Positions 1 through 64,000 of a DNA stretch of 64,000 bases are shown here, in pieces. The notes beneath the pieces were generated by a model that searched no databases, had not been told where the DNA came from, and was given only the letters and a program-made list of their open reading frames with translations. Position numbers and translations under genes: made by a program. The stretch's first letter is position 1; every line of letters begins with the position of its first letter. Source of the stretch: Spinacia oleracea (lineage: Eukaryota; Streptophyta; Magnoliopsida; Caryophyllales; Amaranthaceae); assembly GCF_020520425.1 (NCBI RefSeq), contig NC_079491.1, forward strand, positions 9,411,143-9,475,142, written 5' to 3'.

Positions 1-2
1 CT

Positions 3-212
3 TTTGCTGCATCTTCTTCAGCTTCTGAAATTATTTTCGGATCAATTGTGTCAAACATCAAACAGGCTTTGGAAGTGACTAAAAGCAAGGGTGATGAAGT
101 GCAGGGGAAAGGAAAGGGTAAAGTTTTTGAGCCTTTCGTTGTTGGTGGTTCAACAGTCTCTAACCCAATTGAGATTGTTGAACTAGAGGATGGTGAAATT
201 TCCAACAACTAG
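3..212 (+). CDS. C-terminal tail of an unrecognised reading frame, cut by the window edge
   Basis: An open frame enters from the left and ends at TAG after about 69 codons. It is rich in Ser, Lys, Glu and Val and ends in an acidic stretch (VELEDGEISNN). I see no domain. The low-complexity, charged tail could be the end of a LINE ORF1-type protein or of an ordinary host gene; no ORF2 or reverse-transcriptase sequence follows, so I cannot decide. The intron structure, start and product all lie outside the window. Confidence 0.35.
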   Translation, partial: FAASSSASEIIFGSIVSNIKQALEVTKSKGDEVQGKGKGKVFEPFVVGGSTVSNPIEIVELEDGEISNN

Positions 213-536
213 AATCTTTAGTAGCAGTTCAGATTTTGGAGCAACGCATGATCTTCAAGCTAGTGCTTTGGCGTTCGTATCTTTTGGGTAGTATGTTTAT
301 ATATAGTTTTCTTAATTCTCGGATTGGTAATTATAATTATGGATATCTAGGAGTGAAGTATCCCTTTTTGACAAGTTTTTGCGTACGAGGGGGATTTAGG
401 TTGCTTAGGGATCGGTTCGGTTAGGAATGTGTTGTCTTTGGCCTCAAAAGTTGAGGAGTGTATCCGACTATTCCTAATTTCTAAGTTATATATATATATA
501 TATACCAGGATATGCTATTTTTTTAACGCAAAACGA

Positions 537-578
<42 letters not shown>

Positions 579-1715
579 TCGTTTTGCGTTAAAAAAATAG
601 CATATCCTGGTGTTACGATACAACAATCTAAAAAGAAGTTTGACACATTGAAAATAGTTATAAGCTACTTAGCTACCTATAAGTCTATAAGTGCATCAAC
701 AACCTTGACAGAGGCCTGTTGTCAAGGTGTATTTGACCCTTCCATTTTTCTGCAATGTTGACAAAGAGGAATGTCAAATTATTTCTAAACTTGACTTGGG
801 TCAGGTTTCTGACCAAATGTCAAGTAAATAAGTGAGCCTTTATTTCTTTAATACCATGCATGTTTCGTTTTTTTATGGGTCTGATGCATTGCGTTTTTTT
901 TTCATGTTCATTTTAAATGTTTATCTTTCATTGATTTAGAATATTTGTTTTGTGGTGTCAATTCGCTATTTTTGTTTGTATGAAAATAATTTGCATAATT
1001 TTTATATATTAATTATAACTTTATATTTAAAATTTAGTAGTTGTTAAAATTAGCGATTGTGTAGGAAAGAGAATTTGAGGTGGAATTTAAGTAAAAAGTA
1101 GGTGAAAGAAATTATTGACCTCGAGTTAAGATTATAGGAAAAGAAAGTAAGAGTTAGAGTGAGAGGTGTGTCAAATTAATGGAAAATCAGGTGAAAGAAG
1201 GAGAAAGATGAGAGAAAAATTATTTAATACTTGACCAAGGATCAAGGATGCACATGGTCTAACGAGACGCGATACATATTACTCGAGGACATAAATAGTT
1301 TTGAGAAAATTTACATGATGAGCATATAAGTATGACTCGATAGATTATTAGAAATGAAAAAGGTCCAAAGACCATTATGCAAAGATTTTCTTTTTTCTTT
1401 TCTTTTTTTTAAAAAAAAGGTCTATGGTGTTGGACTTTTTTTTTATTGGACACTAACAATCCAAAACCGAATTTAATCAGATTGGATTATGTGGAAATTC
1501 ATACTCCTTACTAAATTGGGCTCAAAGTTAATAAAATAGAATTAAACAAATGTTTGTTCCGAGTTAGATTATACTTGAGCCTTCTAATTGAAAATCGAAC
1601 TTTCACAACTAGTTTTTGGATAATTGGTACAATACAAGGGAAATAAAAACAATCCAAGAAAACAATTGATGCTTGGATGTGCGTTAAGTTGTAAAACGTA
1701 AAGAGAATAACGAAA
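213..1715. other. Non-coding stretch, no gene seen
   Basis: This is AT-rich DNA with several TA and T runs. Apart from the hairpin at 504-611 I see no coding exon, RNA gene or recognisable element. Short open frames are present but have no coding character. Confidence 0.5.
504..611. repeat. 108-bp perfect palindrome (snap-back hairpin) with a TA-repeat centre
   Basis: The left arm (504-540) starts ACCAGGATATGC and ends CGACGAT. The right arm (575-611) is its exact reverse complement. The centre (541-574) is alternating AT and is itself self-complementary. A perfect match over about 37 bp of non-simple sequence suggests a recent foldback-type MITE or small palindromic insertion. No convincing target-site duplication is visible. 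Confidence 0.75.
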
Positions 1716-1887
1716 GCTATGTTACTCGGACTCTTCATTTCACCTCAAGTACCCGAATTCTCGACACTCGACATGAATATGCACTTCAGTTTGGTCTAAA
1801 CTATGAAAATTTTCACAATTTCGCTGAGTGCTGATTCTTGGACAGATACCGTATCCTATACTAATATCCAAGTCAGAGTAACATAGC
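1716..1887. repeat. Small MITE-like repeat with terminal inverted repeats
   Basis: The left end reads GCTATGTTACTCGGACTC. The right end is its imperfect reverse complement (GAGTAACATAGC), giving terminal inverted repeats of about 17 bp around a 172-bp body. There is no coding capacity, and the family and target duplication are unclear. Confidence 0.45.
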
Positions 1888-2058
1888 ACGAAAGAAGAAA
1901 GAGGACAATTTTCTTATTTAAGTTTGAAAGTACTCTCTTTTGTCAACAAATGAGTTTTGATTTGTCAATTGTTTTAAGGTACTTCAAACTTCAAAGAGAG
2001 GAGTAGGCAGATTGTTCAACAATGATTCCAATTGCAAATTTCTCATGTACAAAATTGA

Positions 2059-5000
2059 TCAAATATCTAACCAAACCATAACCAAAGATGACAACAAAAT
2101 CACTAAACTCATGCATAAGTGTTTGCTCAACTGTGAGGCTGATGACCGCGAAGGTGAAGGCGATGGAGCAGGAGACAGGACTGAAACATCTGCAGTGTTT
2201 TCCTTTGAGCAAGTATACTTACACCGGCTCGAACGAACAACTCTGTATACGCCACTACTAGACAGTACATAAACATCTTTGTTCTGGTCTTCCCCAAATG
2301 AGAAAATGTAACCTAAAGCAGGCAATGAACTTCCTGGGACAGAACTGCACTTTATAGGAGAGTCTGCAGCACAGCTAAAGGATAGTAAGCTAGACGTGAA
2401 GTTCCCACTTTCTTCAGGAAACTCAGTACCTTCCCACATAGCGCCTCCGTATAAATCAGCATACAAGTACCTGAAAATACACCATGTAGATTTTCACGTA
2501 ATTATGACCCGAGCTGAAATTGACTCGACGTGGAATTTGATGATGATGATTGATGATGAGCTAATATTGACAATAGCTTGAATATATCTAAGAACTTGGT
2601 AGGAAACTAAAGATGGCACTGGGCCGGGCGGCTCAGCAAGAAAAAAGCACGACCCTGCACGAGCACGATTTTGTGGGCCGGGCCTGGGCTGCATTTTTTG
2701 GAAAGAACACTATACGGCACGGCCCAACACGACAATTCGACAAAGCACGCAAAGTTGAGTAAAACTAGGCTTAGGCACGACGGCCCGGCCCAACACGACA
2801 AAGCACGCAAAATTGAGTAAAATTAGGCTTAGGCATGACGGCCCGACCCAACACTACACGACAAAGAATGCTAAATTGAGTAATATTAAGCTTAGGCACC
2901 ACGGCCCGACCCGGCATGTCACATGTGGGCTTAGGTAGTGCATGGGCCGTATTTTGAAATTTTTGGCCTGGAATGGCCTGGCTCGTTACAAGTGGGTTGG
3001 GCCCATTCAGGCCCATGACATGTGGATCAGCCCAAAGCCTGACCCGACTCGGCCCACAACCTTCTTTAGTAGACACAACAGACAAGTACTTTTACGACAG
3101 GGATGAAAGTAGACTCAATGATCCCCTAGAAAGAGGTAGCTGAAGAACACACACCTTCCGGACATGCAAGGATCAGTTGAAGATCGGTAAAAATAACCGC
3201 CAGTAATTGATGCAGAACCTTGTTTTGAACTCACAGCGGAATGATTGTAACCCATTACAGGGAAAATAGGGTTTATAGAGTTCAGAGAAGTATTTCCTCC
3301 TGGTGATGTTAGAGGAGTGAAAGGGTAGGGACCTTCATAAACTCGCCAACCATAGTTTCCACCCTTCGTGATTATGTTCACTTCTTCAGTCATGTCCTGT
3401 AGGTGTAAGATAAAGGGGTTTCAAAACTCGATACAGACAGAGAACGATGAGGTAGTCAGTTGTTTAAAAAGGCAGTAGATAGTTATAATGGCTAGCGAAA
3501 CTCAAACCTGTCCAACATCAGTGCACAAAAAGTATGAAGGCCTTTCAGCATCAAAACTGCATCTCCAAGGATTCCTTAATCCACTGGCCCATATTTCAGG
3601 TTGTGACTGATTATCGTTGATATAGGGGTTGTCTTTTGGGATAGTATAGTTTCCCCATAAACCCTCTGTACTTATTTCTGAAGCACCTGGATAAACAACA
3701 TAAGTAACAAAAGTCAGAAAGAAATATAGGAGAAACAACCTCATTAAGGAGAAGTAACCAAATTAGTTTGCTTCTTTTTTCTCTTTTTCATTTAATTTTT
3801 GCGTAAGAGGTATCATAATGAGATAATCACAAGTTTCATTCTGCTTTGAGATCTTCACATGAACACTAAAAATGTTAAAATTAAGCCTTCTGGATACATA
3901 CAGGGAAAGAAGAACTACGGCCATCATAAGATGGCGGATTACTGATATCTATCAGTGTCTCCCTAGATACCAATCAATAGGACAGCAAGAACAAGTGAAC
4001 CAGTGAAACTGCAAAACTGAGGTTCTGACACTAATCAGCCGACTTAGACATCATTAAGTAACTTCGGTGATAAGACTTATCGATAAACAGCACAACTGAA
4101 AAACATAGTTTATCGCGCAGGGTAAATCAAACATAGAACTAAACGAAAGCCAAAGTTTTTAAAAAATTTATAGTACAATCACATAAGAATATTTGCAATA
4201 ACACTCACTTGGAAAAGTGTTGACATCAAACCTCATAATTTTACCAAGCAATGATCTTTTGTTCTGAGCAAAATTGTAGGGATCACCACTTCCTCCTCCG
4301 TCTCCCATCATGTAGTACAAATGCCCATCTGGGCCAAAAATGATTTGTCCACCATGATGAGAAGTAAATGGCAGTCCCATGGTGAATATCCTTCTGACTT
4401 CTGCTGGGTTAGCAGAGGTTGCCTGGACAAAGAACATAGAAGATTAGCTATTAACAGTTTAGACCCCAAAAAATAAAAAATAAACTTAGTTTAGAACCAC
4501 ATAGTTTACCATTAATGGCTTAGTATTGGTACCGCCAACAGAAAACTCAGCAATAACACTTTGATATTGGCATGGTTGTGCACCATTATCAGTTGGTAGC
4601 ATTGAGGGGTCACAATCGACATCAGAGTTACATGCACAACGTCCTTCACATCCATGCCACTCTGTCTTGTCACAATTGAATGAAGCGAAGAAACGGCCAT
4701 TTTCAGCAAATCTTGGATGAATAGCTATGCTCATCAATCCAAACTCAGCATCAAAATGTACTATGTCACTTAGATCCAGAAAAGGGCGTGATTCATCAAA
4801 CTCGATAACTCCACCTGATCCTTCTTTTGGAAGTTTTGCCAACCAAATCTTTCCTTGTTGGTTGGAGAAGAAAACTCGGTTGGAGCCATCAGGATGAGGC
4901 ACCATACTAAGATAAGATCCATTACCAATTTTCTCGAGGCACAAACCAGATGGGCTACTTGGGGGTTCTGCAGTATTATTTAAAGATACAGGTTCTCCGC

Positions 5001-6271
5001 CAAAGCAAAGTGATCCATCTTCCGATGCTTCACCTAAGGCGTTACAGAAATCAGTTTTTGACTGCCACATTTCTGTGATCTTGGTCAGATTTGAATTTAC
5101 CGAAGATCCAGCTTGACGTTGTAATGAGGGTGAAAACGGTGAATTCAATACTGACACGTTCATACATGTATCCCATACTTTTGAGCAAAAGTTGCCTGCT
5201 GCTTGGCTGGATTGTGGTGAAGTTGATGACAAAGTAGAGTTGCACAGAACAGGAACTGAACGGGGCACACTATTGACTCTGAACAACTCTGCTGAGAACT
5301 GATCACATCTCTGCATTTATCAGAAATCCCAACAATAGCTCAGGAAAATATATCCACATACATATGTTACACATACTGGATAAGAACAACAGCAGCAGCA
5401 ACTAAAACCACAACAATCATCTGACCACTCAAAACAAGTCCCATCAAAGGTATGTTTTGGGTATGTTCTGCACTTCTGCTTGTACTTTTGGAGTGAGTAC
5501 ATGTCAAAATACTACCAATTTTAAACGCCAGTGTTCGACAAAATAGTCGTAAACAGCCTTTACTTATGGAGAAGTGTTTTTCAAAAGCTACCAAATTTTG
5601 TTTTTTTTACTACTCCAACAGGTAGTAGGGCACTAGAGCCGAACACCTTCAACAGGTAGTAGGACACTAGAGCCGAACACCTACATTAAAAAACTACTTT
5701 GTCGGCTAACCTTTATCACCTAACATATAGTAGAAGAACCAACAGTTACTACAATTCTACAACTGGTTAATTTTGTTGAACAAAGCCTAGTTGAGGTGAA
5801 CATGCTGCAACGTTACTCTAACAAGTGGAGACGAGTAGGACGACTTATTTTAAGCTATCCATGAGAAGAAAAGAAAAATAAGTTATTTCTAATTAAGGAA
5901 AGACAGTCTTACAGCACAAAGGATTGATTTCACAATAGAGGCACAGGCAGAGTCAGATACATTCATGGACTGAAACTGCTTCTGCAATTGCATATCTTGT
6001 TTCGAATTGCAGCATGAACTCCCATCATAATGGCAAAATTTTAAGGGACTCTTCAAGGTTAAAGGATAGCCTAAAAAACAAAAACAAAAACAAAAATGTT
6101 AAACAACTTGAGATAAAAGCAACTGACCGTAATGCGAATAACTCGAAATCAAAGAAGGATGGAACAAAGGGACTCACTCGAGTCAATGCAAAGAGGATGA
6201 GCTGACAAATTATTAGCAAGTAACAGCAAGCTTAAAAGATAGAAGCTAATAATACTAAAAGGAACACCCAT
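2059..6271 (-). CDS. HIPL1: HIPL1-like GPI-anchored protein (hedgehog-interacting-protein-like, glucose/sorbosone dehydrogenase fold)
   Basis: Seven exons on the minus strand: 6178-6271, 5913-6070, 4510-5310, 4209-4422, 3508-3686, 3155-3396 and 2059-2470. All junctions are GT-AG, and the total is 2100 bp, a 699-residue protein, close to the usual length of plant HIPL proteins. The start at 6271 gives a hydrophobic signal peptide (MGVPFSIISFYLLSLLLLA). Residues about 30-200 are a Cys-rich folate-receptor-like region with the paired-Cys motif GSSCCNS. Residues about 205-560 are the beta-propeller seen in glucose/sorbosone dehydrogenases, with blocks such as FGLMSIAIHPRF, SHHGGQIIFGPDGHLYYMMG and GGNYGWRVYEGPYPF. 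The C-terminus has a Ser/Pro-rich linker (SPAPSPSPSRSS) and then a hydrophobic tail, as expected for GPI anchoring at the outer plasma membrane. The enzymatic role of plant HIPLs is not settled. The gene looks intact. Confidence 0.93.
2616..3062. repeat. GC-rich tandem repeat inside HIPL1 intron 6
   Basis: Within the intron at 2471-3154 lies a block of diverged units of about 60-65 bp. Each has the order gcacg(a)cggcccg-cccaacac-gacaaagcacgc-aaattgagtaaa-ttaggcttagg. Three to four units are readable between about 2720 and 2920, and the flanks carry further ggcccg/gggcc motifs. It is far more GC-rich than the surrounding intron and is probably transposon-derived. The splice sites on both sides are undisturbed. 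Confidence 0.6.
5616..5683. repeat. Two-copy 34-bp tandem duplication in HIPL1 intron 2
   Basis: The unit beginning CAACAGGTAGTAGG and containing CACTAGAGCCGAACACC occurs twice in a row with about one difference. It lies in the intron at 5311-5912, away from the splice sites. Confidence 0.8.
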
Positions 6272-8068
6272 TATAGAAAAAACACAGAAAACTGCCAATT
6301 TTGTACAATCCAAGGTACTAACTGACACCGTCTTTTTTTATCAACTCCGAGGATTCTACAGGAAAATGATAGCCCCATGATTCATGATTCATGAAGAAAC
6401 CGAAACCAAAACAGTACAGTTTTTTAGATGATTTATACAGAAGAAAACAGTTCTGAGCTTTTCGAAAATTCTAATTTGCACCAGATCAGTCAAACTCTAA
6501 TCTTAAATCACGAATTATTCTTCTATTATTGGTGTATTTAAATACCAGACATTTCACTCTCTTATACAACTCAGCTCCCAGAAGAAATTCCTTATTTTAA
6601 TACTATCTATTCCAGCAAACAATCCTACCTATATACAAGTTGACCTCATCCAGTTTTCAGAGTCAAAAATAATAAATGAATGGTTAGTTGGGAAGAAATA
6701 ACACTATGTATGATTGTTTTGTCCTGTAACCCAAGTTGCATGGATTATGGTTGGTTCACTGTGTTCTGTGCAGGCATTTAATTGCTGATTTTGTGGTAAC
6801 ATATTATTATATGCAAATATTGGGAATCAGGCTCCAACCGGCCCCAGTGGAAGATCCTCCCCTGACTTCAATTTTCTAGGAAGCGAGGTGTTTCAATTTT
6901 CTAGGAAGCGAGTTGTTGCATGATCTGAAATCTAAAGGCACATGGGAAGAAAACCCCACTAACATATCACAGCAGAATAAGTTAAAGCAGACATAAATTT
7001 TTCACTAGACATAAAAGAAGATTTAGGAATTAAGGCTAATAATTACGCAATTTACTTGCATATACTTCAGGAAGAACCATTAAATATACCTTGATATCCA
7101 CTCTGAGAAGAGACTTGCTAATGCGTTCGCCTACCTGCAGATTTGCACACAAACTTCTTTCTGAAAACCAAATTCGATACTCCTTCCGTCTCAAAGTATT
7201 CATTTTACTAGGCTTTGTCATGGAGAATAAGATATACCATGGATCACCTAACACCCAGCAAGTGAGATGGTCAAAAGTATTGGAATCCATAAAGTCAAAG
7301 GAGAGAGAATGAGAAGCCTGAAAATATTGCTGCAAATCTCCCCATTATCGGGTGTCTGCTTTTTCTTGTCTATGTGAAATGAGATTTGGTAATTTTGAAT
7401 TCTTCCCAGGTCACACAAAGGATGAATCTTTATAGTAAAAATCCACCTAATTGTCCTCTTAAGTTCTTATCAAATCAGCGGCGAAGATAAAACTGAATAT
7501 ACTCCGTAATAAACCTTGTTGAAGAAGTGGTGAAACTCCATAAAGAATGAGAAAATGGTGGACACCAAAATTTGATGGTCTGATTGGAGAACTTTGTTGC
7601 TGACCATCGTTATCGATTATGCGTCTGCTGGTGGAGGAGAAGGTATAGACATACCAACAAAACAAATAGAACTCTTTGACATGGAACTGAACTTTTCATC
7701 ATAACAATTCAATACAACAGTGAAATGTTTTTCTTAATTGCTCAATCAAGCCCCATTCCATATTTTGAAGCATACAAGTTCAGTACTTCAATCAAGTTCT
7801 GAAGCATATGAAAAATACACAACTCTGGCTACAACTTTCGATAAAAAGAGCGAGTTATTGCAGCATATTAACACCACTATGAAAGTGTATCGTATCAATG
7901 CAGAAGTTGACAAAAGAATATGTCATATATTTTCCCAATTCGTATATACAAGAATACATAACCTGAGAACCCTTTAGTGTCAATGGAATTCAGAATTTCT
8001 AACAGCAAAGAAAGAACAAGGATCATACATTGTTATGGAGCGCAGTTTCAGAAAGACCAATCTCCTGG
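6272..8068. other. Intergenic region upstream of HIPL1 and downstream of transporter unit A
   Basis: No exon or RNA gene is recognisable here. It should hold the HIPL1 promoter (next to 6271) and the 3' end of unit A. A 22-bp direct duplication (TTTCTAGGAAGCGAG) lies at about 6870-6915, and a possibly decayed Stowaway-like sequence (ACTCCTTCCGTCTC) begins near 7179. Confidence 0.5.
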
Positions 8069-10851
8069 TCATATCTGGCTTCCTTGCTGAGTTCGGGTTT
8101 GTAGAAACCTCCTACATATAACGCGCTCATAATAGCTTCTAGTCCTCATAGACAATCCCACAGCAAAGAGAGATCCCAGAAAAGTAACAGCTGCCATGAT
8201 TAAAAAAGACAGCATAAAGCAATGTACACCCAAACAAGTATTATCTTCACCGGATGTTTCTTTATCATATATATAACCAACCACCCTAACAGAGAGAATG
8301 TATGACCCAAGAGGGCCAGCTATAGTAATAGTATTGAATATGGTTCCCATATTTACAACCCCGAATAACTCAGAAGCAATTGTTGGCATCAAAGAGAGCT
8401 GCGACCCATAACAAATCCCCACCAAAATCGACCCAGCATAAAGACACCCAGGCATACCAGAAGCAATCACCAAATGCCCAACACTCATGATTGCCAGACT
8501 ACCAGCCATGAAAAGAGGCCTCGCCCATCCTTTCGTATGAAGGATGTAGTCAGATACATATCCACCCCCAAATCGTCCAAGGGAATTCCAAATACTCCAC
8601 AATGAGATAAGAGTTGTAGTTTCCAAAGGTGTATAACTGAGAGCTTCTCCAATTTGGGTGAGGTTGTTCAATGTTGCTAGTCCTGAGCCAAGCGCACACG
8701 CTGTAGCCAAAAATAGAAGCCAGAAATTCACAGTCCTCATAGCTTGGAACAAATTGAAGTGTCCTTCCAACTCCGATGGCCTGTTAATAGATTCTGTATC
8801 CTGCTCTATCTGATCTGACAGCCTCTGATAGTCAAGATCATCTTCTCTCTCATGTATCTTTTCAGAGGATATGTTCTGCTGAGCTCTAAGGGCAATCCAC
8901 AGGGGTGAGGCAAGCAAGAGTAGCAGCACAATAACAATGAGGATATGTGCTAATAACTGTACAGTGATTACATTTTCCAAGACGATAACAACCACTAGAT
9001 ATGCTGAAACTACTACAACTACCCATGAGAAGTTGTTAAGATGCCGTTTCTCATCTCCAGCATTTGTGTCATAGATTTTCACAAACCACATGAGTAGTAA
9101 TGGGTTAATTGTAGACAACAGGGACACCATCAGAAGAAATGAGGCAGGATTTCCAGGGAATATGGTTCGGTAAAGCTGGATTAACATTGCTGCGCTCAGA
9201 CCCAGAAAACCCTGAAACAAACAAATCTAATCATCTTAGACTTCAACCCAAGTGATAAACAGATGGATTACTTTGATAATCATAAGCTTAAAATAGGAAG
9301 AGGAAAAAAAAAACGCAAACAAGTACAATGAAGACCTTGTTGAGAATTCATCCTGATAACTGCTCACAGTGATCATAAGACAAGGGTTATGATTGCTTAA
9401 CACCATACTCAGGCGTTTTAAATTTTTAAAATCTCTGTAGTAATTTCAAGGGTAAAAAACATTTTCCTTCTGTAAAGAAAGAAAACCACATGGCCTTAAT
9501 GCCACAAGACACTCTAACCCACTTCACTTTACACTTTAGAGTACAATTTCGAGCAAGACGTTTGGTCTACCCTTATGGCTGGCCAAATACGCAGGAAGAG
9601 CGAGACAATCTTAAGACATACATGGAATTCTCCTGGTAAATGGCCACTATGTATAAGTTTGACATTAAACTTACTAAATCTATAAGGTGACCTGCCTATT
9701 ATTTCAGGCACGATCCAAAACAGAAATGTAGCCTATTACTTTTCCTTTATGGACTTATGGGTGGAGGCCAATCATACCGGCCACTCGGCCAGGGCGCCCA
9801 CAGAATGCCAAATCTCATGATCAATAAAATAGCATGCAAATTTTAACCATACTCAATTATCATATGCCATTATGGCTTATTTTTGCGCGAGCTAAAACAA
9901 AAAATATGATCAAAACAACTCCATTAATCCAGGTTTGAATCCCCCTTCCCATTTGTAATTTGTAATGCTATTATGGCTTATTTGCACACACGCACAAATA
10001 CTAAAATAGAATATTAATCACAACTCAATTAATCCAGTACTAATCCCCTTCCTCGTTAGTAATTTGTAATGCCATTGTGGCTTATTTGCGCGCGCGCACA
10101 CACAAATACTAAAACAGAATATATGATCACAAGTTCACATCAACTCAATTAATACAGGTTTGGATCCCCTCCCCATTTAGTAATTTGTAATGCCATTATG
10201 GCTTATTTGCACGAGCACACATATACTTGAACAAAATATAAGACCACAACAACTCGATTAATCCAGGTTCGAATTCTCCTCCCCGTTTGTAATTTATAAT
10301 GCCCTTATAGTTTATCCCCGCACACACAAAATAAATAACTCAATTTAATCAATAAAATTATATAGAGGCTAAAACAAAAGAAATAGAGGGTTGTTGACCT
10401 TCATAATACCAACAGCAGTGCCACTATAATCCCGGAAATTATGAACAGCAGTAACCACATCCGCCGTATTAAAAAACGGCATAGCATGTCCAGCCAAGAA
10501 CAAGAACAAACATACCACCGCAACCGGTGGCCGGTAAATAACCCCGGCCACCGTCAACCAAATCAAGAAATAGCCAGCAAAGCATTGGACGGCCCCAGCA
10601 AATATAGCAACTTTGGGCCCACCAAAGAAAGAGCGGCGATAGGCGGTGCTGGCATAGAGAACGCCGGCGAGGATGCCGACGTTGGCGCCCAAGTCCTTGA
10701 AAAGGGCAACAGTGTCAAGGGTAGTTTGGGAATAACCTTGCGAGGATTTGAGGACAGGAGAGTAAATTCCAAAGGTGGATGGTGTGCCACTGATGGATTG
10801 GATCCATATGCTTGCTACTGTTGATACCCATTTGTTGTTCATCATCTCCAT
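8069..10851 (-). CDS. Nodulin-like / NFD4-like major facilitator transporter, unit A of a tandem array
   Basis: Two exons, 10399-10851 and 8069-9211, are joined GT-AG in phase 0 (…IMK|GFLG…) to give 531 residues. Exon 1 encodes the nodulin-like N-terminal half, opening MEMMNNKWVSTVASIWIQS, with a YSPVLKSSQGYSQTTLDT block and helices through IYRPPVAVVCLFLFLAGHA. Exon 2 adds more helices and a charged loop, then the second-half signature GRFGGGYVSD followed by about five more helices (about 12 in total). The family comprises plant membrane proteins similar to NUCLEAR FUSION DEFECTIVE 4; substrates are mostly unknown. A is the most diverged member of this array, but its frame and splice sites are intact. 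The intron (9212-10398) contains a minisatellite. Confidence 0.9.
9866..10330. repeat. Minisatellite, about four to five units of 100-120 bp, in the intron of unit A
   Basis: The landmark ATGCCATTATGGCTTATTTG recurs with small changes near 9864, 9965, 10069, 10189 and 10300. Each copy is followed by a purine/pyrimidine CA- or CG-rich stretch (cgcacacaca), then AACTCAATTAATCCAGGTT and a cccttcccc block. The array lies wholly inside the intron, 60-70 bp from the exon 1 donor. Confidence 0.85.
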
Positions 10852-13469
10852 TTTTGTGGGCTTTCAATCTTTACCTTCTGGTTGGCTGGAAGGGGAATCA
10901 ATCAGTCCATTGATGTTGATTGGTATGATACTTTCTTCCATTCTCATTGGGAGAGTATTTGGTGCAGTGTCCTACTGTCATTGGCGGAAAATGGCTAGTC
11001 TCTCGTCAAACCGTTAGTCTCGGACTCTCGGATGCCCGTATTACAACGTTGAATACTACGGAGTATATAAAGTATTTTTCTACGCTCTGTTTACCCGTGT
11101 TGGTAGGTCAGTTTGACCCTTTTTTTTTTAATAACTATCCGAAAATTGTTTATTTTATTTGGATGTGGTGTGTTGTACATAGTCTGTGGCTGATGTTCTA
11201 TATGACACGGGTAGGCCCGCGCGCGAAAAAAAAATTGTAGTGTATTTTTATTTACAGCTCTCTCTAAAATTTGTATTTTTTTTTTGTGAAAACTAAAATT
11301 TGTATACAATTGTATATATTTTGCATATTATATTGCTTAATTCTTCTTCTGGTCCCCCTCATAATAGTGTCCGAGATTTGTCATTGTACATTTGTACATA
11401 GTACTACGTATCTTTTTTAGTAATATTATTCTTAATCCTTTTTGGGTTGTTAGTATTTGTATATATGTTATGATCCACGTAGTATATGCTAACACAATTG
11501 TTGACTAACGAATGAAATAACATGCTCTATTATATGTGAAAATGGACAAATTAAAGATGTAGGAATTAATCGAAATCATTTTCAATAATGGTAACAAAAT
11601 TTCATTTTCTTACAATCACTATGTTGTGAAAATTATCAAATAACATAACACGTGTGAAAAAATAGTATAAATACACACTAATCATATCCAAGTTAAATAT
11701 ATTTAAGTAGAGTTAAAAGGCATAACTACTTAGTTAAGATGGTAAGCTTTCTACTATACTTAGTTAACATGCTTTGTTTTGGAGATTTAATAATAGTATA
11801 GATTAATTGAACATTAAACTAAAGCAATATGGCATATAAATGTGAAAATTATTAGGCGCACACGAGTGCACCGTGCACCCAATGGTATTTTTGTACCCTT
11901 GGATGATCCCCTCACACTTTCTCATCACCCAATAAAGGGAAAATGTGAGAGGGTGCACCGTACACCCGATGCACCTAATATGTTTTATAGTAATGGACTA
12001 ATGGAGTACCCTCTGTATTTAGGATGTTCTCTTTGCGCGGATAAAACTTGAACTTATTGAAACTGAATAATTTGATAGGACCTAATCAAACTTGATTGAC
12101 ATGATAGTCCGATAGGGCATGGTCACACCTAATTGCACGGGAGTGAGAGAGTAAACTTATTGACCTAATAGAACCTGATTGCAACATTTTAAACTTATCT
12201 AAATTTATTAGATCTGAAACTTTTTTATAAAGATGTGATGCACCTGTTGTAATGGAAAAGACCGTCGATTGACTAAAAGTTGATGTTTTGAATTCAATAA
12301 CTAGTGTGTATAAAGCTTTCTTATAAATAAGAAATATGATATGATCTTGGATGAACGTGGATTTAATTGACCAAAAATTTAAACGAGCACGTTTAAGGCG
12401 AGCTAGCTAATCTCAAATATCTTGAAGGGTTAGCGTTGGAGCCGAGCTCAAGCAATCAATTGAAGACATGGCCCACGTGGCACAACACATTAACTATTGT
12501 GTATGCCGGGTTATAAGTTACAGTTTGTTGGATAAAGCACGACCCAACAAGTTGACATACTGTAACAAAATAAGCGAAATTTGGTCTAAGGCTCTAAGCT
12601 CAACACAACTGAGTACTGACACATCGACATGAAGGGTTGGTCATATTTGGGCCATCATTTCAAATTCACAGTATGATATATTTACTATTTATATTGGACC
12701 ATATAACCCCAAATTTACTAGACTTGAATGGACAAATTCCAACCCATACTTGAATCAAAAGTATCCTTATTTTATTATGACTCGAGTTCGAATCGAAAGA
12801 CTTGGTTGCCACCTTTAGAAAAAACTAAAATGCACTACATTGAATCGCAACAATACTATTTTCACTAGAATCCAAACTAACGAAATCTAATCTCAACTAC
12901 TTCAAAATCTGTGAATTATACTAACCAATGGTTTTACGTAATTTCAAATAAAACTTCTAACTTCTAAATGACATGAAATGCATAATTAGTTTTGCATAGT
13001 ATCACCTCTAAGTCATCATATGAACTTTTATCTTCCTACACAATGAAACAATGTTAAGATTTCATTTGCCATCCGCAGGTCGAGGTACACGGCACACCAC
13101 GATCCACGTGAAAAAATTATGTATGAGACAAAAATGACATCACACGATACATAATCATGCATGGTGAATCATTGAGTTATACAGTTATGAATTATGCCTA
13201 AACCAAATTGTAGTTGTTGAAAAGTCAACATTAATTCACTACAACCCTTCATACCCCAACATATCAGTTTCCTTTTTTTTTTTAAAAAAACAACATAGTA
13301 GTAACATTTAGAAATGGCGGCACGAGCCGCACGACACGTTGTTGTTTGCGTTAACACCGGGCATCGCGGGCGACACTCACATTGCACTATTTTTCTCTCA
13401 CGGGCTCATCATGCCCCTGGAGATCGACACTCCCGCCTAAACGGATCTTCCCCAATTGAAAATCACATG
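10852..13469. other. Intergenic region upstream of transporter unit A
   Basis: AT-rich DNA that should include the promoter of unit A near 10852-11100. I see no further exon. A MITE-like repeat lies at 11848-11980. Sequence around 12050-12200 (aacctgattgcaacattttaaacttatc) is related, in inverted orientation, to about 42080-42180, so a dispersed repeat family is present. Confidence 0.5.
11848..11980. repeat. About 130-bp MITE-like element with 30-bp terminal inverted repeats
   Basis: The left end reads ATTAGGCGCACACGAGTGCA. The right end is the imperfect reverse complement, ending GTGCACC…GATGCACCTAAT. Both arms contain the GTGCACCGT core. There is no coding capacity and the family is not identified. 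Confidence 0.55.
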
Positions 13470-15990
13470 TTTGTAAAAAAAATGGAAATCCTAAATTGCA
13501 AATTTGAAATCCCTAATTCAACTAACTTCATCCCTTCCATTCTCTCTTCTTCACCAATTGATTCTGCAATTGTCTGTTCTTTCTCTATCGCGATAAGCCG
13601 ATAACCTCAAATATCATGGTAATATTTCTCAACTTGTCTTTCTAATTGAATTGTACAAAGTTAGGGATTCCATATATAATTCTCTGAACTTCGTGTCCGA
13701 TTTTCGATTTCTTAAATTATGATTGTTAAATCGACTGGAAACAAGAAAATCATAGTGCATAACTTGAGAATTGATGTCTAGACGATCAATTTCAGATGTT
13801 TTTTTGCGCGCCAGTTTGTTTTGAATTATATTGTTTTTTACAGTGTAATTTATGGTTATCAGTGATGTCATCATATGTAACTGCAGGGTTTTTCATTAAT
13901 TTGGTAACATTGAGGGTTTCTAATAAATGTTTGGGTCCATTGATGTACAATTTCTTAGTGTTTTTATTGTGTGGATGTTGAAGCAGCATAGTGTTGTTAG
14001 AATTTTAATGCAAAAATGTGAAGGGTGATTTTGGTTCTATACTGTTCTATTACCAGTTTATGTGGGAAAAATGTTTTCGAATTTTCGGCTAGTTTTTTAT
14101 TCGTTGGTTTGGGAAACCTTGCTAAAATTCCTGGAGCTTTGTCTGAGTTTTAACTTACAGAAAGATGGACAAGAAAGAAGGTGAACCGCTGAATGAAATA
14201 TACTGCATTTAGACGTGCTCTTATACCCAAATTCTTATTATCTTTAGGTTTTACTAAGTTGGCACAAAGTATTGCTTCTAAAACCTTACTCTTAGGGCAC
14301 GTTTGGATTGGGTGTAATTGATTATGGGGGTAATAAAAGTCAAACTACCATAATAAAAGGACAATGAAGGTGAATTGAGGTGGTTGCAAGGAGGGTGGTG
14401 AGGTGGTATTGTGATGAGAAGTTGTGGTAGCAGTGGTGTTGTGAAGAGAAGGGAGGAAGGGAGGAAGTCATTACCCCCCAAATGAGGGTAATAACCACCC
14501 TAGTGGGATGGTGGGTAACTATTCCCCCATGATAAGGGTATTTGTTCCCCCTTTCCTTTTATTTTCTTTTTGCCAACACTAGCTTGTTCCCTTTGCCACC
14601 ACTTCACCCCCTCATCATCACCTTCAATTACCTTTGTTTGACTTTTATTACCCCTTAATTGAATTACCCTCAATCCAAGCATGTCCTTAGTGTTGGTTTT
14701 GCCGGGGATTTGTACAAAGCCTTACTGCTTGTTCATCTGTTTATTTTGGTATCTATTGGAGTTCTTGTTTTTCTAGTAGGAGCTGAAATCATAGAGCTAT
14801 GGTTATGGTGGCATAAGAAAGAAATTTGAAGGCTGAGTTGACTCAGATGAGGGCAGAGGTGATGGAAACATTTTATTTTTGGATGCACAAGTCTGGGTGT
14901 TGAAGAGAGAGAAGGAAGAAGCGGAGAAGATATTGGAAATAGTGGAAGGAAAAGGAGTAACTCTTTATGGAGAGGGAGTTTCTGGAGTCGAAAGAGATGC
15001 TTGCAGTTCAATCTTTGGAAAGTTTAAGGTTGAGACACCAATTTTTGTCTGACTTGTTGTAGGAGAAGATAAATGAGGCTGAATCGTTTAGGACAAAAAT
15101 GGGTTGACAACTTGGAAGAAGAAAACATATTTTTGTATGAAAAATAGATTGATGTTGTTATGACTGCTGAGGTGAAGGAAGATGTATTGAAAACTCAATT
15201 ATCTGAATTGACAATCATCAACGGAGCAAGTTGTTGACATTCACTTGAGATGGATCTTGTAAGTCTTCCAGTGCTACATAAGTAATTCGATTATAGAGGC
15301 GGGAGAGTTACGGCAACAGTTGGATACTTACAACGTTCTTCGAGAAAATCAAGGAGGAGGAGTAGGGGGGTTGTTATTTCTTGTCATTTTTTACTACCTT
15401 AGAATTTCTATTGGCTCTAAAAATTACTCATACATTTGCTTGATGAAGATTTGCATCTGCAGAACTGCTTGCTGGCTAACAAATTCAACTTGGACAAAAT
15501 CTATTGACAATTCAAAGTAGGTTTGAAAATCTATTGACATTTCAGAATAGGCTTGAAGATTAGTGAGCAGCTAGGTGCATCAGTTTAGTGCTACTGCCGA
15601 GGATATCTATTTGGTTTCTTCTGTTAGTAATTTTCACGTTTTTGGTTTAAAAGAACTAGTGATTTCCAATGCAATAATAGTAGTAGGTCCATCAATTTAA
15701 TACTTCGTAGATACTTTTGTTTGCCTTTTTGTTTCCATTTCTATCGAATTTGCAACTAGGATACATACAAGTATAAAGCAGCATTGTGCTATTGGATCGT
15801 GCACTCTTGAAGTTGGCTTCTTATGCGATTTTTGTTTTTTCTTGTGTAGTTCTCAGCTAATTACACATAATGTCTGATTCCTATCTCATGCTTGACTGAA
15901 GTACCATATCGCGGAGGACGAACTGGAAACTCTTGAGGATATCAGGCAGCAGGTGCTAAGCAATTGAGGTTAGCTTTCTATGTTTATGCT
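13470..15990 (+). pseudogene. Decayed coiled-coil protein gene, unrecognised
   Basis: Scattered exon-like pieces on the plus strand look like one degraded gene. A pyrimidine-rich leader ends near 13617 (…AATATCATG|GTAATA). An acceptor before 14161 opens KMDKKEGEPLNEIYC. From about 14890 to 15245, shifting frames read Glu/Lys/Leu-rich heptad-like sequence (FLESKEMLAVQSLESL, VVMTAEVKEDVLKTQLSEL). ELRQQLDTYNVLRENQG follows at about 15303-15353, and YHIAEDELETLEDIRQQ near 15901. Frames are broken several times and a MITE (14295-14686) interrupts it. I do not recognise the parent protein. An alternative is chance open sequence, but the consistent heptads and splice-like borders argue against that. 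Confidence 0.4.
14295..14686. mobile_element. PIF/Harbinger-type (Tourist-like) MITE, copy 1, 392 bp
   Basis: The ends are GGGCACGTTTGGATTG and CAATCCAAGCATGTCC, imperfect inverted repeats flanked on both sides by TTA. The 3-bp TWA-type duplication is the hallmark of the PIF/Harbinger group. There is no transposase. A second full copy is at 48318-48714 and a truncated one at 39126-39346. Confidence 0.8.
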
Positions 15991-16365
15991 ATTTGGAAAT
16001 TTATTATTCCTTCCCCTACTCCTCTTGAAAGCCCTGCTTTAGTAGCGTGCTTTAGTTTTTCCTTTTTCAAGTGATGCATTCATAACAGAGTGCCATTTTT
16101 GATTTGTAATCGTGCTCGCATTTGACACAAATCTAGTCAACTCAAGCAATAAATAAGTGGTTAGTTTGTAGTTATATTTTCGTGGATGCTCTTTTGTAAA
16201 GTTGACATTGCCCCCTTTTTTTTATATTCTTGTGCAATCTTGTACAAACAGTTATGCAAATGTTAAGAAACTTGCATTCTGACATGTGACTCGTACAACA
16301 AACCCCTTTTATTTCCTGGGAATGAGAGGATATATTAATACATAAACTATCAAAGATTTTATGTT
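15991..16365. other. Short gene-free stretch downstream of unit B
   Basis: Nothing recognisable beyond the likely 3' untranslated and polyadenylation region of transporter unit B. Confidence 0.4.
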
Positions 16366-18838
16366 TCAACGAAAACGTAATCTTTTTAGCACAACAGACT
16401 TGTAAAATTCCTTTGTCCTGAAGAACAATGTCAGAGAAATAAGAAATCCCAAAAAGCTAACAGATGCCAGGATAAAGAAGGATACCATGAAACAATGAAC
16501 CCCATAGCAAGAATTGTCCTCCCCTGCATGTTTGTCATAAATATGTCCAATCACCCGTACGGAGAGGATGTAAGTTCCAATGGGACTTGCTATACCGATG
16601 GTATTGAATATGGTACCCATGTGCTTCACACCAAATATCTCTGCAGTAATAGTGGGCATTAGACCCCACTGAGCACCATAACATATCCCAACCAGGGTAG
16701 TTCCAATGTACAAATTCCCCGAGAAACCCAGAGAAATTATGAGATGCCCTGCAATCATAGTTGCTTGAGTGATTGCAACCATCAATGGCCGTGTCCATCC
16801 TTTTTGGCGCAGTAATACATCAGATATGTACCCTGCTCCAAAATGACCTAGGAAATTCCATATTGACCATAGAGAAATCAGAGTATTGATCTTCACTGTA
16901 TCATAACCCAGTGATTGCCCTATCTGGCTGAGATTGTTTATGGTAGCAAGCCCTGAACCCATTCCGCATGACATAGAAACAAACAACAACCAAAAGTTCA
17001 AGCTCTGCATAGCCTTTATGATATCCATGTTTTCTTCGGCTGGTAGAATGTCATTTAAAGTCCTAGATAATTCATTGCTTTCCTCATCCTTCCCATCCAC
17101 AGATTTCTCAGGTTCATTCAAGTAAATACTGTCGAGTAATGGTTCCCTTTCCACAAGCAGTGTGTCCGATTTTTCAGTGCTAATAGCTTCTAGAGCAATT
17201 TTAAGAGGTGAACCAAGCAACATAAAAAGAACTATCAGTGCAACGAGGCGTCCCCATTGAGGGAACTCAATTACATTCTCCAATATTATGGTGATCATAA
17301 GAAATGCAGCCAGTATCAAGGAAATTATAGAGAAGCGATTCAGGTGCTTTTTGTCATTGTATCCGCTTCCTGGGCAGATTTTCACCAAGCACATTAGTGA
17401 GAAAGTGACTGTAGTTGGCAACAAAGCCAGCATTAGGATGAAGTTGCTCTGGTTGCCATTGAAAAATGCTTGATAGATTTGGATTAAGATTGCTCCAGTA
17501 AGTCCAAGAAATCCCTGGCCATATTAATGAAAAATACTACTCAATATTGTTCACTCAACATTGAAAGATAAGAAAAGTCATAAATATGCACAACCAATAA
17601 CAAATTTATATTTATTTAAGAAAATTTCTAGTGTCCTAAAGGGGTATCTCACACGCTTTGCCATGTGATTGAGGTCCCTGTTTTTAGTATTAGTAGATTT
17701 TTGTTTGGATTGTGGTCCTGCCATCCTTGTTGTGTTGTGAACACAATTCTGTCCCAGGAATATTTAGCCTTAAATTTTATTGCGGAAGTTGCTGGTAGCT
17801 TTCATTATATTCAGCCGAGCTTATACTGGCCTTAGGTCATATCTCTGCCGAAATTGCTGGCCACTTTGGCTGGAATCTGGATAAGTATATCCTTTCGCTT
17901 GTTGGGAGTGATCAATCAAAGGAGAGTTTGTATGCCTGTGGGGTACCAATGTACTAAATGATCAAGGTCCTAGACTCCTAAGGTCAGATTGGACCACTAG
18001 TCCACTAGGCTTATATTCAGGTTGGACCACTAGTAATCTACTAAAAGAAGCTGGTGGTGTTGTTTTCAAGAAACTTCCAAATTTTTCTGGCATTCTTTTG
18101 GGTTAATTTCTCTAATAAGATATCTAATGTTAAGCGTTTTTCCCCTAAATTTATGCCTCTCCAGAATTATGTGATTTTTCAGCATAAGCACCGCCTTTTG
18201 TATTTTGAATAAACAGAGTCCAGTAGAAGGTTTTAGAACAATATTCATCATTCTTTGACAGATATTCTTACACCATTGGTATCGGAGTTGTTATTGGTTT
18301 ATTTGGTTATCTATTTAGTCTATTATACGCTTAAGTGCATATAAGCACAAGTGGTGCGTACTAGACACTCACCACATGGGGTATCGACAATTGAATTTGT
18401 TGCCGTGGCGTGTGTTGTGCATGATCATCTTGCAACTTGACACATATACTACACACACTACCTTACACCTTAAATTGATCGACCCTAATTTAAATATATT
18501 TTGGGGTGGTGAGTTACTGAGTTGATATGATGTCTAGGGACTAGGTGGGGATGTTTTTCCTCTCATCTAGTACTGTGGAACCTTAGGATATTTTCTCCTG
18601 TGTTTTGACATTCGTAGTTATGTAGGTGTCTTTTCTTGTCTGTTGCGTAAAAGTTCCAGAAGAGGAAAATTCAAGTAATTGCAAAATCTAATAAAGGCCA
18701 ACCAGTGATCCAGCACAAGATTTCCCCATATGTAAAAGCACATTAAAAGCTTACTTATGATTATAAAAAGAATGAGTTTACCTTCATGATCCCCACAATA
18801 GTCCCACTGTAATCTGCAAAATTCAGTACACCAGTGAC

Positions 18839-20212
18839 TGTTAGGTTATGATTCATATGACAGTTCATAAATCATGCGGAAAAACCATAAAGCCAGGAAA
18901 CATATTATTTACACATAATCATTTAGCATAGTTTAGATGCATACTCTTTGTTGCGTGCCTTCCCTAGCTGCGCCCGAACCGAACAAGAACAAGTCTTTAG
19001 GACTCCAAGTGTCGTCCCTCCGTAGATAGTCCACAGCACGTCCGGATCCGCCTTAAGATTGACCAACTAGAATCGCCCTTAAGGTTCTAATATTTTCGGT
19101 TGGGTAGGCAAGAATATTGGCTGATTTTTCTGCTTAAAAATCTTAGTTTTTTTGAATACTTAAAAACTTGTTGTATAAATAATGACCCCTAGGCCTTTAT
19201 TTATAGAGTTATGGAAAAGGAATCGTAATCCTAGTAGGATACGAATTAATTGAAATTAGAATCCTACATGAATTCTATTTAATTAATTTATCCAATTAGG
19301 AATAGAAATTTAATCATACACTGACTCTTGTAGTTTTAGGAATCACGCATGAGCACAAACTCACACACACACGGCAGCCACAAGGGCTGCCCATGCGCGT
19401 GCGAGCAGCAGCCCACGCAGCGCGGCCCACGCATCCGTGGCCTTGGCGCGCGCTGGGCCTGCCTTGCGGTAGGCCTGGGCGCTGCTTTGGCTGCGCGCGT
19501 GCTTGCTGGGCGATGGCCCGGCTTCGTGCTGGGCCTTCGTCCGGCAGGCCTCGTCCGATGCTAATTCGTACGATACGCTTCCGATTAAATTTCCAGTTCC
19601 GGAATTTATTTCCGATACGAACAATATTTAATATTTCCGATTCCGGAATTAATTTCCGTTTCGAACAAATATTTAATATTTCCGTTTCCGGAATTATTTT
19701 CCGATTCCGGTAATATTTCCGATTCTGACAATATTTCCGTTTCCGGCAATATTTCCGATTCTGGTAATATTTCCATTTCCAATAATATTTTCCGATACGT
19801 ACCATGTTTCCGTTTCCGGCAACATCTACGACTTGGATAATATTCATATTTCCGATACGATCCATATTTCCGTTTCCGGCAATATCATCGTTTCCGGAGT
19901 ATTCATTTCTTGCCTGTGACGATCTTAGCTCCCACTGAAACCAAGATCCGTCGGTTCCGAATATTCATAGATGGAGTATTTAATGCCATTAAATACTTGA
20001 TCCGTTTACGTACTATTTGTGTGACCCTACGGGTTCAGTCAAGAGTAAGCTGTGGATTAATATCATTAATTCCACTTGAACTGAAGCGGCCTCTAGCTAG
20101 GCATTCAGCTCACTTGATCTCACTGAATTATTAACTTGTTAATTAATACTGAACCGCATTTATTAGACTTAACATAGAATGCATACTTGGACCAAGGGCA
20201 TTATTTCCTTCA
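18839..20212 (-). repeat. 3' LTR of the copia-type element
   Basis: 1374 bp, essentially identical to 27728-29101. It holds a GC-rich block (about 19370-19560) and an array of short TTCCG-containing units (about 19580-19900). The open frames seen in it are shared exactly with the other LTR and are not genes. Confidence 0.93.
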
Positions 20213-22542
20213 GTCTCCCACTTGTCCTTAGGGACAAGTGTGCATTTCCTAATTCCTTTGTCACTCGATGCTTGCTCTTGAACATAAGGTAAGAGTTGTC
20301 ATCCTTATTATGTCCAGAGGTGTTCCTCGGTTTCAGAGTTCAACTGATCAAATAAACAGATAATCATAGCCTATGATTCATCCGAGCACGGCCATGCATT
20401 TCACAGTTTCTAGCTCTCCGAGTGGCCTTGTACAACTTTTAAGCATCTCATCCCGATTTATGGGAGGACAATCCCAATCTTGCGATCTTGAGATTAGACT
20501 TCGTTTGATAGGTGATTACCTGAGCGTTGCCTTTATAGCCTCCTTTTACGGTGCGACGGTTGGTCAACGTCAAAGCAACCAGTTCTCAAACAAGTAATCT
20601 CAAATCACTCAGGTATTGAGGATTTAGTGTCTAATAATTTAATGAAATTTACTCATGACAGATTTTCATCTCTTACAGTAAAGTTTCATAGGTCTTGTCC
20701 GATACTAGTCTTCCCAAAGTAAGTATCTATGCAAATGATTATGACATTGCCATGTCCACATAGTTCAAGAAACAGAACTACTAGTCATCTTGCATTCTAA
20801 TCGTCTAACGTTTTCTATGCGTCCAACTTTATAGAAAACTCCGATTAGGGACCATTTTCAATCTTTGACATTCAAGTTCACTTGACAGACATTTCTTAGT
20901 CACAGGACTGGTCCTGACAGTCTATCTTGAATATATCGTCAAATTGAAGGGACTCATCATTTAATACTAAACCAAGATTAAATGGAATATGAAAATATAT
21001 TTCATATATGATAAATGTTCAACCCCAATGTTTTATAACCATGGGCCTCAAACCCATTTTCTAAAACAATTCATGGAATTCAAAGCTATGCTTGATTTCC
21101 AGTGCTACAATGTAAGTGTTGCTTCTCACTTGTTGCATAGGTTTAGTTATCATGCTTTTCCAATCTTAATATCCTTTTCATCGAATGTTCTTCGAGATAG
21201 ATGATAAGATCTTTTCGAGTTTGTTTATTATGTGATCTAGTCTTTCTTACTACATTAGTGGTTCTACGCATTTTGCAATGAAGAACCATTAAGTTAGCAG
21301 ACGTTTTTCTTGCTTCAAGAGTGGTTCCACGCATTTTTCAATGAAGAACCATCAAGCCAGCAGATAGGTGATCTACCCAAGTTCAGTGAAGAACTTTAAA
21401 CAACCCTGTTTTATTGCTTCTTAGGCAATAATTACTTTTACTTCAACTGTATAGGTTGCTAGTGATGCTTTGTTTGGATTTACCTATCCAAGCAGTTCAT
21501 AGATATGTGGAAGATTCTCCAACTATATCTTAGAACATAGAAATTATTATTTTAATTTCCCACGCAACAACTCATGGTCTCCAATCCATGTTGCCATTTT
21601 CAAAACACGATGCTCTATAGCTTGTCTTTATCAATGGTTAACTCCAAAGGGTCTTGCTTGATCCTTTGCCAGTGTTTATGCGTGTAGCATCAATATTTAG
21701 CATATCTTTATTTCCTTGAATCAAGAACTATTCCTATGTACCTTTTCAAGTACCATAAGTATTCTTGATCTCAATCTAGTTGATCTTTACTTAGATCAAT
21801 AGAGATTGGTATATGTTCGTCATGGCTAAAGTCATACGATACGTTTTTGGCGATCCTCATATTATATCATACATGATAAATTCTTTTGGAGAATAATTCC
21901 CAATTGAATTCTATTCATGTAACTTTAGCTTATCTAGTTTCAGTAGATACTGAATTCGGCTAAATTCTTTGACATATAATATAGGTTAAGAATTCATTTA
22001 GACTCTTTGATGTTTAACTTAGTAAATGCTTATACATAGTTCAAACATCCTTTACTTAGATTTATTCACATGGGTCGAATATCTCCAATTGAGACTTTCG
22101 TGTTTGATTTAGTAAATGCCATTACTTAATCTAAAACAATATTATAAGATCTTTGTAAATAGATCTTAATACCCAATATGTACTAAGTTTCGCCATGGTC
22201 CATCATTGATAAATAATTTCAAATCTAAGTCATTAGCATTTGAATGTTATTTCACAATAGAGAGATATGTGTGTAATACACATAGGACCAATTAAGTTTT
22301 AAGTACTCCCACTAAACTTCTTATATATCTATAAGAATCATGTATATTTTATGAAACTAAAATACTTATTAGCTTCACTAAAATACATTTCTAATTCCCA
22401 ATTGCTTGCTTAAATCTGTACTTAGATTTCATAAGCTAGCTATCTTTTTCAAGCATTTATTTGGATCCACAAATCCTATGACATACCATGTACATAGTTT
22501 ATTCCAACATTTGACTGAGGAATACGTTTTGTCATCCAATTG

Positions 22543-22755
22543 CTATATGTACCAATATGCAATCATTGCTTGAATTATAGACTTGAGCATTACGATTATG
22601 CATGAGGTTTCAACACAATTCACACCATGAATTTGCTTGTAACCTTTAGCAACTAATCTAGCTTTGTGTGTGAACACAATTCCATGTTTGATGGTTTTTA
22701 TCCTTAAAACAAACTTGCAACCAATAGGTGTGAACCTATTCTTGCAAATCAACAA
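22543..22755 (-). other. Remnant of copia reverse transcriptase
   Basis: The minus-strand translation contains GCKFVLRIKTIKHG and KARLVAKGYKQIHGV, the conserved start of the copia reverse-transcriptase domain. It fixes the family and agrees with the orientation given by the primer-binding site. It is a fossil fragment. Confidence 0.8.
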
Positions 22756-22925
22756 AATTTCAATTTCGTCATCAAAACATTGAGTATGTTTTATGGCCTC
22801 TAACCATTTAAAACATTTGAGTCTATATATGGCCTTTAACCATTTTAGGGAATCTAGGTTTCGTCATAGCTTTCTTACAAGTCACAAACTCATTAATCTA
22901 CAGGATAATAGTTTGACTGCAAGTT

Positions 22926-23035
22926 GTAGGTTTCTTCACTATTTAATAGAAGAATCTCATAGTTTCATTGACCTGATCTCTATGTTTCTTCACTATCTAA
23001 TAGAAGAATCTCATAGTTTCAGTGACTTGAATTCT
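22926..23035. repeat. Two-copy tandem duplication inside the LTR element
   Basis: A unit of about 60 bp containing GTTTCTTCACTATTTAATAG and AGAATCTCATAGTTTCA occurs twice in succession with few differences. Confidence 0.75.
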
Positions 23036-26000
23036 ATGCCTACTTGGGTATAGAACATCAAACAAATAGAATATCAATAGCCACTTGAAAGTCCTTTGAA
23101 TATTCTGTTCTCCTTGAAGCACTCGTAAAGTCTTCTAAGAGATATCTATTCTTTAAAGCCACTTCTAACGTCCTTAAAGAATAAGTTCGGATTTTCTGAA
23201 GCGCTTCGAAAAGCCTCCGGAATGTCCGTTTATGTTTGTTGTTCGCCTCGAAAACTTTCGAGGTCTATTTTCTCCCACTTGTCATTTTGGAAACGAATCT
23301 CCAAAAGGACATTATTTCGAGCAAACAAACATTATGTTCTCAAAAATTCGTGGTAGAAACAATACCCTTGTGTCTCATTTGAATAAATCACAATGAAACA
23401 TATATCTATACTTGGGCCTTAGTTTGTTGAATAACAAACACTAAGCTCCCACTGAGTTTAGGAACTCTTTAGATATATTATGAAAAGATATTCTGAAATT
23501 ACTTTTCAATAGCTTTGACGAAATTGGTTTAGTTTGGTGGTAGTTGAGCATTTTGTTTTAGAAATTATAGGAAAAGTCTTTATGATCCGTCATTGATCGA
23601 ATCAAGTACTAATTGACTTCGATTATTCCAACTAAGATATGCCATATCTTATGGACCTAGATTGTGAAATTACAACACACAATCATTGATGATCATATTT
23701 GGTCTCAAGTAATCATCAACATGATCTAACCTAGATCTTTATGATTTCTTGCCAAGTGGATTTTATACTTTTGAATCTTTGAACTAGCCAAACAGATTCA
23801 ACTTATATCACATTTGAGTAAATAAACCTATATTCACTCAAATCCATGTGAAATAATAAAGTCATAAAACCTTTCTTTAGCTTTGAACTCTATCGTCTAG
23901 GCGTTCTAACAATAGTTCATATTCTTTGTTACTTTCAACAAGTAAGACTAGCTTGTCTTAAGTTGACCTAGAAATCAACCAACTTTCAAAAGTCCATCAA
24001 AATAGAGCTTATGAATGTTAACTTGTTGATATGGTCTAAGCAACAATGCCAAAGATTTAATGGAACTCAAATCAAGGGTTTGATTTGAACCTAGTAAAGT
24101 TCTTTAAAGAGTTGTTTGTTTTAATCAAGCATATTGACTCAACCAGTAATTGACCATTTCATTCAAATAAACAAACAAACAAGCATTGTTTTTGTTCTTC
24201 TGAATGTGAGTCTTTCTGTGTTTGAAGCAGAAATTTAGGTATGCTGATTATGGAACAAGATAGCCATCAAGTTCCGGCCTTTGAAAGGACTTAAAACAAA
24301 CTAGATGACCCTACAACTAATGTAGCATTGCCATGCTTCATTTCCCACTTGTAGGTCATTAGTGTATCCTAGCTTCCATTATTTGAGTTATTACCGAAGT
24401 AAGAACCTCAAGCGGTATATGATACCAAGGAAGTTTGATTGCTAGGTCACTTCTCTTTAAACATAAATTTATAGGTAGAAACGGAATCGTAAATTCCTTT
24501 CATTTGTTCCTCTGTTTTCCTATTTCTTGTACCCTTTCTTATAGTCTTAAGAATTGAATCTTTAGTGTTGACTTTTATACTTTGTTTAGACATGTCCAAT
24601 GTCACTACAACAAAGTTCTTACCATTTTAATTTATGTTGAACATTATATTTCAACTGGATGATCTTACCAGAAGCTTCTAAAGTTCTCTAAGCATCGATC
24701 TATTCGAATGTCTAGGAACTAGACTCATTCGAGAATTAAATGGACAAAGATATTAGGTTGTTAACCATTGGTAAAGCTGAGCGTATTAAACTCAATGCTT
24801 TATGATCTCAAAACTACATTGTATTTTGAATTCACAAGCACCAATTGGTTTGCCATTCGATTTTGATATTCGAAAACAACCATAAAAGTCGCTAAAAGAA
24901 ACGTACATTTTAATTTGCTCACTTTCTCTCATTTCCGTGAATCGTTCTTGGATTCACTACCAATCGAGGAAATTTACTGTTACCTTTCTAAAAGGATTTA
25001 TTGCAGTGCAAGATATTTAATTATAAACAATAATTAAAACATACATTGAAGCATGCAAAGTCTAAACATTTATCATGAATAATAACTTGAAATTAAAGCA
25101 ACTATGCAATTCAAACAAGTTATTAGCATTTTATTCGATTTTATTGTTCCGGTAGGTGTGAATAAAATGATTCCAAGACCCTAAAACCATTGAAGAATTA
25201 AGCACAGTTTGTCGACTCAATTCTAAAACATTTTAGGTAAGCAAAAGCCTTTTGCTAATAGTCTAGAAACTACTGTTGGTTGATAGGTACGTCTAAGAAC
25301 TTATTAGGTAAACCTATCGATTTTGCCACGACATAAAAGGACTCCTTACTTATATCGTTGAGTTTCACCAAAACTAACGTGTACTCACAATTATTTGTGT
25401 ACCTTGCCCCTTTAGGACCAATAAGTAACACCTCGCTGAGCGAAAACTATTACTAGATTGATGTAAAGGATATCCAAGCAAGTGTATATTTTGGCATGGC
25501 ACCTTATAACTCAATTTTTAAGTTTGGAACTTAAGGCTCTTACTATGTTGGTTAGATTTTAAGTGAACTAAAATCCTTAATCATGCAACATAATCAAGCT
25601 TTTGATCTCATGCATTTTAAGACATATTTAAAACAATAAATAACTTAAAACATGCATAAGATATTTGTGATCTAGTATGGCCCGACTTCATCTTGAAGCT
25701 TTGACTTCAAAGTCCGTCTTGAAAATCTCCGTGGGAGGCACCATTTTCTTCAAATAGGATAAGCTATAACTAATTACAACTATTTGATGGTTCGCAGACC
25801 ATATTTGAATTGAAAAATAACTTTGGTACTTTAGACCAATTACATTCAAATTAATGGTACGCAGACCATATTTTCTATCCTATTTGGGCCATACTAGTCA
25901 CTTCATAACCTGCAAAACAGTACACATACAATATATACCATTCACCCATTCATTATCATGAATGGCCCACATAGCTGGTTAGTAAAACACATTATGCATC

Positions 26001-26629
26001 ACGTAAACATTTGCAGCAATTAATCAAGGGCACCAATAATCTACCAATTATTCAGTCCTTATTAATTCTAATCAAGTTGTTTTAACCTTAAGGATTTGTA
26101 GACCTAATCAAGAGTTTATGACTAAAAAACGCTCCCACTTAAACCAATAAATTCATATGCTTTACCAATTTTAAACATAAAAATGTATTTCTAGTCCAAC
26201 CGGAAACATACAAATTTAATTAAAATTTAAAGCTCATATCAATTTATAATTGAATCCAAAAATTTAATTTAATTTCAGTCGTATTTAAATTAATTCATGA
26301 TTTTAATTTTAGTAAAATAATTAGAATAAATAACATTTATTATAATTATAATATTCAAAATTAAAATCCAAGAAAATAATTCAAATTATTAATTTTAAAA
26401 TCAATTAAAATTACGTGAACTGAAATTTTCAAATTAAACATTCAAAACGATCTAATCGTAACGCAAACACCCTACGCGTTGCACGCCCATGGACCGTACG
26501 CACACAGCCATTGCTGGCCATGTGCGCGCAGCCCATGCGCTCGTCGCATAGCTGCTGCTTCCCTATCGCAAGCCTCCGCACACATTGTGCTCGCTGCGCG
26601 CGCCAGCGCTCATCGCACGCGAGCTATCG

Positions 26630-26735
26630 CTCGCAGTGCGCGCGCGCGACATCGCTCGCTGGGCGCGCGACATCGCTCGCTGGGCGCGCGACATCGCTCG
26701 CTGGGCGCGCGAGCCATCGCTCGCTGGGCGAGGCA
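26630..26735. repeat. GC-rich 21-bp tandem array in the leader of the LTR element
   Basis: About four units of CATCGCTCGCTGGGCGCGCGA lie in the 5' (minus-strand) part of the interior. A longer version of the same array is at 61375-61530 in the related element on the right. All six frames stay open by composition, so the long frames here are not evidence of genes. Confidence 0.85.
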
Positions 26736-27727
26736 GCGCGCGTTGTGGCGCAGCTCGCTTGCTGCCCACACGCGACTGCCTTGGCTCGCCCTTCGCCCAT
26801 GCCCATTCGTTCATTGCTCGTGGCACACGACACAAGGCAGGGCTGCTGCCTTGTGCTCGTGCACTACGCCCTTGCTCATTGCATTCGTGCCGCACGGGCG
26901 ACGAGCTCCCTTGCTCGTCGTCGCATGCCCGCATTATACAACACCCCTTAAGGGTAACACGAAGCATCCATTGCTTCGTGCGTGCAAGTTATATGAACGA
27001 ATCGCATAAAATTTTAAAATTTATATTTAAAATTAATGACAAATTAATAAATATTATTAATTTCATAATTTTAGGGCGAAAAATCGAAAATTTATTATCC
27101 AATTGATTTCCGATTGTTATGGATTCAAGTCTAGGTCATAAAAATTTAAAATTTATCGTAAATTTACAATTTTTATGGTGGTTTTTAATCATAGGTTTCT
27201 AATTAAATTACAATTAATTATGAAAATCAAATTAATTCTAAATTATTCTAATTTTCAACAAATTAATCATAATTACAAATTAGATTGCATAATTAACAAG
27301 ACTAGGCATTCAAACTTGTTAAACATATGCAGTAGGTCAATCAAAAATTCAAGATTTATCAACAAGAATCGCAAATATTTAATTTAACATCTTAAATTTA
27401 CGAAATTTTGCATTCGAAAAACTAAAACCTTCGAAAAGTCATAGTTAGGCTTCGAATTTGAGAATTCTGGGTTCGGCAGAAAAATACTATTTTTGTCAAA
27501 ATTTTAGAATGCCTTTTACATGCGGAATTGACACAAAAATCACTCAATTCGGATGAGTAATGAAGAAACTGCCGAAAAACTGCGTACGTATAATTAAATA
27601 AACGCAATTTGCAATTAATTAACAATTACGAAAATTAATCACCCCTTTTAATTCTTGCAAATTTGTAATATTTAACCATGTTCATGCAATTTAGATTATG
27701 AAAATAATAAGGGGCTCGTGATACCAC

Positions 27728-29101
27728 TGTTAGGTTATGATTCATATGACAGTTCATAAATCATGCGGAAAAACCATAAAGCCAGGAAACATATTATTTA
27801 CACATAATCATTTAGCATAGTTTAGATGCATACTCTTTGTTGCGTGCCTTCCCTAGCTGCGCCCGAACCGAACAAGAACAAGTCTTTAGGACTCCAAGTG
27901 TCGTCCCTCCGTAGATAGTCCACAACACGTCCGGATCCGCCTTAAGATTGACCAACTAGAATCGCCCTTAAGGTTCTAATATTTTCGGTTGGGTAGGCAA
28001 GAATATTGGCTGATTTTTCTGCTTAAAAATCTTAGTTTTTTTGAATACTTAAAAACTTGTTGTATAAATAATGACCCCTAGGCCTTTATTTATAGAGTTA
28101 TGGAAAAGGAATCGTAATCCTAGTAGGATACGAATTAATTGAAATTAGAATCCTACATGAATTCTATTTAATTAATTTATCCAATTAGGAATAGAAATTT
28201 AATCATACACTGACTCTTGTAGTTTTAGGAATCACGCATGAGCACAAACTCACACACACACGGCAGCCACAAGGGCTGCCCATGCGCGTGCGAGCAGCAG
28301 CCCACGCAGCGCGGCCCACGCATCCGTGGCCTTGGCGCGCGCTGGGCCTGCCTTGCGGTAGGCCTGGGCGCTGCTTTGGCTGCGCGCGTGCTTGCTGGGC
28401 GATGGCCCGGCTTCGTGCTGGGCCTTCGTCCGGCAGGCCTCGTCCGATGCTAATTCGTACGATACGCTTCCGATTAAATTTCCAGTTCCGGAATTTATTT
28501 CCGATACGAACAATATTTAATATTTCCGATTCCGGAATTAATTTCCGTTTCGAACAAATATTTAATATTTCCGTTTCCGGAATTATTTTCCGATTCCGGT
28601 AATATTTCCGATTCTGACAATATTTCCGTTTCCGGCAATATTTCCGATTCTGGTAATATTTCCATTTCCAATAATATTTTCCGATACGTACCATGTTTCC
28701 GTTTCCGGCAACATCTACGACTTGGATAATATTCATATTTCCGATACGATCCATATTTCCGTTTCCGGCAATATCATCGTTTCCGGAGTATTCATTTCTT
28801 GCCTGTGACGATCTTAGCTCCCACTGAAACCAAGATCCGTCGGTTCCGAATATTCATAGATGGAGTATTTAATGCCATTAAATACTTGATCCGTTTACGT
28901 ACTATTTGTGTGACCCTACGGGTTCAGTCAAGAGTAAGCTGTGGATTAATATCATTAATTCCACTTGAACTGAAGCGGCCTCTAGCTAGGCATTCAGCTC
29001 ACTTGATCTCACTGAATTATTAACTTGTTAATTAATACTGAACCGCATTTATTAGACTTAACATAGAATGCATACTTGGACCAAGGGCATTATTTCCTTC
29101 A
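27728..29101 (-). repeat. 5' LTR of the copia-type element
   Basis: 1374 bp, partner of 18839-20212. It carries any promoter of the element and would also be the first element sequence met by transcription coming from unit B exon 1. Confidence 0.93.
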
Positions 29102-29514
29102 GTGACAACAGTGGCAGTACTGAAGAACGTTGGACCATGGGAAGCTAGGAACATGAAGAGGCACATGAGAGGTACAGGAGGCCGAGGGATGAACCCAACA
29201 ACTGCGAGCCACATTAAGAAGTAAACCAAAAAGAATTGGATGTTACCCACCGCGAGGACCACCCAGGGTCCATGGAAGCAACGCCAGTGGCGAGGTCTAG
29301 AGGAGGCGGTGACAGTGGCGAACAGGAGGCCAGAAAGGACACCTACATTGCTACCAATGTCTTTGAAGACGGACACGGTGTCGAGGGTGGATTGGTCGTA
29401 GGATTGGGAGGATTTAATAGCAGGTGAGTATACACTGAAGGCATAGGAACCACCCACGATTGCTTGTATCCATATGCTTGCCACTGTTGCCATCCATCTT
29501 TCACTACTGCCCAT

Positions 29515-30369
29515 ATTGATACAATATTACTCTTACAGTTTGTTTGGATAGGAATTTAGGAAGTGGGGAGGAGGAATGTTCTCCTGTTTGTTGACTTTTA
29601 TGGAAGAGGGAACTATTTTGATCATGTTAAGTTGTAAGGGGGAGGTTGAGACATTGATTGAAATATTTTTTGCATTCCTATATTGCCCTTACAGCAGGGC
29701 TGGCCAATAAATTAGAGTGTTGATGGTGTGTTTGGATAGTAATGGTGGGAGGAAAGGGATGTGTAGGAAAGAGACCAGGTCCGTCTAACATTTTGGAGGC
29801 CGTGTACTAATATAGATATTAAGTCCCTGACATTGATAAAAAATGGCACGATATTAAGGAGAAGGGTAGAGGGCGGGGGGAAAAGAGAAAACACAGTTGT
29901 GGACTTGTGGTGGCGAGAGAAGGGGTGAGGGCGCATTTATGTCACTGTGTATAGATAAGTTTTAATGGTTTAAAAAGAAAAGCAAAGATAGGAACCAAAC
30001 TTCTTTTTCATATGAAAGGAATGGGTTTTAAACATTCAATTCTTTCCCTTTCAGCTATCAAATGGTCTAAGATAGGTGTAACTTGTATGCATTGTAGGTT
30101 TCTGCAATTTTCTTTTCTTTTTCTGAGGTAAATAAGGAAGAGGCAATTCAACCAACCAAAATTCCGCCGCTCCTTTAAAATGGAACGCCTTGTGAATTAC
30201 AATTTTACTAGAAGTGTTACTTCCTTCATGTAACCAAACGGTTGCTAATAAGTATGTAGCCAAGAGATAAAATATGAAAAATAAGTGGAATGAACAATAC
30301 AAACAAAAATCCACACTGAAACCCATTTCTTCTGGGGAAAAAACAGTGATACATCCAAGTTATACATTC
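29515..30369. other. Spacer between transporter units B and C
   Basis: Contains the promoter side of B and the 3' side of C. Two stretches opening GTTTGGATAG (near 29540 and 29728) resemble starts of transposon-like repeats, but I cannot define their ends. No exon is seen. Confidence 0.45.
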
Positions 30370-32623
30370 TTACAAAATATGTAATCTTCTTAAGACAACA
30401 TTCTTATAAAATGCCCTTGTTCGGAAGAACAATGTCAGAGCAACAAGAAACCCCAAAAAGCTAACAAAAGCCAAAATAAAGAAGGATACCATGAAACAGT
30501 GAACTCCATAGCAAGAATTGTTTTTATTTGCTTCTCTGTCATATATATGTCCTATCACCCAAACTGAGAGGAAGTAAGTTCCTATAGGGCTCGCGATACC
30601 TATGGTATTGAAAATGGTACCCATATGCTTCACACCAAATATATCTGCAGTAATAGTAGGCATCAGACTCCACTGCGCACCATAGCATATCCCAACTAGG
30701 ACAGTTCCAATATACAAATTCCCTGGAAATCCCAGAGAAATAATGAGATGTCCTGCAGTCATGGTTGCTAGACTGACTGCAATCATTAACGGTCTTGCCC
30801 ATCCTTTTTGGCGCAGTAATATATCAGATATGAACCCTGCTCCAAAACGGCCTAGGAAATTTCATATTGACCATAGTGAAACCAATGTATTAGTCTTCAC
30901 CATGTCATAGCCAAGTTATTGTCCTATCTGACTCATATTGTTTATGGTTTCCAGCCCGGAACCCATTCCACAAGACATGGCAACAAACAACAACCAAAAG
31001 TTCAAGCTTCTTGTGGACTCAAATATATCCATGCTTTCGTCGACTTGTTCAATCTCATTCGAAATACCAGGTAATGCTTTATATTCCTCATTTTCAAAAA
31101 TACTATCAGCTAATGATTCCTCTTCCAGAAACAGTTGGTAAGAGTTTTCCTTTCTTGTAACTTCAACAGCAATATAGAGGGGCAAAGAAAGCAATACTAA
31201 AAGAACTGCAACTGTAACAAAATGTGCCCACCGTGGAAATTCAATAATATTCTCCAAGATGATGATGATCATTAGAAAGGCAGCTAGAACCAGAGAAACT
31301 ACGGAGAACCGATTGAGGTACTTTTTATCATCTGATCTGCTTCTTGGACTGATTCTCACCAGACACATCACTGAGAAAGTTACGGTGGTTGGCAACAAAG
31401 CCAGCATTAGGATGAATGTGCTTTGATTTCCCTTGAAAAATGCTTGATAAACTTGGATTGTCATTGCTCCAGTAAGTCCAAGAAAGCCCTGGCCATATGA
31501 ATTACAAACACTAATTAACATTCAATTAACATTGAAATATAACTGTAATCACAGATATGCGGAAATGATTATAAAGAATTGCTTATCCTGCCTAATCTTT
31601 AGAGATCTCTTGGATTTAGGAAGACTTGCTCTATATCTGTAGTTAGGTTTGTCTTATTGTATATATATGGAGAGGTTCTCCTGGGTAAAACCAATGGCTT
31701 ATTCGCGGCAATTTGTTGCAACTTGCGATGATGGGTGTATGGTATAGTTGACCAACATTGATCATGGCCAACTTATTTTAGGGTATAACCTATGTGCCTT
31801 GTTTGCAGCAATCTATTTGACTATATCTATTGTTGAGATTGTCTCATTGTGTTTGGAGAGGTGCTTCTACAGGGTATAACCTATATCTCGTTCGTGATAA
31901 TCTGTATTAGCAATTGTTCAACCTTAAGAATAGGTCAGGAAAGTTGTCTTCTATTACTTTCAAAGATTTTCCATCGATTCATGGTGCTGGTTATAAGGCT
32001 TGTAACTTGAAATTAAGGTTTGTTAGGTTGATATTGGATGTTATGTGTTAGTTGAAAATAGTGACAAGGCTGGAGATTTAAGGAACATTTCCACAAAAGA
32101 AAAAGCACACAGTTTTTTTTTGGCAATGGTAAAGTAGAATGATTAAGCTGACCTTCAATATCCCCACAATAGTCCCATTATATTCTGGAAAATTCAGTAC
32201 ACCTGTAACAACATTGGCCGTGCTGAAGAACGTCTGAGCATGGGCAGCTAGGAACATGAAGAGGCACATGAGGGGCACAGGTGGCCGAGGGATGAGCCCA
32301 ACTACAACGAGCCACATGAAGAAGTAACCCAAGAAGCACTGGACTGCACCTGCAGCAAGGACTACCCATGGCCCATGGAAGCAACGCCAGCGGCGGGACC
32401 CAGAGGAAGCCGCAGTGGCTGCATACAGGATACCAGAGAGGACACCAGCATTAGCGCCAATGTCTTTGAAGACGGAAATTGTGTCAAGGGTGGACTGGTT
32501 GTAGGATTGGGAGGACTTTAGAACCGGGGAGTAGACGCCAAAGGCGTAGGAACCTCCCATGGTTTCTTGTATCCATATGCTTGCCACGGTCGCCACCCAT
32601 CTGTTGCTGATGATGTTGTCCAT
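30370..32623 (-). pseudogene. NFD4-like transporter unit C, two premature stops in exon 2
   Basis: Exon 1 (32153-32623, 157 codons, opening MDNIISNRWVATVASIWIQE) is intact, with the donor after …GILK. Exon 2 (30370-31488, 373 codons) keeps its frame from acceptor to final stop, but TAA replaces a Ser codon at 30916-30918 (…SQIGQ*LGYD) and TGA replaces a Trp codon at 30862-30864 (SLWSI*NFLG). Apart from these it matches units B and E closely, ending NVVLRRLHIL. No net frameshift has accumulated, so inactivation is fairly recent or the truncated product is tolerated. The intron is 31489-32152. An overlapping out-of-frame ATG lies 5 bases upstream of the start. Confidence 0.88.
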
Positions 32624-33471
32624 TGCATCTGTTTGTGTTGATGAATTTCTAATGTGTTTCTGTTTGGTTTTTCACTTTGTGTCTTTGTTTGTTGTAGGAT
32701 TAAGCTGTTTGATGAACTTATTGAGTAGGTCTTGGTTGCTGTTTCCACGTTGCTGGTCATTATTGTTAAAATACATGACCTGATCGTATTAGCAAATAAG
32801 ATTTGTGGAAATCTCCCTTTACAGACAATTGAAGTATTATTAACACTATAAAGTCGCCCTTCTGGGTTTGCAAGCGCTGTATACTTGATTTTATTATGGC
32901 GGTTGTGAAGCATTCATAACAAATTAACAAAATTAAATCGTCTTCATAACAACAGGAAGAGAACAATCGGCAATGTGGATTAAAATATGTACTCTAATTC
33001 TTTATTTATTTAATTTTATTGTCAGGTAAGAGAAGACGGGAACCTACTGAACATACACAGGTTTATGTTTGAGCCACTCCCAAGCATTTCGCTGTCGATG
33101 GGACTCGACCGTGTAAGGTGAGTTATTCACCTACTCCACAAACTTATGTTAGTTACTTACTTTGATTCTTATTGTGTAGAAGCTATTAATCAAATAATTG
33201 TACATGATACACAACAATTAGTTAATAAGAAAAAACATTGCTGAAGTTTCAAACAAGAAAAAGACGTACACGTATAACCTTGTCCACAGAAGTTTAAGGT
33301 ATACTTGTGTATTTGACTTGGTAAATGCGTCTCTGCTAAGTGCTGAGTGCTGACCTCTCCCAGGTCCAAGTGCACGTCTCTTCTAAAAATGTCCGTGCCA
33401 CCAAACTTGCCAATACGCGGTGTATTAGGTGGAGGAGGAGTCAATATATCCTTATAGCAATGGCATTTACC
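32624..33471. other. Spacer upstream of unit C
   Basis: No exon, RNA gene or clear transposon is seen. It should include the promoter of unit C. Confidence 0.45.
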
Positions 33472-34306
33472 CTACAGTACCTTATTAGAGAATAGCCTAG
33501 TCTTTTTAGCACAACAGACCTGTAAAATACCCTTGTGCGGAACAACAACGTGAGAGCGACAAGGAATCAAAAGAAGCTCACAAATGGCAATAGTAGGAAG
33601 GATACCATAAAGCAGTTGAACTCCAAAGCAAGAAATTTGCTCCCCTGTTTCTCTGTCATAAATCCTCAATCGCCCAAACAGAAAGAACATAAGTTCCCGA
33701 AGGATTTGCTTTACCAATGCATTGTAAATGGTTCCCATATGCAAAACACGGAAAATTTCTGAAGTAATAGTAGGCATCAAACTCCATAGTGCACCAAAAC
33801 ATATCCCCACCAAGATTGATAATGGATCAGTTTTTACCAGAAGTGGGTGACATTATTCTTTGTTATTAGCTGCTGTAGCGACTTTTAGAGGCAAAGATAG
33901 AAATAATAGAAAAACTAGAAACACAAGAAGGCACACCCAATGTGGAAACACAAAGATGTAAGTATTCTGTTATGATGATGGTCATAAGATATGCAGCCAG
34001 AAGTATTGGAATACCGACATAGAATTAAGGTGGTTCTTGTGTGTGTGTGTGCAGAGAGAGAGTAACAAAGGGCTAGCCGACAATGGTGTAGATGAGATTC
34101 GATCCCAGAGGTCGGGTAGTGGGTACCACTCCCTCAATACTTTATCAACTAAGCTAGTTGACATCTACAAATCCAGTCGAGTGATAAATGAGACTAAACT
34201 TGGCAACAATGCAAGCCTTGTATGTATGTGCTTGGAGCCTTGGATTGCCATTGAAAAATGTTTTATATACTTGGATTAAGATTGCTCCACTCAAGTCCTA
34301 GAAAAC
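33472..34306 (-). pseudogene. NFD4-like transporter unit D, deleted and frameshifted second-exon remnant
   Basis: Sequence matching unit E exon 2 is present at both ends: the 5' part (about 34175-34306 and 33840-34036) and the 3' part (33472-33835). The middle, from the TDPL loop to LVGICYG, is deleted; the junction at about 33825-33835 reads KTDPLSILVGICFG. The 3' part still shows GALWSLMPTITSEIF but then shifts frame more than once. A SINE-like insert (34038-34170) interrupts the 5' part. No first exon lies upstream. It is clearly a dead duplicate, closest to unit E. Confidence 0.85.
34038..34170 (-). mobile_element. tRNA-derived SINE-like insert in pseudogene D
   Basis: Read on the minus strand it has an A-box-like TAGCTTAGTTGATAAAG and, about 45 bp on, a B-box-like GGATCGAATCTC. 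It ends in a CTCTCT/CACACA tract. It interrupts sequence that is continuous in unit E. A second copy with the same order (GATTAGTGGTAAAG … GATCGAATCTCG … GCCCTTTGTATACTCTT) is at 41741-41840, which defines the family within this window. Confidence 0.6.
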
Positions 34307-35057
34307 CTTGCTCATACAATTTAGAATTAGAGAATCAATTTTATTTTCATGCCCCGTCAAATGTCAATGCATAATTTCAGCCATTAATATCTTTAGAGGC
34401 CAAGTTTCATGTATAGGAGTATAAAGGTCTAGAAGTTTATCAAAACCTTCTTGTTAGATCTTCTCTATAGAAGAGCAAAATAAGCAATCTTTTCTTTTTC
34501 TTCTACTTGAGTATAAAGGTTATGAAAAATAATAATATTAGGAGACCTTCACCGCGAGAGAAGCTTATATAACCCATGCATCTGAATTCTAAAGGCATGA
34601 TTCCTAATTACATGCAAAGGCATTATCTGGTGAAAACCATAACTGGCCAGTTTAATAATCCATTATAGCGATGTTGATGGTGATGTTAGAGAACGAGTAT
34701 TTGTGGATAGAGTAACACTCATAACTGTCAACAAGATAATAGGACAATATCAACATAATACGGATATATATCTTTATTTAACTGATTTACAAAAATACTT
34801 ATCATTATTGAACTTTTTATCTAAATAATTTACATTATAATAACACAATCAAAGAAAATATTTCATAAAATTGAAAGAAATGCTAAGGAAAAATAACATA
34901 TAAACTCGCCTTAAAATCGATGAGATGAGTTCAAAGAATACTTGTACGTTGTATCATGTACGAAGCATTAGATTTAGTACACCTCTTTCTAAAAATGTAC
35001 TTCGTATGTGCTACCATTACGATGTCCTTTAAGGCGAAAGGAGTCCGTCCGTGATTA
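34307..35057. other. Spacer between units D and E
   Basis: AT-rich with no exon recognised. It should contain the 3' untranslated region of unit E. Confidence 0.45.
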
Positions 35058-37582
35058 TTACCTTTTTAGAGAACGGTGTAGTCTTGTTAGCACAACAGAC
35101 CTATAAAACACCCGTGTTCGGAAGAACAACGTAAGAGCAACAAGAAATCCCAAGAAGCTAACAAAAGCCAACACAAAGAATGATACCATGAAGCAGTGAA
35201 CTCCAAGACAAGAAGTATTATCCCCTGCTTCTTTATCATAAGTATGCCCAATCACCCAAACAGAGAGAACATACGTTCCCAAAGGATTTCCTATAGCAAT
35301 AGCATTATATATGGTTCCCATATGCAAAACACCGAAAATTTCCGAAGTAATAGTAGGCATCAAACTCCATAATGCACCATAACATATCCCTACCAAGGTA
35401 GTTCCTATGTACAAATTTCCAAAAAAACCCGAACTAATGATCAAATGCCCTGCAGTCATGGCCCCTAGCGCGATCACCATCACTAATGGCCTCGCCCATC
35501 CCCTTTGACGCAGTAGGCTATCTGATATGTACCCGGCCCCAAACCGTCCAACGAAGTTCCAAATTGACCACAGTGAAACCAATGTGTTGATCTTACTCGT
35601 GTTGTACCCTAGAGATTGACCTAACTGACTCATGTTGTTTATGGTGGCAAGGCCCGAACCCATCCCACATAAGATAGCAAGAAATAACAACCAGAAGTTG
35701 ATGCTTCCCATAGCTTCCAACAGATTTACGCTTTCTGACTCCCTATTTTCTTCACCCATAAGGTTTTTCTCGGGCTCATTTGAAGTAGAATCATCATGAT
35801 AGAGTAGCAATGGGTCTGTTTTTAGGGGCATTGGTTGTTGAGATTGAGATTTCTCTTTGTTGTTAGCCTCTGTAGCGATTTTCAGAGGTAAAGAGAGGAA
35901 TACGAGAAGAACTAGGAACCCAACAAGGCGCGCCCAATGGGGAAACACTAAAATGTCCTCCAGGATGAGGATGATCATAAGATATGCAGCAAGAAGCATT
36001 GAGACGATGGACATAGAATTCAGGTTGTTCTTGTCCTCAGATGTTTTGTTTGGGCACAGTCTTACCAGATGCATGAGTGATAATGAGACTATACTTGGTA
36101 GTAATGCAAGCATTAGTATGTATGTGCTTGGATTTCCCTTGAAAAATGCTTTGTATACTTGGATTAAGATTGCTCCACTTAATCCTAGGAAACCCTGTTC
36201 ACAAATTAAGAATCAGCAAAATGTGCAACGATATTTACTACTCCCTCCCTTCGTCTTCTTTTGTTCTTCCTGATTTGAATTTTTTTGAGATAAAAAAAGT
36301 CAAACTAGGAAGAACAAATAGAGACGGAGGGAGTAATGTATTTGACACTGTAGAATAACTTGGCTAATATTCGAAACTATTACTCTGTAGTTTGTACTTC
36401 CCCCCAAGCCAATCTTGGCCCTATTTACCTTATTTCTCATAGGGTATCTTTATCAATGAAATCGAGTGGCCGGGGGCGAGGGTTTAAATAATTAGCAAAA
36501 CAAGATACTAGAAACTATACAAGGTTTTCAAAAATGTGCATTGCCTATAATTGTCTATCCTTGAAGATCATTTTAAGAAAATACACCTCCGTTCCTAAAA
36601 AATGTTCTCATTTCTCTTTACAGACATTTTTTATATTTTGCCGTAAATGTATGTTGTTGGGTCATTGTCTCTTTGGCGAATTTTGTGATGGGCTTATGGC
36701 CCCTATTGGCCATGTGTGTTATGCGGTTTCTCAAGCATCATTATTTAGTTTGTTCTCTCAAGCTTTTAGGAAAATGAAATCCTAATATGAGTATAATCTT
36801 TTCATAGTTATTTAATAAGTTAGATTTTGACGAATTTTCCTAAATAAATTGAATTTTAATGTAAAGTAATTCTAATCTTTTGCAAAGTATGAGTATATTT
36901 TTAATTTTTTGTCATTTTGTTACTCAACACTAGTTGTACAATCCTATCTTGGCTACTAAACATTTATAGCTAACATTTGTATAGGCTTAGGAGTTAGGAC
37001 TAGTGAAAACAACTACTTGTAACAATTATAGAACATGATGACAACTGGTGTTGCCGAACGTGCCTTCCATGGCCTAACCTTACCATCTAATACCCATAAA
37101 CGAAAAAGACATACCTTCATTAACCCTACAACGGTTCCACTACAATCAGGGAAATTCTGAACAGATGTAACAACATTCCAAGTATTGAAGAATGTTTGAG
37201 AATGAGCAGCAAGAAACATAAACAAACACATAAGAGGCACAGGTGGACGAGGGATGATTCCAACAACGGCTAACCACATGAAGAAGTAGCCCAAGAACCC
37301 CTCAGCCGCCCCCACCACGTGAACCACCCATGGAACACCATAACGGTTGGGCCCCGAGGAGGCCGTGGTGTAGAGGAGGCCAGCAAGAACTCCGGCGTTG
37401 GACCCAATATCTTTGAACACAGATATAGTGTCTAAAGTGGACTGATCATAGGATTGTGAAGAATTTAGAGTAGGGGAATACGTACTAAATGTGTACGTAC
37501 CCCCTAGTATTGCTTGTATCCATATACTAGCAGCGGCAGCTATCCATCTGTTGCCACTGCTACTAATTATGGAGCTTTCCAT
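35058..37582 (-). CDS. Nodulin-like / NFD4-like major facilitator transporter, unit E, intact
   Basis: Exon 1 (37115-37582) and exon 2 (35058-36194) join GT-AG in phase 0 (…GLMK|GFLG…) to give 534 residues. Exon 1 opens MESSIISSSGNRWIAAAASI and carries the family blocks YSPTLNSSQSYDQSTLDT and PRPPVPLMCLFMFLAAHSQ. Exon 2 has a hydrophilic central loop (about residues 250-290), then GRFGAGYISD, the conserved inter-helix motif of the second six-helix bundle, and GICYGALWSLMPTITSEIFG. About 12 membrane helices are expected. Its nearest relatives here are F (exon 1) and D (exon 2). The intron (36195-37114) holds a complete Stowaway MITE. Together with unit A it is the likely functional survivor of the array. 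Confidence 0.93.
36241..36333. mobile_element. Stowaway-type MITE, 93 bp, in the intron of unit E
   Basis: The ends are CTCCCTCCCTTCGTC and GAGACGGAGGGAG, inverted repeats extending about 35 bp inward, flanked on both sides by TA. Size, termini and TA duplication fit Tc1/mariner-derived Stowaway elements. Confidence 0.85.
36580..36790. repeat. Partial Stowaway-like sequence in the intron of unit E
   Basis: One end reads ACACCTCCGTTCCTAAAAAATG, typical of a Stowaway terminus, but no clean partner end is found. It may be truncated or decayed. Confidence 0.35.
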
Positions 37583-38084
37583 TATACTTATAGAATTTCT
37601 TCTTGATGATAATTTTTTTTTGGAGGGAAAAGGAAAATGTAAGGGGGGTTATTATAGAGTTGTGTAATTGTAGTAGTATAAGTTATGGCCTACATTGGAG
37701 TATTATTATTATTATTTATTCTTATTCTTCTTTATTATTGTTGAGAAGAGTAAAAGAACTTCCCTACTCTTTGGTCATTTTCCATGACAAGATAGAGGTA
37801 GAGGGACCCTTGGGTACTCTTCGATCAAGTCTGGTCACATTCGACGTTATTACAAGATCATAGTTCGACCTCTAGGGGTGCAACAACATGAATAACAACA
37901 GTCAACTGTCAACACCCCTTCGCAAAGAAGTTAACCCCGACCCTTTTGTTTCAAGGGATTGAGGTGTATTTTGAGATTTGGGGGAAACAATCAAACAAAT
38001 CCATCTTACAAACTTATCAACCTAGTGTACTTAAGTATAAAATTATGTTATATTTGCCTTATTATTATTGGTTACTCTCTCCGT

Positions 38085-38345
38085 CCCTAATAGATAGACT
38101 CAAGTGTTTTTGTTCACTTTATTAAGAATTGTGTATACTTAAAAGCAAATTGGTAGGTAGATTTGTCTTTTAGTTAGAAGGAAAAACATTAAGAATTGTG
38201 TATACTTAAAAGCAAATTGGTAGGTAGATTTGTCTTTTAGTTAGAAGGAGAAACATGTGAGGACCATAAATAAATAAGGTATGGGGCAAACAAATAGGGA
38301 CATCAGTTTATGAGATATAGGGCAATCTTTTAGAGTCGGAGGGAG
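38085..38345. mobile_element. Stowaway-type MITE, 261 bp, with an internal 67-bp tandem duplication
   Basis: The ends are CTCTCTCCGTCCC and GAGTCGGAGGGAG, flanked by TA. Inside, a 67-bp unit starting ATTAAGAATTGTG (38121 and 38188) is repeated twice almost perfectly. Confidence 0.8.
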
Positions 38346-39125
38346 TATTACTTAATTTTTGTTAAATTCAAACAAGAAAAGAAAATTTTAGACCATATAA
38401 GACCAAAAACATTTACAGAAAGTATTCAGATCATACCAAACCAGAAAAAACAGATCATATTCGACCAGAAACTCGAAAACCATACCAAATTAGAATAGAC
38501 GAATAGAACATAGCCTAATGGAGTGTTTAATTAAATTCGTCTAAAAAATATTTTCTATCAAATCACATCAAGCGGGGGGGTAAATGAAAGTTAAACTTAT
38601 TCACCATTTCGTCTTATCCTAGAAACAAGACAAAGGCAACGCGTATTTGGATTATCAATTTTGGTAGTCGATTAAGAAGGGGCATGTAAGGCGTTATTTG
38701 TAAGTTGTAACACTAGGCATCAACTGGTGAAAACCACAACTGGCCTGGTGCATACAACAACTTTTGGTTTGCTTTAGAACTACACATATTGTTAATGGTT
38801 GAAATACAATACTTATTCATGGCATAATGGTTGAAATTACGCCACGTGTCATGTCGACTCATGTTTGCTACCAAACAACCATTTGCCAATTGCCGTACTA
38901 CCATAAGTCCATAATAGAGGGACAAACTCAAAATGTAATGCATTCATTAGTATTATATTACTTGCCTTCTTCTTTCTCTGTATTTTTGGAGGCGTTTGGT
39001 ACGAGGGATAAGAATTTAGGGATAAGATCATAAGAGTATGTACATTGGGGCTTTTGGAGTGGATATCCAAATAGCTCTCCAACAAGAAGTATCTCTTGGT
39101 CAACATTGAGTCTCTTGAGTGGTTC

Positions 39126-39346
39126 TTAAGGGAGAATTTATTACCTTCCAAATGAGGATAACCCTATGAGGATGGTGGGTAACAATTAATCTCATAACGA
39201 GTGTAACTATTCCACCCTTTTATTTTCTTCTTACCAATACTAACGTATTCTCTTTACCACCACTTCATCCCCTTGTCATCATCAAAATTTTCTTAGTTTG
39301 ACTTTGATTACCACCTTAATACATGACCCTCAATCTAAACATGCTC
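39126..39346. mobile_element. Truncated PIF/Harbinger-type MITE, copy 3
   Basis: It matches the right half of the elements at 14295 and 48318 (GGATGGTGGGTAAC … CACCACTTCATCCCC … CAATCTAAACATGCTC) and is followed by TTA. The left half is missing. Confidence 0.65.
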
Positions 39347-39392
39347 TTAAAGACAATTAGGTCATTTGGATTGGATATGAGTTAGTTCAAGT

Positions 39393-40165
39393 TAGCCGAT
39401 TTTGCTAACCTCATCCTTTTTCCCTTAAAACCAAAAGGCAAATTTGCCGAAAACAACCTTTTATAAAAATAACATTTGCAAAAAAGGACCTTAACTAAAA
39501 AGAACTTGAGAGAGACAACTTTGTTGTCTTTTCCGGGTTGACTACTCATTTCCGGCATTGACTTTGACGGTTTTGCTAACCTAACCTTTTTTTCCCTTAA
39601 AACCAAAATCCATCAAAAAAAAAGCCATGAAAATCCCCACTTCATTCTCTCTCCGTTCTTCCCCAGATATTCAAATTTCGCTGGAATTGGTGCTTCCAAG
39701 GTAGATTTTATCTCAATTCAATCATTCAACGCTAGAAAACCCAAAATGGTTGTATCTCAATTCAATTGTAAATAAGGAAAAACGAAAACATGTGGCCTGC
39801 ACATGGAAAGTCAAGGTCGGAAAATAGTAATCAACGCTAGAAAACCCAAAATGGTTGTATCTCGCGAGTTTTTTTATTTTTATTTAAGGTCTTTTTTTGC
39901 AAAAAAAATTAAAAGGTTGTTTTGTCGCAAACAATTGGTTATAAAATGTTGTTTTTGACAAATTTGTCTTTTGGTTTTAAGGGAAAAAGAGTGAGGTTAG
40001 CAAAACCGGCGAAGTTAATGCCGAAAATGAGTAGTCAATACCGGAAAAGGCAAAAAGGTTGTCTCTTGCAAGTTTTTTAGTTTAAGGTTCTTTTACGCAA
40101 AATGTTTTTTAGAAGGTTATTTCTCGCAAAAAATGAATTATAAAAAGTTGTTTTTTTTTCCCTAA
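39393..40165. repeat. Long inverted repeat, arms about 200 bp
   Basis: The segment at about 39395-39610 (landmarks TTTTGCTAACCTCATC, TTTTCCCTTAAAACCAAAAG, TTTTCCGGGTTGACTACTCA) recurs in reverse complement at about 39890-40165. The order of sub-blocks is partly shuffled, so it may be two overlapping copies of one foldback-type transposon. No coding capacity is seen. Confidence 0.6.
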
Positions 40166-40527
40166 GCAAATTAGATGTTAAACTCAACCCAGTCGGGATA
40201 TGAGTTTGGGCCCTCTTTGCTAGCATGGGGTATGGGAAGCTATTGTACACGATACAAGGCCCACAATCTATCCAAAGAGGCAAAGAGATACGAAGTAAAG
40301 AGGACAAGAGGTTAAAGTTTGTTTGGTATGTACTCAGGTACACCTAAACTTAGGCACTAAACGAACTTTCTGCGCATTTCATAAAGTTTCCTCTAAGTGA
40401 CCCGTTACGGTTCTCAATCAAGTTGAAAGGTATCGTTATTCTACACGTCTAACTCTTGAAGATTAAGGTAATTGCCCTTATAACTAAGTTGGTAATTCCC
40501 ATAACATATTCAATACAAAAATTAATA

Positions 40528-40744
40528 CTTCATCTGTCTCTTTTTGTTTTCACTTTTTGTTATTTTTAAAGGTCCCTAAAAGATTGTTCTGTTATCATAA
40601 AAGTTAATGGATCATTATTTTACTCTCACATAAAATACATTTGGCACATCACTTTTGTCTCTTTTTAATTCTACTCCACCAATTCTTAATAAAAAAAACC
40701 TATCAAAGCATGGGGCAAACAATTAGGAACAAACAGAAAGAATA
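40528..40744. repeat. Decayed Stowaway-like sequence
   Basis: Opens near ACTTCATCTGTCTC and contains a GGGGCAAACAATTAGG block also found in the Stowaway at 38085-38345. The termini are degenerate. Confidence 0.4.
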
Positions 40745-40807
40745 TGAAGCAAAATTAAAATTATGACGCACGTGCACTTAAAACTAGAATGACGAACGTT
40801 AACGTAC

Positions 40808-41293
40808 CTTCATAAGCCCAACAACAGTCCCACTATAATCAGGGAAATTCTGGATAGACGTAACAACATTCCAAGTATTGAAAAAAGTTTGAGAATGAGC
40901 AGCAAGAAACATGAACACACACATAAGAGGCACAGGTGGACGAGGGATGACTCCAACCACAGCTAACCAAATAAAGAAGTAACCCAAGAACCCCTCCGCC
41001 GCCCCCACCGTGTGAACCACCCAGGGAACACCGCCATTGCGGTTATGCCGCCCCGAGGATACGACGGCGGAATAGAGCAAACCGGAGAGAACTCCGGCAT
41101 TGGACCCAATGTCTTTGAAGACGGAGACGGTGTTGAGGGTGAACTGATCATAGGATTGAGAGGATTTAAGGATAGGTGAGTATAGACTGAAAGTGTACGT
41201 CCCACCTATTATTGCTTGTATCCATATGCTTCCTGCTGTTGCTACCCATCTACTATTACTACTGCTTGTATTGATTAACATTGAGTTTTCCAT
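40808..41293 (-). pseudogene. NFD4-like transporter unit F, orphan first exon
   Basis: A fully open first exon of 162 codons begins at ATG 41293 (MENSMLINTSSSNSRWVATA) and ends with a good donor after …GLMK (AAG|GTACGT). It has the same blocks as unit E (YSPILKSSQSYDQFTLNT, GYFFIWLAVVGVIPRPPVPL, HSQTFFNTWNVVTS). No second exon lies between it and unit E. It is either the remnant of a lost gene or, since the donor phase matches, an upstream first exon that could splice to the second exon of unit E. The open frame and intact donor suggest little decay. I call it a broken gene with that alternative open. Confidence 0.75.
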
Positions 41294-42552
41294 TGCATTT
41301 CTCGTCGTAAAAGGTCTTTTTGTGATCAGAAAGACGAGGAAATACACAAGTTTTAAGTCAAATGGTGATGACACATATTTTCTTGTAGGGTTAATGTCAG
41401 AAAAAATGGAATGGGTTAAATAGATCAGCTTAATTTTGTGATTATTTGTGTATTACGTATAAGTTGTGGTGTGTTTGTTCATAGTACTATGATTTTGATT
41501 TTGATAGGGTGAGTGGAGTATTATATTTGTTGGGTGGAGTAAAAGAATTAATGTCTCTTATGTTTAGTCATTGTCTATCAAGAAGACAAAGGAACCTCAC
41601 GTAATTGACTATATGGTGACTAATTAAGTTTAATATGTTCGTGGACTATTGACAACGGTGTAGAGTGAGCATTGTGCACCAAAGCACACATGTATAACCG
41701 TATAGGTAAATAAAAATGACACTTTGATAAAAGTAATATATAGTCACTAGATTAGTGGTAAAGTCTTGAGGGTTGGTGCCTAAGACCTAAGATCGAATCT
41801 CGTCTATATCATTTTTCGCTTTGCCCTTTGTATACTCTTAATTCCCGTGCTCCAAGCCTCCAACCTCCCGTTGCATAAGTATTGGTGCCAATTATAATTA
41901 TTTTGGGTTTAATATAGAAGATTTCCATCACCGGATCTTTTATGTTAGTCTCCTTACGAACAATTTTAGCCAAGGTTATTCAATGTTTGGTTAAGAATTG
42001 ATTGAATTATTGGTTGAAACTTGCATAGGTATGTTCTATTCGAATAAGTACTAATTAATAAGTTTTAATCTGATCCAATAAATTTATTATCTGAAGTTTA
42101 CTATATTGCAATCAGGTTTAATAAGTGTTAATCAAGTCTAAATCAAATTCAATAAGTTTAGATAAATTTAGAAGCGTTTCAGGTGAAGAGAATGCACTCT
42201 AAATATAAAACACTAAGAAAACGGGTGAAGTATGATGTTAGCAAAGACGAGGATCGATGTAGGTCAATATTAATGTCGGAGACGAGTGAAAAATGGAAAT
42301 ATGACAAAACTCACTAGTCTAAGTAACGTTAATTATGCATTTATGCATATCGAAATGATGGTTTTTCCATAAAATTATGGGACATAATGCATGATTTTGT
42401 GTCACGAAGCAAAGACCTTAGGCTAACGGGTGAAAACAAAACATACTGTTATTGACGCGTACAAGAATTCCCGGGAACACAATTCAACTACGTCAAAGTA
42501 CAAACGTTAATTAATTCAAATTGCTTAGCTTTTAAGTTACAATTAAAATTGA
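41294..42552. other. Spacer upstream of unit F
   Basis: Contains a SINE-like element (41741-41840) and, at about 42080-42180, a dispersed repeat related in inverted orientation to 12050-12200. No exon is seen. Confidence 0.45.
41741..41840 (+). mobile_element. tRNA-derived SINE-like element, second copy
   Basis: Has the order GATTAGTGGTAAAG (A-box-like), then GATCGAATCTCG (B-box-like), then GCCCTTTGTATACTCTT, shared with the insert at 34038-34170 on the other strand. Ends and target duplication are not clear. Confidence 0.55.
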
Positions 42553-42997
42553 CTAGTCTTATATGCACGCGATGCGTGCGGAATTATTAAAAAACTTAAA
42601 ATTGTATTGTTACAACTAATGTATCACAACGAAAAATCAAAATTTCATTACAGATAATAAAGGAGGTGCAGGTGCTAACATAATTCCATAATCCTGTTAT
42701 AGTCTCTACATACTATATCCTGCATGATAGGACGATTATGTCTTATTATAGTCCAAAATCATCCGAGTCTAGAACAGATACAGTAGCCCAGGAAAACTCT
42801 CTCTCCACCCTTGTTATTTAAACTTGTAAAATTGCCATAAGCAGACTTTTGAAGGAAAACAAATCGAAAATTTAGTGCATAAAAGTTTTGCTTCCAGCAC
42901 TACAAACTATGTCTAAACACACACCCACACAGAGGGCATACTTCAACAAAAGGCATCGGCTTAGTTCAAGAGTTTCAAGAAGCTCAGAGCATGTCTC

Positions 42998-44740
42998 TTA
43001 GCCAACTTCATCTCTCTCTGAAGCAGCTACTTCTCCGGGCTTTTCAGCAACCTCCTTTATGCGACGCCACTCTGAAGCAGCTACTTCTCCGGCCTTTCCT
43101 TTATGAATGACTCTTGCCTATAATTAACAGAAACAATTATGAAACAATCTCATACAGCCACCTATAGAGACAAATACTCAAATGTAACAGAAACCAACCT
43201 AAGCTATTCAAACTCCTAGCCACTATGATAATTCATAGCCAAAGCGTTCTGATTGTGTGGCCATTTTATAAGATGAAAACTTGATCACTGCAACACTCTT
43301 TCTCTTAATTTGCAACCATCATTTACAGTTTTGAACAAAGCAAAGAAGACAACTCTACCGGAATTGACAGTCACCTACAATGAAGATGTTGGGAAACAGA
43401 GATTATTTTCAATCCATAAGTCAAATCCACCAACCACTTAGATCTCTTGATAATGTAGATTCTGCAAAAGACTATATCTTAACCATGAGAAGGGATAGAT
43501 TTGCAGCGTCATTCATTCATTTGATAGATTGTACACAGCCATATTATAAATTTGATAGTTTACCCAACAAAAGTAGGGAGACTCGGTCGAAGACAGACAA
43601 ATGAGAAAATTAAAAGTTGCATACAAAGAGCATAATCAGGTTACATAAAATCAGCAAACAACATGACAAAGATTCAATCCCCAATGAATCTCAGCATCCA
43701 AGACTCTAACTCATTCCTAGATGATAACCCCCATAAATGTTCAGCTATTCCCAGAAAAGGCATCTACTTTCTCCAATACCAACTGAAGACACCTCATTTC
43801 ATAGCGGAAAATTTGTCCCATTGCCATCACCCTCATAATTAAGACATACCATAAAGTACTCTAAAACCCACTATAAAAATCATTACATTCCCACACTGGG
43901 CACACTCTCTTAGTTGCTCAATTATCATATTCTCAGAAAAGAGTATTCACTAATTTTCCAGAATGTGAGATAATTGTATGTCTAAAAACATATTCTTTGA
44001 TTTTCCATGCATGTTCCTAAACACAGTAAATAGAATGTATGCCCTAACTCTATACAAAATGAATCTACAACTAATTTACTTCCAAGTTTCCATTTCTATG
44101 TGATGGAATTGACAAAATAAAAGCAGAAAGAGGCACATTAAGGAAAAATTAAGGAAATGATAAGGGGAAAAGGTCTGATAGATTTTAATAGGAAAAATAC
44201 AAAAAATACAGAACAGAACTGGAAGTTGAACACACCTGCTTCTCAATCTCAGCGATCTTCTGTCTCTGTTGAGACGGATGAGTGATCTCTGCACCCATAA
44301 TGATATCACGAATTTCTGACTGGGTTAAAGCCGAGGTGTTCACGTTGTTCTTCTTGGCATAATCAGAAAGTATAAGATCTCTTAAAGCGGCCTCAACCTA
44401 CATAAAAGTGAATTTCGGATTGGTCTTACTTGCATGTTACCTATTGAACAAAAACAAAAGGAATTGCCAGCCCGAGCTATTGTACAGAATCCATTAATAT
44501 TGTGCTTCTATTTGTTCATATAGCAAATTAAGAGAGCTTTTACGCTCTTTCTTTAGTTGATAAAGCAAAAAACACAACACTGACCGACAGACACCAGAGA
44601 GAATAAAAAAGGGAGTAAGGGAAAAAAGACAGTTAACAAAGGGATCATATAGCGAGTACCTTCATGCATTGATCGTCATTTAGGGACGGCCATATATGAT
44701 GTGGTTCAGTTACAACAGTCCTGTCAGGCTTCAGCAACAT
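42998..44740 (-). CDS. Chimeric frame with a captured PRP8 fragment, inside a Helitron
   Basis: Three exons (44660-44740, 44236-44397, 42998-43117) join GT-AG in phase 0 to a 120-residue frame. Exons 1 and 2 match spliceosomal PRP8 between its RNase H-like and Jab1/MPN domains: [20 protein letters not shown], then [20 protein letters not shown] and [14 protein letters not shown]. Upstream of the ATG the PRP8 frame continues (VNN) but has TAG where PRP8 has Glu, so full PRP8 reading is lost and translation would start at Met 44740. Exon 3 is not PRP8 that I recognise: [20 protein letters not shown]… with GEVAASE repeated 19 residues later, then a stop. It lacks all PRP8 catalytic-centre regions. 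It may be an expressed chimera or simply a captured fragment with lucky splice sites. Confidence 0.6.
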
Positions 44741-46282
44741 CTTTGCCTTCTAATTATTGACCTGAAGTGCCCGGAGTATGAGGATTAGCCGAGAAAATGT
44801 TGTACATGAAGAAATACTCTTCAACCAATCATATAAATATTGCAGAAACCCATTTGTGGATAAGAGAAACAAAATCTAGATGACATGAAGTGCCCGGTAA
44901 GTAATCCGGGAATTGCATATTCATCTTAAGTTTTTAGTAAGTGAAGAGCAGTGAGTTTGGGGAGGAGAGAGAAAAGGGTCGTTGGATTATGTTCCAAGTT
45001 TTGGGTTTGAGGGTTTTAACCAGAAAGATTAGCTTGAGATTTAAGGTGATTAATCTTAAATTCCTAATCAGTCAAGGACAACTTTTGAAAGCTGAAACGG
45101 TTGTCGATTTCTTGCGCTTTATGGTCCTCTTAAGGTCCCTCTATATTTGTAGGAATTATTAAAGTGATTAGTGATTATTTAGTCATCATGGATTAAACTA
45201 ACCATCAATGAAATCGATATAGTGTTAAACTTAATTACTCTCTCTGTCCCTCAATGTCATCTCATTATTGACTATCAGCAAACATCCATCAGATGTCAGA
45301 TAAAACTACATTCTCAATAAGTCTCAGTAAATTTTAATGCTTGGCCACAATGCTCTTGTGTTAAACACAAAGAGCCAGTGAATATCATTAAAATAAACCT
45401 AAAATATTGATGACTATTGTACAAAAATCTTACTAAATCAAGAGCTTAGCTTTCTTATTATTAAGAGCTTAGCTTTCTTATTAAAACAGTACCAAGAATG
45501 GCTCTTTGCACCAATCACCGGTTGTTGTATACTCTGCGAACATTTTCCTAAGTCATATAGAGTGGTTGTTTCTGGGTATGGCAACGTGACATTAGGAACA
45601 AAAATTTGAACAGTACCAAAGTACCATTAATGACACGCTAATAATTTAGATCTGTTTGATTAACTTGATCTATGGGCTACAAACGTCACTTGTTTTAAAA
45701 ATATACCCTCAGTTCCTCAATATGCATTTACATGTGATCAGGAATTCACATATTCCTCAATATGCATTCCAAAATCAATATGTACAAACACCAATTAAAA
45801 CCCTAATCGTTCGAAATTCACGTCGTTGAAATAGAATAGTTGGAAATTAGGGTTAAATCAAATCAATAGAATGAAATTCAAAGATTTCTACCAAAATCCA
45901 AACAAACACAGTAAACAGAATCATACTTGAACCCTAAAGACTCGATTATTTACCTATACAAAAATTCAAACATACGCAATAATAAACCCTACATTCCTGG
46001 CAATCTGCCTATACCAAAATCACACTTTATTATTTGCATATTCCTAATCATTTCCCACAAAAAAATATCATTTCCATATCCTACATCCCTAATTATTTCC
46101 CTGTGAAAAAAATATATTAATTACATATTAATTAATTAAATATCTTAAAGTTTCCTTGTAGCAAGAGTGAAAGAGATGATAGGAAGCACCCAAATTTCAA
46201 TCATCAATCAAAGAGAGAAACCCCCAAATCTTACAAATTTGAAATCGAAAATTTAAGAAATGAAAGAAATTGAGTGATTTAC

Positions 46283-46600
46283 CAAAGAGAGTGATTCTGG
46301 AACTCGATTTCTTCCCCAAATCTTAAAAAATTGAAATTGAAAGAACTGAGAGTTCAAAGAACGCCGGCGATGCGCACAATTGCAGACATTCAGTCCTTGT
46401 ATGCGTGCGAGAGTATCAATCCTACCAGCCGAAACTCGAACAAATTAAGAAATGTAAATTAGGGTTTTGAGGAAGGAGAAGAAGCTCAGTGAAAGGAAGA
46501 AGAAAGGTTTGAGAGGAAAGAGGGAGGAGGAAGGAGGAGGAGTACGCGGCTGCCCACTTGCCCAGTTTGGGTGATTGAAATAAACCGAAAAAATGTGAAG
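46283..46600 (-). promoter_or_regulatory. Promoter/5'-UTR-like exon at the head of the Helitron
   Basis: On the minus strand this has the look of a plant leader: long pyrimidine tracts (CTCCTCCTTCCTCCTC), AAACCCTAA, and a strong donor TTTG|GTAAATC at 46283/46282. That donor could splice to the acceptor before 44761, leaving an intron of 1521 bp. A short upstream frame, MSAIVRIAGVL, lies within the leader. Transcription is inferred, not shown. Confidence 0.45.
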
Positions 46601-46713
46601 GGTGTATTAGTCTTTTCAAATGGGGACACGAAAAGTGATATTACAAAAACGCCCTCAGCTGTTCCTTTATATAATAGAGATTCATAGCACACATAATTAT
46701 ATTCTATTCTCTA

Positions 46714-47253
46714 GACCTGTTAAAAATCGACCAGATCCGAAAACTGACCCGAACCCCCCTGAAAATAGTGGGTCCTGAACAAGATTTTGTGACCCATAAC
46801 CTGATTTTATCCGAACCCGGATAACCCAGAAAGTAGTTGGTCAAACCCGATCGAGACCCATTTTGGACCCAACCGATTGAAAATCATTGTATTTATAGTA
46901 ATATATGAGATTATGAGAAAATTTAAGCATAATAAACATGTTGTTTTTACTATTGTTGTGTGCAATATGATTTAATTTCAATTATACGCCATTTTATGGT
47001 ATTTGTCTAAATATAAACTTGTGTAGGAAAATTTGTTAATTTGTGCCCATATTTTGTATAGTTATCACCTAAATTAATGAAAATATAATGCGCGTTTTAA
47101 AATCTCTCAACCCGTTGGGTCACCCCGAACCCGGAAGTTCTGAGTCTTGAACAAGCATTTGTAAACCCGAACCCAAAAGTGACCAACCCCATTCAACCCG
47201 AACCCGAAAATAATTTTTTACAACCCGACCAGATCGACCCGTTTAATAGGTCT
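46714..47253. repeat. Repeat rich in acccga motifs with short inverted ends
   Basis: The left end is AGACCTGTTAAAAATCGACC. The right end is the reverse complement of AGACCTATTAAACGGGTCG. The body has many scattered acccgaacccg units around an AT-rich core. Probably a non-autonomous DNA transposon; the superfamily is not certain. Related motif-rich blocks are at about 49275-49400 and 59155-59712. Confidence 0.5.
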
Positions 47254-47462
47254 ACCTTTCGGGTTTGGCTGCTTGTCTCAAAAAATAAAAAAAAATGCGC
47301 TTTTTCATCCGTGGCTCCGTTAGCTAGATCACGATAACTCAACGTAACGCCCAGACAAGGAGAATTACTAATTTGGATTTCCCGCTTAAGCACATTCTCT
47401 CTCTCATCAACCTCAAACTTTTTTTCGCCCCAAAAGATTTCAAGAAATTCAAGAAAACGCCA

Positions 47463-47791
47463 TGGTATCTAATGTAAGTTCTTAACTTTTAATTTCGTCA
47501 ATTTAATTTCTGATTTGTCTTTAGAATTTTTGAGTTAATTTCTCAATTTTAATTTCGTCAACTTTTAATTTGCAATCATTGGTTCTGGTTTTGAATTTTT
47601 AGAAATTCGTCAACTAATTTGAGTCTTGTGGGAATTTCGTCAACTAGGTTTTTCTAGGTTTTTCATTTTCTTTTCGTAATTAATTTAAATGTAGTGTTGA
47701 TGAATTTATGTGAATTGCACAGCAGAATCTTTTCTGCTGGTAAATGATAACGAGCATACTTCAATTAATGATAACGAGCATATTGACTTAG
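47463..47791 (+). other. Gene-start-like sequence, not open
   Basis: A pyrimidine-rich leader (about 47390-47460) precedes ATGGTATCTAAT|GTAAGT, a start codon with a strong donor four codons on. The next exon-like stretch (47723-47791, between CACAG and GTAAGTTT) runs into a stop within a few codons and contains a small duplication of ATGATAACGAGCAT. It looks like the 5' end of a dead or truncated gene; the product is not identifiable. Confidence 0.3.
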
Positions 47792-48317
47792 ATGTAAGTT
47801 TTTGGACTGCCTTCTTTTTTCAAATTATTGCATTATTCAAACATCTAACACAGGAAAACTAGCAGATGCATAGAGGAAATGATAGAAATTTGATGATGCA
47901 CGCGGAAGTTTTGATGAGCCTAAAAAATCTAACATAATTGCATTTTTATCATTGATTACATTAATAAGAATTGTACTTTACGAGAGCCAATGTCTCTCAC
48001 TTATCTATTTAATTTGGTAGAACTTTTTTTTCTACCCCTCATATTTTGTGGGAGCTCTCTTGATTGGCTCACCTCTTAATTTCTAGATTGTTCTACATTA
48101 ATACATTTCACTACTAGATTTGTACAATCATATTATCTAGATTTTTCTAGATTAATATTTCAACAGGAAGACCCCCATTTATATTGTTTTCTTGATGTTT
48201 TATCAAAAAGCAGCCGAACCTCTGAGTGATAGAAGTAACATACGTCCAACACTGAGAGTACTAATACTAACAGCAACTAGCTAGTGATTTGAATATTTAT
48301 AAACTTAACTCCACTAA

Positions 48318-48714
48318 AGGCATGTTTGGATTGGGTGTAATGGATTATGGTAAACCACTTTCATAAAAGGACAATGAAGGTGATTTGAGGTAGTTGCAAG
48401 GAGGAAGGTGTGGTGGTATTGTGATGAGAAGTTGTGGTAGTGTCGTAGTGGTGGTGTTGTGAGGAGAATGGAGGAAAGGAGGGGAGTTATTACCCCTCAA
48501 ATAAGGGTAATAATCACCCTAGTGGGATGGTGGGTAACTATTTCCCCCAAAATAAGGGTATTTGTTCCCCCTTTCCTTTTATTTTCTTCCTGCCAACACT
48601 ACCTTATACTCTTTGCCACCACTTCATCCCCTCGTCATCACCTTCAATTGCCTTATATTTTGTAGTTTGACTTTTATTACCCCTTAATACATTACCCTCA
48701 ATCCAAGCATGCCC
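48318..48714. mobile_element. PIF/Harbinger-type (Tourist-like) MITE, copy 2, 397 bp
   Basis: The ends are AGGCATGTTTGGATTG and CAATCCAAGCATGCCC, flanked by TAA on both sides. The body is close to the copy at 14295-14686. Confidence 0.82.
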
Positions 48715-50403
48715 TAAGGAACACAAAAATGGATTCCTTGGGACGAAGAAAACAAAACTTAATTATATAACCTTGCAGGAAAACCAATACATAACGGACT
48801 TTTCACCAAGATTGCCTACAGAAGAGAGAAAGCTTGGCTAAAAGATACACAATGATCCATAAGAACAAAAAATCTCAAAGTAAACCATGAAATGTTGAGC
48901 TAAACTCCAACCTCGTGTTACACAGTATCCTAGCAGCCTAGCCAAACGCCAAACTAATTTCTTGTTATTCGTTTCACCAGGATGACCTAAAAACATAGGG
49001 AGGGTAGTGGGGAACAAACAATAGAATGATACAATTCAACACATAATTTGAACATGCAAAACTATGCATGAACTTTATGCTGACCTAAAATTTACTTGCT
49101 TAACCTTCATGGTTACTTGAAAAAGAGGCTCACGCGTGCTATGTTTTCCATAAGCCATCAACTACTGCCTTACATCAACTGAGAACGAGTGACTGAGAGA
49201 GACAGGGGGAGGGGGGGGTCAGGGAATACAAATTCAATGTTTAACTTCTTCATCTATCTAAAATTAACTTGTCATTTCAAGGTGGATAAGTTCGGGTCAC
49301 TTTCAGTTCTTAAGAGGGTTGTTTCGGGGTTCAAAAATAGCGTCCAAGACTCTTGATTGGGTTCAGGTTGGGTAAAATTTTTTTGTGTGATATGTTTAGA
49401 ACCACAATAAAATTTAGATTATTGTATTTCAAGCAGAACAAATTCCATCAATTTTCAATATTATAAAGCTATGATTGTGTATGATCTCCTAGGTAAAAAA
49501 TAACATTAACCACGTCATGAGAGTACAAGACTCCACATGGACATTGTATATAAGGACAGGACAGGACAGGACAGCAGAATTACTAAAACAACCAGCAGCT
49601 TCAAATACAAAATTATGCTACAAATATGTAGCTATCCTTAATTGCGCCAGCAGAATTCGCTGCAATATATGAAATACTTTACAACCAAAAATCTACTTAT
49701 GAAGTTAAGCGCCTGAGATTTATCCCCGTGTGTTAAAGTTTTCATATGGCAATTGGTCTCTTTTTTGTGTGATAAACGAATGGCCATTTTTATACAACTC
49801 TATTTTCATTACAGAACACCTGAAGTATCATAGTTAGCTTAATAATAGACTTCTTCAGGCCTATAATCGTTAGCTTAAGACACATAGCCCTGTTAACAAC
49901 ATGACCTATGTCAACGATTCCTTGCATCATCTTTCTTCTGTTCTAAATAACAAACTACATCTCTCCGTTTACAATCCTATTGGAAAACAAAACCTGTTGG
50001 CTATGGAAAACAAAGACCCACCCCCTCCCAAAATATGCCTTCTTCCTGTGTTTTCTATGGTGAGATAGGATCCCCACCAAAAGCTTCTCCATGGTATAGT
50101 GGACCATCCTTTCTGCCCTAGCTGCATACATCAGGTAGAGGATTCTATCAATGTTATTCATGATTTCCACATAGCTAGGGAGTGTGGGATGCCCTCTAAA
50201 GTCTAAACATCTCCTTACCTCGGTCACCCCATTTGCGCCATTATCAAGAGTTAGTGCATGTGTATGTTGATGCGTCCTTGTTAATCCTGTGTGCACAGCC
50301 AGTGTTGCAGGAGTTATTCGTGACTACCATTCAACAAATATATAACCATTAGATATGGAAATTGATAAAAAGAAAATTAGTTAAAGTAATTAATTACATC
50401 TAA
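48715..50403. other. Mostly featureless stretch with one unrecognised open frame
   Basis: A GGACA microsatellite lies at about 49556-49575. On the minus strand about 120 codons are open between 49955 and about 50325 (including RRCLDFRGHPTLPSYVEIMN and YAARAERMVHYTMEKLLVG) without an ATG at the head. The composition is protein-like but I do not recognise it, so it may be an exon or a captured fragment. Nothing else is supported. Confidence 0.35.
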
Positions 50404-50450
50404 TCTAATATATATATAAATAAAGGGGAGTTTTTTTTGGAGAGCATTAG
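50404..50450 (+). repeat. Helitron 5'-end-like sequence
   Basis: A followed by TCTAATATATATATAAATAA and then AGGGGAG, matching the style of the minus-strand end at 54938. A hairpin typical of Helitron 3' ends (CGTGC-ATC-GCACG) occurs at about 52845-52858 but is not followed by CTRR, so the element's extent is unsure. Confidence 0.4.
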
Positions 50451-50609
50451 AGCATCCACGTAGAATTTCCAATCACATATAAAATATTTTAAGTTTATTA
50501 AAAAAAAAAAATTAGAGTCTTGCCATGATTAAATTGGTAGATAATATGATAAAGTGGAATGGAATGGATTGCAAACCCATACCAGGGAGGTATGGATTGA
50601 CATCCCCAT

Positions 50610-51395
50610 TCCTAAGTAGTTGTGTTTGGTTCGCGTTGGAATGGATTCTATATCTTATACCATTGTTTGGTTCGCTTTACCGATAGACTATGTTTCACTT
50701 TACTGCTACTTCACAATACATCAAAATACAGTATATATTATTTTATTCATATTATCAAAATAAAATTGGGTAATGTGTATTCTCTGATTAATTTCATCAT
50801 AAAAATTAAAAAGAACAAGTATTTCGATCCAGAAAATTTCAAAAAAAAATGAAGGAAAAAAACCCAATAATACAACGATTTGACTGGAATAAATGAAGGA
50901 TTCGGTATGGTGCATCGTGCATATCATATTGCAAATTTGCAATACCATCATGATCTTATTGCAGGTAAGGATTTTAGGGGGAGAAAACATAAGCATTCTC
51001 AATTTCATATGTATACTGGAAATCGAGAAAGATAATGGCGAGGAATTCCATATGTGGTACCAGCCGGTGATACCACTTGCAGTAGAAGCACCGTCGATTA
51101 CACCGAAGAAGATGGATAGTCGGTTGATGGTTGAAGGTCACCGTACGGTGGGCGACTGTAGGCTCCAATATCTCTCCTCCTTCTTTTGTAATTTAGGGTT
51201 AGTAACTTTGGAGGAATGGATTATGAATCTTAGGGTAGAGGTGGGTATGAGATTCCATGGGTATGAGATGGAAATAGAACCCCCTTGGAATGAGACTCCA
51301 TTCAAAAAAGGCCCATCCAAACAATAAAATTGATGGAATGGATTCTAACTCCATTCCAATCCATTCCATAATGGCCAACCAAACGACCCCTTAAC
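50610..51395. repeat. Probable non-autonomous DNA transposon with imperfect inverted ends
   Basis: Left sequence GTGTTTGGTTCGCGTTGGAA and right sequence ending CCATAATGGCCAACCAAACG are roughly inverted, each followed inward by GGAATGGATTCTA-type motifs. Short frames inside have no recognisable domain. Superfamily and target duplication are not resolved. Confidence 0.4.
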
Positions 51396-53032
51396 CTTTT
51401 TGTATATATATATATATATACGTCTAAACTTTACGTTCCTTTTTCAATTACGTAATTCTGCGTATGTTTTTTTTGGTTCAGTTGAATGATAGTATAATGG
51501 AGTATTTGCACAACGAAAAATTTGATGATTCATGGGTTGCTTAGATTTGAGAATGATATTGAAGTTAGGGTTTTGAATAATAATTTGACGTTATATTAAG
51601 CGTTTAAATTATATTTTAGTTGTGACTACATGAAAGGTGCTAACTTTTGGTTTTCTCTCCGGGGCATGACTGCATGAAATTGTTAATAATATTGGATTAG
51701 TTTGAAAAGAATAAAAATAAAACTTCCGATTACACATAAAAGGGACTGAAACATTCACCATACATTACTCCGTATTTCGATTATGGGGTGTCTTATTCAC
51801 CTGATTTTTGTTTACCTAAACTTATTATCTTAGTTGCAAAACTGAACTTGAAATTCCTTATTTTATGAATTGAGCTAAAGTTATTTTTTCTGAAATAAGT
51901 GAAAATAAGGTTTTACAAAAAAGAAATTATACTACTCTCCCTACAAAGTATTATGTCCGGATAAATAATTATATATCTATATGAACCTACGGTCTCAAGA
52001 TGATTCCTCTATTAATTGCAAATATACTCACATATAAAGTTAAAAGAATTTCTTTTAAAAATAAAAGAGAGAAGAAACATTGAAACCTATACTACCTTAT
52101 ATATTTAGCCAATATATGTAATCAAATTTAACACTTTTGTCTGCTAGCATGTATTTGCAAGTCGATCAAGAAAGTGTGTGTTTGGTTTGTGTAAAATACT
52201 ATTTTTATGGATTTTTTTTTTTGACAATGATTTTTTCCTTTTCAAACCATTGTTCGTTGATTGTTTTGGCAATGGTGGAAATCATGCATTTTACATTTTG
52301 AAGGAAGGAAAACTATTTTCTCATCAATCATTCAGTCCCGTTTTTCTTTTAACTACTTTGTATGACTTTTCTGTAAGAAGCCAAACAAAAGATCAAAAAT
52401 AGTTTGAGATTGTATTTTTCCTAACTTGTCACTGGAATATTTTTCATCATACCAAATATTTATAGTACACGTACAAATGCTTGCCTTATTCATTTTCATC
52501 ATTTTAGTATCCAACATTTTTTAATGATCACTACAAATAATTAAATAAATTTAGCATTTTATTTGATATTTATATAGTTTAAGCAATTGTAAAATACGTT
52601 TAGGATGAAAAGATAAGATTAAATGAATATGTAAAAGATATAATATAATAAATATCTTTTTTATTTTTTGCTAAAAGATAAAATCAAATATAAATTAAGT
52701 TGATGGATTGAGAAAAGGACGAAGAATCAAATAATACAACATAACATAAATTAACCCTTATCCAGTAATATTGGGCTTCAAATCCGCCAATAAAAAATTT
52801 GGACTGCAATAATATATATAAAACATAAAAAAAAAAAAAAATTAACCCGTGCATCGCACGAATATATACAAAAAGATAGAAGAGATCGACGTAGGATATA
52901 TTTTTAGTTGGAATCTATCTTTTATCATATGGAGTGGTCAATCATGGTAAGACTCTAATATTATTTATTTAATTAGTTAATAACTTAATTATATATGATG
53001 ACGTGGAAATCCTATGTGGCATCTCAATCTAA
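51396..53032. other. AT-rich gene-free stretch
   Basis: No exon or RNA gene is recognised. It contains the isolated Helitron-type hairpin near 52845 and, at about 52945-53030, sequence resembling in reverse the head of the Helitron beginning at 54938. Confidence 0.4.
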
Positions 53033-53675
53033 TCTATACTAATATATTAAAAGGCGTTGAGAAAAATGTCGATGTGGCACGTAGTACTTTTCCTTTTGCG
53101 CCACATCATCCACTTACCAAATGATATGTCATATCAAAAATCAATAATCAATACGTACAATGAGGTTCGAACTCTAGACCTCAAGTGTGGAGGATAAATC
53201 TCATTACCATCTTAACCAACAACCATTTGTGGTTTATCTTTTCACATTAATTTATAAATGAATGTTAATATGAAGTTTACAACAACTAAACTTTTATGCG
53301 ACTTTTTATTTTCTATTGACTATTTTGGAAAAAATAATAATTAAATAATTAGGACAACCATGAATAAACATGATGTCATAAGTCTCATAAGCATCAACTA
53401 CAAAAATGTCTTGCATGACTGCATATGTCCAATTTGGTGTTTGTTAATTTTGAATCACTTTCCACTAGAAAACAAATTATACAAATTGTAAGATGATGCA
53501 ATTGAAAAATTATTTCTCATGATAAATGACCTAGTGTGTTTGTGTAGTTGACGAACTTGATGAATGCTTTCACTTAATGCTATACATGTATCTTATCACA
53601 TATTTTGCTCAAGAAAAATCTAAAATTTTAACTATTCAATGTAGCAATCGGGGCATCGCCCGAGCCACACACTAG
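53033..53675 (+). mobile_element. Short non-autonomous Helitron, 643 bp
   Basis: Begins A|TCTATACTAATATATT, ends with a CGGGGCATCGCCCG hairpin, eight to ten bases, and CTAG|T. Contains no gene. It is a sister of 54049-54643, sharing the first 80 bp (AAAGGCGTTG … ATGTGGCACGTA … CGCCACATCATCCACT) and the last 60 bp almost exactly. Confidence 0.85.
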
Positions 53676-54048
53676 TAATCAATAATTAAAAGTTTACCTT
53701 ACGAAAGTTAACAACTCGTAATTCGTAAAAGGAATAATACTAATAGCTGATATAATGAATGTGAATATAAACCTGAAAAATAGGATTCAAGTTTCCTTTT
53801 CAGAGTTGCATATTCTCTCTTCAATTGCTGGAAAGTCCTCATGCAGCTGCTCGCACCATGCAAAAGCAATAGGCAACAAAAGTTAGGAAGCGAATTGAAT
53901 GAGACAATAGACATAAGAAGAGTAGAAAAAACAAATCAAAACACAATGACATAATATGTTCTTTGTACATGATAATATATCATTTAATTTTATTTTCCCA
54001 AAAAATATATATGCTACGTGGGAGGCAGTCATGACACAACTACACTAC
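53676..54048. other. Segment between the two sister Helitrons, with one exon-like piece
   Basis: On the minus strand 53778-53850 reads SCMRTFQQLKREYATLKRKL…, bounded by AG and GT. It has helical, possibly coiled-coil character but is too short to assign. It could be a relic exon. Confidence 0.25.
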
Positions 54049-54643
54049 ATCTATACTAATATATTAAAAGGCGTTGTGAAAAATGTATATGTGGCACGTA
54101 ATACTCTTCCTTTTACGCCACATCATCCACTCACAAAGTGTTATACCATGTCATAGACAACCAAAACTAATGCAATGAGATTCGAACACAATACCTCATG
54201 TGTAGATGATAAGTTTCATTACCACTTAACCAACCACCATTTGTGGTTCATTTATTCACATAATTTATAAATAAATATTAACATCTAAACACTATGTAAA
54301 TTTTTACATGACATTTTATTTTCTTTGGACTGTTTGAAAAACATAATAATAATTATAGCATTAAAACATGAAAAACATGTTTACGTAAATTATAATAATT
54401 TGGTGTTTAATAATTTGAAGCACTTAGTTCCACCAGAAAACAAATTATACGAATGGTAAAATGATCTAATTGAAAAATTACTTAGCATGATAAATGACGT
54501 AGTGTGTCTTTGTAGTTTACGAACTTAATGGATGTTTTCACTTTATGAAATACATGTATTTTGGTCAAATATTAAGCTCAAAAAAATCTAAAATTTTAAG
54601 TATTGAATGTAGCAAGCGGGGCATCGCCCGAGCCACACACTAG
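54049..54643 (+). mobile_element. Short non-autonomous Helitron, 595 bp, sister of 53033-53675
   Basis: Begins A|TCTATACTAATATATT, ends with a GCGGGGCATCGCCCG hairpin, then AGCCACACA and CTAG|T. The body aligns with its neighbour throughout with moderate divergence and small indels. Confidence 0.85.
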
Positions 54644-54699
54644 TTATACATTTATACTCCGTACAAAGCAATATAGTGGTATGAGATCTTAGAGATTAT

Positions 54700-54938
54700 C
54701 ACACACAAAAAAAAGATAAAACATATCTTTTGTGATTAATCATTTTCCTCCACAAAAGGATAAAATATATCTTTTGGTATGAGAATTCTAATCGTTTTTC
54801 AATTTTAGTGAACTTTTTTTTTATCTAATTTTAATAAATCTGAAATTAGTAAATTATAATTGATGACATGGAAGTCTTACGTGGCGCTCCAAAATCTCTT
54901 AAAAAATCTCCCCTTTATATATATATATATATATTAGA
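54700..54938 (-). repeat. 5' end of another Helitron, minus strand
   Basis: On the minus strand the sequence starts A|TCTAATATATATATATA and continues AAAGGGGAG, then GGAGCGCCACGTAAGAC. It resembles the head at 50404 and the fragment at 52945-53030. Its 3' end is not identified. Confidence 0.45.
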
Positions 54939-55048
54939 TTATTGTTTTTAATGTTTGAATTGGTCCTTCAATAGCTTCCATTTTGTGAGTGAAAAAAATT
55001 AATGTAGCTCGTTTAATACCATTTTTAAAAACCATTTCTGTATTTCAG

Positions 55049-55568
55049 CAAACTAATAACACTTCAAGTGATCATGGGGCACTAATCAGCTGCAATTATG
55101 ATCTGGTTCAGGTATATATGCTTGAGAACATCAGTGATCTGTTTTTGGCATTGTTTATACCTATATTTTTAAATAGAGATTTTTCTCTCTTAATGTGTAG
55201 GTAAACAACCTAAGCAGTACAACAAGAAGCTAACAAGATCATACATACTTTACCGTGCCCTCGCTATTCCCAAGAGTGTGTACACGGACTGGATAGTACC
55301 CAATGCTGATATGCAGAACATAGTGGCGGAAAAACCAGTTTTTTGGTATTGCAAAAATACCGGAAACAGTTATGGTACGAAACTAAAGAAGAGGAAGAAG
55401 TCCAAACAGGACAAATTGGACATATGAATTGAAGGGTACTGGGTGGAATGCTTTCAAAAAGAATCACGCAGACAAGGGAACGGGCTTGAATAAAGGGGAT
55501 TGGATGATATTTTCGTGGGAAGACAAGGTACCGACATTAACAGCACAAAAAAAATATGACAACCTCTG
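55049..55568 (+). pseudogene. Broken B3-domain-like gene fragment
   Basis: An exon-like piece (55049-55111, QTNNTSSDHGALISCNYDLV) is followed after an intron-like gap by 55201-55568. There one frame reads KKLTRSYILYRALAIPKSVY and WIVPNADMQNIVAEKPVFWY up to a TGA at 55426-55428, and another continues TNWTYELKGTGWNAF … LNKGDWMIFSWED. The pattern of a GWxxF helix, then L-x-K-GD-x-x-x-F, resembles plant B3 DNA-binding domains (REM-like). A frameshift separates the halves. Assignment to B3 is by pattern only. Confidence 0.45.
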
Positions 55569-55774
55569 ATGAAGTACAGTTGAAACTTATAGAGATAAAA
55601 TCAACTTTGGATGGGTTACAAAGTACTATAGAACAAGGAAATAGGGCTTCTGATCAATTACAGATCAAACTGGTTGAGATAGAGTCGACTGTTGTTGGTT
55701 TACAACATACTATGGAACAACTAAAAGAGATTGCATATATGAGAATAACTGCGTTAGAGGTGAGGCATGCTTGA
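55556..55774 (+). CDS. Small coiled-coil frame, 72 residues, unrecognised
   Basis: Starts at ATG 55556 and contains two related blocks, VQLKLIEIKSTLDGLQSTIE and LQIKLVEIESTVVGLQHTME, spaced 34 residues apart, with leucine/isoleucine heptads. It overlaps the end of the B3-like fragment and may be its continuation or an independent relic. Internal duplication is clear at both protein and DNA level. Confidence 0.35.
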   Translation: MTTSDEVQLKLIEIKSTLDGLQSTIEQGNRASDQLQIKLVEIESTVVGLQHTMEQLKEIAYMRITALEVRHA

Positions 55775-55819
55775 ATGTGAATGATATAGATGTGAAGGTA
55801 TGTTTGAAGTAAAATAAAA

Positions 55820-55850
55820 CTAGTTTTGTACCTGTGCAACGCACGATTAT
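55820..55850 (-). repeat. Helitron 3' terminus, minus strand
   Basis: On the minus strand a GTGC-GTT-GCAC hairpin (55834-55844) is followed by 10 nt and CTAG|T ending at 55820. The element would extend rightward; a matching 5' end was not found. Confidence 0.5.
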
Positions 55851-56766
55851 TACTACTCCGTAAATATTTTTATGTAATAATTTTAATAATTTAATAATCA
55901 TTTACAGAAAAGTTAATAAAATAAATATTTCGTTAATGAGTTCATCAATACCAATTTATTTAATTTTTCCTAAATAAATAATTAAAAAAAAATCACACAT
56001 TTTAACACACAAATATGTTTATTTCAGTCAAAATATTTACGGAGTAGTAATAATCGTTCAGACAAATATGTTTGTTTCGGTCAAAATATTTTCAGATAAA
56101 ACAAGTTGAGATAGTATAAGTTCAGACAAAATAAGTCGAATAAAACAAAGCCTTAATTTAACTAAATTTATCTAAACTTATATTCCTTGAAATAAGTGTA
56201 CTCATATTTATTTTCAATATAAGGTAACAATTTGCCAATTATTTTTTCTTTCAGTTCTTTATAAAAAGTTTCTCATATTTACCCTTTTTGCAACTTTTTC
56301 TTTTCCCCCTTTTCACCCCTATTTCAGTTTATTTCTTTACTTAAATTATTAATTTCATTATGTATTTTTTTAAAAGATACGACACATTCATTTTTCATAA
56401 GGCTAAAGGATTTTACTATATACTAAAAGACACACCAGGAATGACACATGTCACGTCTTAGTGAGTCTTTGATATTTTTCCTTTTTTTCGCCGAAAAAAT
56501 TTCACCATGTTTTAAAGAATCTCATCATTCCTTTTTTTTTTTGATAGAAAATCATTGCTTATCTAATTGATATCTTTTATCAATTTTTTTTTATTTGTCA
56601 TTCATGTTATAAATATTTTTATATTATATTCTTTTCAAAATATATAAATATAGAACCATACATCTTTTGTACTGCGTAATATTATTATTTTTACAATTTC
56701 ATTTCTAAAAGTTAAATAAATGAAATGCTGAATAAGTAAATACATTGACAAACTAGAGGATTATAA
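55851..56766. other. AT-rich gene-free stretch
   Basis: Contains short direct repeats (AAATATGTTT(A/G)TTTC(A/G)GTCAAAATAT near 56010 and 56070). Nothing else is recognised. Confidence 0.4.
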
Positions 56767-57086
56767 GTTATAACCGCGTCTGGATCCTCTGGAGTTGGAG
56801 AAAACTCTACAAAATAGAGTTGAGAAGATCTTGGCCTTCTATTATATTTAATGGCTGAGATTTGCTCTACTAACTCAACTAATTAAAAAAAGTAAAAAAA
56901 AAAAATAAAAAAAAAAAATCATTATACGATGAAAAGATAAAACATCTGGGAAGGAATTTCCTTAATGTTCTTGTTTAATTGTTGAGGGATTTGAAGATGA
57001 TAGAGATCGACAATACAACACCAATTCGATGTGGGCACCGTCGCCATCATCTAATCTCTCACAACTCAACATCTTCACAAAAGAAG

Positions 57087-57281
57087 ATGAAATCATTATC
57101 CCTCTATCTCTCAAGATTTACGCCTAATTCTCAAATACTCCGTACCAGTCTCCATATTAATCACAGAAAACTACAAATCTACAATCATCTGCCATGGTGT
57201 TTCATCCCTGTCGGGTCACCTCGTCGGAACTGCATTTCGTTCAGGCATATTCCGGTAAAGCGGTGTCTACCTAAATCCCAG
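57087..57281 (+). pseudogene. Captured first exon, possibly with an organelle-targeting sequence
   Basis: ATG at 57087 opens 65 codons to a donor (CCCAG|GTTACG) in phase 0: MKSLSLYLSRFTPNSQILRT … CFIPVGSPRRNCISFRHIPV. It is rich in Ser, Arg and hydrophobic residues with almost no acidic residues, like mitochondrial transit peptides. The parent gene is not recognised. No following exon is evident within the element, so it is treated as a fragment. Confidence 0.4.
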
Positions 57282-57313
57282 GTTACGAATATATTAATTT
57301 CATCAATTTTTAC

Positions 57314-57627
57314 CCAATTAAGTTAGTTCTATTTTTCGAAAATTTCGGGTGTATTACCTTGATATTTATGCAATTGATTGAGGGCTTTTGTTTTTTTTGG
57401 TGTTTTGAATGATCTATTTGAAGCTATTACATCCGTTACTCCATGGAGTACTTCCAACACAATTTTTTCCCCAATTAAGTTAGTTCTATTTTTTCGAAAA
57501 TTTCTGGTGTATTACCTTGATTATTTATGCAATTGATTGAGGGCTTTTGTTTTTGTTGGTGTTTTGAATGATCTATTTGAAGCTATTACATCAGTTACTC
57601 CATTGACTACTTCCAACCCAATATTTG
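57314..57627. repeat. Two-copy 157-bp tandem duplication within the Mutator-like element
   Basis: The unit starting CCAATTAAGTTAGTTCTATT (57314 and 57471) and containing GTATTACCTTGAT and GCAATTGATTGAGGGC is repeated with about 90% or better identity. It lies in what would be the intron after the captured exon. Confidence 0.85.
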
Positions 57628-57870
57628 TTTTTTTTTTTTTTTGTAGATTCAACTGGGCTAGATTGAGTAATACGAAGGTGACCCATTTGCAATTGGTTGG
57701 TTGAATGAGATACTGTAGTATTTAAATGTGTATGATGTTTTATGATACCTCATATGCCACTCAAATTGCCTTATTAGCTACTGATATGTTCTTTTTGGCT
57801 AAATTACTTGCGTGAGTAATGCTTCAAACTCTTTGGTTTGCAAGAGTTGCAACCATCGTTTTCTTAATCT

Positions 57871-57943
57871 AGCCTATTAGCTCAATATGGGAGAGCATTG
57901 TGTGACAATACACAAAGACGTAGGTTCAAATCGTGCATAGGCT
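57871..57943 (+). other. tRNA-like sequence, probably a pseudo-tRNA or SINE head
   Basis: 73 nt fold as a cloverleaf: acceptor AGCCTAT/ATAGGCT (7/7 pairs), D arm GCTC/GAGC, anticodon stem TTGTG/CACAA with an 8-nt loop TGACAATA, 4-nt variable loop, and T arm GTAGG/CGTGC with one mismatch and loop TTCAAAT. The oversized anticodon loop and T-stem mismatch argue against a working tRNA. Its promoter boxes (TAGCTCAATATGGG, GGTTCAAATC) are good. Confidence 0.45.
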
Positions 57944-57958
57944 ACAGAAAAAAGAAGT

Positions 57959-58129
57959 ATGTATGTAGTAAAGAGAGATGGGCGACAGGGGAACGTTCAT
58001 GTCGATAAGATTACTGCAAGGTTGAAGAAATTGAGTTATGGTCTGAGTACGGATCACTGTGATCCTGTTCTTGTCTCCCAGAAGGTTTGTGCTTGTGTTT
58101 ATGAGGGTGTTGCTACTAGAATATATTAG
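57959..58129 (+). pseudogene. Captured N-terminal fragment of ribonucleotide reductase large subunit (RNR1)
   Basis: ATG at 57959 opens 56 codons: MYVVKRDGRQGNVHVDKITA, then RLKKLSYGLSTDHCDPVLVS and QKVCACVYEGVATR, then a stop. This is the start of plant RNR1, covering the beginning of the ATP-cone regulatory domain; catalytic residues are absent. Differences from the typical sequence include Cys for Gly in QKVCAG and VAT for VTT, suggesting relaxed selection. It sits inside a Mutator-like element, so capture is the simplest explanation. Confidence 0.82.
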
Positions 58130-58603
58130 CTTCTCTTACTTACAATGGCTGCTCGAAGTTACGACTTCAATGTTCATCGGTATATGCAGGCAATTGTGTC
58201 GATTGTGTATATAGAGGGATACAGATTGTTGCTTCAATTTTTTTTTTTAGAAAAATAAAAACTTATGGCCACAAGCCTTCAATCGTAATACTGAGTATGT
58301 ATAATGTTATGTGCAAGTATCCGTAATTTATTTATCTTCCCGTGAAAAACAAAGAGAAATTCCCACCAAAATTGATAATGATGAAGATTTTGGTGGGAAA
58401 TACCATAAAAGACTAACTTCCCCTATAATTTAGGAGAAGTATATATGCACGCCCCTAATCCTGACTTGTTTCTTTTCTTTTTTTTCCTTTTTTTTTATTT
58501 AGAGCAAATCTCAGCCATAAAATATAATAGAAGGCCAAGATCTTCTCAACTCTATTTTGTAGAGTTTTTCTCCAACTCCAGAGGATCCGAACCCGTTATA
58601 ACC

Positions 58604-60235
58604 CATTAAGGAAAAGAGAAAAAATTAAAAAGAAAAAGAAAAAGAAAAACTCAAATTGCTCGATGGGTCTTGAACTCGGGTTGCTTGTATATAATGCTTG
58701 AAGGAGATTGCCAACTAAGGTAAGCTTTTAATATTGTTATTATATGCATCAAATTATTTTTAAAGAGGATAGACAGTTGTCTACCCTATTCACACCATAG
58801 ATACGCCTATGGTTACATGAGAAGGTTGAAACACTTGGAACAAAAAAATGGTTTGGGTGGTAATGCAAATACAGTGTTGTGAGCCTATGAATAAGAAGAA
58901 GAAAATTTCTCAAGATAACACTGGTGTCTAGCAATGGTTCATTAATAGGTTTGTAACTAGCAATTTTACATTGGTAGGTTGGTTTGTAAATGACTTTTAA
59001 GTGGGAAACGTTTGTTTGTAACTAGCAATTTTCCATTAGTAGCTAGGTTGGTTTGTAAATGACTTTTAAGTGGACAACAAAAAAATGGTTTGTTTGTAAC
59101 TAGCAATTTTTCATTAATAGGTTTGTTTGTAAATGAATTTTAATGTTGTTAAAATAGGAGACTCGTACCCCGACCGTATCCAACCCGTTAAAACTGACGA
59201 TCGATTCCGACCCGTTAATGCATGACCCGGACCCGAACCTGACACCCGACCGAAATATACACGACGTTGACAACCCGATTTGTAATATTATTTTTTATAA
59301 TTACCTAATCTAGAACGAATGAAAAGCGTTAAACCAAATTTAACCAAATTTATAAAAGTTAATTATAAGGCTTAAACTTGACTAGAACTGATAGTTATCG
59401 GACCCGTTCTTAACCCGTGTCCGATAGTGAACCCGACCCAATAATTATCCGATCCAAACTTGACGAACACCCAAAATTTACTGCTACAAGTCTGACTCAA
59501 ACCCGACTCGCTAAGACCCGAAACCGAAATTGTACCCGACTACAAAAGACCCGACCCGAACCCGACTATACCGAAATGAAGAAATAACTTGACATTACCC
59601 GACAAATAATCAACCTGACCGAACCTGACCTAAAGTCGGGTGATAAAATGACTCTGCACGACCCGACTAGATCATGACCCGACTCGAGTAACCGTTTTGA
59701 AAGCTCTAGTTGGAGTAAATTGTGGACGGTATTTGGTGATTGAAAGAGCAGGATGGTATTTGACGTTGCTACAGTTTGAGTTCGTCGCTTTCATTCCTTT
59801 CATAACGTCTTGAGTACTTAGAATCCATGACGTGACAAAATACATCATCTTTCGCTTTTCTTCTAGGAAGAAGATCGAAGACGTCTGTGCTCAATTCCTA
59901 GTTATCTTTGTCCGCCTTCACTATCCATTTTTAATTTTGGACATGCCACTTGAGTTGACGTTGGAATCTTCGACAACAGTGATCATAATGTGTGTATGTT
60001 GTCTAGATTGGGTTAGACCGCTCTCTCTAGATGTCAATGTAATAAGTTTAGTCGGTGCTTTGAGGTTCTTTTTGCTATCAGGTGCTTGACTGCTTTCTCC
60101 AGGAAATTTGGTGAAGTTTTGGTGCTTAGAAGCTTTTTCCATTCTTCAATTTATATTTAACAAATGTCCGGTACGTGCTTGGAAGCTTTCTACAATCTGG
60201 TGCTTGATGGATTTCTACGATCTGGCACTACTACA
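58604..60235. other. Gene-free stretch with repeats
   Basis: Holds short direct repeats (TTTGTAACTAGCAATTTTCCATTA-type units, about 58950-59125, three copies), the acccga-rich block and, at about 60070-60230, four degenerate units like GGTGCTTGGAAGCTTTCTAC. No exon is recognised. Confidence 0.45.
59155..59712. repeat. acccga-motif-rich repeat block
   Basis: Dozens of cccgaccc/acccgaa motifs over about 550 bp with an AT-rich core, like 46714-47253. Probably a transposon of the same kind; the ends are unclear. Confidence 0.5.
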
Positions 60236-61345
60236 AAAAAGGGAATAGAGAACTGTTGAAATAGGCTTTAGAGGATGCCTGATGACCGTTCTCCTGCTAA
60301 GCGATCTCTATAGTTTAGAGGACGGTTGGGACAGGCGTTTTATATACATATGAATAGAGTATAGTGGTCTCAGCTGACCGTTCTCTATTCCCTTCCTAAA
60401 ATCAGAAAATAGAGAAGGAATAGAGAACGGTTAAGACACTTAACTGTTATGTATTTATTAAAATAGAGGACAACTTGCTAAGATAGGCGTACTCTATTCT
60501 TCCTTTTTTACATAATCATAGAGGACGATTTTCTTAGATAACCGTCCTCTATTCCATCTTTTTTTTTTAAAAAAAAAATTAAATACTTTCATAAACAACC
60601 ATTAAATATAATTTTGCATAAACAAGCATTAAATATATTAAAAAATAGCGTACATTTTACAAGTTACTCCTACGCGTTTACAAAATGGAAAAGGAAAAAA
60701 ACATAATGTAACAATACCCTTCCCCTAATCCGTGTACAGGTTCATTACTCAAGCAAAGAAAATCAGCCTGCGGTCTTCTTGAATGAGGATGCACATCAGT
60801 AGGAGCAGCAAAAGGTTGCACTCCGGAAACTTCAGCTTGCACTCCGGAATTCCCTGAAATTTTTAATACATCACAGATTCACAACCAAGCTTCTCAGCAA
60901 GGAACATAAAAGCTACCAAGGTTCTGGTTCAACAAAAATCACACAAAAACGAAGTAGCACAACAGTCATTTAAGATCTTAATAGTAAAGGATCACTTTTG
61001 ATCATGCAAGTACTAGATAATTCATGTGCAATGCAGGCTGACAAGGCTGACAACACCAGAATGAATATCTCAAAGACCATAAACGCCGCGATAAAGTACC
61101 ACAATGAACATTAACTAATGTTTGACAAAATGCACTTACATATTCCTCAAATTTAGGGCTTAGCAAATGGACCGAAAGATTTTTCATCAATAGCAATAAT
61201 ACCTGGTAATTTCAAAGGAAACATCATTAAATTACAAAGAAAGTATAGATCATAAACATATGAAAGGCTGGTCTGAATATCTTTTGTTCAGTTAGGTTGA
61301 TCTTAATATCTGATAGTTATTTTGTAACAGTATTCTTATCAGTCA
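60236..61345 (+). mobile_element. CACTA (EnSpm-type) transposon end
   Basis: Starts CACTACTACAAAAAAGGG, a typical CACTA terminus. Over the next 320 bp the motif tagagaacggtt/tagaggacggtt recurs in both orientations at least six times, as subterminal repeats of such elements do. Beyond about 60730, exon-like sequence of no clear identity may belong to it. The other end is not in view; LTR-element sequence takes over at about 61346. Confidence 0.7.
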
Positions 61346-61374
61346 TCACAGATGCGCCAGCGCTAGTCGCACGC

Positions 61375-61530
61375 GAGCCATCGCTCGCAGTGCGCGCGAG
61401 CCATCGCTCGCTGGGCGCGCGACATCGCTCGCTGGGCGCGCGACATCGCTCGCTGGGCGCGCGACATCGCTCGCTGGGCGCGCGAGCCATCGCTCGCTGG
61501 GCGCGCGACATCGCTCGCTGTGCGCGCGAG
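61375..61530. repeat. GC-rich 21-bp tandem array, about seven units
   Basis: Units of the form CATCGCTCGCTGGGCGCGCGA with variants carrying AGC. Expanded relative to the four-unit array at 26630-26735. Confidence 0.85.
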
Positions 61531-63245
61531 CAACGCTGGGCGCAGCGCTCGTGGCACGCGAGCTTGCGCTCGCTGCGCGCGAGGCTGCGCGCTCTTGCGC
61601 GAGGCAGTGCGCGTTGTGGCGCAGCTCGCTTGCTGCCCACACGCGACTGCCTTGGCTCGCCCTTCGCCCATGCCCATTCATCCATTGCTCGTGGCCCACG
61701 ACACAAGGCAGGGTTGCTGCCTTGTTCTCGTGCACCACGCCCTTGCTCATTGCATTCGTGCCGCACGGGCGACGAGCTCCCTTGCTCGTCGTCGCATGCC
61801 CGCATTATACAACACCCCTTAAGGGTAACACGAAGCGTCCATTGCTTTGTGCGTGCAAGTTATATGAACGAATCGCATAAAAAAAATTTAAAATTTATAA
61901 AATTAATGACAAATTAATAACTATTATTAATTTCATAATTTTAGGGCAAAAAATCGAAAATTTATTATCCAATTGATTTCCGATTGTTATGGATTCAAGC
62001 CTAGGTCATAAAAATTTAAAATTTATCATAAATTTACAATTTTTTATGGTGGTTTTTAATCATAGGTTTCTAATTAAATTACAATTAATTATGAAAATCA
62101 AATTAATTCTAAATTATTCTAATTTTCAACAAATTAATCATAATTACAAATTAGATTGCATAATTAACAAGACTAGGCATTCAAACTTGTTAAACATATG
62201 CAGTAGGTCAATCAAAAATTCAAGATTTATCAACAAGAACCGCAAATATTTAATTTAACATCTTAAATTTACGAAATTTTGCATTCGAAAAACTAAAACC
62301 TTCGAAAAGTCATAGTTAGGCTTCGAATTTGAGAATTTTGGGTTCGGCAGAAAAATACTGTTTTTGTCAAAATTTTAGAATGCCTTTTACATGCGAAATT
62401 GACACAAAAATCACTCGATTTGGATGAGTAACGAAGAAACTGCCGAAAAACTGCGTACGTATAATTAAATAAACGCAATTTGCAATTAATTAACAATTAC
62501 GAAAATTAATCACCCCTTTTAATTCTTGCAAATTTGTAATATTTAACCATGTTTATGCAATTTAGATTATGAAAATAATAAGGGGCTCGTGATACCACTG
62601 TTAAGTTATGATACATATGATATTACATAAATCATGCGGAAACAACCATTAACCCAGGATTACATATTATTTACACATAATCATATAGCATAATTTAGAT
62701 GCATACTCTTTGTTGCGTGCCCTCCCTAGCTGCGCCCGAACCGAGCAAGAACAAGTCTTTAGGACTCCAAGTGTCGTCCCTCCGTAGATAGTCCACAGCA
62801 CGTCCGGATCCGCCTTAAGATTGACCAACTAGAATCGCCCTTAAGGTACTAGAATTTTCGGCACTTTTGAGCAAGATGTGTGGCTGAATTTTTCTCTCAA
62901 AAACTCACTTTGAATACTTTGAAAACTCGTTATAAATTGTGAACCCAGGTGATGAATCATATTTATATAGGGTATTCTAGGCTCATTTAGGTTGCATTTC
63001 TAGGCATTCGTCTCATTTTAGTTGCATTTAGAGTCATAATTGCATAAGTCGTCGTTATTGTACTCTATTACGCTCCGTTTGTGTTTTCTTTGATATTTCA
63101 GGTGATTTTACAATCATTTGGGTGCTTTCGGAGTGTTTGGAGGTGGAACGAATGATCACCGGATGGTTTGAGTCGGAGACGAAGTGTTTGATCGGAGAAT
63201 TGAGTTTTCCGGGGATGATTAACTCGATATATCGCTTGTGCATAG

Positions 63246-63410
63246 CTCGCAAGACCCCTCGTTGGCTCGCAAGACATCTATCGTAGGCTCGCTACATTTA
63301 TCGTTGGCTCGCAAGATCCCTCGTTGGCTCGCAAGATCCCTCGTTGGCTCGCAAGACATTTATCGTAGGCTCGCTACATTTATCGTTGGCTCGCTACATC
63401 TATCGTCGTG
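63246..63410. repeat. 20-bp tandem array in the LTR of the second element
   Basis: About eight units of TCGTTGGCTCGCAAGATCCC and its variant TCGTAGGCTCGCTACATTTA in mixed order. Confidence 0.8.
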
Positions 63411-63445
63411 CCTCATCGCTTCATGGTTGCTTGCTTCACTAGGCC

Positions 63446-63835
63446 AGCGAGGGATGGCTCGCTAGCTCCCTCGCTGCCTCGTTGCTCGTCGCCTTGGCCT
63501 GCTATGCATCTCACTAGGCCAGCGAGGGATGGCTCGCTAGCTCCCTCGCTGCCTCGTTGCTCGTCGTCTTGTCTTGCTGCACTTCACTAGGCCAGCGAGG
63601 GATGGCTCGCTAGCTCCCTCGCTGCCTATAGCTTCGTCGTCTTGTCTTGCTGCACTTCACTAGGCCAGCGAGGGATGGCTCGCTAGCTCCCTCGCTGCCT
63701 ATAGCTTCGTCGCTTGGCTTGCTACACACACGCGCAGGGCAGCGAGGGATGGCTCGCTAGCTCCCTCGCTGCTCTACCTTCTTGCTAGTCGCTCATCATG
63801 ATGCCAGCGAGGGATGGTGCGCGAGATCCCTCGCT
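63446..63835. repeat. Six regularly spaced 30-bp hairpins
   Basis: The 30-bp unit AGCGAGGGA-(12 nt)-TCCCTCGCT has perfect 9-bp inverted arms. It occurs at 63446, 63521, 63594, 63667, 63741 and 63806, spaced 75, 73, 73, 74 and 65 bp. The spacers are also related (cttcactaggcc, cgtcttgtcttgctgc). Five copies share the same loop and the sixth differs in it while keeping the arms. Confidence 0.88.
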
Positions 63836-64000
63836 GCCCATGCCTCGCCATCTATCTTCCCGTGTGCGCGGCTCGTGCTCGGGTTTGGCTGCCACATCAT
63901 CGCTCCATCGACCAATCATCGACGACTTTTATTTTTATTTTCATATTTATTTAATTTTTTTTATTTTAGAAAATAGGAGCATATAAATACTCAAGGGAAC

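What the first reader, a model, noticed from the sequence alone, without database searches (positions are those of the whole stretch)
42553..46680. Helitron that has captured PRP8 and may express a new chimeric gene
Seen: canonical Helitron ends on the minus strand (A|TC start, hairpin 10 nt before CTAG|T). Inside are two exons that read as PRP8 and a third exon of other origin, all joined in phase 0 by GT-AG sites, with a leader-like exon and strong donor near the element's 5' end. Known: Helitrons capture gene pieces, usually inserted in the element's own direction as here. Inference: the element may drive a 120-residue protein containing a PRP8 linker segment, or produce RNA similar to PRP8 transcripts.
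Basis: partly seen in the sequence, partly recalled or inferred. Interest (0 to 1): 0.78.

Follow-up and report, generated by a model that had tools for sequence, protein, structure and literature searches.

The report
Helitron carrying pieces of several genes
This is a recently active plant jumping element (a Helitron) that has picked up pieces of several unrelated genes, including the splicing-factor gene PRP8; it is real and well preserved, but of a kind already known from maize and other plants, and nothing here shows that its pieces make a working new gene.

Summary
The element at 42553-46680 (minus strand) is a real Helitron. The genome (894 Mb; size fits spinach Monoe-Viroflay) holds three intact copies and a fourth split by a CACTA-like insert, all A|TC...CTAG|T. 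Paralogous empty sites were found for two of the four. All four lie in sense.

The chimeric-gene reading is weaker. The first acceptor (44763-44762) is no PRP8 splice site: it lies inside a PRP8 exon and arose by T-to-G; copy 4, a sister element and both PRP8 genes lack it. The 120-residue frame ends at a TAA absent from copy 4. After capture the PRP8 exons gained 6 replacement/nonsense and 4 silent changes, compatible with no constraint, though counts are small. Chimeric or read-through RNA remains possible and untested; a functional protein is unlikely. Verdict: a well-resolved new member of a known kind.

The parts
42553..46680 (-). Whole Helitron, 4128 bp, non-autonomous
   Evidence: Three full copies with the same ends and a fourth split by an insert; A|TC...CTAG|T; no ORF of 140 aa or more inside
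42565..42579 (-). 3' terminal hairpin GCACGC-ATC-GCGTGC, 8 nt before CTAG
   Evidence: strand folding z -2.4 for the last 60 nt; motif plus CTAGT printed as 570 forward and 570 reverse matches in the genome, control 0
45988..46361 (-). 5' leader/intron stretch like the protein kinase gene at C4:10.31 Mb (SnRK1 by recall), sense
   Evidence: 85.5% over 400 aligned positions to L038 1641-2039, just upstream of kinase ORFs
46281..46283 (-). Leader exon end (46283) and GT donor
   Evidence: GGTAAATC is also present in the kinase gene and in sister element L014; use not tested
44138..44859 (-). Captured PRP8 piece: end of one exon, intron, next exon, start of following intron
   Evidence: 87% to L010 (C4:169253754-169254470), intron included
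44762..44763 (-).
   Evidence: Alignment with two PRP8 genes, sister element L012 and copy 4
44660..44761 (-).
44236..44397 (-).
43970..44140 (-). Stretch like the region after the bZIP ORFs at C4:146.64 Mb (probably 3' UTR), sense
   Evidence: 94% to L027 4887-5061; also in L021 close to a Helitron 3' end
43612..43940 (-). Repetitive stretch; one relative lies near a TOM20 exon in L026, donor uncertain
   Evidence: 85% to L026; 83-85% at three other places
42668..43639 (-).
   Evidence: 84% over 1004 positions plus 44 more at 95% to L011 (C5:15.506 Mb); PF09192 in the next exon of L011
42998..43117 (-).
40799..41374 (-). Neighbouring nodulin-like transporter exon, same direction; its first in-frame ATG lies about 1.26 kb downstream of the element's 3' end
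   Evidence: PF06813 E=2.8e-41

Best explanation
A non-autonomous Helitron, presumably moved in trans by Rep-encoding elements with a similar 3' end (inferred), that carries pieces of probably four host genes picked up as DNA in at least two steps, and that multiplied recently. The PRP8 and PHS1-like pieces are passengers: decaying gene fragments that keep some splice sites and may yield mixed or read-through RNA but most likely no functional protein. Shown: ends, copies, empty sites for two of four copies, likely donors, shared structure with a sister element, lack of a frame and splice set common to all copies. Inferred: mobilisation in trans, peel-and-paste movement, order of capture, any transcription.
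For: Copies with the same ends at four sites whose flanks do not match each other; empty sites for copies 3 and 4 aligned across the junction. 0.19-0.41% difference among copies 1-3 and about 1.5% to copy 4. The PRP8 piece includes an intron and part of the next. Sister element L012 (3541 bp, A|TC...CTAG|T) shares the PRP8 left junction and part of the upstream stretch but shows no match to the PHS1-like piece. L013, L024 and L025 carry PHS1-like sequence and the same 3' end region. 154 PF14214 matches in the genome (150 of 353 candidates scored); L037 has a 975-aa ORF overlapping one of them that ends 2.6 kb before a 3' end matching 26 of 28 terminal bases. Post-capture PRP8-exon changes are 6 replacement/nonsense: 4 silent, against 3:26 on native branches (Fisher p=0.004). 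Variable sites are not rarer in the proposed exons: 10 of 384 against 64 of 3744, p=0.22.
Against: The pairwise replacement/silent ratio of the PRP8 exons against L010 is low (0.029/0.216 per site for copy 1), which could hint at constraint; by branch it sits mostly before the split from L012 (1:6), so donor history can explain it. But 6:4 alone does not differ from neutral (P=0.14), the counts are small, and weak constraint is not excluded. The 120-residue frame is open in copies 1-3. No empty site was found for the window copy and only a partial one for copy 2.
Confidence: 0.87

Rival explanations
1. Expressed chimeric gene: the kinase-type leader splices to the new acceptor at 44763-44762 and the RNA encodes a 120-residue PRP8/PHS1-like protein.
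For: Leader with a GT donor also present in the kinase gene; AG gained in copies 1-3; frame open in those three; inherited donor and acceptor at the other junctions. Maize Helitrons give chimeric, alternatively spliced transcripts (PMC4528327, abstract and passages).
Against: The acceptor is a point mutation inside an exon; W>C, V>A and L>M on the branch to all four copies; acceptor and stop both absent in copy 4; no drop in variability in the exons. No RNA data.
Confidence: 0.06
2. Chimeric or read-through non-coding RNA from the element (compatible with the passenger reading), with possible effects on PRP8 or PHS1-like transcripts through small RNAs, or on the nodulin-like gene downstream.
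For: Sense fragments, leader sequence, about 1.26 kb upstream of a gene in the same direction; read-through transcription reported for maize Helitrons (PMC4528327 abstract).
Against: No expression or small-RNA data here; 13-14% intron and 6-7% exon divergence from L010 would limit silencing in trans.
Confidence: 0.25
3. Segmental duplicate of a PRP8 region rather than a capture.
For: PRP8 intron retained.
Against: Similarity stops inside the element; same ends at four sites; empty sites for two; pieces of unrelated genes on either side.
Confidence: 0.01

Closest known systems
Gene-capturing Helitrons of maize (Hel1-331, -332, -333 and others; PMC4528327, abstract, introduction and passages seen)
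   Same: Insertion between A and T, TC and CTRR ends, captured gene pieces, near-identical long copies at different places, exons of unrelated genes side by side
   Different: Other host and other captured genes; transcripts shown in maize, not tested here
Helitrons annotated in spinach with HelitronScanner (1297 elements in another assembly; PMC6337768, passages seen)
   Same: Same host if this genome is spinach; this element may be of that set (not checked)
   Different: The passages seen describe no captured genes
Pack-MULEs (PMC13317346, passages seen)
   Same: Carry host gene fragments, some expressed as chimeric transcripts
   Different: Terminal inverted repeats and target duplications define them (recalled). 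No target duplication at the two empty sites; inverted repeats were not searched for, none is evident in the end sequences

Membership tests
Helitron | Starts with TC and ends with CTRR | tested here: met
   TCTCTATTAT... and CTAG in 4 of 4 copies
Helitron | Insertion between host A and T without target duplication | tested here: met
   A|T at 4 of 4 sites; empty sites aligned for 2 of 4
[quoted passage not shown]
   6-bp stem, 8 nt before CTAG
Helitron | Repeated elsewhere with the same ends | tested here: met
Autonomous Helitron | Encodes Rep and helicase | tested here: not met
   No ORF of 140 aa or more inside the element; no listed PF14214 place overlaps it (list cut). So non-autonomous; a possible partner is L037
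Helitron | Rolling-circle / peel-and-paste transposition | not testable with these tools
   Inferred from ends and empty sites
Gene-capturing Helitron expressing a chimeric gene | Transcript joining exons of different captured genes | not testable with these tools
   No RNA data available
Gene-capturing Helitron expressing a chimeric gene | Open frame kept under constraint after capture | tested here: inconclusive
   6 replacement/nonsense: 4 silent; P=0.14 against neutral, p=0.004 against native PRP8 branches

The most novel reading that the evidence does not exclude
A single T-to-G change after capture created a splice acceptor in one lineage of this Helitron (copies 1-3), linking a kinase-type leader to PRP8 and PHS1-like exons; that lineage has since made three near-identical copies while only one full copy without it was found, so the element may be a snapshot of a new chimeric gene being born and multiplied.
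Probability: 0.05. Interest if true: 0.6.

Novelty: new member of a known kind. Interest (0 to 1): 0.28.

Why it matters
It is a clear case of stepwise exon shuffling by a Helitron outside the grasses: likely donors, capture order and recent copies can be read in one genome. If RNA were found, the three copies with the new acceptor and the one without it would be a natural test of how a chance mutation turns captured pieces into a spliced transcript.

Tried and rejected
The low pairwise replacement/silent ratio first looked like constraint; branch counts place most of it before the split from L012. Segmental duplication was rejected. A TOM20 origin for 43612-43940 was not accepted because similar stretches lie at three other places. 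The stretch 44942-45220 matches L028 at 82%; its ORFs were only looked at by eye and named nothing. A search with 44851-45988 gave, beyond the four copies, only short matches of 76-93% that were not followed up except where they lie in loci already held. The source of about 46362-46599 was not found: one search lists relatives of the 5' part at other places whose nature I did not examine. The first of the two kinase ORFs of L038 is below the Pfam cut-off (28.8 against 31.7), the second above (61.6). The empty-site search for the window copy gave only one-sided matches (40 scored of 866 candidates). Literature: no paper on this element was found with Helitron + spinach + gene capture (0 papers), Helitron + PRP8 (3 papers, listing only), spinach genome + Helitron (4), Helitron + spinach + captured (7); of the last two lists only PMC6337768 was opened (passages). 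Subscription journals are mostly not held.

Full report
Setting. The window is G000:C5:9411143-9475142 of an 894,210,420-bp assembly in 242 contigs. Its size, and matches on six large contigs C1-C6, fit the spinach line Monoe-Viroflay (about 894.3 Mb, six pseudomolecules, 307 contigs; PMC8668906, passages seen). The species is an inference. Element coordinates below (q) run 5' to 3' on the minus strand; window position = 46681 - q.

Ends and copies. The genome search (40 of 1583 candidates scored) finds full copies on C6 and C1 and a fourth on C4 (q1-3841 and q3839-4128, with an insert between). Alignment shows the same ends in all four, A|TCTCTATTATATAAAGG...GCACGCATCGCGTGCATATAAGACTAG|T, except one changed hairpin base in the C4 copy. 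The flanks of the four show no similarity to each other. Copies 1-3 differ by 0.19, 0.36 and 0.41%, and from copy 4 by 1.48-1.53%. With plant mutation rates of about 0.7-1.3e-8 per year (recalled), that is roughly 0.1 million years for the closest pair and up to about 1 million for copy 4. Copy 4 carries an insert of about 8.2 kb with CACTAGTAGAAAAA/TTTTTCTACTAGTG ends.

Empty sites. Joined flanks were searched in the genome. For copies 3 and 4 there are paralogous repeats that run through the junction with nothing inserted (C2:112565131, 97%; C1:92394701, 93%; C3:142810060, 89%). For copy 2 most matches start 5-9 bases before the junction and cover one flank, so the test is partial. For the window copy only one-sided matches were found. 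So 2 of 4 sites are confirmed.

Family. The exact hairpin-to-CTAGT motif is printed as 570 forward and 570 reverse matches, control 0 and 0. The genome has 154 matches to the Helitron Rep-type domain PF14214 (150 of 353 candidates scored; list cut). L037 has a 975-aa ORF overlapping one of them that ends 2.6 kb before a 3' end identical at 26 of 28 terminal bases; that the ORF also holds a helicase is recall, not a search. The window element has no ORF of 140 aa or more and is non-autonomous; that such an element moves it is an inference.

Mosaic. (a) q320-693 is 85.5% identical to the stretch just upstream of the ATG of a protein kinase gene at C4:10.31 Mb. Its ORFs match Pkinase; the name SnRK1 is recalled from the sequence. 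The leader donor GGTAAATC is present there too. (b) q1822-2543 is 87% identical to PRP8 at C4:169.254 Mb, introns included; a second PRP8 gene about 32 kb away matches only in exons. (c) q2541-2711 is 94% identical to a stretch after the bZIP ORFs of L027. (d) q2741-3069 is a repeat of unclear source. (e) q3042-4013 matches L011, whose next exon has the actin-fragmin kinase domain (PF09192, E=6e-12). The name PHS1 and its phosphatase part are recalled; the ORF taken for that part matched no Pfam family. The four pieces a, b, c and e all lie in sense.

Order of capture. Sister element L012 (3541 bp, own A|TC and CTAG|T ends) has the same PRP8 left junction and, at 78%, part of the upstream stretch (q585-820), but no match in the PHS1-like piece; its only 3' match is the last 48 bases. 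L013, L024 and L025 carry PHS1-like sequence. The simplest reading is that the kinase-leader and PRP8 pieces were joined first and the 3' half was added later, perhaps from another Helitron. This is an inference.

The proposed chimeric gene. The frame from 44740 reads 120 residues in copies 1-3. But the first acceptor lies inside a PRP8 exon: both PRP8 genes, L012 and copy 4 read CATGTC where copies 1-3 read CAGGTC. A one-base deletion further up (shared with L012) shifts the PRP8 frame. The stop at 43000-42998 is GAA in copy 4. The third junction joins a PRP8 donor to an acceptor also present in L011, both in phase 0.

Constraint. Pairwise against L010 the PRP8 exons show 6 replacement and 12 silent changes in copy 1 (0.029 and 0.216 per site). 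By branch (Fitch, 264 bp, the 5-bp insertion of L012 left out), 1 replacement and 6 silent changes precede the split from L012. Afterwards, in the lineage of the four copies, there are 6 replacement or nonsense changes (W>C, V>A, L>M, E>stop, Q>K, R>M) and 4 silent ones; Q>K recurs in L012. That does not differ from neutral (P=0.14) and differs from the native branches (3:26, p=0.004). Variable sites among the copies are not rarer in the three exons (10 of 384) than elsewhere (64 of 3744; p=0.22). Counts are small, so weak constraint cannot be excluded.

Place in the window. The element lies in the same direction as, and about 1.26 kb upstream of the first in-frame ATG of, a nodulin-like transporter exon at 40799-41374. 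Read-through into flanking exons is reported for maize Helitrons (PMC4528327 abstract); here it is untested.

Conclusion. The chimeric-gene inference rests on an acceptor that arose by mutation and is not shared by all copies. Captured pieces and chimeric transcripts are well known for plant Helitrons (PMC4528327, abstract and passages; PMC13317346, passages), so this is a new member of a known kind.

Noticed in passing
L031 1399-2349 (-), C1:126624537-126625229: Open single-exon 316-aa ORF made mostly of a diverged PRP8 domain IV (209.5 bits) standing alone; possibly a separate diverged PRP8-domain gene.
   Followed up: partly
C4:169.253 and C4:169.285 Mb (L010, L009): Two PRP8 genes about 32 kb apart with 27 silent and 2 replacement differences in the 264 bp compared, so both look or looked constrained.
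   Followed up: partly
L004 5339 onward to L017 8745: CACTA-like element of about 8.2 kb inside copy 4, with matching CACTAGTAGAAAAA ends; GCT on both sides but two extra bases (AA) on the left.
   Followed up: partly
window 8069-41374 (-): Several ORFs in one direction that look like nodulin-like transporters; the three of them scanned match PF06813, two also NFD4_C.
   Followed up: partly
window 19314-19865 and 28203-28754 (-): The same 183-aa ORF translation appears twice (by eye), suggesting a recent repeat.
   Followed up: no
L016 4640-5100 and 4521-4554: A 461-bp 3' piece 99% identical to this element on C6:17.949 Mb, with a second 3' end close behind it and GCC, not T, after CTAG at both: possibly tandem or truncated Helitron ends.
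   Followed up: no
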